From positions 62,001 through 126,000 of the forward strand of contig NZ_JAPNLK010000006.1 of assembly GCF_026627505.1 (NCBI RefSeq): DNA of 64,000 bases, written 5' to 3'. A program made the position numbers and the translations under genes. The notes under the pieces are model-generated. The model saw only the letters and a list, made by a program, of their open reading frames with translations, ran no database searches and was not told the origin of the DNA. The number at the start of each line of letters is the position of its first letter. Position 1 is the stretch's first letter. Of the stretch, positions 1-64,000 are shown piece by piece. This DNA comes from Streptomyces sp. H27-H5 (GTDB lineage Bacteria; Actinomycetota; Actinomycetes; Streptomycetales; Streptomycetaceae).

Positions 1-687
1 CATCGAGGCCCCGTGTCGGAGCACCTCGCGCAGCCCGTCGGACAGGGCCGAGATCGGCAGCAGTTCGAGTACGGAGCGCACGGCGTCGGGGAACCTGTCC
101 AGCGGCACGATCACCCCGCCGCCGACCAGCAGCAGCAGGAAGACGAGGTTGGCGGCGGCCAGGGTCATCTCGGCCTTGAGCGTGCCCGCCATCAGCAGGC
201 CCAGCCCCGAGAAGGCGGCGGTGCCGAGCAGGATCAGCGCGGCGACCGACAGCGGGTTCCCGTGGGGGGACCAGCCCAGCGCGAGCGCGATCACCGTCAG
301 CAGGGCGACCTGGAGCACCTCGGTGACCAGGACGGACAGGGTCTTGGCCGCCATCAGGGCCCGGCGCGGCAGCGGGGAGGCCCCGAGCCGCTTGAGGACC
401 CCGTAGCGGCGGTCGAAACCGGTGGCGATGGCCTGGCCGGTGAAGGCGGTGGACATCACCGCGAGGGCGAGGATGCCGGGCGCGAGGAAGTCCACGGCCT
501 TGCCCTCGCCCGTGTCCACGACGTCGACGGCGGAGAAGAGCACGAGCAGCAGCGCCGGAATGATCACGGTGAGCAGCAGTTGCTCCCCGTTGCGCAGCAG
601 CATCCGGGTCTCCAGCGCGGTCTGCGCCCGGATCATGCGGGACAGGGGAGCGGCCCCCGGGTTGGGGGTGAACGTACCGGCGCTCAT
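1..687 (-). CDS. ABC-2 type transporter permease (3' end outside window)
   Basis: Membrane-spanning half of an exporter. The frame stays open from the ATG at 687 to base 1, so about 229 residues are visible and the C-terminus is cut off. The product opens MSAGTFTPNPG and shows long hydrophobic stretches near residues 38-55, 70-90, 118-140, 145-170 and 175-195, separated by short polar loops such as GFDRRYGVLKRLG, which is typical of ABC-2 permeases of the drug or DR type. The start overlaps the stop of the upstream ATPase gene in ATGA, so the two are translationally coupled and form one transporter. Substrate cannot be read from the sequence. Confidence 0.88.
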   Translation of the reverse strand, partial: MSAGTFTPNPGAAPLSRMIRAQTALETRMLLRNGEQLLLTVIIPALLLVLFSAVDVVDTGEGKAVDFLAPGILALAVMSTAFTGQAIATGFDRRYGVLKRLGASPLPRRALMAAKTLSVLVTEVLQVALLTVIALALGWSPHGNPLSVAALILLGTAAFSGLGLLMAGTLKAEMTLAAANLVFLLLLVGGGVIVPLDRFPDAVRSVLELLPISALSDGLREVLRHGASM

Positions 688-1619
688 GCGCGCAGCTCCT
701 TGCCCGTGAGTTCGAGGAAGACGTCTTCCAGCGTGTGCCGCTCGACCGAGAGGCTGTCCGGCATCACCCCGTGCTGCGCGCACCAGGACGCGACGGTGGC
801 CAGCAGCTGCGGGTGCACGTCGCCGGTGACCCGGTAGACCCCGGCGCTGAGCTCGGCGGCCTCGGTGCCGTCGGGCAGCGCCTTCAGCAGGGAAGCCAGG
901 TCGAGGGAGGGGCGGCCGGTGAAACGCAGGGTGTTCTCGGCGCCACCCCGGCAGAGCTGCTCGGGGCTGCCGTGGGCGATGACCTTGCCCGCGTCGACGA
1001 TGGCGACCTCGTCCGCGAGCTGCTCGGCCTCGTCCATGTGGTGGGTGGTCAGGACGACGGTGACCCCGTCGGCGCGCAGTTCCCGTACGAGGTCCCAGGT
1101 CGCGCGGCGGGCCTGCGGGTCGAGACCGGCCGTGGGCTCGTCGAGGAAGACCAGCTCGGGCCGGCCCACGACGGCCATGGCGAGCGACAGGCGCTGCTGC
1201 TGGCCACCGGAGAGCCGGCGGTAGGCGGTGCGGCCGCACCCGCCGAGTCCGAGGCGTTCCACGAGGGTGTCCACGTCGAGCGGGTCCGCGTACAGCCTGG
1301 CCATGTGGCGGAGCATCTCGACGGCGCGGGCGCCGGAGTAGACCCCGCCGGACTGGAGCATGACGCCGATCCGCGGGCGCAGGGCCTCGGCCTGGGCGAT
1401 CGGGTCGAGGCCGAGGACGCGGACGGTGCCCGCGTCGGGGCGTCGGTAGCCCTCGCAGGTCTCCACCGTGGTGGTCTTGCCCGCGCCGTTGGGACCCAGT
1501 ACCGCGGTGACCGACGCCGTGCGGACGGTGAGGTCCAGTCCGTCCACGGCCGGTCGGTGGGGGTGGGGGCGGTACCGCTTCACCAGTCCGCGGATCTCCA
1601 CGGCGGGGTCGTTGCTCAT
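684..1619 (-). CDS. ABC transporter ATP-binding protein
   Basis: ATPase subunit (311 aa) that powers the overlapping permease. Walker A GPNGAGKT lies at residues 42-49, the signature LSGGQQQR and Walker B LVFLDEPT follow, and the H-loop histidine sits in LTTHHMDE. Length and the C-terminal domain of about 90 residues fit the DrrA/CcmA-like exporter class. I start it at the ATG (1619) rather than the in-frame opening further upstream, because the conserved domain begins within ten residues and a TAGACT -10 box sits 7 nt before this codon, suggesting a leaderless mRNA. It is divergent from the suf operon. Confidence 0.93.
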   Translation of the reverse strand: MSNDPAVEIRGLVKRYRPHPHRPAVDGLDLTVRTASVTAVLGPNGAGKTTTVETCEGYRRPDAGTVRVLGLDPIAQAEALRPRIGVMLQSGGVYSGARAVEMLRHMARLYADPLDVDTLVERLGLGGCGRTAYRRLSGGQQQRLSLAMAVVGRPELVFLDEPTAGLDPQARRATWDLVRELRADGVTVVLTTHHMDEAEQLADEVAIVDAGKVIAHGSPEQLCRGGAENTLRFTGRPSLDLASLLKALPDGTEAAELSAGVYRVTGDVHPQLLATVASWCAQHGVMPDSLSVERHTLEDVFLELTGKELRA

Positions 1620-1626
1620 GCGGGTG

Positions 1627-1632
1627 AGTCTA
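1627..1632 (-). promoter_or_regulatory. -10 box for the ABC exporter operon
   Basis: TAGACT on the minus strand, a consensus streptomycete -10, ends 7 nt before the ATG at 1619, so transcription should start at or next to the start codon. No convincing -35 hexamer is visible upstream. Confidence 0.45.
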
Positions 1633-1719
1633 CGGAGGGCCGAGAGGGGTCCTCGGTGCCGGGGGCGGCGGGGGCACGGGCATGACCGTCCATGATTTTC
1701 GGCGCTCGCAGGCGCGGTC

Positions 1720-1754
1720 GAAATCCCCGTTCCGCGGCCGGACGAGGGGATTTC
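1720..1754. repeat. Inverted repeat in the exporter/suf divergent intergenic region
   Basis: Perfect 9-bp arms GAAATCCCC and GGGGATTTC are separated by 17 nt. The arms are AT-richer than the surroundings. It lies about 100 bp upstream of the ABC operon and about 310 bp from sufR in a 440-bp gene-free stretch (1620-2061). It could be an operator or an RNA hairpin; function is unknown. Apart from this and the two promoter areas I see nothing else in the stretch. Confidence 0.4.
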
Positions 1755-2025
1755 CCGGCTCCCGGATTCGAACACCGCGTCGCGATCACGGCTCTTTTCG
1801 GCCCGATGGTCCTGGATGGCCCAGTCGGTTTCCGTGAACTTTTCCGGATCCCGGCGTTTACCGTCCAGGGACGGACTCGTGCGGGGGATTGCTGGTGGGA
1901 GCCGTTGCCCGGCGCCCTGGACGGGCCGCCCAAGGGATCGGAATGCAGGCCTCCGAATAACTCTGCGTCGATAAATTAGGTGACCCTTAGTGATGGAGGC
2001 CACCCGGGGTGGCCTCGGTCACGGC

Positions 2026-2055
2026 TTGTCGATGCCCGGTTAATTACGCAACAAT
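2026..2055 (+). promoter_or_regulatory. Candidate suf operon promoter (leaderless)
   Basis: TTGTCG (2026-2031) and AACAAT (2050-2055) are separated by 18 bp. The -10 hexamer ends 6 nt before the GTG start of sufR, so the predicted transcription start is the GTG itself. The hexamers are only moderately close to consensus; the assignment rests mainly on position and on overlap with the operator. Confidence 0.4.
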
Positions 2056-2062
2056 GGCGTTG
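2049..2062 (+). promoter_or_regulatory. SufR operator CAAC-N6-GTTG
   Basis: The 14-bp palindrome CAAC-AATGGC-GTTG matches exactly the SufR box described for cyanobacteria, and as I recall also for Streptomyces. It covers the -10 region and ends on the first base of the GTG start codon of sufR. Binding of cluster-loaded SufR here would block transcription of the whole suf operon, giving autoregulation by Fe-S status. Confidence 0.75.
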
Positions 2063-2838
2063 TGAAATACGGCGAACGGATGATCGAGACCCCCCAGGGG
2101 GAACTCGTGACCGGGGAGCGGTCCACCCGCAACCGGGTCGCGCGCTCCATCCTGGACCACGGTCCGTCCACCGTCGCCGACCTCGCCAAGCGTCTCGGCC
2201 TCACCCAGGCCGCCGTCCGTCGTCACCTCGACGCACTCGTCGCCGACGACGTGATCGCACCCCGCGAGCAGCGTGTGTACGGCGCACGCACGCGGGGTCG
2301 GCCGGCCAAGGTGTTCGCGCTCACCGACTGCGGCCGCGACGCGTTCGACCAGTCCTACGACTCGCTCGCCGTCGAGGCCCTGCGCTGGATCGCGCAGTCC
2401 GCCGGCGGGGGCGAGCAGGGCGAGGCGGCCGTCGCCGCGTTCGCCCGCGCACGACTGGCCGCGCAGGCGGAGACCTACCGGGAATCCGTCGAGGCGGCCG
2501 CCCCCGCGGAACGGACCGAGGCCCTGGCCAAGGCGTTGACCGCGGACGGGTACGCTGCCACGGCGAAGAGCGCTCCCGGTCCGCACAGCGGTGAACAGCT
2601 CTGCCAGCACCACTGCCCGGTCGCCCACGTGGCCGAGCAGTTCCCGCAGCTCTGCGAGGCGGAGACCGAGGTCTTCTCCCGCCTGCTCGGGACACATGTG
2701 CAGCGACTCGCCACGATCGCCCACGGTGACGGGGTGTGCACGACGTTCATTCCGCGCAGCGCAGGCGCCGGCGCCAAGGGCGCCGCACAGACCGACACAT
2801 CAGTATCTGCAAGTACGGCCGGGAGGAACCCCGCATGA
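2062..2838 (+). CDS. sufR: Fe-S cluster-binding transcriptional repressor SufR
   Basis: DeoR/ArsR-like winged-helix repressor of Fe-S assembly (258 aa). The recognition helix area is residues 36-66 ([22 protein letters not shown]). Cysteines at 181, 185, 198 and 226 lie in a C-terminal region; the CxxxC-x12-C arrangement is the [4Fe-4S] ligand set known for this family. The GTG at 2062 is kept as start because a -10-like hexamer lies 6 nt upstream; an ATG at 2080 is the alternative. The stop overlaps the sufB start in ATGA, so it is the first gene of the operon it controls. Confidence 0.92.
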
Positions 2839-4250
2839 CCACGGAGACTGCTCACCCTGAGCTCGATGGCCTGGGCACCTACGAATACGGCTGGGCCGAC
2901 TCCGACGCGGCGGGCGCCGTCGCCAAGCGGGGTCTGTCCGAGGATGTCGTCCGCGACATCTCGGCCAAGAAGTCCGAGCCGGAGTGGATGCTGAACCTCC
3001 GACTCAAGGGCCTGAAGCTGTTCGGCAAGAAGCCCATGCCGAACTGGGGCTCGGACCTCTCTGGCATCGACTTCGACAACATCAAGTACTTCGTGCGTTC
3101 GACCGAGAAGCAGGCCGCTTCGTGGGAGGACCTGCCCGAGGACATCAAGAACACGTACGACAAGCTCGGCATCCCGGAGGCGGAGAAGCAGCGCCTCGTC
3201 GCCGGTGTCGCGGCCCAGTACGAGTCCGAGGTCGTCTACCACCAGATCCGCGAGGACCTGGAGGAGCAGGGCGTCATCTTCCTCGACACGGACACCGCGC
3301 TGAAGGAGCACCCGGAGCTCTTCCAGGAGTACTTCGGCACGGTCATCCCGGTCGGCGACAACAAGTTCGCGTCGCTGAACACCGCCGTGTGGTCGGGCGG
3401 CTCGTTCATCTACGTGCCCAAGGGCGTCAAGGTCGACATCCCGCTCCAGGCCTACTTCCGCATCAACACGGAGAACATGGGCCAGTTCGAGCGGACGCTG
3501 ATCATCGTCGACGAGGACGCCTACGTCCACTACGTCGAGGGCTGCACCGCCCCGATCTACTCCTCGGACTCGCTGCACAGCGCCGTGGTCGAGATCATCG
3601 TGAAGAAGGGCGGCCGCTGCCGCTACACGACGATCCAGAACTGGTCGAACAACGTCTACAACCTGGTCACCAAGCGCGCCGTGGCGTACGAGGGCGCGAC
3701 CATGGAGTGGATCGACGGCAACATCGGTTCCAAGGTCACCATGAAGTACCCGGCGGTCTACCTGATGGGCGAGCACGCCAAGGGCGAGACCCTGTCCATC
3801 GCCTTCGCGGGCGAGGGCCAGCACCAGGACGCCGGCTCCAAGATGGTCCACATGGCGCCGAACACCTCCTCCAACATCGTCTCCAAGTCGGTGGCGCGAG
3901 GCGGCGGCCGCACCTCCTACCGCGGCCTGGTCGAGATCGGCGAGGGCGCGCACGGCTCCAAGTCCAACGTGCTGTGCGACGCGCTCCTGGTCGACACGAT
4001 CTCCCGCTCGGACACGTACCCCTACGTGGACGTCCGCGAGGACGACGTCTCCATGGGTCACGAGGCCACCGTCTCCAAGGTCTCCGACGACCAGCTCTTC
4101 TACCTGATGAGCCGCGGACTGACCGAGTTCGAGGCCATGGCCATGATCGTGCGCGGCTTCGTCGAGCCCATCGCCCGTGAGCTGCCCATGGAGTACGCGC
4201 TGGAGCTGAACCGGCTGATCGAGCTGCAGATGGAGGGCTCGGTCGGTTAG
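2835..4250 (+). CDS. sufB: Fe-S cluster assembly scaffold SufB
   Basis: Core scaffold subunit of the SufBCD complex (471 aa) on which [4Fe-4S] clusters are built from SufS/SufU sulfur. The start ATG at 2835 follows a strong GGGAGGAA ribosome site (2821-2828) and overlaps the sufR stop. The conserved blocks are intact: [12 protein letters not shown], the VEGCTAPIY cysteine region, the stretch around [15 protein letters not shown], and the C-terminal [19 protein letters not shown] motif shared with SufD. Length is normal for actinobacterial SufB, with no intein insertion of the kind found in the mycobacterial homologue. Confidence 0.97.
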
Positions 4251-4314
4251 TCCCGACCCGCCCGGACCATCCGCAGCACATTCATAGACGTAGGAAGAGA
4301 GCAAGACGACAGCC

Positions 4315-5493
4315 ATGGCTGAGGCTCAGAACATTCCGGCGGGCTCGACCACCGCCGGCGCGATCGCGGTGGCCGCCGAGTCCACCGTCGCCACCCGGAT
4401 GAGCGCGCCCCCGTCCTTCGACGTGGCGGACTTCCCGGTTCCCAACGGCCGCGAGGAGGAGTGGCGGTTCACCCCGCTCGCCCGCCTGCGGGGCCTGCAC
4501 GACGGCACCGCGGTCGCCGACGGCACCCTGAAGGCCCAGATCGACGCGCCCGAGGTCGTCACGATCGAGTCGGTGGAGCGCGGCGACGCGCGCATCGGCA
4601 AGGCGGGCACCCCGGTGGACCGGGTCGCCGCCCAGGCATTCTCGTCCTTCGCCAAGGCCACGGTCGTCACCGTGCCCAAGGAGGCCGTCCTCACCGAGCC
4701 CGTGCGCGTCACGCTGCACGGTGAGGGGGGCACCACCTTCGGCCACACGGTCTTCGACGTGAAGGCCTTCGCCGAGGCCGTCGTCGTCATCGACCACACC
4801 GGTGACGGCGTGCGCGCCGCCAACGTCGACTTCCTCGTCGGCGACGGCGCGAAGCTCACCGTCGTGTCGGTGCAGGACTGGGACGACACCGCCGTCCACG
4901 TCTCGCAGCACAACGCGCTGGTGGGCCGGGACGCGACCTTCAAGTCGATCGTCGTCACCTTCGGCGGCGACCTCGTCCGCCTGCACCCGCGCGTGACCTA
5001 CGCCGGCCCCGGCGGCGAGGCCGAGCTCTTCGGCCTGTACTTCACGGACGCCGGCCAGCACCAGGAGCACCGCCTCCTGGTCGACCACAGCGCGCCGCAC
5101 TGCAAGTCGAACGTGGTCTACAAGGGCGCCCTCCAGGGCCAGGACGCCCACGCGGTCTGGATCGGTGACGTGCTCATCGAGAAGACCGCCGAGGGCACCG
5201 ACACCTACGAGATGAACCGCAACCTCGTCCTCACGGACGGCGCGCGGGTCGACTCGGTGCCGAACCTGGAGATCGAGACCGGCGAGATCGTCGGCGCCGG
5301 CCACGCCTCGGCGACCGGCCGCTTCGACGACGAGCAGCTCTTCTACCTCCAGGCCCGCGGCATCCCGGCCGACGAGGCCCGCCGGCTGGTCGTGCGCGGC
5401 TTCTTCGCCGAGCTGGTCCAGCAGATCGGTGTCGACGACATCGAGGAGCGCCTGCTCTCCAAGATCGAGACCGAGCTCCAGGGTTCCGTCTGA
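4315..5493 (+). CDS. sufD: Fe-S cluster assembly protein SufD
   Basis: Partner of SufB in the SufBC2D scaffold (392 aa), probably needed for iron entry and cluster assembly. The N-terminus is variable; the beta-helix core contains the conserved HKSN-like block DHSAPHCKSNVVYKGALQG and the C-terminal LFYLQARGIPADEARRLVVRGF motif shared with SufB. It follows sufB after 64 bp with a purine-rich AGGAAGAGAG stretch, and its TGA overlaps the ATG of the Rieske gene (TGATG), so translation is coupled. Confidence 0.96.
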   Translation: MAEAQNIPAGSTTAGAIAVAAESTVATRMSAPPSFDVADFPVPNGREEEWRFTPLARLRGLHDGTAVADGTLKAQIDAPEVVTIESVERGDARIGKAGTPVDRVAAQAFSSFAKATVVTVPKEAVLTEPVRVTLHGEGGTTFGHTVFDVKAFAEAVVVIDHTGDGVRAANVDFLVGDGAKLTVVSVQDWDDTAVHVSQHNALVGRDATFKSIVVTFGGDLVRLHPRVTYAGPGGEAELFGLYFTDAGQHQEHRLLVDHSAPHCKSNVVYKGALQGQDAHAVWIGDVLIEKTAEGTDTYEMNRNLVLTDGARVDSVPNLEIETGEIVGAGHASATGRFDDEQLFYLQARGIPADEARRLVVRGFFAELVQQIGVDDIEERLLSKIETELQGSV

Positions 5494-5810
5494 TGAATTA
5501 CGTCAAGGCCTGTGCGCTGAGCGAGCTGGAGGCGGACACCCCCAAGCGGGTGGAACTCGACGGCACGCCGGTGTCCATCGTCTCCACCGAGGGGGAGGTG
5601 TTCGCGATCAACGACATCTGCTCGCACGCGAACGTGTCCCTCTCGGAGGGCGAGGTCGAGGACTGCATGATCGAGTGCTGGCTGCACGGCTCGGCGTTCG
5701 ACCTGCGAACCGGCAAGCCGTCCGGTCTGCCCGCGACGCGCCCCGTACCCGTATACCCCGTAAAGATCGAAGGGGACGACGTGCTCGTCTCCCTCACCCA
5801 GGAGTCCTGA
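5493..5810 (+). CDS. Rieske [2Fe-2S] ferredoxin of the suf operon
   Basis: Small soluble Rieske-type ferredoxin (105 aa). The two ligand motifs are visible: C-x-H in DICSHANVSL and C-x2-H in CWLHGSAF, followed by the usual YPVKIEGDDV C-terminal strand. The family includes electron carriers of non-haem iron oxygenases. Here it lies between sufD and sufC with 1-nt and 7-bp junctions, which argues for a role in cluster assembly, for example as electron donor or client, rather than in a dioxygenase. No oxygenase gene is nearby. Confidence 0.92.
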   Translation: MNYVKACALSELEADTPKRVELDGTPVSIVSTEGEVFAINDICSHANVSLSEGEVEDCMIECWLHGSAFDLRTGKPSGLPATRPVPVYPVKIEGDDVLVSLTQES

Positions 5811-5817
5811 GGTATCC

Positions 5818-6582
5818 ATGGCAACGCTTGAAATCCACGACCTGCACGTCTCCGTCGAGGCCGAGAACGGCGCCCGCGAGATCCTCAAGGGCGTCGACCT
5901 CACCGTCAAGCAGGGTGAGACGCACGCCATCATGGGTCCGAACGGCTCCGGCAAGTCCACGCTGGCCTACTCGCTGGCCGGTCACCCGAAGTACACGATC
6001 ACCGGTGGCACCGTCACCCTCGACGGCGAAGACGTCCTGGAGATGTCCGTCGACGAGCGCGCCCGCGCCGGCCTGTTCCTCGCCATGCAGTACCCGGTCG
6101 AGGTCCCCGGCGTCTCGGTCTCCAACTTCCTGCGCACCTCGGCCACCGCCATCCGCGGCGAGGCCCCCAAGCTGCGCACCTGGGTGAAGGAGGTCAAGTC
6201 CGCCATGGAGCAGCTCCAGATGGACACGGCCTTCGCCGAGCGCAACGTGAACGAGGGCTTCTCCGGCGGTGAGAAGAAGCGCCACGAGATCCTCCAGCTG
6301 GAGCTCCTCAAGCCGAAGATCGCGATCCTCGACGAGACCGACTCCGGCCTGGACGTCGACGCCCTGCGCGTCGTCTCCGAGGGCGTCAACCGGGTCCGTG
6401 AGGGCGGCGAGGTCGGCACCCTGCTGATCACCCACTACACGCGCATCCTGCGCTACATCAAGCCCGACTTCGTGCACGTGTTCGCGAACGGCCGGATCGC
6501 CGAGTCCGGCGGCGCCGAGCTGGCGGACCAGCTGGAGGCCGAGGGTTACGACAAGTACGTGAAGGGTGGCGCGACCGCGTGA
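5818..6582 (+). CDS. sufC: Fe-S cluster assembly ATPase SufC
   Basis: ABC-type ATPase (254 aa) of the SufBCD complex; ATP binding drives the conformational change that opens SufB-SufD for cluster building. Walker A GPNGSGKS is at residues 40-47, the signature is FSGGEKKR, and the Walker B region reads AILDETDSGLD, the SufC-specific form. It starts at the ATG after GGAGTCCTGAGG. Its TGA overlaps the GTG of sufS. Confidence 0.97.
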   Translation: MATLEIHDLHVSVEAENGAREILKGVDLTVKQGETHAIMGPNGSGKSTLAYSLAGHPKYTITGGTVTLDGEDVLEMSVDERARAGLFLAMQYPVEVPGVSVSNFLRTSATAIRGEAPKLRTWVKEVKSAMEQLQMDTAFAERNVNEGFSGGEKKRHEILQLELLKPKIAILDETDSGLDVDALRVVSEGVNRVREGGEVGTLLITHYTRILRYIKPDFVHVFANGRIAESGGAELADQLEAEGYDKYVKGGATA

Positions 6583-7835
6583 CACAGCTGCCTGGCCTCC
6601 TCGACATCGAGGCGATCCGCAAGGACTTCCCCCTTCTGGATCGTGTGGTCCACGACGGGAAGAAGATCGTTTACCTGGACAACGCGGCGACCTCGCAGAA
6701 GCCGCGCCAGGTGCTCGACGCGTTGAACGAGTACTACGAGCAGCACAACGCCAACGTCCACCGCGGCGTGCACGTGCTCGCCGAGGAGGCCACGGCGCTG
6801 TACGAGGGCGCCCGCGACAAGGTCGCCGCCTTCATCAACGCACCGAGCCGCGACGAGGTGATCTTCACCAAGAACGCCTCCGAGTCGCTCAACCTGGTCG
6901 CGAACATGCTCGGCTGGGCGGACGAGCCCTACCGGGTCGACCGCGAGACCGAGATCGCCATCACGGAGATGGAGCACCACTCCAACATCGTCCCGTGGCA
7001 GCTGCTCTCGCAGCGCACGGGCGCGAAGCTGAAGTGGTTCGGCCTCACCGACGACGGCCGGCTCGACCTGTCCAACATCGAAGAGGTCATCACGGAGAAG
7101 ACGAAGATCGTCTCCTTCACGCTGGTCTCCAACATCATGGGCACGGTCAACCCGACCGAGGCGATCGTCCGGCGCGCGCAGGAGGTCGGCGCGCTGGTGC
7201 TGATCGACGCCTCGCAGGCCGCCCCGCACATGCCGCTGGACGTACAGGCGCTCGGCGCCGACTTCGTGGCCTTCACCGGCCACAAGATGTGCGGCCCGAC
7301 CGGCATCGGCGTCCTGTGGGGCCGGCAGGAGCTCCTGGAGGACCTCCCGCCGTTCCTCGGTGGCGGCGAGATGATCGAGACCGTGTCGATGCACGCCTCG
7401 ACCTACGCCCCCGCCCCGCACAAGTTCGAGGCGGGTACGCCCCCGATCGCCCAGGCCGTCGGCCTCGGCGCGGCCGTGGACTACCTGAGCGCGATCGGCA
7501 TGGACAAGATCGCCGCGCACGAGCACGCGATCACGGAGTACGCCGTCAAGCGTCTCCTGGAGGTGCCCGACCTGCGGATCATCGGCCCCACCACGGCCGA
7601 GGACCGCGGCGCCGCCATCTCCTTCACGCTGGGTGACATCCACCCGCACGACGTCGGCCAGGTGCTGGACGAGCAGGGCATCGCGGTCCGCGTGGGACAC
7701 CACTGCGCGCGCCCCGTCTGCCTGCGCTACGGAATTCCCGCGACCACGCGGGCGTCTTTCTACCTGTACTCCTCTCCGGCCGAGGTCGACGCACTGATCG
7801 ACGGGCTGGAGCACGTACGGAACTTCTTCGGATAA
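6579..7835 (+). CDS. sufS: Cysteine desulfurase SufS
   Basis: PLP enzyme (418 aa) that converts L-cysteine to alanine and an enzyme persulfide that feeds SufU. The PLP lysine is K236 in TGHKMCGPTG; the active-site cysteine is C376 in RVGHHCARP, the group II pattern. ALIDASQAAPHMP-type residues for cofactor binding are conserved (IDASQAAPH). The GTG start overlaps the sufC stop (GTGA), so translation is coupled. Full length. Confidence 0.97.
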   Translation: MTQLPGLLDIEAIRKDFPLLDRVVHDGKKIVYLDNAATSQKPRQVLDALNEYYEQHNANVHRGVHVLAEEATALYEGARDKVAAFINAPSRDEVIFTKNASESLNLVANMLGWADEPYRVDRETEIAITEMEHHSNIVPWQLLSQRTGAKLKWFGLTDDGRLDLSNIEEVITEKTKIVSFTLVSNIMGTVNPTEAIVRRAQEVGALVLIDASQAAPHMPLDVQALGADFVAFTGHKMCGPTGIGVLWGRQELLEDLPPFLGGGEMIETVSMHASTYAPAPHKFEAGTPPIAQAVGLGAAVDYLSAIGMDKIAAHEHAITEYAVKRLLEVPDLRIIGPTTAEDRGAAISFTLGDIHPHDVGQVLDEQGIAVRVGHHCARPVCLRYGIPATTRASFYLYSSPAEVDALIDGLEHVRNFFG

Positions 7836-7858
7836 GCGACGAAGGCGACGAGGACGCA

Positions 7859-8320
7859 GTGAAGCTGGATTCGATGTACCAGGAACTGATCCTGGACCAC
7901 TACAAGCACCCGCACGGGCGTGGCCTGCGCGACGGCGACGCCGAGGTGCACCACGTCAACCCCACGTGCGGTGACGAGATCACGCTGCGCGTGAAGTACG
8001 ACGGCGAGACGCTCACCGACGTCTCGTACGAGGGCCAGGGCTGCTCCATCAGCCAGGCCAGCGCGTCCGTGCTGAACGAGCTGCTGGTCGGCAAGGACCT
8101 CGCCGACGCGCGTCGGATCCAGGAGACCTTCCTGGAGCTGATGCAGTCCAAGGGCAAGATCGAGCCCGACGAGGCCATGGAAGAGGTACTGGAGGACGCG
8201 GTCGCGTTCGCCGGTGTCGCCAAGTTTCCCGCCCGCGTGAAGTGTGCTCTGCTGAGCTGGATGGCGTGGAAGGACGCGACCGCCCAGGCCCTGGGCGACG
8301 CGGAGAGGAAGACGGCATGA
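7859..8320 (+). CDS. sufU: SufU sulfur transfer protein
   Basis: Zinc-dependent sulfurtransferase (153 aa) that takes sulfur from SufS and passes it to SufB. The conserved ligands are Cys37 and Asp39 in NPTCGD, Cys62 in GQGCSISQAS and Cys129 in VKCALLSW, the SufU pattern. It carries the SufU-specific insertion between the second and third cysteines that IscU lacks. GTG start, 23 bp after sufS. Confidence 0.96.
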   Translation: MKLDSMYQELILDHYKHPHGRGLRDGDAEVHHVNPTCGDEITLRVKYDGETLTDVSYEGQGCSISQASASVLNELLVGKDLADARRIQETFLELMQSKGKIEPDEAMEEVLEDAVAFAGVAKFPARVKCALLSWMAWKDATAQALGDAERKTA

Positions 8321-8661
8321 CCGAGAACGCGACGCCCGAGGCGTCGATCAAGCCGGCCAGCGAGGAAGAGGTCCGCGAGGCCCTCTACGACGTGGTCGAC
8401 CCCGAGCTGGGCATCGACGTCGTGAACCTGGGCCTGATCTACGGCATCCACGTCGACGACGCGAACATCGCCACCCTCGACATGACGCTCACCTCGGCGG
8501 CCTGCCCGCTGACGGACGTCATCGAGGACCAGGCGAAGTCGGCGACGGAAGGCATCGTCAACGAACTTCGCATCAACTGGGTCTGGATGCCCCCGTGGGG
8601 CCCGGACAAGATCACGGATGACGGCCGTGAGCAGCTGCGCGCACTCGGTTTCAACGTCTGA
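8317..8661 (+). CDS. DUF59/MIP18-type metal-sulfur cluster maturation factor
   Basis: Small protein (114 aa) of the SufT/PaaD/MIP18 family, which helps maturation of Fe-S proteins. The family core DPELGIDVVNLGLIYG and the TSAACPLTD motif with its conserved cysteine are present. The ATG overlaps the sufU stop in ATGA, so it is the last gene of the suf operon and is followed at once by a strong hairpin. Sometimes called SufT; biochemical role in actinobacteria is inferred from the operon. Confidence 0.93.
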   Translation: MTENATPEASIKPASEEEVREALYDVVDPELGIDVVNLGLIYGIHVDDANIATLDMTLTSAACPLTDVIEDQAKSATEGIVNELRINWVWMPPWGPDKITDDGREQLRALGFNV

Positions 8662-8674
8662 GTCGACGTGTGTG

Positions 8675-8711
8675 AGGAGGGGCCCCCGGCACGGTGCCGG
8701 GGGCCCCTCCT
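8675..8711 (+). terminator. Terminator of the suf operon
   Basis: An 18-bp perfect inverted repeat with arms AGGAGGGGCCCCCGGCAC and its complement is separated by a single base, 13 nt after the last suf stop codon. There is no U-tract, as is common in streptomycete terminators. Confidence 0.85.
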
Positions 8712-8856
8712 GCCGTTCGGGCCCCCTTGCGACGTCCGCTCCTCGGCCTGTTCGCCCGGCCGTCGGACGGCGTGCACCGGAAGTTGGCCGCGGTGGCCGA
8801 ATCTTCTCCATGGCCGCCACGCTCATGCCGTGGCGCAGCAGTCGAGAGGACCATCT

Positions 8857-10251
8857 GTGACCGTTCGCCTATCGCCGGTGCGCCGTGCGGGCGCCGTGGG
8901 CGTCGCCGGGGCCGCGGCCCTCCTCGTCGCGGGGCTCACAGCGCCCGCGCACGCTGCCGGGTACGCCGACCCGACGATCTCGCTCTCCGCCACCCACCTC
9001 ACCGGAGCCGTGGGCGCGTACGGCGACCCCGCCGTGACGGTGGACGTCAAGCAGCCCGGGGTGCCGGCCGGCTTCCTGCGGCTGCGGGTGCTGTCCTCCA
9101 GCAACCCCGCGGTGGCCGCGGTGGCCGACGTACGGCAGCGGCGGACCCCCTCGGGCGACCGCAGCCTGACGGTCCGCCCGCGGGGGCAGGGCTACACCGA
9201 CCTGACGCTCCAGGTCACCGGACGCGGCGGGAAGACCGCGACGGCCACCCTGGCCTACGCCGCCTCGGCGCGGGTCGGCGGCGCGCCCACGACCCGCTAC
9301 CTCACGGGCTCCTCGGACGCCTCGGCCGCGGTGGACGTGGGTGGCGGACACGTGCTGGTGGCCGACGACGAGTCCAACGTCCTGCGCCTCTACGACCGCT
9401 CCCGCACCGGTGCGCCGGTCAGGACCTGGGACCTCGGCCCCTCGCTCGGCCTGAAGAAGGAGGTCGACATCGAGGCGGCGGCCCGGGTGGGCGACACCGT
9501 CTACTGGACCGGCTCGCTCGGCAACAACAAGGACGGCGAGTACAAGGCGGAGCGGAACACGGTGTTCACCACCACGCTCAGCGGATCCGGGGCGGGCGCG
9601 CAACTCGCGTACGGACGCTCGTACAAGAAGCTCCGCGACGACCTGGTGGCCTGGGACAAGGGCAACGGCAACCGCTACGGCTTCGCGGCCGGCACGGCCG
9701 ACGGCGAGGCGCCCAAGCAGATCGACGGGTTCAACGTGGAGGGGCTGGAGTTCGCGCCGGGCTCCACCACCACCGCCTACCTCGGCTTCCGGGCGCCGCT
9801 CGCCCCGGCCGTGCCGGGCGGCAAGGCGCTGGTGGTACCGGTCACCAACTTCGACAAGGTGCTGTCCACCGGGGCGAAGGCCACCTTCGGCGCGGGCATC
9901 GAGCTCGACCTCGGAGGCCTCGCGATCCGCGACATCCGCAAGAACGCCGCCGACCAGTACCTGATCCTGGCCGGCTCCTGGGCCGCCGACGACAACTCCG
10001 ACCCGTACGCGCTGTACCAGTGGGACGGGGTCGCGGGCCACGCCCCGGTCAAGCGGACCGACCTGCCGACCACCGATCCCGGCGGCTGGGAGGCCATCGT
10101 GGAGGTGCCCGACCTGTCGGTGGCGGGGGCGCGGGTCCAGCTGATCACCGACAGCGGCTCCGGAGACCTGTACGGGGACGGCACCGAGGCCAAGGACCTG
10201 ACGCACGCGGAGTGGAAGAAGGCGCGGGCGGCCTGGTTCACGCTCAACTGA
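8857..10251 (+). CDS. Secreted DUF3616-family protein
   Basis: Exported protein (464 aa). It starts with a GTG after GAGAGGA and a Sec-type signal peptide: RRAGAVGVAGAAALLVAGL followed by a probable APAHA/AG cleavage site near residue 30. Residues from about 145 onward match DUF3616, with repeated beta-propeller-like blocks such as HVLVADDESNVLRLYD, DIEAAARVGDTVYWTGSLGNNKDG and FNVEGLEFAPGS. The N-terminal 110 residues after the signal look like an immunoglobulin-like beta domain. The enzymatic role is unknown; some relatives are annotated as esterase-like or phytase-like, which I cannot confirm. Monocistronic. Confidence 0.8.
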   Translation: MTVRLSPVRRAGAVGVAGAAALLVAGLTAPAHAAGYADPTISLSATHLTGAVGAYGDPAVTVDVKQPGVPAGFLRLRVLSSSNPAVAAVADVRQRRTPSGDRSLTVRPRGQGYTDLTLQVTGRGGKTATATLAYAASARVGGAPTTRYLTGSSDASAAVDVGGGHVLVADDESNVLRLYDRSRTGAPVRTWDLGPSLGLKKEVDIEAAARVGDTVYWTGSLGNNKDGEYKAERNTVFTTTLSGSGAGAQLAYGRSYKKLRDDLVAWDKGNGNRYGFAAGTADGEAPKQIDGFNVEGLEFAPGSTTTAYLGFRAPLAPAVPGGKALVVPVTNFDKVLSTGAKATFGAGIELDLGGLAIRDIRKNAADQYLILAGSWAADDNSDPYALYQWDGVAGHAPVKRTDLPTTDPGGWEAIVEVPDLSVAGARVQLITDSGSGDLYGDGTEAKDLTHAEWKKARAAWFTLN

Positions 10252-10273
10252 TCCGCCGGACCTGATCTCCGTT

Positions 10274-10304
10274 CGCCCCGCCGGACCGGCTTCCCGGAGG
10301 GGCG
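10274..10304 (+). terminator. Possible terminator after the DUF3616 gene
   Basis: Arms CGCCCC and GGGGCG enclose an inner CCGG/CCGG pairing 23 nt after the stop codon. Stem quality is modest. Confidence 0.45.
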
Positions 10305-10331
10305 GTCGCAGAGGAGTGGGCCCTGATATGT

Positions 10332-10365
10332 GTACGGGCGTACGCAACGATGTGTACCCTTGTAC
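10332..10365 (+). promoter_or_regulatory. Twin GTAC-N4-GTAC operators before the SMR/tetR pair
   Basis: Two copies of TGTAC-N4-GTACGCA start at 10331 and 10353, exactly 22 bp apart, so on the same face of the helix. The inner palindromes are 10332-10343 and 10354-10365. The second covers a TACCCT -10-like hexamer 7 nt before the ATG at 10368. This is a likely operator for the TetR regulator encoded second in the pair. Confidence 0.65.
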
Positions 10366-10367
10366 GC

Positions 10368-10691
10368 ATGCCCTACGTACTGCTTGCCGCGGCCATCGCC
10401 GCCGAGGTCGCCGGCACGACCGCCATGAAGTTCAGCGACGGCTTCACGAAGCTGTGGCCCTCGATCGGCACGGTCCTGGGCTACCTCATCGCCTTCACCC
10501 TGCTCGCGCAGACCCTGAAATCCATGTCGGTGGGAACGGCCTACGCCATCTGGGCGGGCGTCGGCACGGCCGCGATCGCCGCCATCGGCATGCTGTTCCT
10601 CGGGGAGGCGGCGACCGCGGCGAAGATCGCCGGGATCGCGCTGATCATCGGCGGGGTCGTCCTGCTGAACATCGGCGGGGCGGCCCACTGA
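10368..10691 (+). CDS. Small multidrug resistance (SMR) family efflux protein
   Basis: Four-helix proton-coupled exporter of the EmrE/QacE/SugE family (107 aa). The family glutamate lies in helix 1 (AAAIAAEVAGTTAMK), helices 2-4 are predicted at about 27-48, 56-77 and 84-103, and the WAGVGTA motif of helix 3 is present. I start at the second ATG (10368) because the protein then has the standard SMR start MPYVLL; the upstream ATG at 10350 lies inside the operator. Its stop overlaps the next ATG, so it is coupled to its regulator. It may work as a homo-oligomer, as no second SMR gene is adjacent. Confidence 0.93.
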   Translation: MPYVLLAAAIAAEVAGTTAMKFSDGFTKLWPSIGTVLGYLIAFTLLAQTLKSMSVGTAYAIWAGVGTAAIAAIGMLFLGEAATAAKIAGIALIIGGVVLLNIGGAAH

Positions 10692-11233
10692 TGCCGGCCG
10701 GAGCGGTGCGCCGCCACGACCCGGAACGACGACAGCGGATCATCGACGCGGCGATCCGGGTGGTGGGCGCCAAGGGCATCGCGGGCCTGAGCCACCGCAG
10801 CGTGGCGGCGGAGGCGGACGTCCCCCTGGGATCCACGACCTACCACTTCAAGACCCTGGACGACCTCCTCGTGGCGGCCCTGCGCCAGGCGAACGAGCAT
10901 TTCGTCCTGGTGCCCGACCCCGGGGAGCCGGACCTCGCGACGGCGCTCGCGCGACTGCTGGGGGAACTCCTCGCGGCGGGCCGGGACCGGGGGCGGGTGG
11001 AGCTGGAGTACGAGCTGTACCTGGCGGCCCTGCGTCGCCCGGCGCTGCGGCCGGTGGCCGCCGAGTGGTGCGGGGCCGTGGCGGCGGCGCTGGGCGAGCG
11101 GACGGACCCGGTGACGGCGCGGGCGCTGGTGGCGGTGATGGACGGGATCAGCCTCCAGGTCCTGCTGACGGACGCGGAGTACGACCCGGCGTACACGCGG
11201 GACATCCTGGGGCGGGTGCTGGCCGGGGCGTGA
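10691..11233 (+). CDS. TetR family repressor of the SMR pump
   Basis: 180 aa. The N-terminal TetR helix-turn-helix is typical: RRQRIIDAAIRVVGAKG, then GLSHRSVAAEADVPLGSTTYHFKTLDDLLVAAL at residues 33-65. The ligand domain is alpha-helical and variable. It overlaps the SMR gene by one base (TGATG), so pump and regulator are made together; the paired palindromes upstream of the pump are its likely target, giving drug-induced derepression. Confidence 0.9.
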   Translation: MPAGAVRRHDPERRQRIIDAAIRVVGAKGIAGLSHRSVAAEADVPLGSTTYHFKTLDDLLVAALRQANEHFVLVPDPGEPDLATALARLLGELLAAGRDRGRVELEYELYLAALRRPALRPVAAEWCGAVAAALGERTDPVTARALVAVMDGISLQVLLTDAEYDPAYTRDILGRVLAGA

Positions 11234-11238
11234 GAAAC

Positions 11239-11279
11239 CGCCGCCCGGGGGGGGGTGGGGAACCACCGTCCGGGCGGCG
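11239..11279. terminator. Bidirectional terminator between convergent genes
   Basis: Nine-bp arms CGCCGCCCG and CGGGCGGCG with an inner GGTGG/CCACC pairing lie between the tetR stop (11233) and the HxlR-peroxiredoxin stop (11307). The loop side carries a run of nine G. Confidence 0.7.
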
Positions 11280-11306
11280 TGCCTGCGGCCGGCGCGGCGG
11301 GGTCGG

Positions 11307-12182
11307 TCAGGCGGCGCCGCGGACCGCCTCCAGGGCGGTTCGGACGCCGGCCTCGATGTCCGTGATCGGGTAGATCACCTCGCGCACCGTCCGGTCCCGG
11401 TCCAGGACGAGGGTCAGCCGCTTGAGCCGGCTCACCCCGCCCGCGCGGAAGGTCGGCAGCCGCAGTGCCGAGGTCAGCGCGAGTCCCGCGTCCGAGAGGA
11501 GCGGGAAGCGCAACCGCTCCGCCTCGGCGAACTCCCGCTGCTCGTCGGGCCGCTGGGTGGAGACGCCCTGTACCGTCGCGCCCGCCGCCGTGAACTCGGC
11601 CAACTGGTCCCGGAACGTGCAGGATTCCAGGGTGCACCCCTTCGCCCCGGGGATCCCGGCCCACCCCGGCGGATAGGACTCGGCCCGGGCGTAGGCGCCG
11701 GGGAAGCAGTACAGGACCGTGAACGGCGTGTCCGCCACGGGGTCGCGAGGCTCCCCGAACCGGTCCGGCAGCAGCAGCTCCGGCACCCGGGTGCCGAGCA
11801 GCGCGTGGACCCGCGCCGCCTCCCGCGAGGATTCCTCGGTCGTCGCCGTCATCTCTCCCTCTCCCAGGACCCAGGTGTCCCCCCAGTCCTGGAGGGCCAC
11901 CAGCACCGGCAGCAGCCCCCGGCCGCGCGGGGTCAGCCGGTACTCGTGCCGCACCGGACGTTCCTGGTACGGCTCGCGCGTCAACACCCCGGCCTCGACC
12001 AGGAGTTTCAGCCGCTCGGTCAGCACCTTGCGGGAGACGCCGAGCTCGCGCTGGAACTCCTCGAACCGGTGCACGCCGCGCGCGGCGTCGCGCACGACCA
12101 GCAGCGTCCACCAGTCGCCCACGACGTCGAGGGCCTGGGCGATGGAGCAGTCCGCGTCGCCGAGGTGCGTGCGCTGGGCCAT
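11307..12182 (-). CDS. HxlR-type regulator fused to a peroxiredoxin domain
   Basis: 291-aa two-domain protein. Residues 1-110 are a winged-helix HxlR domain: DCSIAQALDVVGDWWTLLV with the redox-type Cys12, then SRKVLTERLKLLVEAGVLTR and HEYRLTPRGRGLLPVL. Residues 125-291 are a peroxiredoxin of the BCP/PrxQ kind: FTVLYCFPGAY, the peroxidatic and resolving cysteines C183 and C188 in GCTLESCTFRD, and LRFPLLSD. The fusion suggests a regulator that senses or removes peroxide itself. The ATG at 12182 has an AAAGGAG site 8 nt upstream. Frame is continuous through both domains, so this is not two genes. Targets are unknown. Confidence 0.85.
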   Translation of the reverse strand: MAQRTHLGDADCSIAQALDVVGDWWTLLVVRDAARGVHRFEEFQRELGVSRKVLTERLKLLVEAGVLTREPYQERPVRHEYRLTPRGRGLLPVLVALQDWGDTWVLGEGEMTATTEESSREAARVHALLGTRVPELLLPDRFGEPRDPVADTPFTVLYCFPGAYARAESYPPGWAGIPGAKGCTLESCTFRDQLAEFTAAGATVQGVSTQRPDEQREFAEAERLRFPLLSDAGLALTSALRLPTFRAGGVSRLKRLTLVLDRDRTVREVIYPITDIEAGVRTALEAVRGAA

Positions 12183-12230
12183 GGGAACTCCTTTGTCCGT
12201 TGACCCAAGGCTGCCATGCTGACATAGTCC

Positions 12231-12245
12231 GTTCCCAAAAGGAAC
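12231..12245. promoter_or_regulatory. Palindrome upstream of the HxlR-peroxiredoxin gene
   Basis: GTTCC-N5-GGAAC, with a poly-A spacer, lies 49 bp upstream of the start codon. On the minus strand a TATGTC hexamer follows it, so it may be an autoregulatory operator at the promoter. The rest of the gene-free stretch 12246-12586 is GC-rich (about 80%) with no convincing gene or site. Confidence 0.45.
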
Positions 12246-12586
12246 TGACCTGTTCGTGGTGGGCGGCGTGTGGTGAGGGGCGAGGACGTGCCGAGGGTGG
12301 CGTCGCTCCCCGGCGGCCCGGTCTCCCCTTCGGGTCGGCCCGGCCCGCGGCGCCACCCACGGACCCGCCGCGGCCCCGGACGGGGGTCTGGGCCGCGGCG
12401 TCACCACCGAGCCGGGGGCGCTGCCTCGCCCTGCTCGCCGCCGCCTGGGAGTCGGGAGTCCGAGCGTGTGGGGAGCCGGGACCCCGGGCGTGGGGGAGGG
12501 AGCCGGGGCCCATTCCCGCCCACCGAGCGCGACACGCGGCGCGACCGTCACATGAGACCGGTTCGCGACCGCGGCCCGTCGCCGGT

Positions 12587-12592
12587 TAGGTT
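12587..12592 (+). promoter_or_regulatory. -10 box giving leaderless dapD mRNA
   Basis: TAGGTT ends 6 nt before the dapD ATG; there is no Shine-Dalgarno sequence. The geometry predicts transcription starting at the ATG. Confidence 0.45.
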
Positions 12593-12598
12593 TCGGGC

Positions 12599-13579
12599 AT
12601 GACTGCTACGCGTACCTCCGGCGCCGTCGCCGCCGGCCTTGCCACCATCACCTCCGACGGCACCGTCCTCGACACCTGGTTCCCCGCCCCCCGCCTCGTC
12701 GCCGAGCCCGGCCCGGCCGGCACCGAGCGCCTCACCGCCGAACAGGCCGTGGAACTCCTCGGGGCCACCGCGCCGAAGGCGATCCGCCGGGACGCGGTCC
12801 GCGGGGTCGAGGTCGTAGCCGTCCGCACGGTCATCTCCTCGCTCGACGACAAGCCGCTGGACGCCCACGACGCGTACCTGCGCCTGCACCTGCTCAGCCA
12901 CCGCCTGGTCAAGCCGCACGGCCAGAACCTCGACGGCGTCTTCGGCCTGCTGACCAACGTCGCCTGGACCTCGCTGGGTCCCGTCCCCGTCGACGAGATC
13001 GAGACGGTCCGCCTGAACGCCCGCGCCGAGGGCCTGCACCTCCAGGTCACCTCGATCGACAAGTTCCCGCGCATGACGGACTACGTCGCCCCCAAGGGCG
13101 TCCGCATCGCCGACGCCGACCGCGTCCGCCTCGGCGCGCACCTCGCCGAGGGCACCACCGTCATGCACGAGGGCTTCGTCAACTTCAACGCCGGCACCCT
13201 CGGCACCTCCATGGTCGAGGGCCGCATCTCGGCCGGCGTCGTGGTCGGCGACGGATCCGACATCGGCGGCGGCGCGTCCACCATGGGCACCCTGTCGGGC
13301 GGCGGCAAGCAGATCATCTCGATCGGCGAGCGCACCCTGGTCGGCGCCGAGGCGGGCGTCGGCATCGCCCTGGGCGACGAGTGCATCGTCGAGGCCGGCC
13401 TGTACGTCACCGCGGGCACCCGCGTCACCCTCCCGGACGGCCAGATCGTCAAGGCCCTGGAGCTCTCCGGCGCCGACAACATCCTCTTCCGCCGCAACTC
13501 GGTCACCGGCGCCGTCGAGGCCCGCCCGAACAACGCGGTCTGGGGCGGCCTGAACGAGATCCTGCACAGCCACAACTGA
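12599..13579 (+). CDS. dapD: Tetrahydrodipicolinate N-succinyltransferase DapD
   Basis: Lysine and meso-diaminopimelate pathway enzyme (326 aa): succinyl-CoA plus tetrahydrodipicolinate gives N-succinyl-2-amino-6-ketopimelate. The N-terminal alpha/beta domain covers about 1-150. A left-handed parallel beta-helix with hexapeptide repeats follows ([57 protein letters not shown]). The length and the [23 protein letters not shown] block match the actinobacterial form. Single gene, leaderless, with a strong hairpin downstream. Confidence 0.96.
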
Positions 13580-13614
13580 CCCACGACCGGGGCCGGATCG
13601 CCGGCGCCGGACAC

Positions 13615-13655
13615 CGCGACGCCCTCCCACCCCGAACGGGTGGGAGGGCGTCGCG
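13615..13655. terminator. Terminator between dapD and the convergent small gene
   Basis: An 18-bp stem (CGCGACGCCCTCCCACCC paired with its complement) closed by a CGAAC loop, 35 nt after the dapD stop. Confidence 0.85.
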
Positions 13656-13685
13656 CGTCCCCGAGTGGACGCCGGCCGCGGGCGG

Positions 13686-13710
13686 CCCTCCCGCCCCGAG
13701 CGGGGGAGGG
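13686..13710. terminator. Second hairpin downstream of the small membrane gene
   Basis: CCCTCCC pairs with GGGAGGG around an 11-nt loop, 21 nt beyond the stop of the minus-strand gene at 13731. Confidence 0.5.
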
Positions 13711-13730
13711 GGCCCGACGGGCCGAACCGG

Positions 13731-13985
13731 TCAGTGCAGGGGGATCGTGCGGACCAGGCCGGCGAAGGCCTGTTCCTCCTCCTCCGTCAGTTCCACCGAC
13801 TCCATGGGGTGCCCGGCCGGGCCGCGCTGGGTCGGGATCGTCGCCAGGCCCTCGAAGGAGTCCTGCCCGGAGTGGTGGAGACGGCCGTCCCACAGGATGT
13901 GGCCGAGGCCGACCACCCAGACGAGGGCGGCCACGAGCAGGACGGCGATGCCGATTTCCTGGACGAGGGTGATGGAGGGAAACAC
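13731..13985 (-). CDS. Small single-pass membrane protein, function unknown
   Basis: 84 aa. It opens with MFPSITLVQEIG and has one strong transmembrane segment (IAVLLVAALVWVVGLGHILW, about residues 12-31), then a polar tail ending in an acidic stretch (ESVELTEEEEQAFAGL). I choose the GTG at 13985 because a GGAGG site lies 5 nt upstream; an in-frame ATG at 14036 would add 17 residues without a ribosome site. I do not recognise a family. It is downstream of, and co-directional with, the secreted nuclease, but a hairpin lies between them. Confidence 0.6.
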   Translation of the reverse strand: MFPSITLVQEIGIAVLLVAALVWVVGLGHILWDGRLHHSGQDSFEGLATIPTQRGPAGHPMESVELTEEEEQAFAGLVRTIPLH

Positions 13986-14143
13986 ACGGTCCTCCGGGGT
14001 GCGGGATCGAGCGTGCAAGATCGGGCGTGCAGACACTCAACACCAGAACGGCCGAATTGGACAGGGGTGTGTCGAGTGTCACGCCAGGGCCGAAAGTCCC
14101 CACCTTGTCCTGAAAGGCCCCCTCGAAGGGTGGCAGGAGGCCC

Positions 14144-14180
14144 GGGCGGGACGGCGCCCGGACCCCCTGCCGTTCCGCCC
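14144..14180 (-). terminator. Terminator of the nuclease gene
   Basis: Arms GGGCGGGACGGC and GCCGTTCCGCCC (one G-U pair) lie just after the nuclease stop codon on the minus strand. Confidence 0.6.
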
Positions 14181-14184
14181 GTGA

Positions 14185-16026
14185 CTACGGGCGGAAGCGC
14201 AGCACCTGCGGGTCGTGGTCGCTGTTCTGGTTCGCGAACTCCGCGTTGATGTGCACGCTGTCGTACGTGAAGGTCTTGATCGCCGGGCTGGTCAGGATCT
14301 GGTCCAGCACCTGCGCGTTGCCCTGGTACACGTACGAGTAGCGCTCCGCCTTCGGCAGCGACCTGATCGCCGGGTACAGCGCCCCGCCGTCCGCCAGGGC
14401 GTCGGCGGTCGCCGAGAACTCGAAGTCGTTGATGTCACCGAGGGCGATGACGTTCGCCTTCTTGTCGGCCGCCAGGATCTCCTTGACGAAGCCGTTCACG
14501 GCCTGCGCCTGGAGCAGCCGCTTGGCCTCCGAGGAGCGCACCGGCGGCTGGTGGTGCGAGGTGAGACCCTCGTCGCCGCCCTTGGAACCGAAGTGGTTGG
14601 CGATGACGAAGACCGTCTTGCCGCGGAAGACGAACTCGCCGGCCAGCGGCTTGCGGCTGTCGGCCCACGCCGCGTTCGCCGGGTCGATCCGGCCGGGGGA
14701 GTGGGTCAGGGCGGCCGTGCCGTCGACCGTGGTGACACCGGTGGCCGTCACCGCGTCGCCCGCGGCGCGCTCGGTGAAGGAGACCCGCGCCGGGTTGTAG
14801 AGGAACACCTGACGGATGTTGCCGCCGGGCTCGCCGCCGTCCTTGTTGTTCTCGGGGTTGACGGTCCGCCACTGGTACGCGGGACCGCCGGCCGCCGTGA
14901 TCGCCGCGGTGAACTTCGTCAGCGTCTGCTCGGCCGCGACGGTGCCGTCGTTCTTGGCGCCGTTGTCGTCCTGGATCTCCTCCAGGGCCACGACGTCGGG
15001 GGAGGCGAGGTTCTCGACGACGGCCTTGGCCAGCGCGTCGAACTTCTCCTGCGGGTCGCTCGGGTCGAGGTTCTCGACGTTGTACGTGGCCACCGCGAGC
15101 TCCTCGCCCGCCTGCGCCTTGGTCTTCTCGGGGGCCAGGGTGCCCGCCTTGACCGTGCCGAGCGTGCGGGCCACCAGGGTGTAGCCGCCGAACTGGTTGA
15201 AGTCCAGCGGGCCCTCGGTGGCGCCGGTCAGCTTGTCGCCGACGTTGGCCACGGGGAAGGGCTGCTGCGCGACGGGCGCGAGCTGCTGGATCTGGAGCCG
15301 GCCGGTGTTCTGGGACTCGTACGAACCGTAGATCGTGCCGCCGCGCTTGGCGGTGTTCTCCCAGCCCTTGACCGTGACCCACAGCTCCGAGTACGGGTCG
15401 GTGGCACCGACCACGCGCGACGTGCCGATCTTGACGTTCATGCCCTCGACGGACTCGTAGAAGTCCAGGGCGAAGCGCGAGGGCTCCAGGGTCAGGGCGT
15501 TGATGCTGCCGGCGGCGGCCGGGTCGCCCGCCGGGGCGTACGCGGCGGGCACCGTGTACTCGTTGATCGCGGTCGCGGCCGGCAGGGCGTTGCCCGAGGA
15601 GACCACGGTCACGACCGGCTTGGCGATCTGGGTCACGGACTGGTTGCCGGAGGAGACGCCGCCCGGGATGTACTCGCCGACCGTGCCGGTCACCTTGACG
15701 GCGTCGCCGACGGCGACGGTCGGCACCGAGCTGGTGAAGACGAACACGCCCTCGCTGGTGGCGGCGTCGTCGTCGGCGTCGGGGTCCTGGATCCAGAAGC
15801 CGCGCGAGCCGTACGTCCGCACGCCGGTGACGATGCCCTCGACGTCGGCGACCTGCTTGCCGTTGAGCGGGGATATGCGGGTGGTGCCCTGGATGTCGTG
15901 GATGCGTATCGGATCGGCGGACACGGCGCCTTCGGCCGCGTCGGCGGAGCCCGCGAGCAGGCCGGTGGCCAGCGCGGTGGCGACGAGGGCCGCGACGGCG
16001 GCGGAACGGGGATGCGAGGAGCGCAT
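14185..16026 (-). CDS. Secreted endonuclease/exonuclease/phosphatase-family nuclease
   Basis: 613-aa exported nuclease. A Sec signal is clear: arginine-containing start, AAVAALVATALATGLLAG, then AGSADA/AE cleavage near residue 30. Residues 40-300 form an OB/beta-rich N-terminal region found in ExeM-like and NucH-like extracellular nucleases. The catalytic EEP domain covers about 320-613: TYNVENLDPSDP, VVALEEIQDDNG with the metal-binding Glu, IANHFGSKGGDEG, LGDINDFEFS and the final NSDHDPQVLRF with the catalytic His. It probably degrades extracellular DNA to release phosphate and nucleosides. Start ATG at 16026 with a GGAG site. Confidence 0.9.
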   Translation of the reverse strand: MRSSHPRSAAVAALVATALATGLLAGSADAAEGAVSADPIRIHDIQGTTRISPLNGKQVADVEGIVTGVRTYGSRGFWIQDPDADDDAATSEGVFVFTSSVPTVAVGDAVKVTGTVGEYIPGGVSSGNQSVTQIAKPVVTVVSSGNALPAATAINEYTVPAAYAPAGDPAAAGSINALTLEPSRFALDFYESVEGMNVKIGTSRVVGATDPYSELWVTVKGWENTAKRGGTIYGSYESQNTGRLQIQQLAPVAQQPFPVANVGDKLTGATEGPLDFNQFGGYTLVARTLGTVKAGTLAPEKTKAQAGEELAVATYNVENLDPSDPQEKFDALAKAVVENLASPDVVALEEIQDDNGAKNDGTVAAEQTLTKFTAAITAAGGPAYQWRTVNPENNKDGGEPGGNIRQVFLYNPARVSFTERAAGDAVTATGVTTVDGTAALTHSPGRIDPANAAWADSRKPLAGEFVFRGKTVFVIANHFGSKGGDEGLTSHHQPPVRSSEAKRLLQAQAVNGFVKEILAADKKANVIALGDINDFEFSATADALADGGALYPAIRSLPKAERYSYVYQGNAQVLDQILTSPAIKTFTYDSVHINAEFANQNSDHDPQVLRFRP

Positions 16027-16080
16027 GGGCGGGAACTCCGGTGTGAGGGTGGGGGGAACGCCGGGAATTCCGGGGCTCCC

Positions 16081-16094
16081 GTACTGCTCAGTAC
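16081..16094. repeat. Short palindrome in the nuclease leader
   Basis: GTACTG-CT-CAGTAC, 55 bp upstream of the nuclease start codon. Possible operator; no partner identified. Confidence 0.3.
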
Positions 16095-16153
16095 ATCTAC
16101 GCGCGTCAATTTCCTGTGTGGACCGCAAAGTTGTCAAGGTCTCCGAGGAAGAC

Positions 16154-16175
16154 GGCAGCTGACTGTGGGATGAAC
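16154..16175 (-). promoter_or_regulatory. Possible PHO box upstream of the nuclease gene
   Basis: On the minus strand GTTCATCCCAC is followed directly by AGTCAGCTGCC, two 11-bp units sharing the TCA core of the PhoP direct repeat. A TTGACA hexamer lies 16 bp further on (16132-16137). The second unit matches weakly. Confidence 0.35.
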
Positions 16176-16274
16176 CAAGGGCGATGGCCCCTCGGGCATG
16201 CCCGAATTGCGTCTACGCTGGGTCGTCGCCGTACGACCCAACGGCCCCACCGCGACCGCGAGGAGAACCGCCCC

Positions 16275-17786
16275 ATGTCCGCAGAGCCGCACCCCACACT
16301 GCCGCCGGTACGGCTGCACTCCGATGCGGAACTGGCCCGCGACGCCCTGGTCACCCCGCTGTTCGCGCACGCCGTGCGCCTCGCCCGCTGGGCCGGCCCC
16401 CACACCCGCGTGGACGTCGGCGGCGAACTGACCGCCGAACAGCTCGCCGAGGCGGCGGCCGTCCTGGGGCTCGACCCCGAGGGCGAGGAGGGCCCGGTGC
16501 TCGCGAGCCAGGCCTGGCGGGTGGCCGTGGACACCGGGCTGGTCGACGTGACCGGGCCGGACGAGGACGCGGGCGCCGCGGAGCACGAGACAGGCGAGGG
16601 CGCCGCGGACGGCGCGGAGCCGCGGTACGGCACCGCCGCCCCCGGCGAGGACCTGGCCCTGATCGCGGGCGGTGCGCCCGGCGATGTGCTCGACCTGTGG
16701 CTCGCGGCCCTGGACGCCGTCCTCGCGGACGCCGCCGTGCCCGACCTCGACGACCTCGTCGACGCGTTGGACGCGGGCGGCGACATCGACTTCGACCGGC
16801 TCGACTGGAACCCGCAGCGCGAGGCGGACTTCCTCGACGGGGTGCTCGCCAACCTCTACCTGCTCACCGTCGCCGAAGGAGGCTCCGGCGACAGCCCGGT
16901 GCCGCTGCCGGTGCTCGCCGCCTCGATGGTCGTCCCCGACGACATGGGCGACCCCACCGACGCCGTGCTCGAACAGGTCTCGGACGCGATGATGCGCCTC
17001 GACGACCAGTTCCGGCAGCTGGAGCCGATCGGGCTGGTCGAGTTCCGCCCGGTGGACGAGGCGCTCATGGCGGAGGCCGACGACGAGGAACTCCTCGCCG
17101 GGCAGGGTGACGGCACCGAGGAGGACGTGGCGCGGTACGGCATGGTCCGGCTGACGGCCCTCGGCCTGTACGGCATCCGGGCCCGGATGCTGGAGGCCGG
17201 GGTCGACGCCCCGGCCATCGGGGAACTGGCCGACAAGGGCGCCGACGCGCTGCTCGACGCGGTCTCCTTCTACCCGGAGGACGCGGCGCAGGCCGAGATC
17301 GAGCAGTGGCTGACCGGACGGGACCTGCCGACCGCGGTGGCCGAACTGCTGGCCGCGGCCCGCGGCGACGACGAGGGCGCGCCGCTGCGCCGACTGCGCT
17401 GCCAGCAGGCCCTCGCCCCGGCCGGCCCCGACGCCGAACCGGCGGTCCGGGCGGTCCTGGACGACCCGGAACTCGGGGGGCTCGCCCGGGTCTGGCTCGC
17501 CGAGCGCGGGGCGACGGACATCCCGGCGCCGGACGGGGCGATGGTGTTCTGGCTGACGGTCGACACGATCGCCGCTCAGCTCGCCGCCGACGGCGAGACG
17601 GAGGAACTCCCGCTGTTGATGCACACCCTGACCGAACATCACGCGGGCTTCTTCGAGCAGGTGTGGCGGGTGGAACACCCCGCCACGGCCTACGTGCTGG
17701 AGGCGATGGGGCGGCTGCACCCGGACAAGAAGACGGCGAAGGAATCCCGCAAGGCCGCCTTCAAGGCCCGCTCCCGACAGCCCTGA
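16275..17786 (+). CDS. Streptomyces-type protein of unknown function (paralogue at 49085-50545)
   Basis: 503 aa, soluble, acidic, mostly helical and leucine/alanine rich. No catalytic motif is recognisable. The N-terminal block FAHAVRLARWAGP and the C-terminal block VWRVEHPATAYVLEAMGRLHPDKKTAKESRKAAFKAR recur in the protein encoded at 49085-50545, as do the TPLGSWAVWV/MVRLTALGLYGIR-like central helix and the LARVWLAE/YALLWLAE block. Repeated short helices in the second half suggest a HEAT-like fold. The ATG follows AGGAG by 9 nt. Single gene. Confidence 0.75.
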   Translation: MSAEPHPTLPPVRLHSDAELARDALVTPLFAHAVRLARWAGPHTRVDVGGELTAEQLAEAAAVLGLDPEGEEGPVLASQAWRVAVDTGLVDVTGPDEDAGAAEHETGEGAADGAEPRYGTAAPGEDLALIAGGAPGDVLDLWLAALDAVLADAAVPDLDDLVDALDAGGDIDFDRLDWNPQREADFLDGVLANLYLLTVAEGGSGDSPVPLPVLAASMVVPDDMGDPTDAVLEQVSDAMMRLDDQFRQLEPIGLVEFRPVDEALMAEADDEELLAGQGDGTEEDVARYGMVRLTALGLYGIRARMLEAGVDAPAIGELADKGADALLDAVSFYPEDAAQAEIEQWLTGRDLPTAVAELLAAARGDDEGAPLRRLRCQQALAPAGPDAEPAVRAVLDDPELGGLARVWLAERGATDIPAPDGAMVFWLTVDTIAAQLAADGETEELPLLMHTLTEHHAGFFEQVWRVEHPATAYVLEAMGRLHPDKKTAKESRKAAFKARSRQP

Positions 17787-17954
17787 CGGAAGGTCCCGGG
17801 GCGGGCGGTCCCGGGCGGTCCGGACGGGCGGGTCCGGTCGGTCCGGGGCGGGCGCGCGGCGATCGCGCGCCCGAGGGGGCCGCCCGGGGGTGCACAACGC
17901 GCCGATCCTGGGCTGGAGTTCGCCATTCCGGCCGGGCGTGAGGGGACGGTTCGC

Positions 17955-17987
17955 GTTCGGGGGTAGTTCAGCCGCCGTTCACGTGCG
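17955..17987 (+). promoter_or_regulatory. PHO box upstream of the PhoX-like phosphatase
   Basis: Three GTTC cores start at 17955, 17966 and 17977, exactly 11 bp apart: GTTCGGGGGTA, GTTCAGCCGCC, GTTCACGTGCG. The last two match the streptomycete PhoP repeat unit. It lies 65-97 bp upstream of the phosphatase start. Confidence 0.65.
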
Positions 17988-18051
17988 GGCGGGAGCGTGT
18001 GCGCCGACGACCGCACGACAGGCGCCCCACCTCCCCACCCCAGGAGATCCG

Positions 18052-19491
18052 ATGCCGCTCACCCGTAGAGACTTCACCGCCCGCACCGTGATCGCCGGTG
18101 CCGGAGTCGCCCTCACCGGAACCGTCGGCGCCCTCGCCACCGCCCCCGGAGCGCTCGCGGCCGACGACGGCACGCGGCACGACGAGCAGGGCCGCCCCCA
18201 CGGCCCCGGATACGGTCCGCTCGTGCCCGACCCGGCCGGAATCCTGGCCCTGCCCGCCGGATTCAGGTACCGCGTGATCACCCACAGCGGTGTCACCACG
18301 CTCGACTCGGGAGAGACCACCCCGTCCAACCACGACGGTACGGCCGCGTTCGAGGGACACCGGGGAGTCACCCTCCTTGTCAACAACCACGAGCTGAAGG
18401 GCCCGCGCACGGGCTGGGAGCGGCCCGTCCCGCTCGCGGAAGGCCTCGTCTACGACCCGGCCGCCGCCGGTGGCTGCACGGTCGTCGAGGTCCGGCGCGG
18501 CGGCGAGGTCGCCGAATGGGTGGGCATCGCCGGTACGTCGACCAACTGCGCGGGCGGAGCCACCCCCTGGGACACCTGGCTGACCTGCGAGGAGAACTCC
18601 GACCTCGCCGGCAAGAACGGCATGACCAAGGACCACGGCTATGTCTTCGAGGTGGACCCGCACGACCGGCGGGCCAACCGCGACCCCAGGCCCGTCAAGG
18701 CCTTCGGGCGCTATGACCACGAGGCCGTGGTCATCGACCCGCGCCACGGCCACGCGTACTTGACGGAGGACGCCTCCGGCCCCAACGGGCTGCTCTACCG
18801 CTGGACTCCGCCGCAGGGCTTCCGGCACGGGCGGGGCAGGCTCCGTACCCTCGCGCCGGACGCGGGCGTCCTCGCCGCCGCCAAGTGCTTCGACCGCAAC
18901 GGCCGGTTCGTCGACGACCTCTCGCGCGCCACCGCGATCGGCACCGTGTACGGGGTGGACTGGGTGGAGGTGCCCGACCGCGACGCGCGGACCACGCCGG
19001 TGCGCAAGCAGTTCGCGGACACCGCGGTGACCCGGGGACGCAAGCTGGAGGGCATGTGGTGGGCCGACGGGGGCGCGTACTTCGTCTCCTCGTTCGCCCG
19101 CGCGGAGAGCCCGGGCACACCGCACGACGGCCAGGTGTGGTTCTACGACCCCAAGCGGCGCACGATCCGGCTCACCGTGCTGCTCGGTGTGAACGCCGAC
19201 CCGTCGCAGGACGGCACCTACGACGGCCCCGACAACATCACCGTGTCCCCGTACGGAGGCCTGGTCATCGCGGAGGACGGGACGGGGCTCCAGCACCTGT
19301 TCGGCGCGACGGAATCGGGGCGCACCTACCCGCTGGCACGCAACGAGCTGAACATCGGGACGAACGAGGCGCCCGAATACTCGGAGTTCACCGGCGTGTG
19401 CTTCTCACCGGACGGGCGCACCCTCTACGCGAACATCCAGGACCCGGGCATCATGCTGGCCGTCACCGGGCCGTGGCGGCGCGCCCGCTGA
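18052..19491 (+). CDS. Tat-exported PhoX-family phosphatase
   Basis: 479 aa. Twin-arginine signal: TRRDFTARTVIAGAGVALTG with a probable ALA/AD cleavage near residue 37. The mature part is a PhoX-like (DUF839) beta-propeller: NNHELKGPRTGW, the TWLTCEENSD block with metal ligands, FGRYDHEAVVID, and YTEDASGPNGLLYRW-like strands (LTEDASGPNG), then GLVIAEDGTGLQHLFG and EFTGVCFSPDGRTLYANIQDPG at the end. Such enzymes hydrolyse phosphomonoesters with Ca/Fe cofactors outside the cell. The PHO box upstream supports induction under phosphate limitation. The ATG follows CAGGAG. Confidence 0.9.
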   Translation: MPLTRRDFTARTVIAGAGVALTGTVGALATAPGALAADDGTRHDEQGRPHGPGYGPLVPDPAGILALPAGFRYRVITHSGVTTLDSGETTPSNHDGTAAFEGHRGVTLLVNNHELKGPRTGWERPVPLAEGLVYDPAAAGGCTVVEVRRGGEVAEWVGIAGTSTNCAGGATPWDTWLTCEENSDLAGKNGMTKDHGYVFEVDPHDRRANRDPRPVKAFGRYDHEAVVIDPRHGHAYLTEDASGPNGLLYRWTPPQGFRHGRGRLRTLAPDAGVLAAAKCFDRNGRFVDDLSRATAIGTVYGVDWVEVPDRDARTTPVRKQFADTAVTRGRKLEGMWWADGGAYFVSSFARAESPGTPHDGQVWFYDPKRRTIRLTVLLGVNADPSQDGTYDGPDNITVSPYGGLVIAEDGTGLQHLFGATESGRTYPLARNELNIGTNEAPEYSEFTGVCFSPDGRTLYANIQDPGIMLAVTGPWRRAR

Positions 19492-19521
19492 GGCGAGGGC
19501 GCGGCCACGGCCGACGGCGCG

Positions 19522-19698
19522 CTACTGGGTCGCCGCGGTCTCCGAGCGGGAGGCGGCGGCCCATTCCTCCAGGAGGAATTCGTACGCGTCGGAGGGCCAC
19601 TCACCGCCGACCCCGGTCTCGACGAGGTGCCGGATCGCCTCGTTCGCCTCTGCGGCGGACGGGCGGGCCGGACCCGCGGGCTGGAGTGTCTTGTGCAT
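19522..19698 (-). CDS. Small conserved-looking protein, 58 aa
   Basis: Starts MHKTLQPAGPARPSAAEANE and continues IRHLVETGVGGEWPSDAYEFLLEEWAAA before a short tail; the reading has no stop and has the codon bias of a real gene. It is too short to appear in a 60-residue cut-off. It looks like a small helical cytoplasmic protein with an amphipathic C-terminal helix. I do not recognise a function. It sits between the phosphatase and the double-TerD gene. Confidence 0.6.
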   Translation of the reverse strand: MHKTLQPAGPARPSAAEANEAIRHLVETGVGGEWPSDAYEFLLEEWAAASRSETAATQ

Positions 19699-19799
19699 GG
19701 CTCAAGGCTACGGGCGGGCACTGACGATCACCGCCGATTTCGAGGTGGAATCGCTCACCCGAAACGGCTTTTGGTGGCACCATGTGCCCGCCCACCTGC

Positions 19800-21080
19800 T
19801 CAGAGTGCCTGCGAGGCGGGTTTGACCATGCCGCGCACTGTGCGGGACTTCACAAAGTCCCCGATGGCCGTCATCTCCCACTCACCGCTGAACTGCTTGA
19901 TCAACTTGGCCATCATCACGCCGGTTTGGGGTTCGGCGCCCGTGAGGTCGAAGCGCACGAGCTCCTCTCCGCTCGCCGCGTCGATCAGACGGCAGTAGGC
20001 CTTCGCGACCTCGCTGAACTTCTGGCCGGAGAAGGAGTTGACCGTGAAGACCAGCCCCGTCGCCTCGGCGGGCAGCCGGCCGAGGTCCACGACGATCACC
20101 TCGTCGTCCCCGGCGCCCTCGCCGGTGAGGTTGTCGCCGGAGTGCTTGACGGCGCCGTTCAGGATGGACAGCTTGCCGAAGTAGCAGCTGTCGATGTGGT
20201 TGCGCTGGGGGCCGTACGCGATGACCGACGCGTCGAGGTCGATGTCGCGGCCGCGGAACGCGGGCTCCCAGCCGAGGCCCATCTTGACCTGGGAGAGCAA
20301 CGGGCGGCCGCCCTTGACCAGGGAGACGGTCTGGTTCTTCTGGAGGTTGACCCGACCCTTGTCGAGGTTGATCTTCCCGGCGCCCGGGGCGGCCGCGGGC
20401 GGGGCGGCGGGTGCCGGTGCGGGCGTGGGGGCGCCCCAGGCCTGGGCGGGGGCCTGGGCGGCCGGGGTGGGCGTCGAACCCCCCAGCCAGGGGGAGGGCG
20501 GGTACTGGGTCGGCGGCGCGGCGGGCGGCGCCGGCGGAGCGGGGGGCGCCACAGGTGCGGCGGAGGCCGGGGGCGGCTCCTCGTCCACGGAGACCCCGAA
20601 GTCGGTGGCGATGCCGGCGAGGCCGTCGGCGTAGCCCTGGCCTACGGCGCGCACCTTCCACACGCCGCCGCGCAGGTAGACCTCGACGACGACGAGCGCG
20701 GTCTCGGAACCCAGCTGGGGCGGGGTGAAGGTGGCGATCACCGCTCCGCCGACGGCGTCCCGGACCGTGGCCGTGGGCTCGATGCCCTGGAAGGTCTGCC
20801 CGGCGGCATCCGGGCTGGCGGTGACCACGATCCGCTCGATGCCCGGCGGCACGGCGCCCGTGTCCACCGTGATCGAGTCGGGCGTCGACCCGCCTCCGGA
20901 CCGGTGACTCACACCGGGGCCGGTCGGCTGGTTGTAGAAGATGAAGTCGGCGTCGGAACGCACCTTGCCGTCCGCGGCGAGGAGGAGTCCCGATACGTCG
21001 AGCCGCACCGGAGCAGCCACGTCCACCGTCACCCGGACGGTGTTGAGCGGCAGATTGGAACCAGGGGTCATAGCGGTCAT
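19800..21080 (-). CDS. Double-TerD domain protein
   Basis: 426 aa. Two TerD-type beta-sandwich domains (residues about 1-168 and 235-426) are joined by a 65-residue linker made almost only of Pro and Ala. Each half carries family features: DFIFYNQPTGPGVSHR in the first, GWEPAFRGRDIDLDASVIAYG and DDEVIVVDLGRLP in the second, with acidic residues that bind Ca2+. The second domain is a fuller TerD match. TerD proteins in Streptomyces affect stress response and differentiation and are often multiple. I start at 21080 (MTAMTPGSN); the ATG at 21071 is an alternative. No strong ribosome site. Confidence 0.88.
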   Translation of the reverse strand: MTAMTPGSNLPLNTVRVTVDVAAPVRLDVSGLLLAADGKVRSDADFIFYNQPTGPGVSHRSGGGSTPDSITVDTGAVPPGIERIVVTASPDAAGQTFQGIEPTATVRDAVGGAVIATFTPPQLGSETALVVVEVYLRGGVWKVRAVGQGYADGLAGIATDFGVSVDEEPPPASAAPVAPPAPPAPPAAPPTQYPPSPWLGGSTPTPAAQAPAQAWGAPTPAPAPAAPPAAAPGAGKINLDKGRVNLQKNQTVSLVKGGRPLLSQVKMGLGWEPAFRGRDIDLDASVIAYGPQRNHIDSCYFGKLSILNGAVKHSGDNLTGEGAGDDEVIVVDLGRLPAEATGLVFTVNSFSGQKFSEVAKAYCRLIDAASGEELVRFDLTGAEPQTGVMMAKLIKQFSGEWEMTAIGDFVKSRTVRGMVKPASQAL

Positions 21081-21172
21081 GCCCGGAGAACGACCGGAGG
21101 TGCTTTGCCGTTCCCTTACCCTCGCGGGATATTTCCGGGGGCCGGGCCGGGCCGGTCGGGGGCCCGGTGGGG

Positions 21173-21391
21173 TCAGCGCTGGTTGCGGGGGTGGTTCCTG
21201 GCGGTGCGCTCGTTGCCGAACTTGTAGGCGCCCGTCCAGCGCGCCATCACCAGCTGCGCGTCGCCCGACTCCACCTCCAGCAGGAACTTCTCGGCGCGGC
21301 CACCCCTCAGGGAGCCCGCGGCCCGGCCCCGGTGCGTGATGACGACGGAGTCGCCCTGTCTCTCGTACGTGAATCCGTGCGGTTTCGGCAT
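21173..21391 (-). CDS. Small basic protein, function unknown
   Basis: 72 aa, opening MPKPHGFTYERQGDSVVITHRG and ending in the basic RWTGAYKFGNERTARNHPRNQR. Basic and helical, soluble. It looks like a recurrent small streptomycete protein, but I cannot name the family. It lies upstream of the double-TerD gene on the same strand with an ~90-bp gap, so co-transcription is possible. Confidence 0.6.
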   Translation of the reverse strand: MPKPHGFTYERQGDSVVITHRGRAAGSLRGGRAEKFLLEVESGDAQLVMARWTGAYKFGNERTARNHPRNQR

Positions 21392-21439
21392 GACGCGCAG
21401 CCTGCCGGGCCGAGCACCGGGCGGGCAACGGATTATGCG

Positions 21440-21470
21440 GTGGCCGGGTGGCCGGGTGGCCGGGTGGCCG
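21440..21470. repeat. 9-bp tandem repeat GTGGCCGGG
   Basis: About 3.5 head-to-tail copies between the small basic gene and the aldehyde dehydrogenase. Intergenic, no gene effect seen. Confidence 0.7.
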
Positions 21471-21509
21471 CATGGGCTGGTGGGGAGGCGGTTCGGTGGG
21501 CCTGTCGGC

Positions 21510-23054
21510 TCAGTGACCCGGCGTGCGGGCCTGCTCCCCGGTGACCCGGCGCGGCAGGCCCAGCGGGTTGGCCTCGCGCAGTTCCGCCGGCAGCAGGGCT
21601 TCCGGCACCGACTGGTAGGCCACCGGCCGCAGCCAGCGCTCGACGGCGGTGCCGCCGACCGACGTGGAGTGCGAGGTCGCCGCCGGGTACGGGCCGCCGT
21701 GGTGCTGGGCCGGAGCCACCGCGACACCGGTCGGCCAGCCGTTGACGACGATCCGTCCCGCAAGGCCGGTGACCTGCGCGATCAGTTCGCCGGCCGGTCC
21801 GGGCGCGCCCCCGGTCTCGGCGGTGGACAGCTGGAGGGTGGCGCTCAGGTTCCCGCCGAGCAGGCTCAGCACCCCGGCCGCCTCGTGCTGATCGGCGTAC
21901 CGGACGACGACGGTCACCGGGCCGAAGCACTCCTCCAGCAGCACCTCGTGCGCGCCGCCTGCCAGGAGGCGCGCGGCGTCGACCGTCAGATAGCCCGCGC
22001 CGACGGTGTGCTCCCCGCCGGAACCGGGGGTCACGGGCGCGGTGACGCCGGGCAGGGCGGCCCGCTCGCCGACCCCGGCGACGAAGTTCTCCCGCATCCG
22101 GTGGTCCAGCAGCACGCCGGGTTCGGTCTCGCCGAGCGCCTTGGTGAGGGCGGAAGTCAGCCGGTCGCCGTCCCCACCCGCGGGGACCAGCACCAGCCCG
22201 GGCTTCACGCAGAACTGGCCGACCCCGAGGGTGACGGAAGCGGCGAGTCCGGCGCCGATCTCCTCGGCGCGCTCGGCGGCCGCCGCCGGGGTGACCACGA
22301 CGGGGTTGAGGGAGCCGAGTTCGCCGTGGAAGGGGATGGGGACGGGCCGCGCGGCGGCCGCGTCGAACAGGGCCCGACCGCCCCGGATGGAACCGGTGAA
22401 TCCGGCGGCGGCCACGAGCGGGTGGCGCACCAGTTCCAGGCCGGCCTCGAAGCCGTGGACCACCGCGACGACCTCCGCGGGCAACCCGACCGCGACCGCC
22501 GCCCGGCGCAGCAGGGACGCGCACAGCTCCGAGGTGGCCGGATGGTCGGGGTGGGCCTTGACCACGACCGGGCAACCGGCGGCCAGCGCGCTCGCGGTGT
22601 CCCCGCCGGGCACGGAGAAGGCGAGCGGGAAGTTGGAGGCGGCGTAGACCGCGACCACGCCCAGCGGCACCTTGTAGCGACGCAGGTCGGGGCGCGGCGG
22701 GCTCAACGCCGGGTCGGCGTGGTCGATGCGCACGTCGAGGTACGCGCCCTCGTCCACGGCATCGGCGAAGGCGCGCAGCTGGCCGGTGGTACGGGCGAGC
22801 TCGCCGGTGAGGCGGCCCGGGCCCAGCGCCGTCTCGGCGTCGGCCGCCTCGATGACGTGGGCGGCGGACTCGTCGAGCAGATCGGCCGCGGCGCGCAGGA
22901 ACGCGACCCGCGCGGTGCGGTCCGTCAGCGCGGCCCGGGCGGCGTGCGCCGCGCGGACGGCCTCGTCCACCTCCCCGGGTGTGGCCTCCACCGCAACCTG
23001 CTCGCGCTGCTTCCCGGTGCGGGGGTCCACACTCCAGACTGGTGTTGCTCCCAT
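21510..23054 (-). CDS. Aldehyde dehydrogenase (NADP+), ketoglutarate semialdehyde type
   Basis: 514 aa. Oxidises an aldehyde substrate, most like 2,5-dioxopentanoate (alpha-ketoglutarate semialdehyde) dehydrogenases, which use NADP. Visible motifs: the substrate/cofactor region VVAVYAASNFPLAFSVPGGDTASALAAGCPVVVKAHP, the general-base Glu in FHGELGSLNPV, and the nucleophile Cys in LGVGQFCVKPGL. C-terminal LEECFGPVTVVVRY and GWPTGVAV are conserved. It is divergent from an IclR regulator, so it is probably the inducible last step of sugar-acid, hydroxyproline or similar catabolism. The rest of that pathway is not in the window. Confidence 0.92.
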   Translation of the reverse strand: MGATPVWSVDPRTGKQREQVAVEATPGEVDEAVRAAHAARAALTDRTARVAFLRAAADLLDESAAHVIEAADAETALGPGRLTGELARTTGQLRAFADAVDEGAYLDVRIDHADPALSPPRPDLRRYKVPLGVVAVYAASNFPLAFSVPGGDTASALAAGCPVVVKAHPDHPATSELCASLLRRAAVAVGLPAEVVAVVHGFEAGLELVRHPLVAAAGFTGSIRGGRALFDAAAARPVPIPFHGELGSLNPVVVTPAAAAERAEEIGAGLAASVTLGVGQFCVKPGLVLVPAGGDGDRLTSALTKALGETEPGVLLDHRMRENFVAGVGERAALPGVTAPVTPGSGGEHTVGAGYLTVDAARLLAGGAHEVLLEECFGPVTVVVRYADQHEAAGVLSLLGGNLSATLQLSTAETGGAPGPAGELIAQVTGLAGRIVVNGWPTGVAVAPAQHHGGPYPAATSHSTSVGGTAVERWLRPVAYQSVPEALLPAELREANPLGLPRRVTGEQARTPGH

Positions 23055-23095
23055 GGCGCACTGCCTCCTGGATCTCCGCTGACCCGCGCGGCGGC

Positions 23096-23111
23096 GTTCA
23101 GTACTCTGAAC
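23096..23111. promoter_or_regulatory. Palindrome GTTCAG-N4-CTGAAC in the ALDH/iclR intergenic
   Basis: Perfect 6-bp arms in the 147-bp divergent region, 42 bp from the dehydrogenase start. A candidate IclR operator, close to the dehydrogenase. Confidence 0.55.
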
Positions 23112-23118
23112 GCCGTTC

Positions 23119-23144
23119 CGATGGATGAATGATCACATCCATCG
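23119..23144. promoter_or_regulatory. Palindrome CGATGGATG-N8-CATCCATCG in the ALDH/iclR intergenic
   Basis: Perfect 9-bp arms, 8-nt spacer containing TGATCA. It is the most striking symmetry in this divergent region and a candidate operator of the adjacent IclR-type regulator, 58 bp from its start. Confidence 0.65.
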
Positions 23145-23201
23145 TGGACTCTATTTCCGCGTCTTCCGGGTTGACAAGAGACAAGAGGGGCACGAAGGCG
23201 A

Positions 23202-24008
23202 ATGACCACAGCTGAGTCCGCCGGGTCGGGGGGTGCGGAGCCGGGGGGTTCGGGCACGCACGCGGCCGTCAAGTCGGCGGTGCGCACGGTGCTGTTGCTG
23301 GAGCACTTCGCGGCGCGGCCGGGGCTGCACAGCCTCGCCGACATCCAGCACGACCTCTCCCTGCCGAAGTCCAGCCTCTACATGCTGCTGCGCACCCTGG
23401 TGAACCTGGGCTGGGTGGAGACGGACGCGACCGGCACGCGCTACGGCATAGGAGTACGGGCCCTGCTCGTCGGCAGCTCGTACATCGACGGCGACGAGGT
23501 GGTGGCGGCGGCCCGGCCCACCCTGGACCGGCTCTCCGACGACACGACGGAGACCATCCACCTGGCCCGCATGGACGGGACGAGCGTGGTGTACCTCGCC
23601 ACCCGACAGTCCCGGCACCACCTGCGGCCGTTCACCCGGGTCGGGCGGCGGCTGCCGGTCCACTCCACGGCGCTCGGCAAGGCACTGTTGGCCACGCACA
23701 CCGACGACGAGGTGCGACGGCTGCTCCCGCGACGGCTGGAGGCGGTCACCGAGCACACCATCACCGACCGCGACCGGCTCGTGGACGAGCTGGCGCTGGT
23801 ACGGGAACAGGGCTACGCGGTGGACCGGGAGGAGAGCACGCTGGGGCTGCGTTGCTTCGGCGTGGCGGTGCCGTACCGGACGCCGGCGAGGGACGCGGTG
23901 AGCTGTTCGGTGCCGGTGGCGCGGCTGACGGACGGGCACGAGCAGCTGATCAAGGCGTCGTTGTTCGAGGCGCGGGACCGGCTGTCGGTGGTGACGCGGC
24001 GGATGTGA
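23202..24008 (+). CDS. IclR family transcriptional regulator
   Basis: 268 aa. N-terminal winged helix (residues 22-85: AVRTVLLLEHFAARPGLHSLADIQHDLSLPKSSLYMLLRTLVNLGWVE) and C-terminal IclR effector domain with VHSTALGKALLA, the ARDAVSCSVPVARLTD block, and a conserved Cys in LRCFGVAVP. The protein is divergent from the aldehyde dehydrogenase and likely controls it. Ribosome site GAAGGCGA. Followed by a hairpin at 24117-24136. Confidence 0.92.
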   Translation: MTTAESAGSGGAEPGGSGTHAAVKSAVRTVLLLEHFAARPGLHSLADIQHDLSLPKSSLYMLLRTLVNLGWVETDATGTRYGIGVRALLVGSSYIDGDEVVAAARPTLDRLSDDTTETIHLARMDGTSVVYLATRQSRHHLRPFTRVGRRLPVHSTALGKALLATHTDDEVRRLLPRRLEAVTEHTITDRDRLVDELALVREQGYAVDREESTLGLRCFGVAVPYRTPARDAVSCSVPVARLTDGHEQLIKASLFEARDRLSVVTRRM

Positions 24009-24075
24009 CGTGGGGGGACGTGACGTGAGCGGTGTGACGTGAGGGGTGTGGCCTGGGGGGTGTGATGCGGGGCGG
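24005..24075. repeat. Degenerate GTGACGTG-rich tract
   Basis: Imperfect repeats of GTGACGTG/GGTGTGACGTGAGGGG following the iclR stop. Strongly G-biased on the plus strand. No function seen. Confidence 0.5.
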
Positions 24076-24116
24076 GTGGGTCGGCGGGCCGGGGTCGGGC
24101 GGCGGAATCGATGCGT

Positions 24117-24136
24117 CCTCCCCCGCGTGGGGGAGG
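24117..24136 (+). terminator. Terminator after iclR-type gene
   Basis: CCTCCCCC-GCGT-GGGGGAGG, 8-bp stem with 4-nt loop. Confidence 0.65.
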
Positions 24137-24190
24137 AGGTTCCCCAATGAGGGGGAGGTGCGGCGGGGCGGCGCACGGGACCGTTGAGTC

Positions 24191-25249
24191 ATGACCGGAG
24201 CAACCGTTCACCCGCAGCCACCGACCTCCGACCCGCAACCCTCCTCACCCGCACCCACGCCTGTGCCCGGATCCACGCCTGTGCCGGAATCCACGCCTGT
24301 GCCGGAATCCGGACCCGCACTGGGGGTCGGGCGGCGGATCCTGCGCGCGGTGGCGATCGCCGCCACCGTGCCGTATCTGACGCTCAAGTCCGCCTGGCTG
24401 GCGGGGAGTCACCTGGGCATACCCGACGGCAGTGACCTGCTCGGTCCGGGACTGATCCTCCCCCTGATGAATGCCCTCTCCCTGGTCATGGACTCGGGCG
24501 TGGTGCTGCTCGCCCTGGTCCTGACCCGTCCCCGGGGCCTGAGGGTGCCGGCCCGGCTGTTGACCGTCCCGGTCTTCGCCGCCACCGGACTGCTCACGCC
24601 GATCGTCCTCGGCTATCCCGGCCAACTACTCGTGGCGGCACTGGGATCGGGCCCGGACGCAGCCGAGCGCGCGGCCAGGGAGCCCTTCCTCGAACCCTGG
24701 GTGTTCAACGTCGTCTACCTGGGGTTCATCGTCCAGGCCGTGGCCCTGGCCGGGCTGTTCGTGCCCTACGCGCGGCAGCGCTGGGGCCGGCGGTGGCAGG
24801 GGCGCCTGGGCGAGCGGCTCCCGCCATCCACGGGGGTGGTGGCGGGAGCCGCGGCGGTCATGGCCCTGGCGGTGGCCGCCGCGTACGTGTACTGGGGCTT
24901 CGGCGGCACGGCCGGACAGAACCCGACGCAGATCGCGCGGTACTCCTCGGATTCGGGAGTGGTGTCCGTCGCCCACGCGATATGTGCCCTGGCCGCAGGG
25001 GCGGGTTCGGTGTGGCTGGCCCGGGGCGGGAGCAGACGGGCGCGGGGGCCGTTGGCCGTGGCCTGGATCGGTTCGTCCGCGACGCTGAGTTGGGGGATGT
25101 GGCTCGCCGTCGCCCTGCTGGGCGCAGGGTCGGGGCCGGACGAACGACCCACCGCCGCGACCGTTCTGCTCTACGCTGCCCAAATGATCATCGGACTGCT
25201 CGCCGTCACGGTTCTCACGCGGTTCCTCGCCGCCCGCCGCGCGGCCTGA
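24191..25249 (+). CDS. Multi-pass membrane protein, function unknown
   Basis: 352 aa. The N-terminal 43 residues are a Pro-rich cytoplasmic tail with three near-identical hexapeptides (TPVPGS, TPVPES, TPVPES). Seven or eight hydrophobic helices follow, from about residue 48 to 345. No transporter or enzyme motif is visible. It starts at the ATG at 24191 without a clear ribosome site. It precedes a histidine kinase gene on the same strand, but 170 bp and a repeat tract separate them, so a link to that two-component system is only a guess. Confidence 0.7.
   Translation: MTGATVHPQPPTSDPQPSSPAPTPVPGSTPVPESTPVPESGPALGVGRRILRAVAIAATVPYLTLKSAWLAGSHLGIPDGSDLLGPGLILPLMNALSLVMDSGVVLLALVLTRPRGLRVPARLLTVPVFAATGLLTPIVLGYPGQLLVAALGSGPDAAERAAREPFLEPWVFNVVYLGFIVQAVALAGLFVPYARQRWGRRWQGRLGERLPPSTGVVAGAAAVMALAVAAAYVYWGFGGTAGQNPTQIARYSSDSGVVSVAHAICALAAGAGSVWLARGGSRRARGPLAVAWIGSSATLSWGMWLAVALLGAGSGPDERPTAATVLLYAAQMIIGLLAVTVLTRFLAARRAA
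24255..24308 (+). repeat. Three 18-bp coding repeats
   Basis: CCACGCCTGTGCCSGRAT repeated at 24255, 24273 and 24291; it encodes the hexapeptide repeats in the membrane protein tail. Copies 2 and 3 are identical. Confidence 0.85.
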
Positions 25250-25308
25250 AGCGACCGGCGGTGACACGCGTGCGGCCGGGGCGGTCGGGGTCCGGTGGGG
25301 TGATCGGG

Positions 25309-25376
25309 TCCAGCGGTTCGGCCCTGCGGTTCGGTCCGGTCCTGGGGTTCGGTTCGGTCCAGCGGTTCGGTTCGGC
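25309..25376 (+). repeat. Degenerate GGTTCGGTCC tract upstream of the histidine kinase
   Basis: Repeated GGTTCGG units alternate with GTCC and CAGC steps for about 68 bp. Intergenic, right before the kinase ribosome site. Origin looks like slippage; any regulatory role is unknown. Confidence 0.6.
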
Positions 25377-25420
25377 CTGTGGGGCGGTGGAGTCCGGTGG
25401 CTCGGTGGGAGGTTGTGGGG

Positions 25421-26779
25421 GTGTCGGGTTCGGGGCGTCGGTCGGGTCCGTGGGGCCGGTGGTTCGGGGCGCGGGCGCGGTTGCGGTGGGTGCACCAGAT
25501 ACTCGGCGGGGCCCTGCTGATGCCGTACTTCCTGCTGACCCAGGTGGTGGTCGGGGTGGTCGCGGGCGGGCGCAACACCCTCACCTCCCTCCCGCTGGCC
25601 CTGGCCGCCTACGGGGCGGCCCTGCCCCTCGCCGCCGCGACCGGGGCGTTCGGGTTGGTCCGGCCCATGTCGGTCGCCGCGGTGCGCGCCCTGTGCGGGG
25701 TGCCGGGGGAGGGGCTGGCGGAGGGCCCGGCCCGGTCCTGGTCGGCCCGGGCACGCGGTTCGGCCTGGTGGACCGCGCACCTGGGGGTGGGCGCGCTGGT
25801 CAGCGGGATGTGCCTGGCGTTGCCGCCGCTGGCGGTGGTGCTCATCGTGGCACCGTTCACGGACCCGTTGCGCCACTCCGACCTCGGGCTGTTCTGGCTC
25901 GACGGCGAGGCCCGGCCCTATACGGCTCCACTGCTCGGGGTGGCGCTGCTCGTCGGGCTCGGGTGGTGCGTCGCGGGCGCCGGGGCGCTGCTGGCCAGGC
26001 TGGCGCCGGTCCTGCTCGGCCCCACCCCGGCGGACCGGTTGGCGGTGGCCGAGGAGCGGGCCGCCGACCTGGCGGTGCGCAACCGGCTGGCCCGGGAGCT
26101 GCACGATGCGGTCGGGCACGCGCTGAGCGCCGTCACCCTCCAGGCGAGTGCGGCCCGGCTGGTCCTGGACCGTGACCCCGTGTTCGTCCGCGAGGCGCTG
26201 ACCGCCATCGAGGAGACCACCCGGCGGACGGTCGGCGAGCTGGACGCGGTGCTCGGTCTCCTGCGCGAGGAGGGCGAGGGCGGCCCGCACGACCCGTCCG
26301 GGCCGGGCACGGAACCGGCCCCCACCCTCGCCGGCGACCTCGACGGGCTGCTGGCCCGCTCCCGGGCCGCCGGTACCCCGATCACCGCCCACCTGGACCC
26401 CGGGCGCGCCGGCGACTGGGCCCGACTCCCGGCGATCACCTCCCGCGAGGCCTACCGGATCGTCCAGGAGGGCCTGAGCAACGCCCTGCGCCACGGGGCC
26501 GGCGCCGTGGAACTGCGCATCGTGCTGCGCGACGGGGACGGCGAGCACGATCAGGGCCCGCATCCGCAACCGCACGGACACCGGGAACTGGAGATCACCA
26601 TGACCAACCCGCCGGCCTCCGCCGCGAGCGGGGAGCGTGAGCGCCGGGCCACCGGAGGTCGGGGGCTCCGCGGGATCGGCGAGCGGGCCGCCCTCCTCGG
26701 CGGGGCCGTCGAGGCCGGCCCGTACGACGGCCTGTGGCGGCTGCGGGCCGTCCTGCCGCTGGGCGGGGGTGGGCGATGA
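25421..26779 (+). CDS. NarL-type sensor histidine kinase
   Basis: 452 aa membrane kinase. About four transmembrane helices precede the DHp domain (28-50, 57-80, 120-147, 168-196). HisKA_3 phosphoacceptor H228 lies in LARELHDAVGHALS. The HATPase domain follows with the N box REAYRIVQEGLSNALRHG and the G box GRGLRGIGERAALLGG. I start at the GTG at 25421, 8 nt after GGGAGG. The downstream regulator overlaps in ATGA, so this is a cotranscribed two-component pair. There is no large extracellular domain, so the signal may be membrane stress. Confidence 0.9.
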   Translation: MSGSGRRSGPWGRWFGARARLRWVHQILGGALLMPYFLLTQVVVGVVAGGRNTLTSLPLALAAYGAALPLAAATGAFGLVRPMSVAAVRALCGVPGEGLAEGPARSWSARARGSAWWTAHLGVGALVSGMCLALPPLAVVLIVAPFTDPLRHSDLGLFWLDGEARPYTAPLLGVALLVGLGWCVAGAGALLARLAPVLLGPTPADRLAVAEERAADLAVRNRLARELHDAVGHALSAVTLQASAARLVLDRDPVFVREALTAIEETTRRTVGELDAVLGLLREEGEGGPHDPSGPGTEPAPTLAGDLDGLLARSRAAGTPITAHLDPGRAGDWARLPAITSREAYRIVQEGLSNALRHGAGAVELRIVLRDGDGEHDQGPHPQPHGHRELEITMTNPPASAASGERERRATGGRGLRGIGERAALLGGAVEAGPYDGLWRLRAVLPLGGGGR

Positions 26780-27501
26780 CCCGGCCCGCGCTGCGGATCG
26801 TGATCGCGGACGACGAGCGGATGGTGCGGACGGCCCTGCGGGTCATCCTGGAGGCCGAACCGGATCTGGAGGTCGTCGGCGAGGCCGGCTCCGGGGCGGA
26901 GGTCGTTCCGCTGGTCCGTTCGCTGGCGCCCGACGTGGTGCTGATGGACGTACGGATGCCCGAGATCGACGGCATCCGGGCCACGGAGCGGATCCTCGCC
27001 ACCATGGCCGCCCCGCCTCGGATCGTGGTCGTCACCACCTTCGAGACCGACTCCTACGTCTACGAGGCGCTGCGCGCCGGCGCGGCCGGTTTCCTGTTGA
27101 AGCGGGCCGACCCCGACGAGCTGATCGGCGCGGTCCGGCTCGTCGGTCGCGGCGACTCGCTGCTCTTCCCGGCGGCCGTCCGGTCGCTGGCCGCCATGTA
27201 CGCCCCCGCCCCGCACTCCGGCCCCCCGCACTCCGGCCCCCCGCACTCCCGCTCCCCGCACTCGGCCGCCGGCCCGCTCGGCGTGGCTCCGTGGGTGGCC
27301 CGGCTCACCGATCGGGAGGCCGACGTACTGCGCCTGATCGCCACCGGACTCTCCAACCACGAGATGAGCGAGCACCTGGGCGTCGGCCCGCAGACGATCA
27401 AGACGCACGTGGCCGCCGTCCTCGCGAAGACCGGCTCCCGGGACCGTACACAGGCGGTCATCGCGGCCTACGAGGGAGGCTTCCTCATGAGGAAACACTG
27501 A
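26776..27501 (+). CDS. NarL/LuxR-type response regulator
   Basis: 241 aa. Receiver with phospho-acceptor D58 (VVLMDVRMPEIDG), D12-D13 acidic pair, and K in GFLLKRAD. LuxR-type helix-turn-helix: LTDREADVLRLIATGLSNHEMSEHLGVGPQTIKTHVAAVLAKTG. Between the domains is an unusual Pro-His-Ser linker with four PHSxx repeats. Coupled to the kinase by ATGA overlap. Confidence 0.94.
   Translation: MTRPALRIVIADDERMVRTALRVILEAEPDLEVVGEAGSGAEVVPLVRSLAPDVVLMDVRMPEIDGIRATERILATMAAPPRIVVVTTFETDSYVYEALRAGAAGFLLKRADPDELIGAVRLVGRGDSLLFPAAVRSLAAMYAPAPHSGPPHSGPPHSRSPHSAAGPLGVAPWVARLTDREADVLRLIATGLSNHEMSEHLGVGPQTIKTHVAAVLAKTGSRDRTQAVIAAYEGGFLMRKH
27211..27270 (+). repeat. Four 15-bp coding repeats in the regulator linker
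   Basis: In-frame 15-bp units beginning CCGCACTC at 27211, 27226, 27241 and 27256 encode PHSGP, PHSGP, PHSRS, PHSAA. The first two are identical. Confidence 0.8.
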
Positions 27502-27563
27502 GAACCCCGCCACAATCGGGCCGGAGCGGAACGCCCGGAGCCGTTGACACGTCCTTCTTGAGG

Positions 27564-29012
27564 ATGAACAAAACGATCAGGCGTGCGTCGGTCTTCTGTC
27601 TGCTTCTGGTGTTGGCCCTGCTGGTCCGCGTCACCTGGGTGCAGGCATACCAAGGCCAGGCCCTCGCAGACGACAAGAACAACCGACGGAACCTCATCGG
27701 GCAGTACGAGAACCCGTTGGGCAACATCATCGTGGGCGGGGAGGCGATCACCGGCTCCGTGAAGACGGGCGGCAAGGACTTCGGGTACAAGCGCACGTAC
27801 ACCGACGGTCCGCTCTACGCGCCGATCACCGGGTTCAGCTCCCAGGCGTTCGGCACGTCGATGTTGGAGGGTGTCTACAAGAACATCCTCAACGGCTCCG
27901 ACAACCGCCTCAAGACGGTGATGGACACGCTCACGAACAAGCGGGCCGCCCCGGGCAACGTCCTGACCACCATCGACAAGGGTGTCCAGAAGGCCGCCTA
28001 CGACGCGCTCCAGGGCAAGCAGGGCTCCGCCGTGGCCATCGACCCGGCGACCGGCGAGATCCTCGCCGTCGTGAACAATCCGTCGTTCGACCCCGGCCGC
28101 ATCGCCGGAGCCAACGACACGAAGGCCTGGGCGGAACTGTCCGCCGAGAACGGCAAGGCCATGGAGAACAGCGCGCTGCGCAAGCCGCAGGCGCCCGGTT
28201 CCACCTTCAAGCTGGTCACCCTCGCGGCGGCCATCGAGAACGGCCTGGTCACGAGCATCGACCAGAACGCGTCCGTCCCGGGCAACTACACGATTCCCGG
28301 CACCACGACCAAGCTCAAGAGCGAGGTCCCGGACGAGATGTGCAACAACGTCTCGTCGCGCACCGCCCTGAGGCTGTCCTGCAACAACGTGTTCGCGGAG
28401 TTCGCGCACAAGCTGGGTCAGGACAAGATGCTGAAGATGGCCGAGAAGCTCGGCTTCAACGCGCAGATCGACACCCCGGTGCGGACGAACCCGCCGAGCA
28501 AGTACCCCTCGAAGAAGATGTCGGTCGACCAGGTCGCACAGACGGGTATCGGCCAATTCGACGTGCAGGCCACCCCGCTCCAGATGGCGATGGTGACCGC
28601 CGCGATCGAGAACGGCGGCAAGCTCGTCGGCCCGCACATGGTCTCCGAGGTCACGGACGCCAACGGCAACGTGCTGGAGAGCCTGAAGGACCCGAAGACC
28701 GACGAGGTCATGAGCGCCAAGACGGCGTCCATGCTCCAGGACGCCATGCGGACGGTCGCCACCGAGGGCGGCGGCAGGCCCGCCCAGGTCGCGGGCGCCG
28801 AGGTGGGCGGCAAGACCGGTACAGCGCAGCGCGGCGTGAACAACAGCCAGTCGCCGCTCGCCTGGTTCACCTCGTACGGGAAGGCGGGGGACCGGCAGAT
28901 CGCCGTGGCGGTCGTCATCGAGAACTCGGACACGGACCGTTCCGAGATCGGCGGCGGCCGGCTCGCCGCGCCGATCGCGCAGAAGATGATGTCGACGTGG
29001 CTGAAGAAGTAG
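27564..29012 (+). CDS. Class B penicillin-binding protein (PbpA-like)
   Basis: 482-aa D,D-transpeptidase anchored by one N-terminal helix (residues 8-27). All active-site motifs are intact: S213-x-x-K216 in PGSTFK, S272-C-N274, and K416-T-G418. Short size and N-terminal module match the PbpA group that in actinobacteria works with RodA/FtsW proteins in septal or spore-wall synthesis. This may be a paralogue of the PbpA beside rodA elsewhere. The GAGG immediately before the ATG is too close for a standard ribosome site, so the start (27564) is less certain than the identity. Ends in a strong terminator. Confidence 0.92.
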   Translation: MNKTIRRASVFCLLLVLALLVRVTWVQAYQGQALADDKNNRRNLIGQYENPLGNIIVGGEAITGSVKTGGKDFGYKRTYTDGPLYAPITGFSSQAFGTSMLEGVYKNILNGSDNRLKTVMDTLTNKRAAPGNVLTTIDKGVQKAAYDALQGKQGSAVAIDPATGEILAVVNNPSFDPGRIAGANDTKAWAELSAENGKAMENSALRKPQAPGSTFKLVTLAAAIENGLVTSIDQNASVPGNYTIPGTTTKLKSEVPDEMCNNVSSRTALRLSCNNVFAEFAHKLGQDKMLKMAEKLGFNAQIDTPVRTNPPSKYPSKKMSVDQVAQTGIGQFDVQATPLQMAMVTAAIENGGKLVGPHMVSEVTDANGNVLESLKDPKTDEVMSAKTASMLQDAMRTVATEGGGRPAQVAGAEVGGKTGTAQRGVNNSQSPLAWFTSYGKAGDRQIAVAVVIENSDTDRSEIGGGRLAAPIAQKMMSTWLKK

Positions 29013-29032
29013 CCGCCTCGAACGCGTAGCCG

Positions 29033-29067
29033 ACGCGCCGGGAACCGACACGGTTCCCGGCGCGTTT
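29033..29067 (+). terminator. Terminator of the PBP gene
   Basis: Perfect 15-bp stem ACGCGCCGGGAACCG/CGGTTCCCGGCGCGT with ACA loop and a short T-run, 20 nt after the stop. One of the best Rho-independent terminators in the window. Confidence 0.9.
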
Positions 29068-29075
29068 CCCTTCCC

Positions 29076-29594
29076 ATGATCCGGACCGCGCTCCCCGCCG
29101 ATCTCGACGCCATCGCCGCCCTCCACACCCGGGCCCGCTCCACCTACTACCGAGGTCGGGTCCCCGAGGCGGTCCACGGCGGGGACGAGGGGTTCGCGCG
29201 GACCCGCGAGGGCTGGTCCCGGGCCGGCGCCGAGGGCGGGGTGTTCTGCGCGGAGCGGGACGGGGTGCTCACGGGGGTCGCCGCGTTCCGCACCGCCGAG
29301 GGGCAGGCCACGCTCACCCAGCTGCACGTCGACCCCGACCACTGGCGGCAGGGCACCGGGGCGGCCCTGCACGCCGCCTGCCTGGACGTCTGGCGTCGGG
29401 CGGGCGTCGATCGGGTACGACTGGAGGTCTTCGAGCACAACCTGCGCGCCCAGGCCTTCTACGCCTCGCACGGTTGGCGCCCGGATCCCGCCGCCGACCG
29501 CTCCGGGTCCCACCTCACGCTCTGGCTGCGGGTCGCCGACGGCGCGGAGCCCCGGTCGAAGGCGGCCGGCGCACGGCCGTTGTCCGGGGAATGA
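29076..29594 (+). CDS. GNAT family N-acetyltransferase
   Basis: 172 aa. Acetyl-CoA binding motif region: LTQLHVDPDHWRQGTGAALHAA (motif A with Gln/Arg-x-x-Gly-x-Gly/Ala) and RLEVFEHNLRAQAFYASHGWRP (motif B). N-terminal domain opens IRTALPADLDAIAALH. Substrate unknown. Single gene; no clear ribosome site before the ATG. Confidence 0.88.
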   Translation: MIRTALPADLDAIAALHTRARSTYYRGRVPEAVHGGDEGFARTREGWSRAGAEGGVFCAERDGVLTGVAAFRTAEGQATLTQLHVDPDHWRQGTGAALHAACLDVWRRAGVDRVRLEVFEHNLRAQAFYASHGWRPDPAADRSGSHLTLWLRVADGAEPRSKAAGARPLSGE

Positions 29595-29713
29595 GACGAC
29601 TCCCAGGTTGGTTGAACCGGAAACCGCCGTGCCGCGAAGGGCGCGGCGCCCGTCGGCCGCGTCCCCCCACGAGGAGACCGGCCGGGTTCCCGAACACGGA
29701 GAGAAGAAGGAAC

Positions 29714-30430
29714 ATGCGCGTCGAGATCTGGAGCGACATCGCCTGCCCGTGGTGCTACATCGGCAAGGCCCGTTTCACGAAGGGGCTGGCCGAGTTCGCG
29801 CACCGCGACGAGGTGGAGATCGTCTTCCGGTCCTTCGAGCTCGACCCCGGCGGAGCCAAGGGCGTCGTGGCGCCCGTCGTGGAGATGCTGGCCAGGAAGT
29901 ACGGCCGCACCCTCGACGAGGCGCGCGGCATGGAGGAGCACGTCGCGGCGAGCGCACGCGCGGAGGGGCTCACCTACCGGGTCGAGGGGCGTGACCACGG
30001 CAACACCTTCGACATCCACCGCCTGCTGCACCTGGCCGCCGCCCGAGGCCGCCAGGAAGAGCTCCTCGACCTCGCCTACCGCGCCAACTTCGCCGAGGAG
30101 CGCAGCGTCTTCGACCCCGAGGTGCTCCTCGCGCTGGCCGTGGAGGCCGGACTGGACGAGGCGGAGGCCCGTACGGTCCTCGCCGACTCCTCCGCCTACG
30201 CCGAGGCGGTACGGGCCGACGAGCGCGAGGCCGCCGAGCTGGGGGCCAACGCCGTCCCGTTCTTCGTCTTCGACCGTCGCTACGGAATCTCCGGCGGCCA
30301 GCCGGCCGAGGTGTTCACCCAGGCGCTGGAGCAGGCCTGGGCCGGCCGCGAGACCCTCGCACCCGTCGCCGCGGCCTCCGACGCGGAGGTCTGCGAACCC
30401 GACGGGGCCTGCGCCGTACCGAAGGCGTGA
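29714..30430 (+). CDS. DsbA-family (FrnE-like) oxidoreductase
   Basis: 238 aa thioredoxin-fold protein without signal peptide, so cytoplasmic. The redox motif CPWC lies at residues 11-14 (DIACPWCYIGK). The helical insertion includes RDHGNTFDIHRLLHLA, and the cis-proline loop is GANAVPFFVF. The FrnE/YwbO group is linked to polyketide biosynthesis and oxidative stress tolerance. The C-terminus has two more cysteines (EVCEPDGACAVPKA). Ribosome site GAAGGA. Confidence 0.92.
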   Translation: MRVEIWSDIACPWCYIGKARFTKGLAEFAHRDEVEIVFRSFELDPGGAKGVVAPVVEMLARKYGRTLDEARGMEEHVAASARAEGLTYRVEGRDHGNTFDIHRLLHLAAARGRQEELLDLAYRANFAEERSVFDPEVLLALAVEAGLDEAEARTVLADSSAYAEAVRADEREAAELGANAVPFFVFDRRYGISGGQPAEVFTQALEQAWAGRETLAPVAAASDAEVCEPDGACAVPKA

Positions 30431-30433
30431 GCC

Positions 30434-30463
30434 CACCCACCTGAGGGGAACCTCGGGTGGGTG
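30434..30463 (+). terminator. Terminator after the DsbA-like gene
   Basis: CACCCACC...GGTGGGTG stem with an inner GAGG-GGAA-CCTC hairpin; starts 3 nt after the stop. Confidence 0.8.
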
Positions 30464-30513
30464 TCCGGAACCCGGTGATGGACTGGGGGGCGTTTGCCGC
30501 TCACAGTGGGTCC

Positions 30514-31572
30514 ATGGACCTTCCCCTTGCCGAGGCCGTCCGGGCCGAGTTCGCGCACACCACCACCTACCTGAACACCGCGACCTGTTGCGTCCTCCCG
30601 CGTTCCGCGGTCGCGGAGGTACGGGCCCTGGCCGAGGCGGCCGGGGCCGGACTCCCCGCCGGATCCGGCGACTTCGACCGGGTGAACCGGGCACGGGACT
30701 CCTTCGCACGGCTGGTGGGGGTCCCGTCCGACCGGGTCGCCGTCGGCTCGACCGTGGCCGGCCACGTCGGTCTCGTCTCGGCCTCGCTCCCGGCCGGCGC
30801 CGAAGTGCTGTGCCCCGAGGGCGACTTCGCCTCGGTGATCAACCCGTTCGTGGTGCGCGCGGACCTCAAGGTCCGCTTCGCCCCGCTGGGGGCGATGGCC
30901 GAGGCCGTCGGCCCGGACACCGCGCTGGTCGCGCTGAGCGCCGTGCAGTCCTCCGACGGCCGCACGGCCGACCTCGCGGCGGTGCGCGCCGCCGCGGCCG
31001 CGCACGGCGCGCGGGTCCTGGTGGACGCCACCCAGGCCGCGGGATGGATGCCTTTCGACGCGTCGCCGTACGCCTACACGGTCACCGCCGGCTTCAAGTG
31101 GCTGCTCGGCTCGCGCGGGGTCTCGTACCTGACCGTCTCGCGGGAGGCCCAGGAGGGCCTCACCCCCCTGCACGCGGGCTGGGCCGCCGCCGGAGCGCCG
31201 GCGGACGCCACCTACGGGCCGATGTCCCGACCGGCCGACGGGGCGCGACGCTTCGACGAGTCCCCGGCCTTCCTCGCCTACCACGCCGCCGCGCCCTCGT
31301 TGGCGCTGCTGGAGCGGATCGGCCTCGCCGCCGTCCACGCCCACGACACCGCGCTGGCCTCCCGCTACCGGGCCGGCCTCGCCCGCATCGGCCACGAGCC
31401 CGTGCCGGGCGGCGCGCCCATCGTGTCCGTCCCGGGCCTGGCCGACCGGCAGCCCGCACTCCAGTCGGCCGGCATCGCCGTGGCGGCCCGCGCCGGTTCG
31501 CTGCGGGCCTCGTTCCACCTGTACAACACCGAGGCCGACGTCGACAGACTGCTGGACGTGCTCGCCGGCTGA
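30514..31572 (+). CDS. Class V aminotransferase / cysteine desulfurase-like protein
   Basis: 352 aa PLP enzyme. N-terminal substrate loop TTYLNTATCCVLP; DATQAAGWMPFD provides the PLP-ring contacts and K in TAGFKWLLGSRGVSYL is the Schiff-base lysine. The family covers cysteine desulfurases, isopenicillin epimerases and kynureninases; there is no SufS/IscS active-site Cys loop, so desulfurase activity is unlikely. Substrate unknown. I use the ATG at 30514; CACAGT lies 6 nt before it, fitting a leaderless start. Convergent with the next aminotransferase. Confidence 0.85.
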   Translation: MDLPLAEAVRAEFAHTTTYLNTATCCVLPRSAVAEVRALAEAAGAGLPAGSGDFDRVNRARDSFARLVGVPSDRVAVGSTVAGHVGLVSASLPAGAEVLCPEGDFASVINPFVVRADLKVRFAPLGAMAEAVGPDTALVALSAVQSSDGRTADLAAVRAAAAAHGARVLVDATQAAGWMPFDASPYAYTVTAGFKWLLGSRGVSYLTVSREAQEGLTPLHAGWAAAGAPADATYGPMSRPADGARRFDESPAFLAYHAAAPSLALLERIGLAAVHAHDTALASRYRAGLARIGHEPVPGGAPIVSVPGLADRQPALQSAGIAVAARAGSLRASFHLYNTEADVDRLLDVLAG

Positions 31573-31625
31573 AACCCACCGCGCCGCCGAACCGCCGCAC
31601 CGAACCCGACCAGCCGCCGCACGTC

Positions 31626-31659
31626 CGGGTCCCGGTCCCCCTCGGGGGTCCGGGACCCG
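31626..31659. terminator. Bidirectional terminator between convergent aminotransferases
   Basis: CGGGTCCCGG/CCGGGACCCG with an inner CCCCC/GGGGG pairing, located between the stops at 31572 and 31665. Confidence 0.75.
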
Positions 31660-31664
31660 CGCCG

Positions 31665-32732
31665 TCACCAGGCCGCGGTCGCCGCCGCCACCGCCTCGGC
31701 CGGGTCGGCGGACAGTGCCGCGGCCAGGGCCGTCAACGAGCCCCGGACGACGGCCAGATCGGCCGCCGCACCGTAGTGGTTGACCCGGAGCATCTCCTCG
31801 GCCGGCGCCCCGCCGCCCGCCGCGAGCGGGACCGACGGGTCCACCGACAGCGCCTTGGCCACCACCGCCGACGCCCCGCGAACCCGCAGGGTGGTCGCCA
31901 CCGGCGCGGCCTCCGCGGCCACCGTGACGTACGGGGCCACACCCAGGGCCGCCGCGCCGGCGCGGGTGGCTCGCGCCGCCGCCGCGTGCCGGGCCTCGAC
32001 CGCGGTCAGGCCCTCGGCCGAGATCCGCTCCAGGCAGGCCTCCAGCGCGAGCATCTCCAACTGCGCCGGCGCGTGCGGCAGCGCCGTGCGACCGCCGTCG
32101 ATCCAGCGTTCCTTCCAGTCCAGCAGCGACAGGTAGGAGCGGCGGGGCGCGGCAGGGTTCTCCGCGAACCGGGCCCACGCCCGCTCCGACACCGACACCA
32201 TCGAGACGCCGGCCGGACCGCCCATCGCCTTCTGCGCGCCGATCACGCACAGGTCCACGCCCCACGCGTCCGGGAGCAGGGGCTCCGCGCCCACCGACGC
32301 CACCGCGTCCAGCATGAACAGCGCGCCGTGGGCCCGTACGACCTCACCGATCGCCGCGATCGGGTTGGTGTTCCCGGTGGCCGCCTCGGCGTGCACCAGC
32401 GAGACGAAGTCGATCTCCGGGTGCGCCTCCAGCGCCTCGGCGACCTGCGCGGCGGTCACCGCGGTGTCGTACGGCACGGCCAGGTCCACCACGGTTGCCC
32501 CGCCGTCGCGCAGCCAGTTGCCGAAGGTGGTCCCGTACGGCCCGGTCACGATGTTCAGCGCCGTCGAACCCGGCCTGGCCCCCGAGCGGATGCAGCCCTC
32601 CAGCGGCAGCAGCGCCTCGCCCTGGGTGATCACCACGTCCTGCCGGGTGTCGAGGAGTTCCGCGACCCCCCGCTCGATCGACGCGAAGCGCGCCGCGGTG
32701 AGCGGCGGAAGGTCCAGCAGGGGGTGGTTCAC
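31665..32732 (-). CDS. Class V aminotransferase (alanine-glyoxylate type)
   Basis: 355 aa PLP enzyme of the small-subunit aminotransferase group that includes alanine-glyoxylate and serine-pyruvate transaminases and phnW. Visible motifs: VHAEAATGNTNPI (substrate loop), MLDAVASVGAEPL (aspartate to PLP nitrogen), and K in IGAQKAMGGPAGVSM (Schiff base). It is divergent from an amidohydrolase across 64 bp, which may indicate a shared catabolic function. Specific substrate not determinable. Confidence 0.88.
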   Translation of the reverse strand: MNHPLLDLPPLTAARFASIERGVAELLDTRQDVVITQGEALLPLEGCIRSGARPGSTALNIVTGPYGTTFGNWLRDGGATVVDLAVPYDTAVTAAQVAEALEAHPEIDFVSLVHAEAATGNTNPIAAIGEVVRAHGALFMLDAVASVGAEPLLPDAWGVDLCVIGAQKAMGGPAGVSMVSVSERAWARFAENPAAPRRSYLSLLDWKERWIDGGRTALPHAPAQLEMLALEACLERISAEGLTAVEARHAAAARATRAGAAALGVAPYVTVAAEAAPVATTLRVRGASAVVAKALSVDPSVPLAAGGGAPAEEMLRVNHYGAAADLAVVRGSLTALAAALSADPAEAVAAATAAW

Positions 32733-32784
32733 GGCGGTGCTCTCCTCGTCCGGGGTTACCGGTCGAGCCTACCGAGCACCCGCG

Positions 32785-32790
32785 TAGGGT
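32785..32790 (+). promoter_or_regulatory. -10 box giving leaderless amidohydrolase mRNA
   Basis: TAGGGT ends 6 nt before the ATG at 32797 with no ribosome site. Same geometry as dapD. Confidence 0.4.
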
Positions 32791-32796
32791 GCCGAC

Positions 32797-33900
32797 ATGA
32801 GCGATGTGAGCGGTCCGGGCGATGTGCTGCACGTGAGGGGACGGGTCCTCGTGGGGCCCGACGACGTACGCGACGAACTGTGGGTCGTCGGCGGCCGGAT
32901 CTCGTACGAGCGCCCGCGCGGCGCCCGCGACGTCACCGAGGTCTCCGGCTGGGCGCTGCCGGGCCTGGTCGACGCGCACTGCCACGTGGGGCTCGACGCG
33001 CACGGGCCCGTGGACGCCGCCACGGCCGAGGTGCAGGCACTCGCCGACCGGGACGCCGGAACCCTCCTGATCCGCGACGCCGGATCCCCCTCCGACACCC
33101 GCTGGATCGACGACCGCGAGGACCTCCCGAAGATCATCCGGGCGGGCAGGCACATCGCCCGCACCCGCCGCTACATCCGCAACTACGCCCACGAGATCGA
33201 GCCGGCCGACCTCGTCGAGTACGTCGGCCGCGAGGCGCTGCGCGGCGACGGCTGGGTGAAGCTCGTCGGCGACTGGATCGACCGCGACGCCGGTGACCTG
33301 ACGGCCTGTTGGCCGCGCGCCGAGGTCGAGGCGGCCATCGCGGAGGCCCACCGCCTCGGCGCCCGGGTCACCGCGCACTGTTTCGCGGAGGACTCGTTGC
33401 GCGATCTGGTCGAGGCGGGCATCGACTGCGTCGAGCACGCCACGGGCCTGACCGAGGACACCATCCCGCTGTTCGCGGAACGCGGGGTGGCGATCGTGCC
33501 GACCCTCGTGAACATCGCGACGTTCCCGAAGCTGGCGGCGGGCGGTGACGCCAAGTTCCCGCGCTGGTCCGCGCACATGCGCCGGCTCCACGAGCGCCGC
33601 TACGACACCGTCCGGGCCGCCTACGACGCCGGCGTCCCGGTGTACGTGGGCACCGACGCGGGGGGCTCCCTGCCGCACGGCCTGGTCGCCGCCGAGGTGG
33701 CGGAGCTGGTGAAGGCCGGAATCCCGCCGCTGGAGGCCCTGTCGGCGACCGCCTGGGCGGCGCGGGAGTGGCTCGGCAGGCCCGGTCTGGTCGAGGGGGC
33801 GCCGGCGGACCTCGTGGTCTACGCGTCCGACCCACGCGCCGACGTACGGGCGTTGGCGCAGCCACTGCGGGTCGTGGTCGACGGGAAGGTCCGCGCCTGA
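32797..33900 (+). CDS. Amidohydrolase family protein
   Basis: 367 aa metal-dependent hydrolase with TIM-barrel fold. The HxH metal motif is VDAHCHVGL; further ligands are in WVKLVGDWID (candidate carbamylated Lys), RVTAHCFAED, CVEHATGL and the final Asp in VYVGTDAGGSLPHG. The arrangement resembles imidazolonepropionase- or prolidase-type amidohydrolases (Xaa-Pro subgroup). No signal peptide, so cytoplasmic. Divergent from the class V aminotransferase. Confidence 0.9.
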   Translation: MSDVSGPGDVLHVRGRVLVGPDDVRDELWVVGGRISYERPRGARDVTEVSGWALPGLVDAHCHVGLDAHGPVDAATAEVQALADRDAGTLLIRDAGSPSDTRWIDDREDLPKIIRAGRHIARTRRYIRNYAHEIEPADLVEYVGREALRGDGWVKLVGDWIDRDAGDLTACWPRAEVEAAIAEAHRLGARVTAHCFAEDSLRDLVEAGIDCVEHATGLTEDTIPLFAERGVAIVPTLVNIATFPKLAAGGDAKFPRWSAHMRRLHERRYDTVRAAYDAGVPVYVGTDAGGSLPHGLVAAEVAELVKAGIPPLEALSATAWAAREWLGRPGLVEGAPADLVVYASDPRADVRALAQPLRVVVDGKVRA

Positions 33901-34036
33901 GCCCTGCCCCGTGGAGCGCGGTTGACCGGGCGTGACATCGCGGGCCCGGCCGTCGTTAGGAGTGCCTGATCGGGGCATCGGGACGCCGGCGGAGGGAAAC
34001 TTCCGTTCCTCCGGAGTCCTTCTGGGCCCTCCTGAG

Positions 34037-34130
34037 GCGTAAAGAATCGAAAGCGTGCGTGAAAACCACCCGTTGGGGTGAACTCACGCCAGGTTGCCGC
34101 CCGTTCACCCACAGTGCGTAAAGATTCCGA
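34037..34130 (+). repeat. Repeated GCGTAAAGAWTC elements flanking an inverted repeat
   Basis: GCGTAAAGAATCGA (34037) and GCGTAAAGATTCCGA (34116) are 79 bp apart. Between them GGGTGAAC (34076-34083) and GTTCACCC (34103-34110) form an 8-bp inverted repeat. All lie in the gene-free 33901-34207 upstream of the LAETG gene; a duplicated promoter or regulator site is possible. The rest of this stretch shows nothing else I can support. Confidence 0.45.
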
Positions 34131-34207
34131 GGGTCGAGGCCGTCGGCGCGCGCAATGTCCCCCATTGGCGGCGCGACGGCACCCATCTCCCCGGGGGTTC
34201 CACCATC

Positions 34208-35152
34208 TTGAACAGCAACACCTTCCGCATGCCCGCGGCCGCCCTGCTCGCGACGGGGGCGGTGGCCCTGCTCACCGCGCCGCCCGCCTTCGCCACGGGC
34301 GGCGGCGCCGGGAGCGAAGGCAGGGCCGGAGCCGTCGTCCTGCGGGCCGGACTGGACGTGGGCCTGCTCAACAAGAGCGTGCACGTCCCGCTGAAGACCA
34401 CGCTCAACGAGGTCAGCGCCCCGGCCGCCGCCGAGAAGACCGTGCTCTCCGTGGCCCTCGACGGGGTCGACGAGGGCAAGCCGGTGAGCGTGCTGCGGGC
34501 CGAGGTCGCCACCTCCAAGGCGACCGCCGACAAGAAGCGCGCCGAGGCCGAGGTCAACCTGGCCAAGGCCAAGGTCCACGTCCCCGGTCTGCCGCTGCTC
34601 TCCCTCATCCAGGTCGAGAAGGTCACCTCCAAGGCGGTGTGCGAGGCCGGCAAGAAGCCGGTGGCGAGCGCGAACGTCCTGGGCAACGTCACCGTCCTCG
34701 GCAAGAAGGTCACCCTCACCGCGGGCGGCCCCACCAAGGTGGAGGTGCCGAAGGTCGGGCTGGTGAGCCTGGAGCTGTCCGGTACGGAGACCACCTCCAC
34801 CACGGCCGCCGCCGCCGCGCTCCGGCTGAAGGTGTCGGTGAACCCGCTGGACCTGAACGTCGCACAGGTCGAGGGCGACATCGTGTTGGCGGAGGCGCGC
34901 TGCGAGTCCCCGTCCGGTCCGGGTCCGGGGCCGAGCGCCTCCGCCCCCGCCCGGCCCGACGTCAAGCCGCAGGCCGCCACCGGCTCCAACGTCACCGTCT
35001 CCGAGCCCGCCGCCACCCCCGCCGGCGCGAGCAACCTCGCCGAGACCGGGGCGGCTTCGGTGACCCCCTGGGTGGCCGGCGGGGCACTGCTCCTGCTCGG
35101 CATCGGGGCGGGCGCGCTCGTCGTGACCCGGCGCGGCCGGGCGACCCCGTAG
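34208..35152 (+). CDS. SCO1860-family LAETG-anchored surface protein
   Basis: 314 aa exported protein. It starts at a TTG (34208; an ATG at 34229 is possible), with signal peptide FRMPAAALLATGAVALLTAPPAFA. The mature part is a beta-rich, Ala/Val/Lys-rich domain with two cysteines, followed by a Pro/Ser linker. The C-terminus is a sorting signal: LAETG at residues 277-281, hydrophobic helix WVAGGALLLLGIGAGALVV and basic tail TRRGR. LAETG is the class E sortase motif of Streptomyces, so the protein should be linked to peptidoglycan. The molecular role is unknown. Confidence 0.9.
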   Translation: MNSNTFRMPAAALLATGAVALLTAPPAFATGGGAGSEGRAGAVVLRAGLDVGLLNKSVHVPLKTTLNEVSAPAAAEKTVLSVALDGVDEGKPVSVLRAEVATSKATADKKRAEAEVNLAKAKVHVPGLPLLSLIQVEKVTSKAVCEAGKKPVASANVLGNVTVLGKKVTLTAGGPTKVEVPKVGLVSLELSGTETTSTTAAAAALRLKVSVNPLDLNVAQVEGDIVLAEARCESPSGPGPGPSASAPARPDVKPQAATGSNVTVSEPAATPAGASNLAETGAASVTPWVAGGALLLLGIGAGALVVTRRGRATP

Positions 35153-35194
35153 CGGCAAGCGCCGGCGGGCGACGGCGGACGGCCGCGGCCGGGC

Positions 35195-36415
35195 TCAGCG
35201 GGTGGCGTGCTCCAGTCCCTGGGCATGCGCGCCGCGCGAGGCCACGGCCGCGGTGATCTGCCGGTCGACGGCGGCGTACCGGCTCTTGTCGGCCGCGGAC
35301 AGGGTGTCGTCGCCGGCGGCGCAGGAGGTGCAGACGACTCGGAACGGCGGGGTCATGTCCGAGTACTGCGTCAGGTACTCGGCCTTCACCACCTCCCAGC
35401 GCCCCGGCCGGCCCTTCGCCGGCGAGAAGGTGAAGCGGGGGATCGAGGACATGTTGCCGCGCGCCTTCTCGGCCTCGTAGAAGCTGGCCACCTGGTCGCC
35501 CATGCCGAAGACCACCCAGGTGCCGTTGATCTTCTCGTAGGGCTGCGGGACGTGGTTGTGCGTGCCGAGGATCAGATCGATGTCGGGGAGGCCGTCGGCG
35601 CCGCGCGACGCGGTCAGGGCCTGCGCCAGCTCCCGCTGCTGCTGGTCGGGCGCCGTCTGCCATTCCGTGCCCCAGTGGACGCTCAGGACGACGACGTTCG
35701 CGCCCGCCGCCCGCGCCGCGCGGGCGTCGGCGATGATCCGCGCCTTGTCGATCAGGTTGACGGACCAGGGCTTGCCGGCCGGGATCGGGATGCCGTTCGT
35801 CCCGTACGTGTAGTCCAACTGGGCGATCTGCGCGCCGCCCGCCCGCACGAGCGCGGGGGCCTTCGCCTCGTCGGCGCTGCGGCCCGATCCGACGTGCTTG
35901 ATGCCGACCCGGTCGAGGTGGTCGAGGGTGCGGACGAGACCGTCGTAGCCGTCGTCGAGCGTGTGGTTGGAGCCGGTCGAGCAACTGTCGTACCCGGCGT
36001 CCTTGAGGCCGTCGGCCAACTCGTGGGGCGCCTTGAAGGCGGGGTAGCCCGTGTAGGGGCCGCCGGGGCGCCCGTAGGGTATCTCGTGGTGGCATATCGC
36101 CAGGTCGGCGGCGGATATCAGGGGCTTGACCCCCGCGAGGATCTTCTGGAAGTCGTGGGCCCGGCCGGTGCCCTCGGCGTCGTCGGCCGCCCGCTGGATG
36201 ATCGACGGGTACGGGATGATGTCGCCGGTCGCCACCAGGGTGAACGGCGTCCCGGCCGGCGCCGGCGCCGCACCGGTGGGCTTCGCGCCCAGCCGCTGCT
36301 CCGTGGCCGGCTTCGCCCCGCCGCCCCCGCCCCTCAGGTGCGGCACGGCGTAGACCGCGCCGCCCACGACTGCCAACGCGGCCGCAGCGGCGCCCATCTT
36401 GGCGACTGCCCTCAT
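35195..36415 (-). CDS. CapA-family protein (poly-gamma-glutamate synthesis-like metallophosphatase)
   Basis: 406 aa with an N-terminal membrane anchor or signal (residues 3-27), then the CapA/PGA_cap domain: LVATGDIIPYPSI, NHTLDDGYDGLVRTLDHLDRVGIKHVG, VVVLSVHWGTEW and LILGTHNHVPQPYE. The conserved Asp, His and Asn residues are those of calcineurin-like phosphoesterases. CapA helps capsule or polyglutamate synthesis in Bacillus; in streptomycetes the role is unknown. I start at the ATG at 36415 (MRAVAKMG), downstream of a GGGGG site. Confidence 0.88.
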   Translation of the reverse strand: MRAVAKMGAAAAALAVVGGAVYAVPHLRGGGGGAKPATEQRLGAKPTGAAPAPAGTPFTLVATGDIIPYPSIIQRAADDAEGTGRAHDFQKILAGVKPLISAADLAICHHEIPYGRPGGPYTGYPAFKAPHELADGLKDAGYDSCSTGSNHTLDDGYDGLVRTLDHLDRVGIKHVGSGRSADEAKAPALVRAGGAQIAQLDYTYGTNGIPIPAGKPWSVNLIDKARIIADARAARAAGANVVVLSVHWGTEWQTAPDQQQRELAQALTASRGADGLPDIDLILGTHNHVPQPYEKINGTWVVFGMGDQVASFYEAEKARGNMSSIPRFTFSPAKGRPGRWEVVKAEYLTQYSDMTPPFRVVCTSCAAGDDTLSAADKSRYAAVDRQITAAVASRGAHAQGLEHATR

Positions 36416-36561
36416 TCTCGAACCCCCGGTTTCACGCACGACTGACGCTCTGATCCTCGCTCACCCCAAGCCCCCACGCCACGGCCGCCCTGCCCCCCGG
36501 CCGCGGCCCCGGTCCGGCCGCCGTGCTCAGCTCAGTCCGTGCTCAGCCCGTGGTCCGCGTC

Positions 36562-36595
36562 GTCAGGGCGAGCGCGTGGTCAGGGCGAGCGCGTG
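36562..36595. repeat. Perfect 2 x 17-bp tandem duplication across the cobC stop codon
   Basis: GTCAGGGCGAGCGCGTG occurs twice head to tail (36562-36578, 36579-36595). On the minus strand it encodes the last residues and stop of CobC. Confidence 0.9.
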
Positions 36596-37990
36596 GTCCA
36601 GGGCCTGGAGGAGACGGCCCGTCGTGGCGCGGTCCCGCACCGCCAGCCGCAGCCACGAGGGGTCCAGCCCGGGGAAGGTGTCACCCCGCCGCACCGCGAA
36701 GCCCAGCGCGCGCAGCCGGGTACGGATCTCCGCCGCCCCGGCCACCTTGATCAGGACGAACGGCCCCTCCGCCACCCCCGCCACCGTGACCTCGTCGAAC
36801 TCCGCGAGCCCGGCCAGCAGATGGGCCCGGTCCACCGCGATCCGCCGCGCGGCCGCCTCGGCCTCGGCCAGTGCCGCCGGAGCCACACAGGCCTCCGCCG
36901 CCACCAGCGCCGGAGTGGACACCGGCCACAGCGGTTGCGCCGCCGCGAGCTTCGCGATCACCGAGGGCTCCGCCAGCACGTAGCCGATCCGCAGCCCCGC
37001 CAGCCCCCAGGTCTTGGTCAGGCTCCGCAGCACCACCAGTCCCGGCACGTCCATCCGCCCGGCCAGCGCCTCCCGTTCCCCCGGGACCGCGTCCATGAAC
37101 GCCTCGTCGACCACCAGGGTCCGGCCCGGCCGGGCCAACTGCGCCAGGTCCGCCGCCGGGTGCAGGACCGACGTCGGGTTGGTCGGGTTCCCCACGATCA
37201 CCAGGTCCGCGTCCTCGGGCACCTCGGCCGGGTCCAGCCGGAACCCGTCCTCCGCGCTCAGCACCACCCGTTCCACCCGGTGCCCGGCGTCCCGCAGGGC
37301 CGCCTCGGGCTCGGTGAACTGCGGATGCACCACCACGGGCCGTACGGCGCCCAGGGCCCGGGCGATCAGCACGAAGGCCTCCGCCGCGCCCGCCGTCAGC
37401 AGGACGCGCTCCACCGGCAGCCCGTGCCGGTCCGCGACGGCCGCGCGGGCCGCCCGGCCGTCCGGGTACGCGGCCAGGTCGCCGAGACAGTCGGCGATCC
37501 GCCGCCTGAGCCACTGCGGGGGCGTGTCCGTCCGTACGTTCACGGCCAGGTCCACCAGCGCCTCACCCGCGTCCAACACCTCGGCGTCCCCGTGGTGGCG
37601 CAGGTCGTGCGCCTGAGCGGTGGCCACGGCGCAGGTGGCGGCCATCGACCGGCGCTTGGGCACGAGGAGGTCCCCGCCCCCCGCGAGGGCGGCGGCCTCG
37701 GCCACCGAGGAGGTACCGGCCGCGTCGCGGACCGCGTCCGAGGGATGCGGCACCACGATGGCGGCCAGCCGCTCGGCGGAGTAGCCGACGAGCGGTACGC
37801 CGAAACGTTCCGCCGCCCCGGCGAGACCCGCCTCCGCCGTCTTCGACTCCACCGTGGCCAGCGCCGTCACCGACCCGGTGGCCAGCCCCGCGCCGCGCAG
37901 CGTCTCCTCGACCAGGGCGCAGACCTCCGCCACGGAGACCCCCGCGCGTCCGCCCACCCCCACCACCAGCGGCGTCACGTACTCACCCAC
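36563..37990 (-). CDS. cobC: CobE/CbiG-C domain fused to CobC-type PLP decarboxylase (Rv2231c family)
   Basis: 475 aa, two domains. Residues 1-120 resemble the C-terminal domain of CbiG/CobE: VVGVGGRAGVSVAEV, ATVESKTAEAGL, FGVPLVGYSAERL, SSVAEAAAL. Residues 130-475 are a fold-type I PLP enzyme of the CobC/CobD histidinol-phosphate aminotransferase-like group: LTAGAAEAFVLIARAL, NPTNPTSVLHP, VDEAFMDAVPGE and Schiff-base Lys in RSLTKTWGLAGLRIGY. It should provide aminopropanol phosphate from threonine phosphate for the cobalamin nucleotide loop. GTG start at 37990 with GGAGG 5 nt upstream. The C-terminus is altered by a 17-bp duplication. Confidence 0.9.
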   Translation of the reverse strand: MGEYVTPLVVGVGGRAGVSVAEVCALVEETLRGAGLATGSVTALATVESKTAEAGLAGAAERFGVPLVGYSAERLAAIVVPHPSDAVRDAAGTSSVAEAAALAGGGDLLVPKRRSMAATCAVATAQAHDLRHHGDAEVLDAGEALVDLAVNVRTDTPPQWLRRRIADCLGDLAAYPDGRAARAAVADRHGLPVERVLLTAGAAEAFVLIARALGAVRPVVVHPQFTEPEAALRDAGHRVERVVLSAEDGFRLDPAEVPEDADLVIVGNPTNPTSVLHPAADLAQLARPGRTLVVDEAFMDAVPGEREALAGRMDVPGLVVLRSLTKTWGLAGLRIGYVLAEPSVIAKLAAAQPLWPVSTPALVAAEACVAPAALAEAEAAARRIAVDRAHLLAGLAEFDEVTVAGVAEGPFVLIKVAGAAEIRTRLRALGFAVRRGDTFPGLDPSWLRLAVRDRATTGRLLQALDHALALTTRSP

Positions 37991-38099
37991 GGGGTCCTCC
38001 CTCCGTCGTCACTCTCGACATCACATTCGTCAACACGCTGATGCCCGCCACCCGCGAGCGGAAGTGCGCCGGCCGCCCGCGCCCGGTATCCAGGGGCGC

Positions 38100-38849
38100 A
38101 TGGCGGTGATCGTGGCGTTGGGCGCGTTCCTGATGACGCTGGCGGGCGGATGGACGGCGCAACGCGTCACGGACCGCCGCCACCTCGTGCTGGGCCTGGC
38201 CGGCGGGCTGATGCTCGGAGTCGTGGGCCTGGACCTGCTCCCGGAGGCGATGCACGCGGCCGGCCGGGAGGTCTTCGGCGTCCCGCTCGCCCTGCTGCTC
38301 TTCGTCACCGGCTTCCTCGTCGCGCACGTGGTGGAACGCCTGCTGGCCGTGCGGCAGCACGCGCACGGCGCCGCGGACGGGGACGGCGCCGGCGGCGAGC
38401 ACGGCGGCCGGGTCCCCGAGGTCGGTCTCACCGCCGCCGCCGCGATGGTCGGCCACAGCCTCGCCGACGGAGTGGCCCTGGGCGCGGCCTTCCAGGTCGG
38501 CGGCGGCATGGGCGTGGCCGTGGCGCTGGCCGTCATCACCCACGACTTCGCCGACGGATTCAACACGTACACCCTGACCCGGCTCTACGGGAACGACCGC
38601 CGCAAGGCGCTGATGATGCTGTTCGCCGACGCGGTCGCGCCCGTCGTGGGCGCCGCGTCCACTCTGCTGTTCACCCTTCCGGAGGAACCGCTCGGAGCGT
38701 ACCTGGGCTTCTTCGGCGGTGCCTTGCTGTACCTGGCCGCCGCCGAGATCCTCCCCGAGGCGCACCACAAGCACCCCGCCCTGTCCACGCTGATGTGCAC
38801 GGTGGGCGGGGTGGCCGGGATCTGGCTCGTGGTCGGCCTCGCGGACTGA
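38100..38849 (+). CDS. ZIP-family metal transporter
   Basis: 249 aa, about seven or eight transmembrane helices. The metal site is visible in helices IV and V: VGHSLADGVALG and THDFADGFNTY, the prokaryotic ZIP His/Asp variant. A His-rich loop (RQHAHGAADGDGAGGEHGG) joins helices III and IV. It lies on the plus strand between cobC and cobB, which are on the minus strand; zinc, iron or cobalt are all possible substrates, and cobalt would fit the neighbourhood. The ATG at 38100 follows AGGGG. Confidence 0.85.
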   Translation: MAVIVALGAFLMTLAGGWTAQRVTDRRHLVLGLAGGLMLGVVGLDLLPEAMHAAGREVFGVPLALLLFVTGFLVAHVVERLLAVRQHAHGAADGDGAGGEHGGRVPEVGLTAAAAMVGHSLADGVALGAAFQVGGGMGVAVALAVITHDFADGFNTYTLTRLYGNDRRKALMMLFADAVAPVVGAASTLLFTLPEEPLGAYLGFFGGALLYLAAAEILPEAHHKHPALSTLMCTVGGVAGIWLVVGLAD

Positions 38850-38872
38850 GACCACCGGCGCGCGGACCGAGG

Positions 38873-40312
38873 TCACCGGGCCGGCGCCGCGGCTTCCGCG
38901 AAGCGCCGGGCGGACCCGGCGAACCGCCGTGCGACGGCCGGGGCCGCCGCCCAGTGCGTGTGCAGATAGCTGGCGTGCACCCCGTCCCGCACGAACCCCT
39001 CGACGCGACGCTCGGGATGCGTGAACCCCCACGCGGGCGAGGCACCGGCGCCCGGCTCGATCACCGTGCGGTGGAACTCGTGCCCGCGCAACCTGGTCCC
39101 CGCCACGGCGAGCGAGCTGTCGGACACCGCCACCGCCTCGCGGTAGCCCAACGTCAGCCGCTCCGACATCCGGGCCCGCGCGTTCAGCACCCCGCACATC
39201 GGCTTGCCGTCCAACGACGCCCCGAGGTACAGCAGCCCGGCGCACTCCGCCGCCACCGGTCCGCCGGCCGCGGCGAAGGCGGCGACGGCCCCGCGCAGCG
39301 GCTCGTTGGCGGACAGCTCGGGCGCGTACACCTCGGGGAACCCGCCGCCGATCACCAGCCCGGCGGTCCCGTCGGGCAGCCGTTCGTCCCGCAGCGGATC
39401 GAAGGTGACGACGTCCGCCCCTGCGGCGGTGAGCAACTCCGCGTGCTCGGCGTACGAGAACGTGAACGCGGCCCCGCCCGCCACGGCGACCAGCGGCCGG
39501 CCGCCCCGCCCGGCCTCCGCGAGGCCGTCCGAGAGCGCCCCGCCCACCGCCGGGCCCGACGCCGACGCGATCGCCGCGCCGGCGTCCCACGCCTCGCCGT
39601 CCAGCGGCGGCGCGGTCCGGGCCAGGGCCATCAGCGCGTCCAGGTCACAGCCCGCCCGGACCTGGTCGGCGAGCGCCCCCACCGAGGACACCGCGTCGGC
39701 CCGGCGCTCGGCCACCGGTACCAGCCCCAGGTGCCGCGAGGGCGCCGCAACCTGCGGAGCGCGCCGCAGGACACCCAGAACCGGCATCCCGGCCTCCTCC
39801 AGGGCCTCCCGGAGCATGACCTCGTGCCGGTCTGAGCCGACCTTGTTGAGGATCACGCCCCCGAGCCGCACCTGCGGGTCGAACGAGGCGAAGCCGTGCA
39901 CCAGCGCCGCCACCGACCGCGACTGCGAGGAGGCGTCCACGACCAGGACCACCGGCGCCCGCAGCAGCTTGGCGACCTGCGCCGTCGAGGCCAGCTCGCC
40001 GCGCCCCGCAGCCCCGTCGTACAGGCCCATCACGCCCTCGATCAGGGCCAGGTCGCACCCGGCCGCCCCGTGCGCGAAGAGCGGGGCGACCAGCTCCGGC
40101 CCGCACATGAAGGCGTCCAGGTTCCGCCCCGGCCGGCCGGTGGCCAGCGCGTGGTAACCCGGGTCGATGTAGTCGGGCCCGGCCTTGTGTGGGGACACGG
40201 CGAGGCCGCGTTCCGAGAAGGCCGCCATCAGGCCCGTCGCGACGGTGGTCTTGCCGCTGCCGGAGGACGGCGCGGCGATCACCAGGCGCGGTATGGGGAG
40301 CGATGTCACCAC
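38873..40312 (-). CDS. cobB: Cobyrinic acid a,c-diamide synthase CobB/CbiA
   Basis: 479 aa. ATP- and glutamine-dependent amidation of the a and c carboxyls of the corrin ring. N-terminal P-loop domain: IAAPSSGSGKTTV and NKVGSDRHE. C-terminal class I glutamine amidotransferase: the nucleophile Cys in VAAECAGLLYLG and the late His in EFHRT. GTG at 40312 (6 nt after GAAGGG) or 40309, overlapping the cobO stop. In the operon cobD-cobQ-chelatase-cobO-cobB. Confidence 0.95.
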   Translation of the reverse strand: MVTSLPIPRLVIAAPSSGSGKTTVATGLMAAFSERGLAVSPHKAGPDYIDPGYHALATGRPGRNLDAFMCGPELVAPLFAHGAAGCDLALIEGVMGLYDGAAGRGELASTAQVAKLLRAPVVLVVDASSQSRSVAALVHGFASFDPQVRLGGVILNKVGSDRHEVMLREALEEAGMPVLGVLRRAPQVAAPSRHLGLVPVAERRADAVSSVGALADQVRAGCDLDALMALARTAPPLDGEAWDAGAAIASASGPAVGGALSDGLAEAGRGGRPLVAVAGGAAFTFSYAEHAELLTAAGADVVTFDPLRDERLPDGTAGLVIGGGFPEVYAPELSANEPLRGAVAAFAAAGGPVAAECAGLLYLGASLDGKPMCGVLNARARMSERLTLGYREAVAVSDSSLAVAGTRLRGHEFHRTVIEPGAGASPAWGFTHPERRVEGFVRDGVHASYLHTHWAAAPAVARRFAGSARRFAEAAAPAR

Positions 40313-40905
40313 TCGATGCCCTTCTGGCCCTTCTGGCCGGCGTCCATGGGGTGCTTGACCTTGGTCATCTCGGTGACCAGGTCCGCGAACTCCACCAGCC
40401 TCTCCGGCGCGTTGCGACCCGTGATCACCACGTGCTGGGTGCCGGGACGGTTGCGCAGCACCTCGATCACCTCGTCCACGTCGATCCAGCCCCAGTGCAT
40501 CGGGTACGCGAACTCGTCGAGCACGTACAGCCGGTGCGTCTCGGCGGCCAGATCGCGCTTGACCTGCTCCCAGCCTTCCTTGGCCGCCTGCTCGTTGTCG
40601 AGCTGCGCGTCACGCTGGACCCACGACCAGCCCTCGCCCATCTTGTGCCAGACGACGGAACCGCCCTCGCCCGAGGCGCCGAGCACCTTCAGCGCGTTCT
40701 CCTCGCCGACCTTCCACTTCGCCGACTTGACGAACTGGAACACCCCGATCGGCCAGCCCTGGTTCCAGGCGCGCAGCGCCAACCCGAAGGCCGCCGTCGA
40801 CTTGCCCTTGCCGGGGCCTGTGTGGACGAAGACGAGGGGGCGGTTGCGACGCTGGCGCGTCGTGAGTCCGTCGTCCGGAACGACGGACGGCTGTCCCTGC
40901 GGCAT
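40306..40905 (-). CDS. cobO: Cob(I)yrinic acid a,c-diamide adenosyltransferase CobO
   Basis: 199 aa. Transfers the 5'-deoxyadenosyl group from ATP to reduced cobalt. P-loop variant GPGKGKSTAAFG at residues 31-42; WHKMGEGWSWVQRD and VLDEFAYPMHWGWID are diagnostic of CobO/BtuR. Its ATG shares a base with the stop of the chelatase gene (TAATG), and its TGA overlaps cobB. Full length. Confidence 0.96.
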   Translation of the reverse strand: MPQGQPSVVPDDGLTTRQRRNRPLVFVHTGPGKGKSTAAFGLALRAWNQGWPIGVFQFVKSAKWKVGEENALKVLGASGEGGSVVWHKMGEGWSWVQRDAQLDNEQAAKEGWEQVKRDLAAETHRLYVLDEFAYPMHWGWIDVDEVIEVLRNRPGTQHVVITGRNAPERLVEFADLVTEMTKVKHPMDAGQKGQKGIEW

Positions 40906-43046
40906 TACGCGGCCCTCCTGTTGCCGGCGCCCTGCGGCGACCGGGCGGATTCCACCGATGTACGAACGTTCTTCACGAGCCCCGCCAGGCTGTCGGCCCG
41001 CAGCCCGTCGAGGCTGACCGCGGGCCCGCCCAGATCGGCGGCCAACACCCCGGCCAGGCCCAGCCGGACCGGCCCGCTCTCGCAGTCGACGACGACCGAG
41101 GTGACGCCCTCGGCGGCCAACAGCCGCGCCCCGCGCCCGGCCAACTCCCGCGCGTCGCCGCCCAGACCGCCGGCCGACGTGGCCCGCCCGTCGGTGACGA
41201 CCACCAGCAGCGGCCGCCGCGAAGGGTCCCGCAGCCGCTCGATCCGCAGCACCTCGCGCGCCTTCAACAGACCGGCGGCCAGCGGTGTGCGGCCCCCGGT
41301 CGGCAGCTGCTCCAGCCGCGCGGCGGCCGCGTCCACCGAGGACGTCGGCGGCAACGCCAGCTCGGCGCCCGCACCCCGGAAGGTGATCAGACCGACCTTG
41401 TCCCGGCGCTGGTAGGCGTCCAGCAGCAGCGACAGCACGGCGCCCTTGACCGCGCTCATGCGCTGCCGGGCGGCCATCGAACCCGACGCGTCCACGACGA
41501 AGAGCACCAGGTTGCCCTCACGGCCCTCCCGGGTGGCCTGCCGCAGGTCGTCCTTGCGGACCACCAGCCCGCGCCCGCTGCGCCCGCGCGCCTTCTGGTG
41601 CGGGGCGGCGGCGTGCACGGTCGCGGCCAGGTGCAGCTTCGTCAGCTGCCCCCGGGGGCGCCGGGAGCCGGTGGTCCGGCCGTGCGCCGTCCGGGCACGG
41701 GAGCGGCGGCCGGCCGCGCCCTCGCCGAGCCCGGGCACGCTCAACATCTTGGTGCGGAACGGCTCGGAGGCCCGTACGGCGGCCTGCTCCGGGGCGCCGC
41801 CCCGCGGGGCCGGGGACCGCGGGTCCTCGGTGGACTCCGGCGCGTCGGGAGCCTCCCCGGCGTCAGGGGTCCCCCCGGTGTCGGGGGTCCCCGGCGCCTC
41901 GGGGGAGTCCGGTGCCTGGGGCTCCTCGTCCTGCGGCGCGCCGCCGCCGTCCGGCCCGCCGTCGTCCGGGCCCTCGTCGCCGGGGCCGCGGTCGTCCGGG
42001 CCCTCGGGTTCCGGTTCGGGTTCCGGTTCGTCGTCGGGGAACTCGTCCAGGATCCGGTCCAGCTTGTCCTCGTCGAGGCCGGGCGCGTCGAACGGGGCCC
42101 GGCGGCGGCGGTGGGGGAGCGCCAGCAGCGCGGCCTGCCGCACGTCCTCCTTGACCACGTCGGTCCGCCCGGCCCAGGCGGCCAGGGCCGTCGCCGTACG
42201 GGCCATCACGATGTCGGCGCGCATGCCGTCGACCTCGAAACCGGCGCAGGTGGCGGCGATCTGCAACAACGAGGTGTCACCGAGCACGACCCGCGGCAGC
42301 AGGGCCCGCGCGGCCACCACACGGGCGCGCACGTCGTGCTCGTCACCGGCCCAGCGGCTCGCGAACCCGGCGGGGTCGTCCTCGTACGCCAGCCGGCGGC
42401 GCACCACCTCGACGCGCTGCGCCGGCTCGCGCGACGCGGCGACCTCGACGGTCAGCCCGAACCGGTCCAGGAGCTGCGGGCGCAGCTCGCCCTCCTCCGG
42501 GTTCATCGTCCCGACGAGCAGGAACCGGGCCGCGTGCCGTACGGAGACGCCCTCGCGCTCGACGTACGAGGCGCCCATCGCGGCGGCGTCGAGCAGCACG
42601 TCCACCAGGTGGTCGTGGAGCAGGTTCACCTCGTCGACGTACAGGATCCCCCGGTGCGCGTCGGCCAACAGGCCGGGCTCGAAGGCCTTCACCCCCTCGG
42701 ACAGGGCGCGTTCGATGTCGAGGGAGCCGACCAGACGGTCCTCGGAGGCGCCGACGGGCAGCTCGACCATCCGGGCCGGGCGCTCCCCGCCGGGACCCGC
42801 CTCGTGGGGTCCGTCGGGGCAGTCGGGGTCGGGCGCGGCGGGCGCGCACGAGAACCGGCAGCCGGGCACGACGTCCACCCGCGGCAGCAGCGCGGAGAGC
42901 GCGCGCACGGCGGTGGACTTCGCGGTCCCCTTCTCGCCGCGCACGAGCACGCCGCCGACCGCCGGGCTCACGGCGTTGAGGAGCAGGGCCAACCGCAGGT
43001 CGTCCTGCCCGACCACGGCCGAGAACGGAAAGTGGGCGCTGCTCAT
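40905..43046 (-). CDS. Putative cobaltochelatase subunit (ChlI-ChlD fusion)
   Basis: 713 aa. N-terminal AAA+ ATPase like ChlI/BchI/CobS (residues 1-330): Walker A GEKGTAKST and VDEVNLLHDHLVDVLLDAAA. An acidic Pro/Asp/Glu/Gly linker of about 100 residues follows, then a basic segment, then a VWA integrin-I domain (about 510-713) with MIDAS VDASGSM. Such fusions act with the large CobN subunit to insert cobalt into hydrogenobyrinate diamide; CobN is not in this window. Linked to cobO by TAATG overlap. Start preceded by AAGGAG. Confidence 0.92.
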   Translation of the reverse strand: MSSAHFPFSAVVGQDDLRLALLLNAVSPAVGGVLVRGEKGTAKSTAVRALSALLPRVDVVPGCRFSCAPAAPDPDCPDGPHEAGPGGERPARMVELPVGASEDRLVGSLDIERALSEGVKAFEPGLLADAHRGILYVDEVNLLHDHLVDVLLDAAAMGASYVEREGVSVRHAARFLLVGTMNPEEGELRPQLLDRFGLTVEVAASREPAQRVEVVRRRLAYEDDPAGFASRWAGDEHDVRARVVAARALLPRVVLGDTSLLQIAATCAGFEVDGMRADIVMARTATALAAWAGRTDVVKEDVRQAALLALPHRRRRAPFDAPGLDEDKLDRILDEFPDDEPEPEPEPEGPDDRGPGDEGPDDGGPDGGGAPQDEEPQAPDSPEAPGTPDTGGTPDAGEAPDAPESTEDPRSPAPRGGAPEQAAVRASEPFRTKMLSVPGLGEGAAGRRSRARTAHGRTTGSRRPRGQLTKLHLAATVHAAAPHQKARGRSGRGLVVRKDDLRQATREGREGNLVLFVVDASGSMAARQRMSAVKGAVLSLLLDAYQRRDKVGLITFRGAGAELALPPTSSVDAAAARLEQLPTGGRTPLAAGLLKAREVLRIERLRDPSRRPLLVVVTDGRATSAGGLGGDARELAGRGARLLAAEGVTSVVVDCESGPVRLGLAGVLAADLGGPAVSLDGLRADSLAGLVKNVRTSVESARSPQGAGNRRAA

Positions 43047-43140
43047 GAGACGGTCACTCCTTCGAGTGGCTTGCGATGGACATCGGTGCCGCCGGATCGG
43101 CGGCCCCTCGGATGTGCGGCCGGACCGGAGCCCGCGCCCC

Positions 43141-44700
43141 TCACGGGGCGCCCGGCGGCAGGAAGGGGAGGCCCGTCGGGGCCCCGCCCTCGATCAGCCG
43201 CATCAGCGCGTCGGTGTCGGCGTGTTCCTCGATCAGGTCGCCCAGCAGGTCGAGCTGTTCCTCGCGCAGCGCGCCGAACGAGGTGTCCGGCGCCGGGACG
43301 AAACGCCGCCCGGCCGCGGCCGCGACCTCCCGCAGGAACGCCCGGCGGAAGCCGTCCGACTCCAGCGAGCCGTGCCAGTGCGTTCCCCACACCTCGCCGA
43401 CCCGGCAGCCGTCCAGGAAGGGGGTCCCGCCCAGCACCTCGGCCACGCCGTGGTGGATCTCGTACCCCGAGACCTCCTCGCCCAGCGCGGAGCCCACGGG
43501 CCGCGCCAGGGTCTTCTCCCGCGCGAAACGGACCCGTACCGGCAGCAGGCCGAGACCGTCGACGGCGCCCGCCCGGGACTCCACCTCGTCCTCGATGTGC
43601 TCGCCGAGCACCTGGAACCCGCCGCAGATCCCCAGGACCGGCCGCCCCTCGGCCGCCCGCGCGGCCAGCGCGTCGGCGAGACCGCGCTCCCGCAGCCACG
43701 CCAACGCCTTCACCGTGCCGCGGGTGCCCGGTACGACGACCAGGTCGGCGTCGACCAACTCCTCGGCCCGGTCCACGAACCGGACCACCACCCCCGGCTC
43801 CGCCGCGAGCGCGTCGACGTCCGTGAAGTTCGACATCAGCGGGACCGCGCAGACCGCGACGCGCAGCACGTCCGCGCCCACCGGCGGGGCCACCGCGGAC
43901 TCGCGCACAGAGCCCCGCAGCGAGACCCGCAGGCCGTCCTCCTCGTCGATGCCCAGCCCGTGCCGGAACGGCAGCACGCCGTACGTTGCCCGACCGGTCA
44001 GCCCGCGCAGCATCTCCATGCCCGGCTCCAACAACGACACGTCGCCGCGGAACTTGTTCACCAGGTAGCCCGCGATCAGCGACTGGTCCTCGGGCGACAG
44101 CAGCGCCGTGGTCCCGAAGAACGACGCGAAGACCCCGCCCCGGTCGATGTCCCCGACCACGACCACGGGGAAGCGCGCGGCCCGCGCGATGCCCATGTTC
44201 ACGATGTCGGTCCGGCGCAGGTTGATCTCGGCCGGACTGCCCGCCCCCTCGCAGATCACGGCGTCATACGTGCCCCGGAGCTGCTCCAGACAGTCCGTGA
44301 CGACCCCGAGGAGCCGTTCCCGACCGCCCCCGTGCAGCTCCTTCCCGGTCGACGACCCGCCGGGCTCCCCGAAGAACCCGCGCGCGCTCATCTCGCCCAC
44401 CGGCCTGCCCAGCAGCACCACCTGGCTGCTCTGGTCGCCGCCGGGCTTGAGCAGCACCGGGTTCATCAGCGCCGTCGGCTCCACGCGGGCGGCCTGGGCC
44501 TGCATGGCCTGGGCCCGCCCGATCTCGGCGCCCTCCCGCGTGACGAAGGAGTTCAACGACATGTTCTGGGCCTTGAACGGCGCGACCTTGACGCCCCGGC
44601 GGGTCAGCCAGCGACAGATGCCCGCCGTGACCACGCTCTTGCCCGCGTCCGAGGTCGTCCCGGCGACCAACAGACCGCCGCCCCGCCTGGTAGCCGTCAC
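43141..44700 (-). CDS. cobQ: Cobyric acid synthase CobQ/CbiP
   Basis: 519 aa. Amidates carboxyls b, d, e and g of adenosylcobyrinate a,c-diamide. P-loop-like start LLVAGTTSDAGKSVV, PFKAQNMSLNSFVT, and the glutaminase domain with Cys in LGICGGFQVLG and His in GTHWHGSLES. GTG start at 44700 overlaps the cobD stop in GTGA. Full length. A 94-bp gap separates it from the chelatase start. Confidence 0.96.
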   Translation of the reverse strand: MTATRRGGGLLVAGTTSDAGKSVVTAGICRWLTRRGVKVAPFKAQNMSLNSFVTREGAEIGRAQAMQAQAARVEPTALMNPVLLKPGGDQSSQVVLLGRPVGEMSARGFFGEPGGSSTGKELHGGGRERLLGVVTDCLEQLRGTYDAVICEGAGSPAEINLRRTDIVNMGIARAARFPVVVVGDIDRGGVFASFFGTTALLSPEDQSLIAGYLVNKFRGDVSLLEPGMEMLRGLTGRATYGVLPFRHGLGIDEEDGLRVSLRGSVRESAVAPPVGADVLRVAVCAVPLMSNFTDVDALAAEPGVVVRFVDRAEELVDADLVVVPGTRGTVKALAWLRERGLADALAARAAEGRPVLGICGGFQVLGEHIEDEVESRAGAVDGLGLLPVRVRFAREKTLARPVGSALGEEVSGYEIHHGVAEVLGGTPFLDGCRVGEVWGTHWHGSLESDGFRRAFLREVAAAAGRRFVPAPDTSFGALREEQLDLLGDLIEEHADTDALMRLIEGGAPTGLPFLPPGAP

Positions 44701-45656
44701 GCGCTTCCCTTCCCGAACCGACGCGACACCGCACACCGCAGTGCCACACACGTGGCCAGCGCCACCCACGTCACCCGACGCGACAGCCGTACGGCGCGTT
44801 CGATGTCCGCGACCTCCACCGGCCGGCCCGCGGCGCCGTTCAACACGGCCCGGTGCTCGACCCGCCCCCCGTACGCGAGGGTGCCGCCCAGCCGAACGCC
44901 CAGCGCGCCGGCGAAGGAGGCCTCCACCGGGCCCGCGTTCGGGCTCGGGTGCGCGGCGGCGTCGGCGCGCCAGGCCCGCACGGCTCCCCGCCGGTCGGGG
45001 CCGGCCAGTACCGCGGCCAGCGCCGTCAACCGGGCCCCCGGCCAGCCGGCCAGGTCGTCGAGCCGGGCGGAGGCCCAGCCGTAGCGCAGGTGGCGGGGCG
45101 ACCTGTGGCCCACCATCGCGTCCAACGTGTTCACGGCGCGGAAGGCCAGCAGGCCGGGCACGCCGGCGACGGCGCCCCAGACCAGGGCCCCGACCACCGC
45201 GTCGGAGGTGTTCTCGGCGACGGACTCCACGACCGCGCGGGCCATCTGCTGATCGTCCAGGGCCTGCGGATCGCGCCCGCACAGGTGCGGCAGTCGGTCG
45301 CGGGCCACCTCGGTGTCCCCGGCGGAGAGCGCCCCGCCGATGGCACGGGCCTCCCGTCCGAGGGAGGTGCCGCCGACAACGGCCCAGGTCGCGACGGCGG
45401 TGAGGGCGACACGGGCGGCCGCGGGCCGGGAGCGCACGGCCCGTGAGCCCAGCGCGCCGAGCGCGGCCGCGCCCCCCACGCACACCAGGGCGTGCACGAC
45501 GCCGCGGGCGCGGTCGTCGCGCCACAGGGCGCGTTCGACGGAGGCGGCGGCTCTTCCGAAGGCGGCCACGGGGTGCCCGCGGCGCGGATCCCCGAGGATC
45601 CGGTCGCCGATCAGGCCCGCCGTGACGCCGTACGCGAAAACGCGATCGGCACGCAT
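44697..45656 (-). CDS. cobD: Adenosylcobinamide-phosphate synthase CobD/CbiB
   Basis: 319 aa membrane enzyme joining adenosylcobyric acid to aminopropanol (phosphate). Motifs: RILGDPRRGHPVAAFG at the start, VESVAENTSDAVVGALVWGA and NTLDAMVGHRSPRHLRYGWASARLDD. It is the first gene of the minus-strand cob operon and is preceded by the cobalamin riboswitch; a GAGTGAGGA ribosome site lies 14 nt upstream of the ATG. Confidence 0.95.
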   Translation of the reverse strand: MRADRVFAYGVTAGLIGDRILGDPRRGHPVAAFGRAAASVERALWRDDRARGVVHALVCVGGAAALGALGSRAVRSRPAAARVALTAVATWAVVGGTSLGREARAIGGALSAGDTEVARDRLPHLCGRDPQALDDQQMARAVVESVAENTSDAVVGALVWGAVAGVPGLLAFRAVNTLDAMVGHRSPRHLRYGWASARLDDLAGWPGARLTALAAVLAGPDRRGAVRAWRADAAAHPSPNAGPVEASFAGALGVRLGGTLAYGGRVEHRAVLNGAAGRPVEVADIERAVRLSRRVTWVALATCVALRCAVSRRFGKGSA

Positions 45657-45677
45657 GGTGGCAGGTATGTCCTCACT

Positions 45678-45693
45678 CAGGGTCCGCGCCCTG
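45678..45693 (-). promoter_or_regulatory. Expression-platform hairpin between riboswitch and cobD
   Basis: CAGGG-6 nt-CCCTG hairpin directly upstream of the cobD ribosome site (GAGTGAGGA). Its position suggests translational control. Confidence 0.4.
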
Positions 45694-45703
45694 GTTCGAC
45701 GTG

Positions 45704-45814
45704 TACGGCGGCGAGAGTTCCTGGCTCCCGGGGCGCACGGGCGGTGTGCGCTCCCCGGTGACAGTGGCGGGACCGCGCCGGATTCGCACCGGACTTCCTC
45801 TCCATGCCGCCGTA
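45704..45814 (-). ncRNA. Cobalamin (B12) riboswitch
   Basis: Minus-strand aptamer. The outer P1 helix is a perfect 9-bp pairing (45806-45814 with 45704-45712). Conserved core GGAAGTCCGGTGCGAATCC, then GCGGTCCCGCCACTGT, and the B12 box GAGCCAGGAACTC near the 3' end are all present. It lies 48 bp upstream of cobD and should turn off the cob operon when cobalamin is plentiful. Confidence 0.93.
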
Positions 45815-45825
45815 TTGGCTCGGGC

Positions 45826-45855
45826 AGTCCACCACGGCCCAGGAACGCCCGTCAA
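45826..45855 (-). promoter_or_regulatory. Promoter of the cob operon
   Basis: Minus-strand TTGACG (45850-45855) and TGGACT (45826-45831) with an 18-bp spacer. Transcription would start a few bases before the aptamer. Confidence 0.5.
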
Positions 45856-45894
45856 CTTGCTGTTGACCTGCGGTGAGTGTGGGGCGACGGCATG

Positions 45895-45933
45895 CGAAAG
45901 CTCCCCCCGGGACGGACCCGGAGGGAGCTTTCG
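45895..45933. terminator. Terminator of the pit operon
   Basis: CGAAAGCTCCC pairs with GGGAGCTTTCG, with an inner CCCGG/CCGGG extension, just downstream of the small gene stop and before the cob promoter. Serves the minus strand. Confidence 0.8.
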
Positions 45934-45944
45934 GACGTGCGACG

Positions 45945-46166
45945 TCAGCTGACGATCAGGTAGATCCCGAAGGTCACGGCCGCCGCGCAGAGTGCGAAGC
46001 ACGCGTACGCGCCGCTGCGGGCCAGGGTGGCGGCCCCGCCCTGCTCGGTGGCGGTCTCGTGCTTGGACAGGCCGACCAGACCCAGGGTGAAGAGGGCCAC
46101 GAGGGCGACGGTGGCGGAGAGGCTGACCCCGAAGACGGAGCCGAGTGCTGCCCAGTCGATCTTCAT
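45945..46166 (-). CDS. Small membrane protein paired with PitH
   Basis: 73 aa with two transmembrane helices: SVFGVSLSATVALVALFTLGLVGLS and SGAYACFALCAAAVTFGIYLIVS, joined by a polar loop KHETATEQGG. It starts 29 bp after the pit stop on the same strand, so they are co-transcribed. The pairing with a low-affinity phosphate transporter is, as I recall, conserved in Streptomyces. Its role may be as accessory subunit. Confidence 0.82.
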   Translation of the reverse strand: MKIDWAALGSVFGVSLSATVALVALFTLGLVGLSKHETATEQGGAATLARSGAYACFALCAAAVTFGIYLIVS

Positions 46167-46195
46167 ACTGCGGATTCCTCTGTCGTTCTCGGGGG

Positions 46196-47485
<1,290 letters not shown>

Positions 47486-47532
47486 TTACCCAGACTTCTG
47501 TTTGACGTCAGTGGTTCGGCGACCGTAGGCAA

Positions 47533-47554
47533 CCTGAGTGAACGGAAGATGAAC
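47533..47554 (-). promoter_or_regulatory. PHO box upstream of pitH
   Basis: Minus strand GTTCATCTTCC followed immediately by GTTCACTCAGG, two 11-bp units starting with GTTCA. A TACGGT -10 candidate follows 5 nt after. The stretch 47555-47827 upstream holds an AT-rich island near 47615-47640 and no gene. Confidence 0.75.
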
Positions 47555-47839
47555 TGGATGGGACCGGGTGGTGGATCACGCCACGGCTCGATCGGGTCGT
47601 ATTTCCCGATTCCTTCGTAGATATATCGATTAATGCACGTCAGGGCGGGGTGAACACGCGGTCGGGCACGGGCGCTTCGGCCGGGCGAACACCCCTCCCG
47701 CGGGCCCCGAAGAGACCTACATCACTCCCGCACGCATCCCGGCGGCCGCGTTCCGCTCCCCGTTCCGTTCGGCCCGCCGACGAAGGCGGACGCATCCCCT
47801 CCGGTGGCCCGTCCGCCCTCGCGCGCCGAGACTGGAGCG

Positions 47840-48967
47840 GTGCGAACCGCCACGACGGCAGCGGCCGTCACCACGACCCTGATCGGTGCCGGCGCTGCCG
47901 CCGTCGCCGCCGGTCGGTACGCCGCCGACGCGGCCCTGCGAACCGAACCCGGCCGCCCGCTCCCCGGCGGCCCCCGGCTCAGCGTCCACTCCACCACCGC
48001 CGACCGCATCACCCTGACCCGCTCGCTCGCCTCCCTGCGCCCCGGCACGTACGGACTGGACGCGCCCGGGGTGCACGCGGTGGTCGGCCCCGTCGTCGCC
48101 GACGTCGCGCACGCCCCGGACACCGTCGTCCGGCGGCTCGTCGCCGTCACCCACGGCCGCCTCGAACCCGGAACCCGGGTCACCCTCACCCCCCAGGTGC
48201 ACCTGGGCAACCCGCGCACCGCCCTCGGGCTCGACCACGCCGACGTGGACGTCCCCGGCGAGCTCGGCCCGCTGCCCGCCTGGTTCGTTCCCGCCGCCCG
48301 GGACACCTGGGTGATCACCGTGCACGGCCTCGGCGCCACCCGGGAACACCCGATGGTGGTCATGCCCTTCCTGCACCGCCACCACCTCCCCGTCCTCGAC
48401 CTCGCCTACCGCGGCGACCTCGGCGCCCCCGCCTCCCCGGACGGCCTCGGCCACCTCGGCGAATCCGAATGGCGGGACCTCGACGCGGCCATCCGCTACG
48501 CCCTCCGCTACGGCGCCCGCCGCGTGATCCTGCACGGCTGGTCCACCGGGGCCGCCATGGCCCTGCGCGCCGTCGAACGGTCGGCGCTGGCCGGTCGGAT
48601 CTCGGGGCTGGTGCTCGACTCCCCGGTGCTCGACTGGCACGCCACCCTGCGGGGCCTGACCGCCGCCCGACGCACCCCCGCACCCCTGATCCCGCTCGTC
48701 GTCCGGGCCGCCGAGGGCCGCGCCGGACTGCGGGCCGACCACCGCGCCCCGGGAGCGGACCCCGACGCGCTCCGCGTCCCCGTCCTGATCTTCCACGGCC
48801 CGGACGACGGGCTCGCCCCGTGGGAGCCGTCCCGCCGGCTCGCCGCCGCCCGACCCGACCTCGTCACCCTGCGCACCGTTCCCGACGCCCCGCACGGCGC
48901 GATGTGGAACGCCGATCCCGCCGGCTACGAGGAGGTGTTGCGCCGCTTCCTCACCCCCCTCATGTGA
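47840..48967 (+). CDS. Alpha/beta hydrolase, probably membrane-anchored
   Basis: 375 aa. An N-terminal hydrophobic segment (TTAAAVTTTLIGAGAAAVAAG) suggests an anchor or signal. The hydrolase core has TVHGLG (oxyanion region), the nucleophile elbow GWSTGAAM, catalytic Asp in FHGPDDGLAP and His in DAPHGAMW. Similar to BEM46/YqkD-type serine hydrolases. GTG at 47840 is chosen over 47804 because GAGACT lies 6 nt upstream, the leaderless pattern. Substrate unknown. Confidence 0.85.
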   Translation: MRTATTAAAVTTTLIGAGAAAVAAGRYAADAALRTEPGRPLPGGPRLSVHSTTADRITLTRSLASLRPGTYGLDAPGVHAVVGPVVADVAHAPDTVVRRLVAVTHGRLEPGTRVTLTPQVHLGNPRTALGLDHADVDVPGELGPLPAWFVPAARDTWVITVHGLGATREHPMVVMPFLHRHHLPVLDLAYRGDLGAPASPDGLGHLGESEWRDLDAAIRYALRYGARRVILHGWSTGAAMALRAVERSALAGRISGLVLDSPVLDWHATLRGLTAARRTPAPLIPLVVRAAEGRAGLRADHRAPGADPDALRVPVLIFHGPDDGLAPWEPSRRLAAARPDLVTLRTVPDAPHGAMWNADPAGYEEVLRRFLTPLM

Positions 48968-49072
48968 CGGGCGTGTGCAGGACGGGACACGGCGGGCGGT
49001 TTGTTCCGTTCCATCCCCCCGCCGGCCGGCGGTAACGACCGGTTCCGTTTGGGCTTTCGGCCAGTGACGGGC

Positions 49073-49078
49073 GAGACT
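49073..49078 (+). promoter_or_regulatory. -10 box giving leaderless mRNA for the 49085 gene
   Basis: GAGACT ends 6 nt before the GTG; TTGGGC lies 18 bp further upstream. The same GAGACT-N6-GTG arrangement occurs at 47828-47842. Confidence 0.35.
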
Positions 49079-49084
49079 GCTTCC

Positions 49085-50545
49085 GTGACGTCCCGAAAGC
49101 CTGATGAGCAGTTGGCTCGCGACTCCAGACTCCGACTCGTCTCCCCGCGTTCCGTGGCCGCGGCCCGCAAGGCGGTGACCGACCGAAGGACCCGACCCGC
49201 CCCCCGGCCTCCGGCGGGCACACCCGCCACGGCCGACCTCGCGAACAGGGCCCGGGCCTCCCTCGCCGACGCGGTGCGCCTGGCCCGCTGGGCCGAGCTG
49301 CACCTCGGGGCGGGCGACGGCGGCCGGCCCGCACCGGCGGCGGGGCTCTCGACCGCCGACGTCGAACGGGCCGCGGCGGAACTGAACCTGACCCACGGCC
49401 AGATCAGGGTCGGCTGGGACCGCTCCAGACTCGCCGGTCTCGTCGAGGTGCACGGCGGCGACGCCCGGCCGGGCTGGCGGCTGCGCGCCTGGGACCGCGA
49501 CGACACGGCCGTGCTGCGCGGCTGGGTCGCCCTCTTCGACGCCTGGTCCCTCGTCCACCCGGCCCCCGCCGACATCGCCCCCGCCGTGGTCGCGGAAGTC
49601 GTCGAGGCCATGCCCCAACTGCTCTCGCTGCTCCAGCTGTCCGCCGGCCCGGTGACCGTCCCGGACCTGCTGGACCTGCTGGGCCAGCGCGTCACCGAAC
49701 TGCGCGACGAGCGCTGCGAAGTGCCCTACGGGACCTGCGCGAACGGCGGCCCGGACGGGACGACGGCCGGCTCGGCGACCGCCCAGGCGGCCCTCCCGGC
49801 ACAGGGCGCCCCCGCGGAGCCCGTCCCGCTCGCCCGGCTGCTGCGCTGGGCGCTCGGCGGCCTCGCCGCCGTGGACGCCGTCACCCTCGGCCCCGCACAG
49901 GCCGCCCTGACGCCGCTGGGCAGCTGGGCCGTCTGGGTCAAGCTGGAACAGATCTGCGTCGCCGCGCAGAGCCCCGCCGGGAACATCGAGCAGTCCGCCG
50001 CCGCGATGCTGCACGGCTGCGCCCGCCTCACCCCCGGGCCGGCCCGCGCCGAGTACCGGGCCTGGCTCGCCGCCCGCCCCGTCGGCCACGCCATCGGCGA
50101 ACTCCTCCAGGCCGCCCGCGGCGAGGACGCCCTGACGCGCGGACTCGCCTTCGAGGCCCTGCGCGTCGTCGGCGCCCCCGCCGAGCCCGACGTCCGCGCC
50201 GCCGTACGGGAACCCGCGCTGCGCCCGTACGCCCTGCTCTGGCTCGCCGAGCACGACGGGGTGGACCCGGACGAGGCGCAGGACGTGCTCACCGCCGAGG
50301 AGTCGACCTGGCTCTGGGTGGACACGGCGGCGGCCATCGCCGACCACGGCGAGGCCGAACTGCTGGCCCGCCACCTCGACTCGGCGGTCCGCACCACGGT
50401 CCCGCGGCTGCTGGACGAGGTCCGCGCCGTCGGCCACCCGCGCACCGTGCAGGTCCTGGTCGCGCTGGCCGCGGCCCACCCCGACCCGGCCCTGGCCAAG
50501 GCGGTCCGGCGGGCCGCGTTCCAGGTCCACACCGGCGGGGCGTAG
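49085..50545 (+). CDS. Streptomyces-type protein of unknown function (paralogue of 16275-17786)
   Basis: 486 aa, soluble, alanine/leucine-rich, helical. The block ASLADAVRLARWAELH and the end VRAVGHPRTVQVLVALAAAHPDPALAKAVRRAAF match the corresponding blocks of the 503-aa protein encoded at 16275-17786; the order of conserved blocks is the same through the whole length. The N-terminal 45 residues are basic and differ. No catalytic motif is recognisable. Single gene, apparently leaderless. Confidence 0.75.
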   Translation: MTSRKPDEQLARDSRLRLVSPRSVAAARKAVTDRRTRPAPRPPAGTPATADLANRARASLADAVRLARWAELHLGAGDGGRPAPAAGLSTADVERAAAELNLTHGQIRVGWDRSRLAGLVEVHGGDARPGWRLRAWDRDDTAVLRGWVALFDAWSLVHPAPADIAPAVVAEVVEAMPQLLSLLQLSAGPVTVPDLLDLLGQRVTELRDERCEVPYGTCANGGPDGTTAGSATAQAALPAQGAPAEPVPLARLLRWALGGLAAVDAVTLGPAQAALTPLGSWAVWVKLEQICVAAQSPAGNIEQSAAAMLHGCARLTPGPARAEYRAWLAARPVGHAIGELLQAARGEDALTRGLAFEALRVVGAPAEPDVRAAVREPALRPYALLWLAEHDGVDPDEAQDVLTAEESTWLWVDTAAAIADHGEAELLARHLDSAVRTTVPRLLDEVRAVGHPRTVQVLVALAAAHPDPALAKAVRRAAFQVHTGGA

Positions 50546-50574
50546 CCCCCGCACGACGAGGACGCGCCGCAGGG

Positions 50575-50970
50575 TCAGATCTGCGGCGCGTACGTCCCGA
50601 AGCTCCAGACGTTGCCCTCGGCGTCGCGCGCCATGTAGTCGCGCGATCCGTAGTCCTGGTCGGTGGGCTCCATCAGGATCTCCACCCCGTGCTCGACCGC
50701 TCTGCGGTGGTGGGCGTCCACGTCGTCGACGACCACGTACACCCCGGTCGGCCCGGCTTCCGCCATCACCTTGTCGAACTGGCCGCCGCGGCCCTTGCTG
50801 CCGAGCATCACCGCGCCGTTGCCGTAGGACAGTTCCGCGTGCATCACGGCCCCGTCCTCACCCTCGTACACCGCGACCTGCGTGAACCCGAACGCCTCCG
50901 TCAGCAGTTGGATGGCGGTCTTGGCGTCGCGGTAGAGCAGAGTCGGGTAGACGGACGGAACACCTGCCAT
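50575..50970 (-). CDS. VOC-family (glyoxalase/bleomycin resistance-like) protein
   Basis: 131 aa with two beta-alpha-beta-beta-beta modules: VYPTLLYRDAKTAIQLLTEAFGF and VYVVVDDVDAHHRRAVEHGVEILMEPTDQDYGSRDYMARDAEGNVWSFGTY. Resembles PhnB-like members. A metal-ligand set is only partly visible, so enzyme or binding protein cannot be decided. ATG at 50970 after GAGGGAG. Confidence 0.86.
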   Translation of the reverse strand: MAGVPSVYPTLLYRDAKTAIQLLTEAFGFTQVAVYEGEDGAVMHAELSYGNGAVMLGSKGRGGQFDKVMAEAGPTGVYVVVDDVDAHHRRAVEHGVEILMEPTDQDYGSRDYMARDAEGNVWSFGTYAPQI

Positions 50971-51083
50971 GACGATCACTCCCTCTCGTGCAGTGCGCCT
51001 GCGTGCCTGGACGGGTCCGTGACCAACGGCCTGTCACCACCGGCATGTGACCCACGACACAGCATGGCAGGCGCCACCGACAG

Positions 51084-51974
51084 TCAGCGGAAGGTGTTGC
51101 ACTGGGCCATGTCGCCCGTCCGGTAACCCTGGTAGAACCACTGCCGGCGCTGCTCGGCGCTGCCGTGCGTCCACGACTCGGGGGTGACCCGCCCCTGGAA
51201 CTTCTCCTGGATCCGGTCGTCGCCGACCGCCGCCGCCGCGTCCAGACCGTCCTTGATGTCCTCGTCGGTCAGCCTGGTGATCAGCGGGCGTCCGGTGGAC
51301 TCGTCCGGGGTGCGCGTCGCGTTGTGCGCCCACACCCCCGCGTGGCAGTCCGCCTGGAGCTCGACCTTGACCGCGTTGCTGTTCGCGCCCTGCCGGCCGT
51401 CCTGGGCCCGCTGGAGGGTGCCGGTCAGGTTCTGGATGTGGTGCCCGTACTCGTGGGCGACGACGTAGGCCTGGGCGAAGGGTCCGCCGGTGGCGCCGAA
51501 CTTCGTCCGCAGCTCCTCGAAGAAGCCGAGGTCCAGGTAGACCTGCCGGTCGGAGGGGCAGTAGAAGGGGCCGACCGCGGAGGTGGCCGCGCCGCACGCG
51601 GTGTTCACCCGGCCGGTGAAGAACACCGTCGAGGCCGGGCTGTACTGCCCCCCGCGCTTTTGGAACTCCTGCTTCCAGAAGTCCTGGGTGCTGTTCACCA
51701 CCGCGACGAGCCGGCAGTCCTCACGGGTGTTCGCGTCCTGCCCCGTGCGGCAGGCCTGCTGCACCTGGCTCGCGGAGGAGGAGGTGGCCACCGGCTCGGG
51801 ATTGCCCTCGGTCAGCCCCAGCTGCTCGGGACCCACGCCGAAGAGCAACCCCATGATCAGTGCGATGAGGCCGACGATGCCGCCGCCGACCGTGGCCCTC
51901 CCGCCGGGGATGCGGCTGCCCCGCACGTCCTTGACCTCGGACGTATCCAGATTGGCGTTGTCGTCGAACTGCAT
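51084..51974 (-). CDS. YpfJ-type neutral zinc metallopeptidase
   Basis: 296 aa. One transmembrane helix near residues 28-48 (GGGIVGLIALIMGLLFGVG), then the extracytoplasmic protease domain: FYCPSDRQVYLDLGFFEEL and zinc motif HEYGHH (HExxH), followed by ELQADCHAGVWAH that supplies the third ligand. Four cysteines likely form disulfides. Type II membrane topology. Function in streptomycetes unknown. Confidence 0.92.
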   Translation of the reverse strand: MQFDDNANLDTSEVKDVRGSRIPGGRATVGGGIVGLIALIMGLLFGVGPEQLGLTEGNPEPVATSSSASQVQQACRTGQDANTREDCRLVAVVNSTQDFWKQEFQKRGGQYSPASTVFFTGRVNTACGAATSAVGPFYCPSDRQVYLDLGFFEELRTKFGATGGPFAQAYVVAHEYGHHIQNLTGTLQRAQDGRQGANSNAVKVELQADCHAGVWAHNATRTPDESTGRPLITRLTDEDIKDGLDAAAAVGDDRIQEKFQGRVTPESWTHGSAEQRRQWFYQGYRTGDMAQCNTFR

Positions 51975-52149
51975 GCCGCACCGCCCTCGATTCCTCGTGT
52001 CCGCCCCTGCGGCGAGTATCATCCCCTTCATCCTGATACGCGCCCCGGACGATCGGCGTGGGCCGTGCGCCGAACGGGGGACACGGGGGAGGGGCGCCGC
52101 CCGGGGCGATCGGGGCCGGGCGGCCCGAAAAGTGGTTGCGCGCCCCCGT

Positions 52150-52155
52150 TAGAAT
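52150..52155 (+). promoter_or_regulatory. -10 box before the ABC-F leader ORF
   Basis: TAGAAT, close to the consensus TATAAT, ends 6 nt before the ATG of the 7-codon leader, placing the transcription start on that ATG. Confidence 0.55.
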
Positions 52156-52161
52156 GTCTCC

Positions 52162-52185
52162 ATGGCAAATCTCCTCGCGGATTAG
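52162..52185 (+). CDS. Seven-residue leader peptide upstream of ABC-F gene
   Basis: ATG-GCA-AAT-CTC-CTC-GCG-GAT-TAG encodes MANLLAD. It begins exactly 6 nt after a TAGAAT box, so it would be the first thing translated on a leaderless transcript. It is followed by 64 nt before the ABC-F GTG. Several ABC-F genes are controlled by ribosome stalling on leader peptides, so this may be an attenuator ORF. No experimental support. Confidence 0.45.
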   Translation: MANLLAD

Positions 52186-52249
52186 CGGCGTCGGAAGTCC
52201 CGCGCGTCCTGCCCCCCTTCCGCCGTCCCCACCGCCCTGGAGTATTTCC

Positions 52250-53848
<1,599 letters not shown>

Positions 53849-53860
53849 TCGGCGTGTCGC

Positions 53861-53879
53861 GGGCCCGCCGAGCGGGTCC
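53861..53879 (+). terminator. Hairpin after the ABC-F gene
   Basis: GGGCCCGC-CGA-GCGGGTCC with one G-U pair, 12 nt after the stop. Confidence 0.5.
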
Positions 53880-53900
53880 GGTTCGTTGATCCAGTGCGTT

Positions 53901-53929
53901 ATGGATCATTCGGCCCACGCGTGATCCAT
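53901..53929. promoter_or_regulatory. ATGGATCA-N13-TGATCCAT inverted repeat upstream of gbn
   Basis: Perfect 8-bp arms, each containing GATC (53904 and 53923); further GATC sites are at 53888 and 54182. The gene downstream encodes a protein that, as I recall, binds GATC-containing sites, so this may be an autoregulatory site. The rest of the gene-free 53849-54224 shows no other gene. Confidence 0.5.
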
Positions 53930-54224
53930 CATCTGAGTGAGGCGGTCTCATACCGTCGCACGGTGTTCGACGGCTCCGGCCGTACCCGCTCGGGTACGCG
54001 GCCGGGGTCGTCGCCTTTTCCACGCCGGGCCTCTGACCTGCTGATTCCCCTCAGGGGTGAAGGAATGTGACGCAAGTCATGCAGCGGAAGAGAAGATTCC
54101 GTTCTGCCCCCGTGTCCACTCCTTGAGAAATGCCGTCGCACCGACCTTGCTGAATGGGTGGCCAGGAAGCGTGGGAGGGGTGATCATGAGAAGTCCAGAG
54201 CGCACTTCCCATGAGGAGGCACGG

Positions 54225-54446
54225 GTGGCCGAGACTCTGAAGAAGGGCAGCCGGGTAACCGGCGCCGCGCGCGACAAGCTCGCGGCAGACCTGAAGAGAA
54301 AATATGACTCCGGTGCGAGTATCCGGGCGCTGGCCGAAGAAACCGGCCGGTCGTACGGATTCGTCCATCGGATGCTCAGTGAGTCCGGAGTCGTGCTGCG
54401 TGGTCGCGGTGGCGCGACGCGCGGCAAGAAGGCGGCCTCGGCCTGA
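54225..54446 (+). CDS. gbn: Gbn, GATC-binding nucleoid-associated protein
   Basis: 73 aa, very basic, with one helix-turn-helix: DLKRKYDSGASIRALAEETGRSYGFVHRMLSESGV (residues 20-54), then RGRGGATRGKKAASA. It matches the short actinobacterial nucleoid protein described from SCO1839. I start at the GTG at 54225, 5 nt after a GAGGAGG ribosome site, which gives the exact 73-residue length I recall; ATGs at 54187 and upstream lack such a site. The protein probably coats the chromosome at GATC sites and affects development. Confidence 0.9.
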   Translation: MAETLKKGSRVTGAARDKLAADLKRKYDSGASIRALAEETGRSYGFVHRMLSESGVVLRGRGGATRGKKAASA

Positions 54447-54619
54447 TCCGGCCGGAGACGCCCCACAGCTCCATGCGTGACGTTTGACGCTGCTCAAACG
54501 GTTCCGAGGCATGACGGTTCCTTCGGTGACCCCCCGGTCGGTCATATGGTCGGCTGGGTGGTTACTGTGCAGTCACTTAGGCCGGGCTCGCGGCCGACTA
54601 CACACCGGAGGGCACCGAC

Positions 54620-55399
54620 ATGGCTCTGCTCGACAAGGACGGCGTACGGCTCACCGTCGACGACACGGTCGCCACGGTGACACTGACCAATCCGGCCAAG
54701 CGAAACGCTCAGTCCCCCGCGCTCTGGCGGGCGTTGACGGAGGCCGGACGGTCGTTGCCGGGCACCGTTCGGGTCGTCGTGCTGCGCGGCGAAGGCAAGT
54801 CCTTCTCCGCAGGGCTCGACCGTCAGGCGTTCACCCCTGAAGGCTTCGAGGGTGAGCCGTCCTTCCTCGATCTGGCGCGCGGTTCGGACGAACTGCTCGA
54901 CAGCACCATCGCCGAGTACCAGGAGGCATTCACCTGGTGGCGCCGCAACGACATCATCTCCATCGCCGCCGTGCAGGGGCACGCGATCGGCGCCGGCTTC
55001 CAGCTCGCGCTCGCGTGCGACCTGCGGGTGGTCGCCGACGACGTCCAGTTCGCCATGCGCGAGACCAGCCTGGGACTGGTGCCCGACCTGGCCGGCACCC
55101 AGCCGCTGACCTCGCTCGTCGGCTATGCCCGCGCGCTGGAGATCTGCGCGACGGGCCGCTCCGTGCACGCCGAGGAGGCCGAGCGGGTGGGCCTCGCGAA
55201 CCTGGTGGTCGCCGTCGACGAACTCGACGCGGCCGTCAAGGACCTGACCACCGCGCTGCTGGCCCCGCCGCGGGACGCGGTCATCGAGACCAAGGCCCTG
55301 CTCCGGGACGCCACGGCCCGCCCCTACGACGCCCAGCGCACCGCTGAGCGCGCCGCCCAGGCGCGTCGTCTGCGTGACCTGGCCGGGCTCTCCGACTGA
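54620..55399 (+). CDS. Enoyl-CoA hydratase/isomerase family protein
   Basis: 259 aa crotonase-fold protein. Oxyanion-hole loops: FSAGLDRQAF (first) and HAIGAGFQLALACDLRV (second). The position usually holding the first catalytic Glu is in MRETSLGLVPDLAGTQ, with Glu present and Asp in the second position, consistent with hydratase or isomerase chemistry. ATG after CCGGAGG. It is a single gene flanked by long hairpins; pathway unknown. Confidence 0.9.
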   Translation: MALLDKDGVRLTVDDTVATVTLTNPAKRNAQSPALWRALTEAGRSLPGTVRVVVLRGEGKSFSAGLDRQAFTPEGFEGEPSFLDLARGSDELLDSTIAEYQEAFTWWRRNDIISIAAVQGHAIGAGFQLALACDLRVVADDVQFAMRETSLGLVPDLAGTQPLTSLVGYARALEICATGRSVHAEEAERVGLANLVVAVDELDAAVKDLTTALLAPPRDAVIETKALLRDATARPYDAQRTAERAAQARRLRDLAGLSD

Positions 55400-55419
55400 C
55401 CCCGAACCCCTCCACGCCC

Positions 55420-55480
55420 CGACGGGGCCCGGATCCCGCGCGCACCGGCGCCGCGCGCGCGGGGGCACCGGGCCCCGTCG
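55420..55480 (+). terminator. Long hairpin after the enoyl-CoA hydratase gene
   Basis: 13-bp outer stem CGACGGGGCCCGG/CCGGGCCCCGTCG with further GC-rich pairing inside (CCCGCGCGC/GCGCGCGGG). Confidence 0.8.
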
Positions 55481-55485
55481 GCATG

Positions 55486-55545
55486 GCCTCCCCCGCCGCC
55501 TCCCCTCGGGCCGGTCGGCGCCGGGTGGTTGGCGGCGGGGGAGGC
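55486..55545. terminator. Second long hairpin before the Asp23 operon
   Basis: GCCTCCCCCGCCGCC pairs perfectly with GGCGGCGGGGGAGGC across a 30-nt loop. It may back up the previous terminator. Confidence 0.65.
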
Positions 55546-55600
55546 GGGCAGACGGCCGGGGGGTGGATCGATCGGCCCAGTCCACGGCGCGCAGGGGCGC

Positions 55601-55639
55601 CTTCGCGCTTACCGTGGTCGGGAGTCCGCAAGCGCGAAG
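55601..55639. promoter_or_regulatory. 10-bp inverted repeat covering the Asp23 operon ribosome site
   Basis: CTTCGCGCTT and AAGCGCGAAG, separated by 19 nt. The right arm contains the GAAGG ribosome site 10 nt before the ATG; the left arm overlaps a TTACCGT -10-like sequence. It may act as a DNA operator, or as an RNA switch if transcription starts further upstream. Confidence 0.55.
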
Positions 55640-55648
55640 GGACACACG

Positions 55649-56080
55649 ATGACCGAATCCACAGCAGGGGGTTCCCACCGGGACCCGGCCGAACGGGGCC
55701 GCACCAGCATCGCCGACGGGGTGGTCGAGAAGATCGCCGGACTGGCCGCCCGCGAGGTGGTCGGCGTCCACGCGATGGGCAGCGGCACCGGCCTCTCCCG
55801 CACCTTCGGAGCCGTCCGCGACCGCGTTCCCGGCGGGGCGAAAGCCTCCGTGTCCCGGGGCGTCAAGGCGGAGGTCGGCGAGGTTCAGACGGCCCTCGAT
55901 CTGGAGATCGTCGTCGACTACGGCGTGTCGATCCGCGACGTTGCCCGAGCCGTACGTGAGAACGTCATCTCGGCGGTCGAGCGCATGACGGGCCTGGAGG
56001 TCGTCGAGGTCAACATCGCGGTCAGCGACGTCAAGCTGCCCGATGAGGAAGACGACGAGCCGGAATCCAGGCTCCACTAG
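55649..56080 (+). CDS. Asp23/Gls24 family envelope stress protein
   Basis: 143 aa. The Asp23 core is clear: GRTSIADGVVEKIAGLAAREVVGVHAM, then VKAEVGEVQTALDLEIVVDYGVSIRDVARAVRENVISAVERMTGLEVVEVNIAVSDVKL and an acidic tail. In Firmicutes Asp23 coats the membrane through AmaP and responds to alkaline and cell-wall stress. First gene of a five-gene operon that includes an AmaP-like anchor. Confidence 0.92.
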   Translation: MTESTAGGSHRDPAERGRTSIADGVVEKIAGLAAREVVGVHAMGSGTGLSRTFGAVRDRVPGGAKASVSRGVKAEVGEVQTALDLEIVVDYGVSIRDVARAVRENVISAVERMTGLEVVEVNIAVSDVKLPDEEDDEPESRLH

Positions 56081-56095
56081 CCGAGAGGAGCCCGC

Positions 56096-56281
56096 ATGAG
56101 CATGGCGGTTGCCGGCCTGTTGGCCGGCATGGGAATGGGGTTCGCCGGCTACTTCGGCGGCTTCGGGGCCTTTCTGCTGGTCGCCGCCCTCGGCGCCATC
56201 GGATTCGTCGCCGGCCGTTTCTTCGACGGCGACCTCGAACTCGGCGACCTGTTCCGCCCACGCGACGACCGGCGCAGGTGA
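56096..56281 (+). CDS. Small membrane protein of the Asp23 operon
   Basis: 61 aa. Two hydrophobic segments rich in Gly and Ala (VAGLLAGMGMGFAGYFGGFGAFLLVAALGAIGFVAG), then a short acidic-basic tail FDGDLELGDLFRPRDDRRR. Resembles DUF2273 proteins that accompany Asp23. Starts 15 bp after the previous stop, GAGAGGAG ribosome site. Confidence 0.85.
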   Translation: MSMAVAGLLAGMGMGFAGYFGGFGAFLLVAALGAIGFVAGRFFDGDLELGDLFRPRDDRRR

Positions 56282-56288
56282 GGCCCCG

Positions 56289-56666
56289 ATGAGCACCAGC
56301 ACCCCGCGGGCCGTGCCGAGCAGGGTGCCCGCCGCCGAGCGGGGATCCACCCGGATCGCGGACCGGGTCGTCGCCAAGATCGCGGCGCAGGCCGCACGCG
56401 AGGCGCTCGTCGCCGAGGCGGACTGGGCGGCGCCCCCGCACGCCACCGTCACCGTCCACCACGACATCGCACGCGTCCGGGTGAGCCTGGAACTGCCCTA
56501 CCCGTCCGACGTCGCCGCCCAGAGCGCGGCCGTCCGCCGCCGGGTGGCCGAACGCGTCGAGCAGTGCGCGTCCATGACGGTGCCGGAGGTGGCCGTCGAG
56601 GTCGAGCACCTGCACCCCGCGCACATCCGCCCGGCAGCCGCCGGGCGGGACCGGCGGCTGCGGTGA
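56289..56666 (+). CDS. Second Asp23/Gls24-like protein
   Basis: 125 aa. Shares RGSTRIADRVVAKIAAQAAREAL and SDVAAQSAAVRRRVAERVEQCASMTVPEVAVEVEHLHP with Asp23 proteins, but the central acidic part is changed and shorter. Probably a divergent member that forms part of the same membrane-associated layer. ATG at 56289, 7 bp after the previous stop; overlaps the next gene in GTGA. Confidence 0.85.
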   Translation: MSTSTPRAVPSRVPAAERGSTRIADRVVAKIAAQAAREALVAEADWAAPPHATVTVHHDIARVRVSLELPYPSDVAAQSAAVRRRVAERVEQCASMTVPEVAVEVEHLHPAHIRPAAAGRDRRLR

Positions 56667-57205
56667 CGGCCGATGCCCGCCGGTTCCGCTCCGCGCGCCG
56701 GATCCCGGCCGCGCTGACCGCGTTGGCCGTGCTGGGCGCGGCCGGAGTCCTCCTGTACGACCTGGCTGCCGTGCGCGCCCACCGGCCCGGCATGCGCTGG
56801 CGGCGGGAACTCGCCCTCCAACTGGAGCGGCACACCCCCGTCGACCCGGAGGTCCTGATCGGCGCCGGGGTACTGGCGCTGATCGGCGCGGTCCTGCTGG
56901 TACTGGCGGTCACCCCGGGGCTGCGCGGAATCCTGCAGATGCGCACCTCGGAGTCGGGGATGCGAGCCGGGCTGGGGCGCAAGGCGGCCGGGCTGGTCCT
57001 GCGCGACCGCGCCATGGAGGTGCCCGGGGTGAACACCGTGCGGGTCAAGGTGGGCCGGTCCCGCATCGGGGTAAGGGCCACCTCGCACTTCCGCGAACTG
57101 GACGAGGTACGGGCCGACCTGGACGCGGTACTCGCCGTCGGCATCGAGGAACTGGGCCTCGTGCACGAGCCGGGGCCCCGCGTACGGGTCAACCGGAAAG
57201 GGTGA
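56663..57205 (+). CDS. DUF6286-type membrane protein of the Asp23 operon
   Basis: 180 aa with two transmembrane helices (ALTALAVLGAAGVLLYDLAAV and VLIGAGVLALIGAVLLVLAVTPG) followed by a cytoplasmic Asp23-like region (VPGVNTVRVKVGRSRIGVRATSHF). GTG start overlaps the previous stop. It probably helps to anchor the Asp23 layer. The family name is from memory. Confidence 0.8.
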   Translation: MTADARRFRSARRIPAALTALAVLGAAGVLLYDLAAVRAHRPGMRWRRELALQLERHTPVDPEVLIGAGVLALIGAVLLVLAVTPGLRGILQMRTSESGMRAGLGRKAAGLVLRDRAMEVPGVNTVRVKVGRSRIGVRATSHFRELDEVRADLDAVLAVGIEELGLVHEPGPRVRVNRKG

Positions 57206-57209
57206 CGCG

Positions 57210-57767
57210 ATGCTCGGCTCGGTCAACCGGGTGCTGCTGGCCATCATCGGAGCCGTGTTGCTGGCTGCCGGGATCTCGGTGATCACCGGGTCCTGGCCGC
57301 TGGGCGGCCGGCACGCGCCGTTGCTGACGGCGCAGGCCCGGCACCGGTACTGGCACGCGGACGGCTGGTGGTGGTGGGCGGTGATCGCCGGGCTGGGCCT
57401 GTGCGTACTGCTCGCCCTGTGGTGGCTGCTGGCACAACTGCGCAGGTCACGTCTGGACGCCGTGCTCGTGGACACCGGGGACGGGGCGTACGCGCTGCTG
57501 CGCGGGCGGGCGCTGGAGTCGGCGGTGGCCGCCGAGGCGGGGGCCCTGGACGGGGTCGCCCGCTGCCGGGTCGCACTGCGCGGGCGCCGGGAGACGCCAA
57601 GCCTGCGGGTCGCGCTGGAGCTGGAACCGCACGCGGTCCCCGCCGACGCGCTGGCCGGGCTCGCCGGGCCGGTCCTCGCCCACGCCCGGGCCTCGGCGGG
57701 CCTGCCCGAACTCCCCGCGGAGGCCCGGCTCAAGGTCGGCTCGCACCGGGCGGCCCGGGTCACCTGA
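57210..57767 (+). CDS. amaP: AmaP-like membrane anchor of Asp23
   Basis: 185 aa. Two transmembrane helices: RVLLAIIGAVLLAAGISVI and WWWWAVIAGLGLCVLLALWWLLAQL, then a cytoplasmic Asp23-like domain (DGVARCRVALRGRRETPSLRVALELEPHA). Same topology as the alkaline-shock-protein anchor AmaP. Last gene of the operon; the ATG at 57210 follows AAAGGGTGACGCG. Confidence 0.85.
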   Translation: MLGSVNRVLLAIIGAVLLAAGISVITGSWPLGGRHAPLLTAQARHRYWHADGWWWWAVIAGLGLCVLLALWWLLAQLRRSRLDAVLVDTGDGAYALLRGRALESAVAAEAGALDGVARCRVALRGRRETPSLRVALELEPHAVPADALAGLAGPVLAHARASAGLPELPAEARLKVGSHRAARVT

Positions 57768-57817
57768 GACCCGAGCCGCACCGGCCGAGGGGCGCGAGCC
57801 GTCGTCGGAAGCGGTCG

Positions 57818-58573
57818 TCAGAAGCCGTGGCGGGAGCCTCCGTCGACCGGCAGCATGACGCCCGTCAGGTACGAGGCCGCCGGGGACAGCAGGAAGGCCG
57901 CCGTGCGACCGAACTCCTCCGGGGTGCCGTAGCGCCGAAGCGGGATGCGGGACTCGTTCGTCTTCCTGGCGGCGTCCGCGTCGCCGGACAGGGCGTCCAG
58001 CTCCCGGACCCGGTCCGTGTCGATCCGGGCCGGCAGCAGCCCGACCACCCGGATCCCGCGCGGGCCCAGCTCCACCGACAGGGACTTCGCGAAGCCGGCC
58101 AGCCCCGGCCGCAGTCCGTTCGAGATCGTCAGCCCGGGGATCGGTTCGTGCACCGAGCCCGACAGCACGAACCCGATGACGCCGCCCTCGCCCAGCTCGG
58201 CCGCCGCGGCGCGCGCGAGCCGGACCGCGCCCAGGAAGACCGACTCGAAGGCGGCGGCCCACTGTTCGTCGGTGTTGTCCGCGGCCGTGCCCGGGGCCGG
58301 GCCGCCGACACTGATCAGGATGCCGTCGAGGCGCCCGAAGCGCTCCCGGGCCTCGGCGACGAGCCGGGCGGCCGCCGCGGGATCGGCGTTGTCCGCCGCC
58401 ACTCCCACCGCGTTCGGGCCCAGGGAGGCGGCGGCCTCGGCCGCGCGCCCCGCGTCACGGCCGGTCAGTACGACTTTCGCGCCGTCGGCGGTCAGCTCGC
58501 GCGCGGAGGCGAAGCCCAGTCCGCGGGTGGCTCCGGTGACGACGTAGACACGGTCCTTCAGTCCAAGATCCAT
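57818..58573 (-). CDS. Atypical short-chain dehydrogenase/reductase
   Basis: 251 aa Rossmann protein. Cofactor motif TGATRGLG, AADNADP for the adenine pocket, NAG-like region modified to SVGGPAPG, catalytic Ser in LSGSVHE. The YxxxK active site is missing: the aligned segment reads ISNGLRPGLAGFAKS, with Asn in place of Tyr and Arg in place of Lys. Substrate and even catalytic activity are uncertain. Near the SURF1 gene on the same strand with a 10-bp gap (58574-58583), so the two are probably co-transcribed. Confidence 0.88.
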   Translation of the reverse strand: MDLGLKDRVYVVTGATRGLGFASARELTADGAKVVLTGRDAGRAAEAAASLGPNAVGVAADNADPAAAARLVAEARERFGRLDGILISVGGPAPGTAADNTDEQWAAAFESVFLGAVRLARAAAAELGEGGVIGFVLSGSVHEPIPGLTISNGLRPGLAGFAKSLSVELGPRGIRVVGLLPARIDTDRVRELDALSGDADAARKTNESRIPLRRYGTPEEFGRTAAFLLSPAASYLTGVMLPVDGGSRHGF

Positions 58574-58583
58574 GCCCGACACG

Positions 58584-59372
58584 CTACGCCGAAGCGGGCA
58601 CCGATTCCGAGGAGGCCTTCGCGGCCGCTTCCGCACGGTCACGCTTCTCCCGGCGCACCAGGATCACCCACCCCACCGGCACTCCGGCCGTGAACATCCA
58701 CCACTGGATCGCGTACGCCATGTGCGCGCCGATCGAGTCGTGGTCGGGGTCGCCCACCGGCTCCGGGCTGCCGTTCGCCGGGACCGGCGCGGTGAGTTCC
58801 AGGTAGCCGCCGAGGACGGTCCGGCCCGTGTACTGCGCCTGCTGCGTGCTGTTGATCAGCATCACCTGGCGGTCCGGCAGCCCCTTGCGGTCCCTGATCC
58901 CGCTGTCGCCGCTCGTCTCGTCGGCCTTCAGCCGTCCGGTGACCGTGACCTCGCCCTTCGGTGCGGCCGGCACCGGCGGGTAGGCGCGCGCGTCGTCGCC
59001 GCCCGCCACCCAGCCGCGGTTGACCAGGACGACCCGGCCGTCGCTCAGCACCAGCGGGGTGATGACGTGGAAGCCGACCTTGTCGTCGTTGTTGGTCCGC
59101 CGACGGACCACGACCTCGTGCGCCGCGTCGTACGTGCCGGTGGCGGTGACCGCGCGCCAGTAGTCGGCCCGGGGGACGGTGTGACCGGGGGAGGTGAGCT
59201 CGGTGACGGGCACCGGCTTCCCGTAGAGGTTCCGCGCGATCAGCTCGTTCTGCGCCACCCGGTGCTCATGGCGGTGGAACTGCCAGAAGCCCAGCTTGAT
59301 CATCGCGGGGATGAGGGCGAGGGCGATGAGGGTCAGGCACACCCACTGCCGGGTCAGTACAAAGCGGTACAC
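58584..59372 (-). CDS. SURF1 family cytochrome oxidase assembly protein
   Basis: 262 aa with one transmembrane helix at each end (WVCLTLIALALIPAMIKLGFWQ and AIQWWMFTAGVPVGWVILVRR) and an external loop with WRAVTATGTYD, VVVRRRTNNDD, GFHVITPLVL, VLVNRGWVAGG and YLELT. The family aids haem a3 insertion into cytochrome c oxidase. GTG at 59372 preceded by GAGGGC. In the same direction as the atypical SDR. Confidence 0.92.
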   Translation of the reverse strand: MYRFVLTRQWVCLTLIALALIPAMIKLGFWQFHRHEHRVAQNELIARNLYGKPVPVTELTSPGHTVPRADYWRAVTATGTYDAAHEVVVRRRTNNDDKVGFHVITPLVLSDGRVVLVNRGWVAGGDDARAYPPVPAAPKGEVTVTGRLKADETSGDSGIRDRKGLPDRQVMLINSTQQAQYTGRTVLGGYLELTAPVPANGSPEPVGDPDHDSIGAHMAYAIQWWMFTAGVPVGWVILVRREKRDRAEAAAKASSESVPASA

Positions 59373-59476
59373 GCCCTCGACGGTACCCCCAGCGGAGAAG
59401 ACCCCGGCGGCCGGGTGGCCGTCCGGGGCCCGGACCGAGGGGATCGGGTGACGACGGGTCGGGGAGCGACGGAGGG

Positions 59477-59710
59477 TCAGACGTGATCGACGATGCCCGC
59501 CTTTCCGGCCGCACGGGCGCAGTGCGCCCCGCAGTACCACTGTCCCTCGACGTCTACGCCCTGCCCGATGATCTGGACCCGGCAGTGCTCGCAGATGGGC
59601 GCCATGCGGTGAATGGCGCAGGAGAAGCAGTCGAAGACGTGCACCGCGCCCTGCGCGTGCACCTCGAAAGACATCCCGTAATCGTTTCCGCAGACCTCAC
59701 AACGTGCCAT
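59477..59710 (-). CDS. Small zinc-ribbon-like metal-binding protein
   Basis: 77 aa with cysteine pairs C4-x2-C7, C28-x2-C31, C40-x2-C43 and C60-x3-C64, plus His34. The whole protein is built around these pairs, so it probably binds two metal ions. Function is unknown; it resembles small streptomycete proteins annotated as hypothetical. It lies between SURF1 and exonuclease genes. ATG at 59710. Confidence 0.75.
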   Translation of the reverse strand: MARCEVCGNDYGMSFEVHAQGAVHVFDCFSCAIHRMAPICEHCRVQIIGQGVDVEGQWYCGAHCARAAGKAGIVDHV

Positions 59711-59774
59711 GCGCCACAGGGTGGAACCGGACGGGCGGACCGGGAAGGAGGGCGCCGGGCGAGTCGCCCGACGC

Positions 59775-60746
59775 TCACCCGTCTGCCGCAGCCACGTCCC
59801 GCAGCAGGTGCGTGAAGGCGGCCTCGTCGACCACCGGGGTGCCGAAGGACTTCGCCTTGACGGTCTTCGAGGTCGAGGAGTCGGGGTCGTTGGTGACGAG
59901 CAGGCTCGTGAGCCGCGACACACTCGTCGCGACGTGCAGGCCGGCCTCGATCGCCCGATCCTCCAGCAGCTCGCGGTCCACGGAGGTGTCCCCGGAGAAC
60001 GCGATCCGCATGCCCTGCTTGAGGGGCTTGCCGTCCTCGAACCGTCCCGGATTGGGGTGCGGGCACGCGGGCCGCTTGCGGGAGGCCCGCCAACTGGTCG
60101 CGCCGAACGGCCCCTGGTAGCCGACCCGGGGGGCGGCCGGCGTGTCCGACCACTCCGTCAACGGCCGGCACTCCAGCAGGGGCAGCCGTACGTTGTCCCG
60201 CGCGGCCGCGTGCAGCGACGGACGGAAGGCCTCCGCGAGCACCCGGGCGTCGTCGAGCGCGTGGTGGGCGCGCTGCTGGACCACGCCGAAGTGCGCGGCG
60301 AGGGACTCCAGCTTGTGGTTGGGCAGCGGCAGGTTCAGTTCCTTCGACAGGGCGATGGTGCACAGCCGCTGACGGACGGGCGCCGTCGTGGCGGCCCGCG
60401 CGTACTCCCGGGCGATCATCTGCCAGTCGAAGATGGCGTTGTGGGCGACGAGGACACGGTCCGCGAGGCGACCCGCGAACTCCTCGGCGATGTCCTCGAA
60501 GAGCGGCGCGTCCTGGAGCATGGCGGTGGTGAGGCCATGGATCCAGACCGGGCCCGGATCCCTGCGCGGGTTGACCAGCGTGTACCAGTGGTCCTCCACG
60601 TTGCCCTGCGCGTCGAGCCGGTAGACGGCCGCGGACACTATCCGGTCGTCGCGCGCGAGCCCGGTGGTCTCCACGTCGACGACCGCGTACCCCTGTGGGT
60701 ACGCGGTCGGCCACATCGTCTCTGCGGTCGTACGGTCGTCGAGCAT
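59775..60746 (-). CDS. DEDDh 3'-5' exonuclease with C-terminal BRCT domain
   Basis: 323 aa. The exonuclease motifs are ExoI VVDVETTGLA, ExoII LVAHNAIFDW and ExoIIIe AHHALDDARVLA (His and Asp), like DnaQ epsilon. Residues about 245-318 form a BRCT-like domain (GMRIAFSGDTSVDRELLEDRAIEAGLHVATSVSRLTSLLVT... FGTPVVDEAAFTHLL). The combination suggests a DNA-repair nuclease. Start at the ATG 60746 (a GTG at 60752 is possible). Confidence 0.92.
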   Translation of the reverse strand: MLDDRTTAETMWPTAYPQGYAVVDVETTGLARDDRIVSAAVYRLDAQGNVEDHWYTLVNPRRDPGPVWIHGLTTAMLQDAPLFEDIAEEFAGRLADRVLVAHNAIFDWQMIAREYARAATTAPVRQRLCTIALSKELNLPLPNHKLESLAAHFGVVQQRAHHALDDARVLAEAFRPSLHAAARDNVRLPLLECRPLTEWSDTPAAPRVGYQGPFGATSWRASRKRPACPHPNPGRFEDGKPLKQGMRIAFSGDTSVDRELLEDRAIEAGLHVATSVSRLTSLLVTNDPDSSTSKTVKAKSFGTPVVDEAAFTHLLRDVAAADG

Positions 60747-60825
60747 GGTCACAGAGGATATCGGCCCCGACTGACACCCGTGGCCCCGACGGGGTACCCC
60801 GCCCTCGACCCGGCCCCCGGCGAGG

Positions 60826-61518
60826 TCAGCCGCCGCGAGCCGTTCGCGCCGGCGCCGGGTCCGGGGGCGGGTCCGACGGCGGGGACAGCAGGGCGCCCAC
60901 GAGTGCCCGAACCGAGAGCAGGAACAGCCGTTCCGGGTCGGCCGGGCGGGCCAGCGCGCGGGCGAGCGCCGGGTCGTCGGGGGCGTCGGCGGGGTCCCAG
61001 AGCTCGCTCTCGGCGGGGGACTGGACGGGGGAGCGCTCGCGGTTGCGCTCGACGAGCAGGAAGCCGACGATCTGGAACTGGATCGCGCGGACCGCGTCGG
61101 CGGCCCGCGCCCCGCGCAGTCCGGCGGCGTGCACCTCGTGGACCAGGGCCTGTTGGGCGGGCAGGAACATCCGCTCGGTGAGCCCGCGTTCGTGGACCAT
61201 CGCGATCAGGTGGGGGCGTTCGCGCAGTTCCCGGCGCAGGGTCCGGGCCACGGAGAGGATCCGGTCGGCCGGGGTGCGGGCGGCGCCGGTCCCCCCGGAC
61301 GGGGGGCGGGGGAGGATCGCGCCCATGTCCCGGACGGTCCGCTCCACGAGGGCGTCGAGCAGTGATTCGCGGTTGCCGACGTGCCAGTAGATGGAGGTGA
61401 CGGCCGTGCCCAGTTCGGCGGCGAGTTTGCGCATGGTGAGAGCCGCCGGGCCGTGCTGCTTGACCAGCGACGCGGCCGCCTCCAACACCTCCTCGCGGGT
61501 CAGCGAGTTTCGGGCCAT
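60826..61518 (-). CDS. TetR family regulator divergent from the decarboxylase operon
   Basis: 230 aa. N-terminal TetR HTH: REEVLEAAASLVKQHGPAALTMRKLAAELGTAVTSIYWHVGNRESLLDALVE. The C-terminal ligand domain is large and resembles the TetR_C11-like type. Divergent from the acetoacetate decarboxylase gene across 123 bp that carry a 15-bp palindrome, so it probably represses the operon and itself. Inducer unknown. Confidence 0.9.
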   Translation of the reverse strand: MARNSLTREEVLEAAASLVKQHGPAALTMRKLAAELGTAVTSIYWHVGNRESLLDALVERTVRDMGAILPRPPSGGTGAARTPADRILSVARTLRRELRERPHLIAMVHERGLTERMFLPAQQALVHEVHAAGLRGARAADAVRAIQFQIVGFLLVERNRERSPVQSPAESELWDPADAPDDPALARALARPADPERLFLLSVRALVGALLSPPSDPPPDPAPARTARGG

Positions 61519-61590
61519 GGGGCAGGCCGCCAATCTGTCGATCCGTCAGTTCTGTTGTGTACGTGGGTCTTTACCCTTCATCGTCGGCGG

Positions 61591-61605
61591 TGTAACTGTG
61601 TTACA
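61591..61605. promoter_or_regulatory. TGTAAC-TGT-GTTACA operator in the tetR/decarboxylase intergenic
   Basis: Perfect 6-bp palindromic arms with a 3-nt spacer between the divergent genes, 36 bp before the decarboxylase ATG. AAC/GTT spacing resembles operators of TetR repressors of lipid or steroid catabolism but is one base longer. Confidence 0.65.
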
Positions 61606-61641
61606 GAGCCCCCGGGAAACCCGGCGAAGGGTGGTACACCC

Positions 61642-62439
61642 ATGGCACGCGTACGGTACGGAGCGCGCACCGAGGCGGAGATCGCGGCGTCGCGCGAGAA
61701 GAGCTCGAAACTCCCGGACATCTGGTCCACCGGGGTGGTGGCCGTCTGGGAGAGCGACGCGGACGTGGTCGCGGCCGTCCTGCCGCCGCCGCTCAAGCCC
61801 GCCGAGCGGCCCCTCGTACGAGCCAACATCAGCAAGGTCGACCTGCCCGGCTACCCGCTCGGCGCCGGCTCGGTGGCCGTCGCCGCCCGCCACGGCGAGG
61901 TCGAGGGCTGGTACCCGCTCGTGATGCCGATGACGCACGAGCGGGCCCTGGTCGGCGGCCGCGAGGTGTTCGGGGAGCCGAAGAAGCTGGGCGAGGTCAC
62001 CGTCGAGCGGGACGGGCTCGTCGTACGGGCCGCCCTCGCTCGGCACGGGATCGCCTTCGTCGAGGTGCGCGGGGCGGTGGACCGCGCCCTGCCCCTGCCC
62101 GCACCCGCCACCAAGACCGACTTCTACTTCAAGTTCCTGCCCGCCGTGGACGGTTCGGGCTTCGACGTCGAGCCCGTCCTCGTGCACTGCACCCGCAACG
62201 AGAAGGTCCGCAAACTGGAGCACGTCGCCGGTGACGTGGTGCTGCGCGAGTCGATGTTCGACCCGGTCGCGGATCTTCCCGTACGCCGTCTCGTGGAGAT
62301 CACCATCGGTGAGAAGACCACCGACCAGCGGGGCAGGGTCGTCGAGCGGGTCAGCGCCCAAGCCCTGCTCCCGTACGTCCACCAGCGCTACGACGACCCG
62401 ATGCAGATCCTGGACGGCCCCCCGGAAGGCAGCGTCTGA
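61642..62439 (+). CDS. Acetoacetate decarboxylase family protein
   Basis: 265 aa. The ADC active-site motif EPKKLGEV supplies the Schiff-base lysine (K114 or K115). VDLPGYPLGAGSVAVAARHGEVEGWYPLVMP and RALVGGREVFGEPKK follow the family pattern. A Schiff-base decarboxylase or aldolase-like activity on a beta-keto acid is plausible. First gene of a three-gene operon with an SDR and an amidohydrolase. ATG after GAAGGGTGG. Confidence 0.88.
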   Translation: MARVRYGARTEAEIAASREKSSKLPDIWSTGVVAVWESDADVVAAVLPPPLKPAERPLVRANISKVDLPGYPLGAGSVAVAARHGEVEGWYPLVMPMTHERALVGGREVFGEPKKLGEVTVERDGLVVRAALARHGIAFVEVRGAVDRALPLPAPATKTDFYFKFLPAVDGSGFDVEPVLVHCTRNEKVRKLEHVAGDVVLRESMFDPVADLPVRRLVEITIGEKTTDQRGRVVERVSAQALLPYVHQRYDDPMQILDGPPEGSV

Positions 62440-62440
62440 C

Positions 62441-63325
62441 ATGCGACTCGAACCGGGACAGGTGGCCGTCGTCACCGGCGCCGCGAGCGGCATCGGCCTC
62501 GCCATGGCCCGCCGCTTCGCCGCCGAGGGGCTGAGAGTGGTCCTCGCCGACGTGGAGGAGGGCGCCCTGCGCAAGGCCGCCGACGAACTGGCGGCCGACG
62601 GCGCGAAGGTCCTCGCCCGGACCGTCGACGTCAGCGACCGGGACTCCGTGCTCTCCCTCGCCGACGCGGCGTACGAGGCCTTCGGCGCCGTCCACGTGCT
62701 CTGCAACAACGCGGGCGTCGGCTCCGGCGCCGAAGGCCGCATGTGGGAGCACGAACCCAACGACTGGAAGTGGGCCTTCTCCGTCAACGTCTGGGGCGTC
62801 TTCCACGGGATCCAGGCCTTCGTCCCGCGCATGCTCGCCGGCGGCGCACCCGGCCACGTCGTCAACACGTCCTCCGGCGACGGCGGCATCGCCCCCCTTC
62901 CCACCGCCTCCGTCTACGCCGTCACCAAGGCGGCCGTGGTCACCATGACCGAGTCGCTCTACGCCCACCTCAAGGCGGAGGGCGCCCACGTCGGGGCCTC
63001 CGTCCTCTTCCCCGGACCGCACATGCTGCGCACCGGACTGTGGGAATCGCACCGCAACCGGCCCGACCGCTACGCGAAGGAGCGGCCGCGCAAGTCCCCG
63101 TACCGCAGCCTCGACCAGTACGAGACGGCGATGCGCGAGGCCGGCCAGGCGGTGGAGTTCACGCCGGTCGAGGAGGTCGCCGAGCACGTCGTCGAGGGCA
63201 TCCTCGCCGACCGGTTCTGGATGCTCCCGGCCAGTGAGCACAGCGACCGGCAGATCCGCGCCCGGTCGCGGTCGATGCTCGACCGCGCCAACCCCGCCTA
63301 CCTGGAAAGTTTCATCCTCGACTGA
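62441..63325 (+). CDS. Short-chain dehydrogenase/reductase of the decarboxylase operon
   Basis: 294 aa classical SDR. TGAASGIG cofactor motif (residues 12-19), NNAG, N in WAFSVNVWG, catalytic Ser in NTSSGDGG, and the active-site YAVTK (Tyr and Lys in YxxxK). The Asp in VLADVEE suggests NAD preference. The C-terminus is about 40 residues longer than the common family, ending NPAYLESFILD. Starts 2 nt after the decarboxylase stop. Confidence 0.92.
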   Translation: MRLEPGQVAVVTGAASGIGLAMARRFAAEGLRVVLADVEEGALRKAADELAADGAKVLARTVDVSDRDSVLSLADAAYEAFGAVHVLCNNAGVGSGAEGRMWEHEPNDWKWAFSVNVWGVFHGIQAFVPRMLAGGAPGHVVNTSSGDGGIAPLPTASVYAVTKAAVVTMTESLYAHLKAEGAHVGASVLFPGPHMLRTGLWESHRNRPDRYAKERPRKSPYRSLDQYETAMREAGQAVEFTPVEEVAEHVVEGILADRFWMLPASEHSDRQIRARSRSMLDRANPAYLESFILD

Positions 63326-63337
63326 GGAGCGTTCGTC

Positions 63338-64000
63338 GTGAGCGACACCCCGTACGAAGACCCGTACCTGATCATCTCCTCCGACTGCCACGCGGGCCTG
63401 CCCACCGAGCAGTACCGCCCCTACCTCGACAGCGCCTTCCACCGCGAGTTCGACGAGTTCCTCGGTCAACGCGACGCGCGCCGCGAGGAGGCCACCCGCC
63501 TCGGCGTGCGCAACGAGGCCTTCGCCGAGAAGTGGTTCCACGACCACGAGGAAGGCCTCAAGGGCGGCTGGGACGTGGGCCGACGCCTGAAGGAACTCGA
63601 CGGAGACGGCGTGGCCGCCGAGGTCGTCTTCCCCGACGCGGACGCCGTCGACAGCCAGACCGCCGCCCCCTTCGGCGTGGGCCTGGGCCTGTCCGGGGAC
63701 CAGGACCCCGCACTGGGCATGGCGGGCGCGCGGGCGCACAACCGCTGGCTCGCCGAGTTCGTGTCCCAGAACCCCGAGCGCCACTGCGGCGTCGCCCTGC
63801 TGCCCATCACGGGCGAACCCGCCGAGGTGGTCGCGGAGATCCACCGGACCAAGGAGTCCGGGCTCGGCGCGTTGATGATCCCCTCGATGTGGGTGGACAA
63901 GGCGCCCTACCACGACCGCCGCTACGACCCGGTGTGGGCGGCGGCGGCCGAGACCGCGATGCCCGTCGTCACGCACTCGGGGGCCGCACCCCGCCACGAG
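63338..64000 (+). CDS. Amidohydrolase (LigW/ACMSD type), 3' end outside window
   Basis: First 221 residues of a metal-dependent TIM-barrel hydrolase or decarboxylase. The GTG at 63338 has a GAGGAG site 8 nt upstream. Metal-binding DxH motif at the start: IISSDCHAGLP. GDGVAAEVVFPDADAVD, NRWLAEFVSQNPERHCGVALLP and MPVVTHSGAAP continue the amidohydrolase_2 family pattern. The frame is open at base 64000. Third gene of the operon. Confidence 0.85.
   Translation, partial: MSDTPYEDPYLIISSDCHAGLPTEQYRPYLDSAFHREFDEFLGQRDARREEATRLGVRNEAFAEKWFHDHEEGLKGGWDVGRRLKELDGDGVAAEVVFPDADAVDSQTAAPFGVGLGLSGDQDPALGMAGARAHNRWLAEFVSQNPERHCGVALLPITGEPAEVVAEIHRTKESGLGALMIPSMWVDKAPYHDRRYDPVWAAAAETAMPVVTHSGAAPRHE

Follow-up and report, generated by a model that had tools for sequence, protein, structure and literature searches.

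Regulators of the HxlR/DUF24 family bind palindromic operators and control their own genes. Peroxiredoxins (Prx) are suspected of passing oxidation on to regulators, but the two are usually separate proteins whose contact is difficult to capture; in relays of the Orp1-Yap1 type, a thiol peroxidase hands its oxidation to a transcription factor, and two proteins are involved. Excerpts of two reports describe YodB, CatR, HypR and QorR as HxlR/DUF24 regulators with an N-terminal sensor cysteine that govern detoxification regulons (PMC6943732, PMC11633110), and HypR, YodB and CatR as sensing HOCl, quinones and diamide through that conserved residue (PMC6943732). The protein described here shares with them the winged helix and the N-terminal sensor cysteine; however, ordinary HxlR relatives are about 130-175 amino acids long and have no enzyme domain, whereas this one continues into a Prx domain that brings another cysteine of reactive type. 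A search of the open-licence literature by title and start of abstract returned no HxlR-Prx or MerR-Prx protein, and within this scope absence is no proof; orf11 is, in the part of PMC4763440 that deals with it, a 128-aa HxlR protein without a fusion.

We analysed a stretch of 64,000 nucleotides from Streptomyces sp. H27-H5 (contig NZ_JAPNLK010000006.1, positions 62,001 to 126,000; hereafter the window), in which the following features define the gene and its domains:

11307-12182, minus strand: HxlR-peroxiredoxin fusion gene, 291 aa (stop-free frame and full-length relatives)
11868-12125, minus strand: HxlR (DUF24) winged-helix DNA-binding domain, residues 20-105 (Pfam PF01638)
11379-11642, minus strand: core of a PrxQ-like peroxiredoxin domain, residues 181-268 (Pfam PF00578, AF2 model, Foldseek)

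The translated frame contains no internal stop, and both Pfam domains score well above their cut-offs, HxlR with 88.6 bits against 20.8 (E 2.5e-25) and AhpC-TSA with 51 bits against 26. Together with the recurrence of the frame across genomes, this bears out the earlier note, which had read the gene from the DNA letters as a genuine one-chain HxlR and PrxQ-like protein. The nearest solved structures include 4gcv and 2f2e/PA1607 for the HxlR domain and are PrxQ/BCP proteins for the Prx domain, the best being BcpB of Mycobacterium tuberculosis (5epf), and a Foldseek search with the Prx domain of an AF2 model likewise gave BCP/PrxQ proteins as best matches, with BcpB 5epf at the top. The model was built on 33 Streptomyces sequences (mean pLDDT 77, pTM 0.69), and the strands of its Prx part start at residue 138. 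Its confidence is poor at residues 1-22, 104-111 and 176-184, and as the pLDDT falls below 50 exactly at 1-22 and 176-184, the model does not allow Cys12 and Cys183 to be placed relative to each other. The domain resembles PrxQ/BCP proteins such as M. tuberculosis BcpB and Xanthomonas campestris PrxQ in its fold, its GCT...C cysteines and its KR motif. It differs from them in having Ala for Thr at position -3, a longer pre-Cys loop (judged by eye), a resolving cysteine that is often lost and an attached DNA-binding domain, and it scores far under the NCBIfam PrxQ equivalog cut-offs: the thioredoxin-dependent thiol peroxidase models NF006960 and NF053650 gave 38.4 against 140 and 37.2 against 260. 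The model for RrpB-type redox regulators, NF047364, reached 62.6 bits, under its curated cut-off of 175.

The two-domain frame occurs in 18 of the 41 genomes of a first comparison, one of them the genome of the window. A search of 294 Streptomyces genomes at E<=1e-60 found it in 83, and this threshold leaves distant, Cys-losing fusions under-sampled in the residue counts given below. Among plasmid records, matches over at least 80% of the query were found in four Streptomyces and one Nonomuraea, and the Nonomuraea protein passes both Pfam models. All 162 fusion loci used have a single frame of 284-315 aa, and the carriers include the single-contig genomes G013 and G026. Median dN/dS was 0.18 for the HxlR part, 0.40 for the linker and 0.22 for the Prx part (1405 pairs of C188-keeping fusions); on these ratios, purifying selection acts on the HxlR and Prx domains alike. 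A frameshift or assembly error that joined two ordinary genes, which the earlier note had named as a danger, has nothing in its favour and is thus excluded by the recurrence of the frame in 18/41 and 83/294 genomes, and the uniform frames, also in single-contig genomes, and the selection on both parts leave it with next to no probability. For residue and operator counts, the 162 proteins were merged into 146 distinct ones; loci L021-L100 were taken as the top 80 among 198 relatives, and L019 and L020, with an HxlR domain alone, were left out of the 98- and 146-sequence counts and placed in the control. One member of the set, L133 6806-7720 (genome G010; member L004), has a run of seven Phe in the HxlR domain that is probably a sequence error, and was kept. 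A Sinorhizobium match reaching residue 183-195 was discarded, the annotated record being an ordinary HxlR-sized gene beside an MFS gene.

The candidate redox and active-site residues lie at the following positions:

12147-12149, minus strand: Cys12, the sensor-type cysteine of HxlR proteins (146/146 fusions, 21/21 ordinary HxlR)
11634-11636, minus strand: Cys183, peroxidatic-type cysteine of the GCT motif (146/146 fusions; aligns with the GCT cysteine of BcpB)
11619-11621, minus strand: Cys188, resolving-type cysteine at +5 (kept in 99/146 fusions)
11418-11420, minus strand: Arg255, in a KR motif aligned with BcpB (146/146 fusions)

The three cysteines are where the earlier note had put them. 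C12, C183, E186 and R255 are invariant in the 146 non-redundant fusions, and Arg255 presumably occupies the position of the conserved Prx active-site arginine. The description of a two-cysteine Prx holds for this protein, in which C183 and C188 are intact, and for C183 throughout; it does not hold for the family, as position 188 is Cys in 99 fusions, Arg in 46 and Ser in 1. Nine fusions have exactly two cysteines, and all nine retain C12 and C183. Cys12 is indeed the conserved N-terminal HxlR cysteine; however, all 21 usable members of a control of 22 ordinary HxlR proteins have it as well (L262 was lost, giving no match), so its invariance is a family trait and no proof of a relay. The textbook Prx motif is PxxxTxxC, with Thr or Ser three residues before the peroxidatic cysteine. 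The window protein has Ala there (A180), as do 113 of the fusions (Thr 19, Gly 10, Ser 4), and stand-alone Prx relatives, when translated, also read PGAxGCT. Because of this replacement, peroxidase activity appears plausible but not assured. An inactive Prx domain in all homologues, the other danger named in the earlier note, is contradicted at the level of sequence by the invariance of C183 and R255. The invariance of C183 and the nine two-Cys proteins are, in our view, the best indications that the peroxidatic-type cysteine has a part in regulation.

These residues also bear on whether the fusion might be an autoregulated enzyme, that is, a working Prx peroxidase whose HxlR domain sets the amount of the protein and its neighbours, with Cys12 sensing and the Prx domain having no need to signal. 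The conserved Prx active-site residues agree with such an enzyme, as does the generic nature of Cys12, DUF24 regulators sensing by their N-terminal cysteine without any Prx domain. However, two distinct regions of the fusion tree have no resolving cysteine, which is odd for a recycling peroxidase unless it is a 1-Cys enzyme, and the same Prx subfamily has been joined separately to MerR, which favours a regulatory use. We consider the enzyme reading unlikely.

The MerR-Prx fusions are single frames and comprise L116, L118-L123, L166, L244 and L246-L248; in L118, the one run against Pfam, MerR and Redoxin/AhpC-TSA domains were found. Of the 56 Prx domains placed in a tree, the 27 from HxlR fusions group together (support 96/96), and the 12 from MerR fusions stand elsewhere, beside stand-alone proteins. 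Both kinds of fusion combine a common Prx subfamily and a DNA-binding domain in a single frame, but MerR is unrelated to HxlR and the places in the Prx tree are separate; as read from this tree, one Prx subfamily is joined separately to two unrelated DNA-binding domains. Full-length MerR-Prx proteins occur in 4 of 246 genomes of the class. In the promoters of L116, L118-L122 and L166, a MerR-type dyad flanked by TTGAC and TTTA-like elements can be made out by eye. Plasmid records annotate these proteins (L116, L118-L123, L166, L244) as 'redoxin family protein' or 'MerR family transcriptional regulator'. On an Agrobacterium plasmid (L280 2453-3361), a short HTH gene is followed by a peroxiredoxin gene; the pair aligns nearly over its whole length with MerR-Prx and is a split or decayed form of it.

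Upstream of the fusion gene lie three predicted regulatory elements:

12231-12245, no strand: predicted operator palindrome GTTCC-N5-GGAAC (one match in the window; conserved upstream of fusions)
12227-12249, no strand: extended inverted repeat GTC-A-GTTCC-N5-GGAAC-G-GAC (sequence reading; columns of 117 aligned sites)
12221-12226, minus strand: conserved -10-like hexamer TATGTC straight after the operator, with a putative promoter role (column frequencies)

The single match in the window compares with 0.02 expected. In the 200 nt upstream of the fusion genes, the site is exact in 100 of the 146 and has one mismatch in 38 (138/146 at no more than one mismatch), against 0.1 exact and 1.1 one-mismatch sites per set, about 1.2 in total, in shuffled upstream sequences. 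Alignment of 117 of the 138 site-bearing regions, those with the room needed on both sides, widens the palindrome to about GTnAGTTCCTTTTGGGAACnGAC, with TATG after it; family-f3 loci have TATACT in place of the -10-like hexamer. These counts establish the palindrome picked out in the earlier note as a conserved predicted operator, about GTnAGTTCC-N5-GGAACnGAC, in the fusion's own promoter, as far as sequence conservation can do so. At least two sites (up to two mismatches) are present in 40 of the 146 upstream regions. Two or more operators precede 35 of the 47 fusions without C188 as against 5 of the 99 with it, and 93 of these 99 have a single operator; the multiplicity in C188-less fusions may reflect common descent. 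The form with an A/T-rich spacer and zero mismatch occurs once in the strain's own genome, which has 16 plain-palindrome sites, and in 87 of the 294 Streptomyces genomes, with one to three each.

In the window, 416 bp lie between the fusion gene and dapD, which face each other. Between the two, the closest relative, L021 (98% identity), has a gene for a 479-aa MFS_1 exporter, divergent from the fusion and with a common palindrome. A relative of this exporter is divergent from the fusion in 96 of 112 close-clade loci (65-100% identity to the window protein), with the operator placed between the two genes, and is missing from the other 16. As the exporter is the divergent neighbour in 96/112 close loci, dapD was set aside as a target. 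Alignment to the intact L021 gene identified its remains:

12264-12555, plus strand: relic of the divergent MFS_1 exporter gene, with an N-terminal piece at 12264-12309, a middle piece at 12331-12437 and a C-terminal piece with stop at 12497-12555

The middle piece has a local score of 144 against a shuffle maximum of 38, and tblastn at 1e-5 did not detect the relic. Judged by this alignment, the exporter of the window strain is a decayed relic. Genes for sufU/DUF59, which would hint at a Suf or Fe-S link, lie beside many close loci; none was seen in the short loci of other clades.

The partners in 41 loci of other clades are other MFS proteins (13, one cluster; that of L127 is MFS_3), enolase (8), ABC-2 permease (6) and O-methyltransferase (6), the gene caller having left 8 unassigned. 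At L130, L131, L221-L225 and L228, enolase is divergent from the HxlR-Prx gene, mostly with two operators in between. This arrangement is like that of SCO7639 of Streptomyces coelicolor, which excerpts of PMC9739823 place divergent from the enolase gene SCO7638 and propose as an enolase activator, maybe impaired by an effector or modification; another source, in the portion seen, lists SCO7639 as MarR family (PMC6637917). By analogy with the eight enolase-linked loci, SCO7639 may be an HxlR-Prx protein; activation is proposed for it in PMC9739823, and repression is the direction that we propose for HxlR-Prx.

Regulation of the fusion's own gene only was also considered and dropped, as L021 proved to have the exporter and sites were found at the methyltransferase. 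Extra sites in fusion-bearing genomes lead to an O-methyltransferase and a MOSC-domain protein. The former belongs to the Methyltransf_3 family and has catechol- and caffeoyl-CoA-O-methyltransferases among its solved relatives. We inspected 30 of 61 methyltransferase matches from 80 fusion-bearing genomes and 30 of 34 from 60 other genomes. A site at no more than one mismatch precedes the methyltransferase in 23 of the 30 loci from fusion-bearing genomes (19 exact), 17 of these 23 lying at a distance from the fusion gene or on a different contig, as against 1 of the 30 from fusion-free genomes. The remaining 7 loci from fusion-bearing genomes have the methyltransferase without a site, and 27 of the 80 fusion-bearing genomes gave no methyltransferase match. 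An exact site precedes the methyltransferase of G338, a fusion-free 1300-contig draft where the query has a plain HxlR protein as its best relative. Identity to the query is mostly about 68% or above for site-bearing methyltransferases and 57-68% for those of fusion-free genomes, so that orthology and operator are confounded; the exception is fusion-bearing G010, where a 61%-identity methyltransferase, seen apart from the 30 loci, has an exact site. The strain's own methyltransferase (G000:C106:2361-3011) retains a one-mismatch site at 3038-3052, so the regulator probably still has work despite the lost exporter. At L234 3503-3585 and L235 3697-3781, the operator lies between divergent O-methyltransferase and MOSC-domain genes, which suggests the MOSC protein as a further target. 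At L347 2564-4893, an operator-bearing O-methyltransferase adjoins a MerR regulator and a predicted flavin oxidoreductase that, by eye, resembles old yellow enzyme. The site at L236 in fusion-free G373 falls within what looks by eye like a P450 gene and is most likely a chance match.

The putative targets of the fusion include exporters and an O-methyltransferase, unlike the HxlR/DUF24 systems compared here. The earlier note had pictured the gene without these partners, having missed the divergent exporter (a relic here), the O-methyltransferase with its like operator and the MerR-Prx fusions. Such targets would also suit a sensor of ligands or electrophiles, in which the Prx fold is a pocket for a redox-active aromatic of the quinone or catechol type, and alkylation or S-thiolation, rather than peroxide, modifies Cys183 or Cys12. 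The exporters and the catechol/caffeoyl-CoA-type O-methyltransferase, the Ala in place of the -3 Thr and the response of DUF24 relatives to quinones all speak for this possibility, but invariant C183, E186 and R255 look more like a conserved peroxidatic site than a simple pocket, and we find this reading as unlikely as the enzyme reading.

The explanation we favour, with some reserve, is that the fusion protein is a one-component redox switch with detoxification targets, in which the Prx domain serves as sensor or relay. Bound to the operators as a dimer, the reduced protein would hold down expression of the exporter, the O-methyltransferase and its own gene. Hydroperoxide from redox cycling, or the redox-active compound itself, would oxidise Cys183 of the Prx domain, and this would alter the HxlR domain, either by a change of conformation or through a disulfide with Cys12. 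The oxidised protein would then release DNA, and the compound would be exported and O-methylated; in the window strain, with its exporter decayed, the regulator and the O-methyltransferase would be left. The compounds handled are perhaps redox-active ones of the catechol or quinone type. We infer repression as the direction, the chemical signal and the relay, and the assignment of the regulon is more certain than that of the signal or relay. The differences in partners between clades, and enolase, which is no obvious redox target, count against this explanation, as do the 16 close loci lacking the exporter, the fusion-bearing genomes that lack the methyltransferase or its site, the site in fusion-free G338, the confounding of operator with orthology and the Ala at position -3. 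A narrower form, which we advance only tentatively, is a built-in thiol-peroxidase relay in which peroxide oxidises Cys183, Cys12 resolves it and the resulting Cys12-Cys183 disulfide sets DNA binding. The C188-less clades, including the nine two-Cys proteins, would be its pure form, and MerR-Prx a second, separate use of the sensor module. In contrast to the two proteins of Orp1-Yap1, such a relay, here only proposed, would lie on one chain.

A peroxiredoxin and a regulator on one chain would offer a compact model for the sensing of peroxide or quinone stress, and the natural two-Cys members make the proposed relay accessible to mutagenesis and mass spectrometry. The enolase loci provide a hypothesis for the enolase regulator SCO7639. 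The predicted regulon, with its exporter and catechol-type O-methyltransferase, may be a lead on how redox-active compounds are handled in antibiotic-producing Streptomyces.
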